Assembly (NCBI GenBank): GCA_030630935.1
Contig: DAOVMD010000162.1
Location: 1 to 6,962 of the forward strand
DNA: 6,962 nt
Direction of reading: 5' to 3'
Source of the DNA: Candidatus Mcinerneyibacteriota bacterium
Lineage (GTDB): Bacteria > AUK180 > JAQVHJ01
Shown here: positions 1 through 6,962 of the stretch, in pieces
Position numbering within the stretch: position 1 is the first letter of the stretch
How the letters are laid out: every line of letters begins with the position of its first letter
The notes under the pieces: model-generated
What the model was told of the DNA's origin: nothing
Database searches by the model: none
What the model saw: only the letters and a program-made list of their open reading frames with translations
Made by a program: the position numbers and the translations under genes

Positions 1-309
1 AACCGCCTTAATATCATATTGCTGATTATAATAAACCAGGTAGCTCGCATTGAAATTTAAAATTGTCAATGTATCAAGCAGCAAGTTTGTTTGAATATTG
101 AATTTCTTTTCCAAAGTCGGAACATGAAATGAAGTTGTATCATTCTCAATCTCAAACAAAAACTGTCTTGGATTTGTTGCAAAGTCATAAGCAAACTTTG
201 CAACTGCCGGGCTAACTTCATCCCCAGCAGCAGCAGGTTCAGGAAAAACTAAACCTAATAATAAAAATATAACAAATATAAATAAAACGTTTTTAAAATA
301 CTTATTCAT
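1..309 (-). CDS. Exported protein of unknown function (3' end beyond window)
   Basis: The first 103 codons are present and the frame is open to the left edge, so the C-terminus is missing. The ATG at 309-307 follows a strong AGGGGG Shine-Dalgarno site (316-321). Residues 1-28 form a clear signal peptide: a basic start (MNKYFKN), a hydrophobic core (VLFIFVIFLLLGLVF) and an alanine-rich likely cleavage region (PEPAAAG). The mature part has alternating polar and hydrophobic residues near its end (LTILNFNASYLVYYN), which would suit beta-strands of a porin-like or other envelope protein, but this is weak inference. The gene starts 19 nt after the FecR-domain gene and probably shares its transcript, so the two may be partners at the cell envelope. 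I do not recognise a family. Confidence 0.8.
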   Translation of the reverse strand, partial: MNKYFKNVLFIFVIFLLLGLVFPEPAAAGDEVSPAVAKFAYDFATNPRQFLFEIENDTTSFHVPTLEKKFNIQTNLLLDTLTILNFNASYLVYYNQQYDIKAV

Positions 310-328
310 TAAAGACCCCCTGGCCGAA

Positions 329-1717
329 TTAGAATATATACATTACAAGGATAATTCCTATATCACCAATCACAACCATATCAATATCCCCATACAAAAA
401 TGAATCTGATGAAAGAATAATTTCACCTGCAGACGTTGAAATGAATGAGAACATATCACCTGAGGTTGCAAAGTCTTTAACACTGATTATTTTACCATCA
501 TTATTGATCAAGTAAGTTCTAATGATAATTACATCTACCTGATGTGCAGGGTCACCATAGAAACCCGGGTCATATAATGGTAGTTCACCATAAGAATAAA
601 ACTGGTCGGGATCACTAACCTGGCTAAGCTCGTAATCATCAAAGCTGCCGTCTCTCTCAACTCCATTCACAAAGAATGTTTCGTCAAAATCATCAGTTGC
701 AGGGTTATAAGTACCTAACCATCTTAGCTTATCTCCATTCCCATCTTTAATAGTACCCATTGTAACATCTTTGGAATCAAGATGAAAACTTGCATCAACT
801 GAATCGAAGAACTCTCCCCAATCACCAAGATTAGAAGGTAATTTCTGGTTATAAGTCATCTTCCAGTCAAGGTATGTAAGACCATCATCACGCTTCGTAA
901 TATTAATAATCTGGTACGATGCATCACCGGGTCTTGAGAAAATCTGCTCTACCCGAACAGGATTACCATGAACATCCTTTAAGGTTCGACCGGTTACAAA
1001 ATCATCTGATTTCTTCTCGAGAATATCTGACTTATCCTGACCAAGCTGATCACGTTCAAAAGCCATTTCTCTTTTTAATCGGTTCTTAACTACAGAACTA
1101 CCGGTGGTTGTGGTCACTTTAAATGGAAGTCCGGAGAAAAATTTGTTCTTATCTGAATTGGTGGCATTTCTAATTTGACCAAAACCTGAACTTAAAATAT
1201 CTAAAATTTGACCTGCATTAACAATCTTCTCCTCATCAAATCCAATCTTCTTGACCCAGACAGAACCTTCAACTGTATATACATAAGTCTCACCATCTTC
1301 TACTACTACAAAAAACCTGGTACCTCTTACTCCGGCAACTGCATTGGGAGTCTTAACTTTCGTATCATCGCCCTTCTTAATCTGCATAAAAACTTTGCCC
1401 GATTCAACTTTGAACGATGACTTGCTCTCTTTACCAACTTCTTCAATTTTTAGAACAGTATTCTGGGCAATCTTTATCTTGTTCTCTTTTGGGAACTCTA
1501 ATTCAACATTGGAGAACTTACCTGTTTTAAGAGAATCCTCATTATCAAGTTCAGTTCCGATCTTGGCATCCTGCCATTCTTCTGAGCCGGACTTCTGGAA
1601 CTTTACGGTTCCTGTTAAAAAAGTCACTTTTGCCTTCGCGAACACCTCACTCGCAGAAAATGTAATCAGAATAATCACTAACAAAGTCGTTAAAAAACCT
1701 AACCTTACTTTTCTCAT
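329..1717 (-). CDS. Secreted FecR-domain protein
   Basis: This encodes a 462-residue exported protein. Residues 1-27 are a signal peptide (basic MRKVR, a hydrophobic stretch, likely cut after SEVFA). Residues about 35-157 form a FecR domain (PF04773 type) with its hallmark TPNAVAGVRGTRF at 123-135 followed by beta-rich sequence. The rest is long and acidic, contains a TGRTLKDVHGNPVRVEQ motif, and ends in a hydrophobic, strand-like tail (MVVIGDIGIILVMYIF). True FecR is an inner-membrane anti-sigma regulator with a cytoplasmic N-terminus; this protein instead begins with a signal peptide and no sigma-factor gene is adjacent, so a periplasmic or surface role is more likely than iron-citrate control. 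An in-frame ATG at 1759 lies inside the promoter, whereas the chosen ATG at 1717 has an ideal AAGGAGGAA site. It is co-transcribed with the exported protein downstream. Confidence 0.9.
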   Translation of the reverse strand: MRKVRLGFLTTLLVIILITFSASEVFAKAKVTFLTGTVKFQKSGSEEWQDAKIGTELDNEDSLKTGKFSNVELEFPKENKIKIAQNTVLKIEEVGKESKSSFKVESGKVFMQIKKGDDTKVKTPNAVAGVRGTRFFVVVEDGETYVYTVEGSVWVKKIGFDEEKIVNAGQILDILSSGFGQIRNATNSDKNKFFSGLPFKVTTTTGSSVVKNRLKREMAFERDQLGQDKSDILEKKSDDFVTGRTLKDVHGNPVRVEQIFSRPGDASYQIINITKRDDGLTYLDWKMTYNQKLPSNLGDWGEFFDSVDASFHLDSKDVTMGTIKDGNGDKLRWLGTYNPATDDFDETFFVNGVERDGSFDDYELSQVSDPDQFYSYGELPLYDPGFYGDPAHQVDVIIIRTYLINNDGKIISVKDFATSGDMFSFISTSAGEIILSSDSFLYGDIDMVVIGDIGIILVMYIF

Positions 1718-1720
1718 AAG

Positions 1721-1729
1721 TTCCTCCTT
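1721..1729 (-). promoter_or_regulatory. Ribosome binding site that sets the FecR-domain gene start
   Basis: Read on the minus strand, AAGGAGGAA ends 3 nt before the ATG at 1717, and its core AGGAGG is near-perfectly complementary to the 16S rRNA tail. It decides the start in favour of residue M of MRKVRLG over the in-frame ATG 42 nt upstream. Confidence 0.85.
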
Positions 1730-1749
1730 ATGTTTACTAGTATTAAAAT

Positions 1750-1778
1750 AGTATAGCATATAATAATATAAAAGTCAA
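1750..1778 (-). promoter_or_regulatory. Sigma70-type promoter of the FecR-domain operon
   Basis: On the minus strand the -35 box TTGACT (1778-1773) and the -10 box TATACT (1755-1750) are separated by exactly 17 nt, each one base from consensus. Transcription would begin near 1743, giving a leader of about 26 nt that carries the ribosome binding site. Confidence 0.8.
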
Positions 1779-1943
1779 GTAAACTACAAGGGAAAATCGC
1801 TCTGTTCGATGTGTAATGAGAAGTAATAATGAACAATAACTCTTGAACATTTAAACTATCTCAATTCTTGCACACTTAAACATTTATCAACATTTTAACT
1901 ATTAAACTATCGTCACAGGTTTAACATTTGAACTCGTTTAACT

Positions 1944-1994
1944 CTTCAACTATTTATCTATCTCAACTCCCGCACATTTGAACACATGCAAAGC
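1944..1994 (+). repeat. 51-nt direct repeat, copy 1
   Basis: This 51-nt stretch runs from CTTCAACTATTTATC to CATGCAAAGCA and matches 2238-2288 at 50 of 51 positions (the only difference I see is T versus A in TTTATC/TTTAAC). Such identity 294 nt apart, in otherwise diverged phrase DNA, points to recent duplication or conversion. Confidence 0.9.
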
Positions 1995-1996
1995 AG

Positions 1997-2021
1997 GCTA
2001 AAGCAACTCTGTTGCTTTAGC
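1997..2021. repeat. Perfect 11-bp-arm hairpin with 3-nt loop
   Basis: The left arm GCTAAAGCAAC (1997-2007) and the right arm GTTGCTTTAGC (2011-2021) are exact reverse complements around TCT (AGA on the minus strand). No T-tract follows, so it does not look like an intrinsic terminator. It adjoins copy 1 of the 51-nt repeat on its left and a purine-rich tract on its right. Confidence 0.85.
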
Positions 2022-2186
2022 AGAGAGTAGAAAGTTGAGAACTGAGAACAGAAAAATAAAATTCTTTTGATCTCATAGGTACATTTGTACTGGAGCTTAA
2101 CTCCTTTTATTTAACACTTCAACTATTGAACTATCTTAACATCTGCACATTTAAACGTTTTATTAGCACTTAAACTATTGAACCAT

Positions 2187-2206
2187 AGACATGCCATGGC
2201 ATGTCT
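2187..2206. repeat. Perfect 20-bp palindrome centred on NcoI-like CCATGG
   Basis: AGACATGCCATGGCATGTCT reads identically on both strands. It sits alone between phrase repeats. It could be a protein-binding site or a mobile palindromic unit; nothing here distinguishes these. Confidence 0.85.
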
Positions 2207-2237
2207 CTACAATAACATTTAAACGTTTTTTTTAACA

Positions 2238-2288
2238 CTTCAACTATTTAACTATCTCAACTCCCGCACATTTGAACACATGCAAAGC
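2238..2288 (+). repeat. 51-nt direct repeat, copy 2
   Basis: This copy matches 1944-1994 at 50 of 51 positions. It ends in a complete small hairpin (CATGC AAA GCATG, 2279-2291), whereas copy 1 continues as GCAGG and so has a broken right arm. Confidence 0.9.
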
Positions 2289-2317
2289 ATGCCTTTATAA
2301 CACTTGAACTATTGAAC

Positions 2318-2332
2318 GCATGCGAAGCATGC
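2318..2332. repeat. GCATGC-GAA-GCATGC hairpin
   Basis: Two copies of the self-complementary hexamer GCATGC flank GAA. The centre, GCGAAGC, is the well-known extraordinarily stable DNA mini-hairpin sequence. Confidence 0.8.
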
Positions 2333-2358
2333 ATTAAACATTTGAACACTTAAACTAT

Positions 2359-2377
2359 CATGAACTTTCAGTTCATG
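2359..2377. repeat. 8-bp-arm inverted repeat just upstream of the promoter
   Basis: CATGAACT (2359-2366) and AGTTCATG (2370-2377) are exact reverse complements around TTC. The right arm ends 9 nt before the -35 box of the plus-strand operon, a plausible position for a regulator. It is followed by TTTTTC, so a weak terminator isolating the promoter from upstream reading is the alternative. Confidence 0.6.
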
Positions 2378-2386
2378 TTTTTCACC

Positions 2387-2415
2387 TTGACAAAATATTG
2401 AATTTTTAGTATAAT
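2387..2415 (+). promoter_or_regulatory. Perfect-consensus sigma70 promoter of the three-gene operon
   Basis: TTGACA (2387-2392) and TATAAT (2410-2415) are both exact consensus with the optimal 17-nt spacer. The expected start is near 2421-2423, giving a leader of about 20 nt that carries AAGGAG (2427-2432). Such a promoter should be strong unless repressed. Confidence 0.9.
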
Positions 2416-2442
2416 TCATACAAACCAAGGAGAATTCCTAAT

Positions 2443-3057
2443 ATGCATTGTGAACATTGTGGAGCCCCGGTTGAGATAAATGAAATTACCGGGATTGCAA
2501 AGTGTAAATATTGTGGAACTGTTTATGATCTTACAGGTGGAAAAGTTGATTTCAAGAATATTCTAAAACTACTTGAACAAATCAGGTATTACAGGAATAA
2601 AGGAATACTACCGGAATCAAAAGTAAAAATTGTTAATGGCCGGATTATAGATAGTGATGAATTTATCCAGGACGGAAAACCTCCATATTCCTGTATGAAA
2701 TGTCAAAGAAAATTCAATCTGGATAAAATAGTCAGGCACATGTTTTCCAGTCACCAGGAATTATGCGACTCGAAAGATATTATACCGTACTTAAGAAATC
2801 ATCCTGAACTAATATTTTATCTGGAAGTATTTATCCAGGAATTGGAGCAGCGTGAAACAGATAAACATGAGCTTGAAAAGCGGTTGGAAGAAAAAGAAAA
2901 AGGAACCGTATCATCAGATAAATCTTTAGGAAAATATTTTTTTAACTATGCCGTAAATACTATCTCACAACTCCTCTTTAAGATATTTTTATTCTTGTTT
3001 GCATTTGCTGTAATTGCAGGAGTGTTAATTTATTTGATTCATTATTTCACAAAGTAA
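2443..3057 (+). CDS. Tail-anchored zinc-ribbon/C2H2 zinc-finger protein
   Basis: This 204-residue protein has two apparent metal sites. The first is an N-terminal zinc ribbon with C3-x2-C6 and C21-x2-C24 (CEHCG, CKYCG). The second is a C2H2-like finger with C84-x2-C87-x11-H99-x4-H104. Residues about 128-155 are charged and likely helical or coiled-coil (ELEQRETDKHELEKRLEEKEK). Residues about 172-200 form a single strongly hydrophobic segment (LLFKIFLFLFAFAVIAGVLIYLIHYF) followed only by TK, so the protein is probably tail-anchored with its zinc domains in the cytoplasm. AAGGAG lies 10 nt before the ATG. It is the first gene after a consensus promoter, and the cyclase gene begins 11 nt after its stop. 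It may tether a partner, DNA or RNA to the membrane; no named family is recognised. Confidence 0.9.
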   Translation: MHCEHCGAPVEINEITGIAKCKYCGTVYDLTGGKVDFKNILKLLEQIRYYRNKGILPESKVKIVNGRIIDSDEFIQDGKPPYSCMKCQRKFNLDKIVRHMFSSHQELCDSKDIIPYLRNHPELIFYLEVFIQELEQRETDKHELEKRLEEKEKGTVSSDKSLGKYFFNYAVNTISQLLFKIFLFLFAFAVIAGVLIYLIHYFTK

Positions 3058-3062
3058 AGGAG
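3056..3062 (+). promoter_or_regulatory. Ribosome binding site that supports a TTG start
   Basis: AAAGGAG overlaps the TAA stop of the upstream gene and lies 6 nt before TTG at 3069. The first ATG in frame (3078) would have AAAGGA directly against it, too close to work, so TTG is the better start. Confidence 0.75.
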
Positions 3063-3068
3063 TTTATT

Positions 3069-4571
3069 TTGAAAGGAATGTTCAAAACAATATTTAACTC
3101 TGTTCACATGAGCATTGTTGTAGTAGATAAAAAATTTATTATTCATCAATGGAATAAAGAGACAGAATCAATGTATGGAATCACATCAAAGCAAGTTTTG
3201 GGAAAGAACCTGGTTGATTTATTCCCGGATTTAAAAAGAATCAAGCTGGATAATTATATAAAATCAGTTTTTGAAACCGGTAAAAAGTGTGAGATCAAGG
3301 AGAAATTTCGAAAAACACTATTAAGGGGAGATCTCTATATAGATTATTTTATCTCTCCTATCATGGTTGATAATAAGATTAAATATGTTTCAGTTGCTTC
3401 AAAGGAAGTAACTGAAAGGGTTCGCCTGCGTCATAATTTACAGGAGAAAAATGAAAGGTTAAATATTCTTTATGATATCGCAAAGACCCTCTTCTCTACA
3501 TTGAATCTTGAAGAGGTGCTGTTCTTGATTCTGACTGGTATTACTAATCCTAAGATGGAAGGATTTAATAGAGCGGCACTGTTTCAATTGGATAAAACTT
3601 CCCAGGGTCGAATATTCACCGGGATTATGGGTGTGGGAAAAAAGTCCGGGAATGAAGCACATAAGCTCTGGAAAAAATTATTAAATAATCCCAGGTATTT
3701 TGAGAAATTCTCTATTGCTTACAATAATTTCATGGAGAATCAAAATCCAACGTTCAACAGCTTTGTTCAAGGTCTTGGTTTTTTTCAAAAAGACCTTAAA
3801 AGGAACTCAAGATTACGGGGAATTACTTATTTTAAAGTCGGGAGAAAGAAAAATAAACCTCCAAAAATTTTATTGGATTTCTTTAATATTAAAGAGTTTG
3901 TTTTAGTTCCAATCTATATAGAGAAGGAATTATTCGGGATAATATATGTTGATAATTACAAATCGAAAAGGGAATTTGATAAATCGGATATTGAATTTCT
4001 TGAACTCAGTACAAACCTTGCAAGCATGGCAATTCAACTATCAAAGAAATACGAAGAGACCTATGAATCAACAATCAGAGATTCCCTGACAAAACTATTT
4101 AATCATAGAAGATTTTATTCAATTTTAAAAGAACAAACGACATTAGCAAAGGAAAGTAAAGGAAAATTAGCAATTGTAATGCTTGACTTGGATTATTTTA
4201 AAAAATATAACGATACATTTGGACATATTGAAGGGGATCAGGTACTAAGAGATGTATCGTCTATTATCCTCAGTAAAGTCAGGAATATCGATTTTGCTGC
4301 ACGATACGGCGGAGAGGAGTTTGCTCTGATCCTGCCAAGTGTCGATAAAGATGAAGCCATGAATATTGCTGAGAGAATTCGAGAAGCAGTTCAGGAACAT
4401 GAATTCAAGAAGTCAAAAGAAATTACATGGGGTCGGGTTACAATCAGCGGGGGAATCGCAACTTATCCGGAGGATTCAAAGAAGTTTATTGAGCTGGTAA
4501 AAATAGCTGACGAAATGCTATATAAAGCAAAATCCAAAGGTAGAAATAAAATACTGACAACTAAAAAATAA
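3069..4571 (+). CDS. PAS-GAF-GGDEF diguanylate cyclase
   Basis: This 500-residue protein probably makes cyclic di-GMP from two GTP. Domains in order: PAS, about 5-117 (HQWNKETESMYG at 26-37, then a LGKNLVDLFP turn); a helical linker; GAF, about 130-326, with a long insertion between G190 and the conserved FVLVPI strand at 277; and GGDEF, about 333-497. The catalytic domain looks intact: D338-SLTKLFNHRRF, metal-binding DLDYFKKYND (373-382), GGEEF (414-418), and YKAKSKGRN near the end. An inhibitory RxxD site (RNID, 405-408) lies five residues before GGEEF, so product inhibition is expected. No membrane segment is seen, so it is cytosolic, though it may be recruited by the tail-anchored neighbour. 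It starts at TTG behind AAAGGAG. The signals sensed by PAS and GAF cannot be read from the sequence. Confidence 0.95.
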   Translation: MKGMFKTIFNSVHMSIVVVDKKFIIHQWNKETESMYGITSKQVLGKNLVDLFPDLKRIKLDNYIKSVFETGKKCEIKEKFRKTLLRGDLYIDYFISPIMVDNKIKYVSVASKEVTERVRLRHNLQEKNERLNILYDIAKTLFSTLNLEEVLFLILTGITNPKMEGFNRAALFQLDKTSQGRIFTGIMGVGKKSGNEAHKLWKKLLNNPRYFEKFSIAYNNFMENQNPTFNSFVQGLGFFQKDLKRNSRLRGITYFKVGRKKNKPPKILLDFFNIKEFVLVPIYIEKELFGIIYVDNYKSKREFDKSDIEFLELSTNLASMAIQLSKKYEETYESTIRDSLTKLFNHRRFYSILKEQTTLAKESKGKLAIVMLDLDYFKKYNDTFGHIEGDQVLRDVSSIILSKVRNIDFAARYGGEEFALILPSVDKDEAMNIAERIREAVQEHEFKKSKEITWGRVTISGGIATYPEDSKKFIELVKIADEMLYKAKSKGRNKILTTKK

Positions 4572-4579
4572 AATTTGCT

Positions 4580-5110
4580 ATGCCTGATAATTTTGAAATT
4601 TTCTTCAGTAAAAGTTTATATGAAAAAGTCTTTGAAGAAATAATTCCAAACGCTAAGAAGTTTCTCTGGATTGCAACTGCAAATCTAAAGAACCTTCATA
4701 TTAATCGTGGGAGAAAATTCAGACCATTTCTTGAATTGATTCATGAAAAAATAACAGAACATGTAAACGTTCGGATTCTTCATTCATCAAAACCATCAAA
4801 GAGTTTCAGGGAAGAATTAAAATTATTTAATGATGATATTGATTATGGACTTGAACTATTCTGCTGCCCGAGAAATCATATGAAAATCGTTCTTGCAGAT
4901 AATGAAATTATGTATCTTGGAAGTGGAAATATAACCGGAGCGGGACTGGGTTTAAAAAGTGACACTAAACGAAATTTTGAGGTTGGTTTAATAACTGAAG
5001 ATCCTAAAATAATTAAACAGGTTGCAGAATATTTTGATGAGATTTGGATGGGTAAATTCTGCTCAAAATGCAAACGAAAAGATATTTGCCCTGCACCGAT
5101 AATAGAGTAA
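4580..5110 (+). CDS. Phospholipase D-like protein with one HKD motif
   Basis: This 176-residue protein has one HKD motif: H100-M-K102 with D107, followed by G114-S-G-N117, as in the phospholipase D superfamily (HxKx4Dx6GSxN). Proteins with a single motif, such as the Nuc endonuclease and BfiI, form the active site between two subunits, so a homodimeric phosphodiesterase or nuclease is likely. The N-terminal part (FLWIATANLKN) resembles the usual first core strand. There is no signal peptide or membrane segment, which argues for a cytosolic nucleic-acid substrate over a secreted lipase. The C-terminus adds C161-x2-C164-x5-C170, possibly a metal site together with C95 or C96. The ATG lies 8 nt after the cyclase stop with no clear Shine-Dalgarno site, so translation is probably coupled. 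Confidence 0.88.
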   Translation: MPDNFEIFFSKSLYEKVFEEIIPNAKKFLWIATANLKNLHINRGRKFRPFLELIHEKITEHVNVRILHSSKPSKSFREELKLFNDDIDYGLELFCCPRNHMKIVLADNEIMYLGSGNITGAGLGLKSDTKRNFEVGLITEDPKIIKQVAEYFDEIWMGKFCSKCKRKDICPAPIIE

Positions 5111-5144
5111 GAAGAGGGCAATCTGTATTTTACAACAGCAGAAT

Positions 5145-5171
5145 GTCATTGTCCCGACATGTCGGGATGAC
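5145..5171. repeat. Palindromic element with CCCGACATGTCGGG core
   Basis: The core 5152-5167 is a perfect 16-bp palindrome. Outer arms GTCAT (5145-5149) and ATGAC (5167-5171) extend it with a small asymmetry. It lies 34 nt after the HKD gene stop and may fold in the transcript, though no T-tract follows. Confidence 0.75.
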
Positions 5172-5217
5172 TTCCGTTACACTCCAGCCACGCGCTAAAG
5201 CAAAAATCGGCAATCTA

Positions 5218-5281
5218 TTCTTTAAAAGAATTTCAGAGTCTTATTGAGAGGAGCAAAGCGATGCTGGGAATCAATTCTTTT
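5218..5281. repeat. Imperfect inverted repeat with REP-like centre
   Basis: AAAAGAATT (5224-5232) is exactly complementary to AATTCTTTT (5273-5281). The left end is itself palindromic (TTCTTT-A-AAAGAA, 5218-5230). Between the arms lies a unit rich in GGAGCAAAGCGA (5243-5272), which resembles the GGAGCGAAGCGAC-type repeats I recall from many bacterial genomes. Confidence 0.6.
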
Positions 5282-5418
5282 GTCTTTAAAATGTAACACA
5301 AGCATCTTACCTGTTTTCTTTCTTTTCTCAGGCTGGAAGCTTTAATTACTTTATCATGAGTAAAATTTTTATTGTTTTCATACTCGATTCATTCGGGAGG
5401 ATTAAATTCATTCAATCA

Positions 5419-5437
5419 GGGTTAAGGCCCTTAACCC
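5419..5437. repeat. GGGTTAAGG/CCTTAACCC palindrome
   Basis: Two 9-nt arms are exact reverse complements around one C. As RNA this would give an 8-bp stem with loop GCC on either strand, placed in the middle of the convergent region. It could act as a shared stop structure, but neither strand shows a T-tract after it. Confidence 0.75.
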
Positions 5438-5489
5438 CTACTTTGTTTGAAGTAAAATTCTTTGGTTTTGAATGAATACATTTTCATAA

Positions 5490-5505
5490 GAATCGTAAAC
5501 GATTC
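5490..5505. repeat. GAATCGT-AA-ACGATTC inverted repeat
   Basis: Seven-nucleotide arms are exact complements around AA. It directly precedes the GCTTCGC-rich unit at 5507-5550. Confidence 0.65.
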
Positions 5506-5506
5506 A

Positions 5507-5550
5507 GATTGCCGCAGTCGCTTCGCTAGTTCCTTCGCTTCGCTCTGGAT
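5507..5550 (-). repeat. REP-like unit with two GCGAAGC cores
   Basis: On the minus strand the unit reads from ATCCAGAGCGAAGCGAAGG to ACTGCGGCAATC and contains GCGAAGC twice (5520-5526 and 5537-5543 on the plus strand). It resembles, in opposite orientation, the GGAGCAAAGCGA unit at 5243-5272. Confidence 0.6.
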
Positions 5551-5594
5551 AAACTCCATGACAAATAAACGGCTATCTATAAAACAACTGTTCT

Positions 5595-5644
5595 CTGATA
5601 TCTGCTCTCTGATATCTTTTCTCTATTTTCTGATATCTGCTCTC
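5595..5644. repeat. CTGATATCT short repeats
   Basis: CTGATATCT occurs at 5595, 5609 and 5630. The 15-nt string CTGATATCTGCTCTC is identical at 5595-5609 and 5630-5644. The minus strand is correspondingly purine-rich. Confidence 0.75.
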
Positions 5645-5659
5645 AACAGCAAAGCTGTT
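5645..5659. repeat. AACAGC-AAA-GCTGTT hairpin after the sulfur-carrier gene
   Basis: Six-nucleotide arms flank AAA (TTT on the minus strand). On the minus strand it begins 4 nt after the stop of the ThiS-like gene, so it could protect or end that transcript, but purine-rich sequence, not a T-run, follows. Confidence 0.65.
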
Positions 5660-5663
5660 TCAA

Positions 5664-5864
5664 TTACCCGCCTGAGATCAAATGGATTACATCTACCTTT
5701 GAATTATTTTTAATGATAAATTTCGAGTATTCATTTTTCTTGATGAGTTTACCATTAGCTTTTACAACTATCATTGGGAATGTAAAATGCATCCGTTTCA
5801 GTAGTAATTTTATCGTTTCATTTTCAATGAAATCTACTTCTTTATTATTAACTGTGATTGGCAT
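5664..5864 (-). CDS. ThiS/MoaD-family sulfur carrier protein
   Basis: This 66-residue protein has the size and ending of a ubiquitin-like sulfur carrier: an opening strand MPITVNNKEVDF, a central PMIVVKANGKLI, and a VDVIHLISGG tail. The terminal Gly-Gly would be adenylated by the adjacent ThiF-like protein and converted to a thiocarboxylate. Beside an AOR gene, the likely sulfur acceptor is the pterin precursor of the tungsten/molybdenum cofactor, as for MoaD; thiamine synthesis is the alternative but no other thi gene is visible. An ATG at 5873 would add MET in front. I prefer 5864 because the family usually starts directly with the first strand and GGATGG lies just upstream. It overlaps the end of the ThiF-like gene by 17 nt (26 nt with the longer start), so coupled translation is likely. 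Confidence 0.9.
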   Translation of the reverse strand: MPITVNNKEVDFIENETIKLLLKRMHFTFPMIVVKANGKLIKKNEYSKFIIKNNSKVDVIHLISGG

Positions 5865-6465
5865 CGTTTCCATCCAAAATAATCTTTATTGCAATATCTG
5901 CTTCCCAGTTAGCCATAATACTGACTCTTGGAGCGAGTAGAAGCCCTTCATCACTAGAAGGAGCTTCGGGATTGTACACAATATAAAGATTTCCAAGTTG
6001 CTTTGTAAATATCGTATCTGAATTCCCATAACCAGCAGCTCCGGAAGCGGCAATCAGGGGAATATGGTGCAGGATTGAATGAACTTCTTCAATGAACTGA
6101 GCTTTTATCTCAGCAGTATCAAGTGCTTCAATTACAATATCTGCATTCTTAAAGAGATCTGACATCGAACCAGGTTCCAGTTTTATTTTATGAAGCTCAA
6201 GATTTATCTCCGGGTTAATTCGGAGAAGGTTTTCCTGAAGTGCTTCGGTCTTGAATTTACCAACCTGATCCTGAAAGTAATATTGTCTATTGAGATTTGT
6301 TTTTTCAATTTTATCAAAATCAACTAAAATTAATTTCCCGATGCCAACACGAGTAAGGGAGGCTGCGGAGTTAGACCCCAATCCGCCCAAACCTGCAATC
6401 CCGATGCATGCAAGTTTTAACTTTTCTTTTATATTATCCGGATAATTAGTCTCAAGGTTCACCAT
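5848..6465 (-). CDS. Short ThiF-family sulfur-carrier adenylyltransferase
   Basis: This 205-residue protein belongs to the ThiF/MoeB/HesA (E1-like) superfamily, closest in build to the short ThiF subfamily of about 200 residues, against about 250 for MoeB. Visible elements: ATP-binding loop G25-L-G27-G28-L-G30-SN; acidic strand end VDFD (48-51); NLNRQYYF (57-64) with the conserved arginine; K70-x-K72; NPE at 84-86; and D116 in IEALDTAE. It would adenylate the C-terminal glycine of the ThiS-like protein next door. It has a single cysteine (C20, before the loop), so it lacks both the zinc-binding CxxC pairs of MoeB and the catalytic cysteine of E. coli ThiF. The start overlaps the AOR stop by 7 nt, with GGGAG close upstream. 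The function as carrier activator is well supported; the pathway is inferred from neighbours. Confidence 0.92.
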   Translation of the reverse strand: MVNLETNYPDNIKEKLKLACIGIAGLGGLGSNSAASLTRVGIGKLILVDFDKIEKTNLNRQYYFQDQVGKFKTEALQENLLRINPEINLELHKIKLEPGSMSDLFKNADIVIEALDTAEIKAQFIEEVHSILHHIPLIAASGAAGYGNSDTIFTKQLGNLYIVYNPEAPSSDEGLLLAPRVSIMANWEADIAIKIILDGNDANHS

Positions 6466-6962
6466 TTCTCCCAGTATTTAGGGTCATCAGATGGAGGTTT
6501 ATCTTCACCTGTATATTTACCGATCCAAATATTAAATCCTGCTTTTTCGTCTTGATCAATTTTTTCCTGGAGCATTTTCAGCATATCTTTATTATCACCA
6601 AAACCAAGTGCTTTCATTTTCTGTGGAGTTGGAACACCGTTCTGAGTCCAACCGCGTCGGTGATAAACTGCATCTGCAAGTTTCTGGTATTGATTCTGCC
6701 TGTGGTCATATAATAATTTCATCTTTTCTTCAATTGGCATCTTCTCAACTTCTTCCAGGTCTTTATTTAAAATTTCTGAAAGCTGCTTATTATAACGGTC
6801 TTGTCTTGAGATATATTCCATCTCAGTTACAGGTCCCATTGACCGGTAAGGTATCCAATCATCTTTTCTTCGGCCTCGGCCCAGCCAAACAGCCATTGCT
6901 CTCTGCCAGTTATAACATCTCTCGCTCTGGAGAATTAATTCTTCCTTATCAATTCCCCAACC
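6459..6962 (-). CDS. Aldehyde ferredoxin oxidoreductase, C-terminal part (5' end beyond window)
   Basis: The frame is open from the right edge, giving the last 167 residues; the ATG at 6896 is internal because coding continues upstream through GWGIDKEELILQSERCYNWQRA. The sequence matches the C-terminal domain of the AOR family: a helix with NWQRAMAVWLGRGRRKDDWIPYR, a DRYNKQLSEIL segment, and the hallmark DAVYHRRGWTQNGVPTPQKMKALG. Known members oxidise aldehydes to carboxylic acids with a tungsto-bispterin and a 4Fe-4S cluster, passing electrons to ferredoxin; those binding residues lie in the missing part, so substrate and metal cannot be judged. A polar tail of about 45 residues (NKDMLKMLQEK to PKYWEKW) follows the hallmark. 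The overlapping ThiF- and ThiS-like genes downstream support a pterin-cofactor enzyme. Confidence 0.88.
   Translation of the reverse strand, partial: GWGIDKEELILQSERCYNWQRAMAVWLGRGRRKDDWIPYRSMGPVTEMEYISRQDRYNKQLSEILNKDLEEVEKMPIEEKMKLLYDHRQNQYQKLADAVYHRRGWTQNGVPTPQKMKALGFGDNKDMLKMLQEKIDQDEKAGFNIWIGKYTGEDKPPSDDPKYWEKW

Follow-up and report, generated by a model that had tools for sequence, protein, structure and literature searches.

An apparently lineage-specific operon encoding a membrane-tethered zinc-finger protein, a standard diguanylate cyclase and a probable HKD nuclease with four conserved cysteines

We analyzed a window of 6962 bases, which is the whole of its contig, and in which three genes follow a promoter on the forward strand:

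2387–2415, + strand: sigma-70-type promoter, TTGACA-17-TATAAT (12/12 match to the consensus)
2443–3057, + strand: zinc-finger protein gene, 204 aa
3069–4571, + strand: PAS-GAF-GGDEF cyclase gene, 500 aa (TTG start, AAAGGAG upstream)
4580–5110, + strand: HKD protein gene, 176 aa

The intergenic gaps are 11 nt between the first and second genes and 8 nt between the second and third. The open reading frames and the promoter match bear out the coordinates, the gaps, and the perfect promoter claimed in a preliminary description of this DNA, and its domain calls (a membrane-anchored metal finger, PAS-GAF-GGDEF, and HKD) were recovered with motifs and Pfam, the finger through sub-cut-off matches. Because exact TTGACA-17-TATAAT occurs 163 times in the 3.16-Mb draft genome, versus once for the reversed control, the promoter is genuine, yet commonplace, and the same count rules it out as a mark of something special. 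For an uncultured lineage, these 163 perfect promoters also make a very clean sigma-70 signal.

Our comparison of the trio rests on one other genome of the same bacterial family, from a second genus (G001, contig JAQVHJ010000137.1), in which the three genes recur in unchanged order. Protein identity between the window and G001 is 66% for the cyclase, 61% for the HKD protein, and 50–51% for the zinc-finger protein (over the part from residue 47 on, which is all that the G001 contig contains). A FecR gene and a porin-like gene lie near the trio in both genomes; relative to them, the three genes have been inverted together, and the G001 contig has no counterpart of the ThiF and AOR genes found after the trio in the window. 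Because their order recurs in G001 despite this inversion, the three genes have been kept together, and they look like one transcription unit preserved intact through an inversion in the second genus. Anatomy and conservation both support co-expression of the trio well, and together they indicate that the operon is real and lineage-specific. That three unrelated genes came under one promoter by chance, and have stayed unseparated since the family ancestor, would fit several observations: the trio is known from two genomes only, the HKD gene has varied neighbors elsewhere (see below), and the FecR and porin-like genes also stay near in both genomes, so that local linkage persists without an evident common role. 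We nevertheless regard chance sharing as somewhat unlikely, given that the trio has remained whole, with its proteins 50 to 66% identical between the two genomes, despite rearrangement on either side.

Upstream of the promoter, the gap (window 1760–2390) is occupied by two repeats: a 62-nt degenerate direct repeat in four copies (63–95% to the reference) and, in seven copies, a 29-nt repeat. Genome-wide, a 21-nt repeat core was found 11 times, allowing up to two mismatches, and its reversed control 0 times; the repeats may have mediated the inversion of the trio. Downstream, on the − strand (window 5664–6896), ThiS-like, ThiF-like, and aldehyde ferredoxin oxidoreductase-like genes stand in a row, possibly as a tungsten-cofactor operon.

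The zinc-finger protein has cysteine pairs at residues 3/6 and 21/24 that form an N-terminal CxxC/CxxC zinc ribbon, a C2H2-like second finger (C84, C87, H99, H104), and a long helix followed by a hydrophobic C-terminal stretch (a membrane anchor) that begins near residue 178. All of its Pfam zinc-finger matches fall below the cut-off, and its fold, predicted from two sequences, has a pLDDT of 67. The second finger is conserved in G001, whose contig begins past the first. The protein would be membrane-tethered and perhaps acts as an adaptor. The cyclase comprises PAS, GAF, and GGDEF domains, with GGEEF at residue 414 and the I-site RxxD at 405; its GGDEF domain scores 160.9 bits against a cut-off of 23.8 and has the features of a diguanylate cyclase, and by its sequence the protein is a canonical PAS-GAF-GGDEF sensor diguanylate cyclase. 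In 60 genomes, a close relative of its sensor half was found only within the bacterial family that the window comes from. A match of the GGDEF domain to the Cas10/Cmr2 palm is sub-cut-off in Pfam and is expected from the shared fold.

The HKD protein matches PLDc_2 and carries the motif HxKx4Dx6GSxN at residues 100–117, in which H100, K102, D107, G114, S115, and N117 are invariant in all 63 HKD family sequences compared. Its AlphaFold model is a confident PLD fold (mean pLDDT = 86, pTM = 0.85), with confidence dropping in the C-terminal tail (block means 73 and 48), and motif and fold both place it in the PLD/HKD superfamily. A search of solved structures with the single sequence returned no reliable relative, and a profile search recovered PLD-family enzymes. 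The top Foldseek matches are to NucT, with Nuc close behind (VIA-align Z = 16.8 and 15.6, respectively); the nearest nucleases by fold are NucT, Nuc, and Zucchini, the FAM83 proteins are equally close, and they and the TrmB-type regulators come out near the top of the structure searches. The NCBIfam NucT model scores 25.9 bits on the HKD protein, below its cut-off of 211.

Nuclease activity is not assured, because the HKD superfamily also includes phospholipases and non-enzymatic members. Weak NCBIfam matches to cardiolipin synthase, together with the closeness of the FAM83 and phosphatidylserine synthase folds, would suit an enzyme acting on membrane lipids or a PLD-fold scaffold without catalytic activity; such a role is improbable, however, in view of the intact and invariant catalytic motif, the single-HKD size, the best matches to nucleases or nuclease-like proteins (NucT, Nuc, and DrmC), and the lack of a membrane segment in the HKD protein. 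Sequence and model instead indicate that the protein is probably a nuclease, most likely a homodimeric one of the NucT/Nuc type, in which two HKD motifs would form one active site and, as in the family, the catalytic histidine would form a phospho-enzyme intermediate.

The most distinctive feature of the HKD protein, which the preliminary description does not mention, is a set of four cysteines (C96, C161, C164, and C170). They are all present in 74 of the 75 distinct sequences of the HKD family and absent from four HKD proteins outside it that came from the same searches (L007, L008, L009, and the second protein in L120). C96 lies four residues ahead of the catalytic histidine, and the other three form CxxCx5C at the C-terminal end of the protein; both their number and their spacing are suitable for a metal-cysteine (Zn or Fe-S) protein. 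This pattern suggests a zinc or iron-sulfur site, and the HKD protein probably binds metal. The cysteines would most likely hold a zinc ion or an Fe-S cluster, pinning the C-terminal tail to the catalytic core.

A scan of genome contigs with the HKD alignment yielded 63 loci including G001, and therefore 62 others, mostly from Myxococcota and also from Desulfomonile, Planctomycetota, Zixibacteria, Sabulitectum, and others; a family member was present in 20 of 386 sampled genomes (E 1e-15). We found no Pfam or NCBIfam model specific to the family: all 45 members scanned match PLDc_2 and, weakly, DrmC, and DpdK is a weaker NCBIfam match in 24 members. Literature searches on HKD proteins with metal sites and on c-di-GMP with HKD proteins found nothing on this family, and a search on DpdK also found nothing. 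The HKD protein belongs to a widespread single-HKD subfamily without a curated name, present in Myxococcota, Bacteroidota, Planctomycetota, and many uncultured groups. The operon matters less than this family, being the arrangement of one lineage.

At the 62 other HKD loci (flanks up to 8 kb), we found no GGDEF gene and nothing related to the zinc-finger protein, only G001 having both, and 16 further regions around HKD genes, at least two of which resample contigs of the 63-locus scan, likewise contained neither. As a positive control, the GGDEF query recovered 8/8 GGDEF loci. In L014/L065, the weak PAS/GAF match (E 2e-4) that lies some 5 kb upstream of the HKD gene does not represent a GGDEF gene. 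The preliminary description had suggested that the trio is one functional unit, which holds for a single transcription unit, by anatomy and by the order kept in G001, and finds no support as a general system; its hypothesis that c-di-GMP controls the HKD nuclease is likewise not supported as a general system, with no GGDEF neighbor found at the loci outside this bacterial family.

The neighbors of the HKD gene differ among genomes and point to no clear pathway. In five loci of one uncultured lineage (L054, L055, L058, L059, and L071), the HKD gene lies between TatD-like and metallophosphoesterase-like genes, with a small conserved protein upstream, a setting whose TatD-like and metallophosphoesterase neighbors fit work on nucleic acids. 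In Sabulitectum, the gene of a zinc-ribbon-bearing membrane protein overlaps the HKD gene by 4 nt. The names TatD-like, metallophosphoesterase-like, and zinc-ribbon in these uncultured lineages were assigned by reading the sequences. The only plasmid match of the HKD protein is in Segatella: on a Segatella hominis plasmid (L088, 4935–9934), a four-cysteine HKD homologue is followed by an annotated metallophosphoesterase, which likewise fits work on nucleic acids, and then by an ATP-binding protein and an S8 peptidase, in what we would call a defense-like setting. In the window, no recognizable defense island, a possibility raised by the earlier account, was found. PADLOC matches of the HKD protein are mostly weak DrmC-type HKD similarity, that of the cyclase is a weak Cas10 palm similarity, and we rejected a defense system on that basis; a phage origin was also rejected, since phages gave no match and the PHROGs matches were only weak.

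A c-di-GMP-controlled nuclease system might still operate within the lineage, in which the cyclase would produce c-di-GMP in response to a signal, and this would activate, or release, an HKD nuclease that the zinc-finger protein keeps at the membrane. The tight operon retained through inversion in a second genus, the intact GGEEF and I-site of the cyclase, and the C-terminal anchor of the zinc-finger protein are all consistent with such a system. We judge it quite improbable, however, since the HKD family has no cyclase neighbor in any of the other loci examined, neither Pfam nor NCBIfam recovered a known c-di-GMP-binding domain in the HKD protein, and the genome has about 11 GGDEF matches (the trio cyclase among them), 2 EAL matches, and 2 PilZ matches, so that these proteins would have the messenger pool in common. 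Regulation of the HKD protein by c-di-GMP is possible, but unsupported. The best explanation, which we consider reasonably likely, is a lineage-specific co-expression operon with a probable NucT/Nuc-like HKD nuclease bearing metal-binding cysteines, a standard cyclase, and a membrane-tethered zinc finger. Such an operon would co-express three proteins, and the gene of the HKD nuclease would be the noteworthy one.

Compared with known PAS-GAF-GGDEF diguanylate cyclases, the cyclase is alike in all domains and in its catalytic and I-site residues, and differs in nothing essential. DrmC of DISARM (NF038319) is the best NCBIfam match of the HKD family in 45/45 members scanned, but the HKD protein is far below its cut-off (41.6 versus 133 bits), and no DISARM helicase or methylase gene lies beside the HKD gene in the window. 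With NucT and Nuc, the HKD protein has its fold, size, and HxKx4Dx6GSxN motif in common, at 16–18% identity, whereas its family adds the four conserved cysteines and the C-terminal CxxCx5C tail. NucT is a dimeric, cation-independent endonuclease that prefers single strands, and it is periplasmic and membrane-associated (PMC5714352), whereas no hydrophobic segment was found in the sequence of the HKD protein.

In arrangement, the cysteines of the putative site in the HKD family resemble those of Cas4/AddB, with one upstream and three C-terminal, and the spacing in Cas4 is CxxCx5C. The nuclease folds are, however, unrelated (RecB-like versus HKD), and the likeness is a lead, not proof. In Cas4/AddB, the one upstream and three C-terminal cysteines bind a 4Fe-4S cluster, by which the fold is stapled (PMC3466216). 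It is a long shot that the HKD proteins form a widespread nuclease family with an Fe-S or zinc staple beside the catalytic histidine, evolved independently of Cas4/AddB and wired here to a cyclase making c-di-GMP and to a zinc-finger adaptor in the membrane. If the cysteines do bind metal, the family would bring a metal staple into a class of enzymes known to work without metal.
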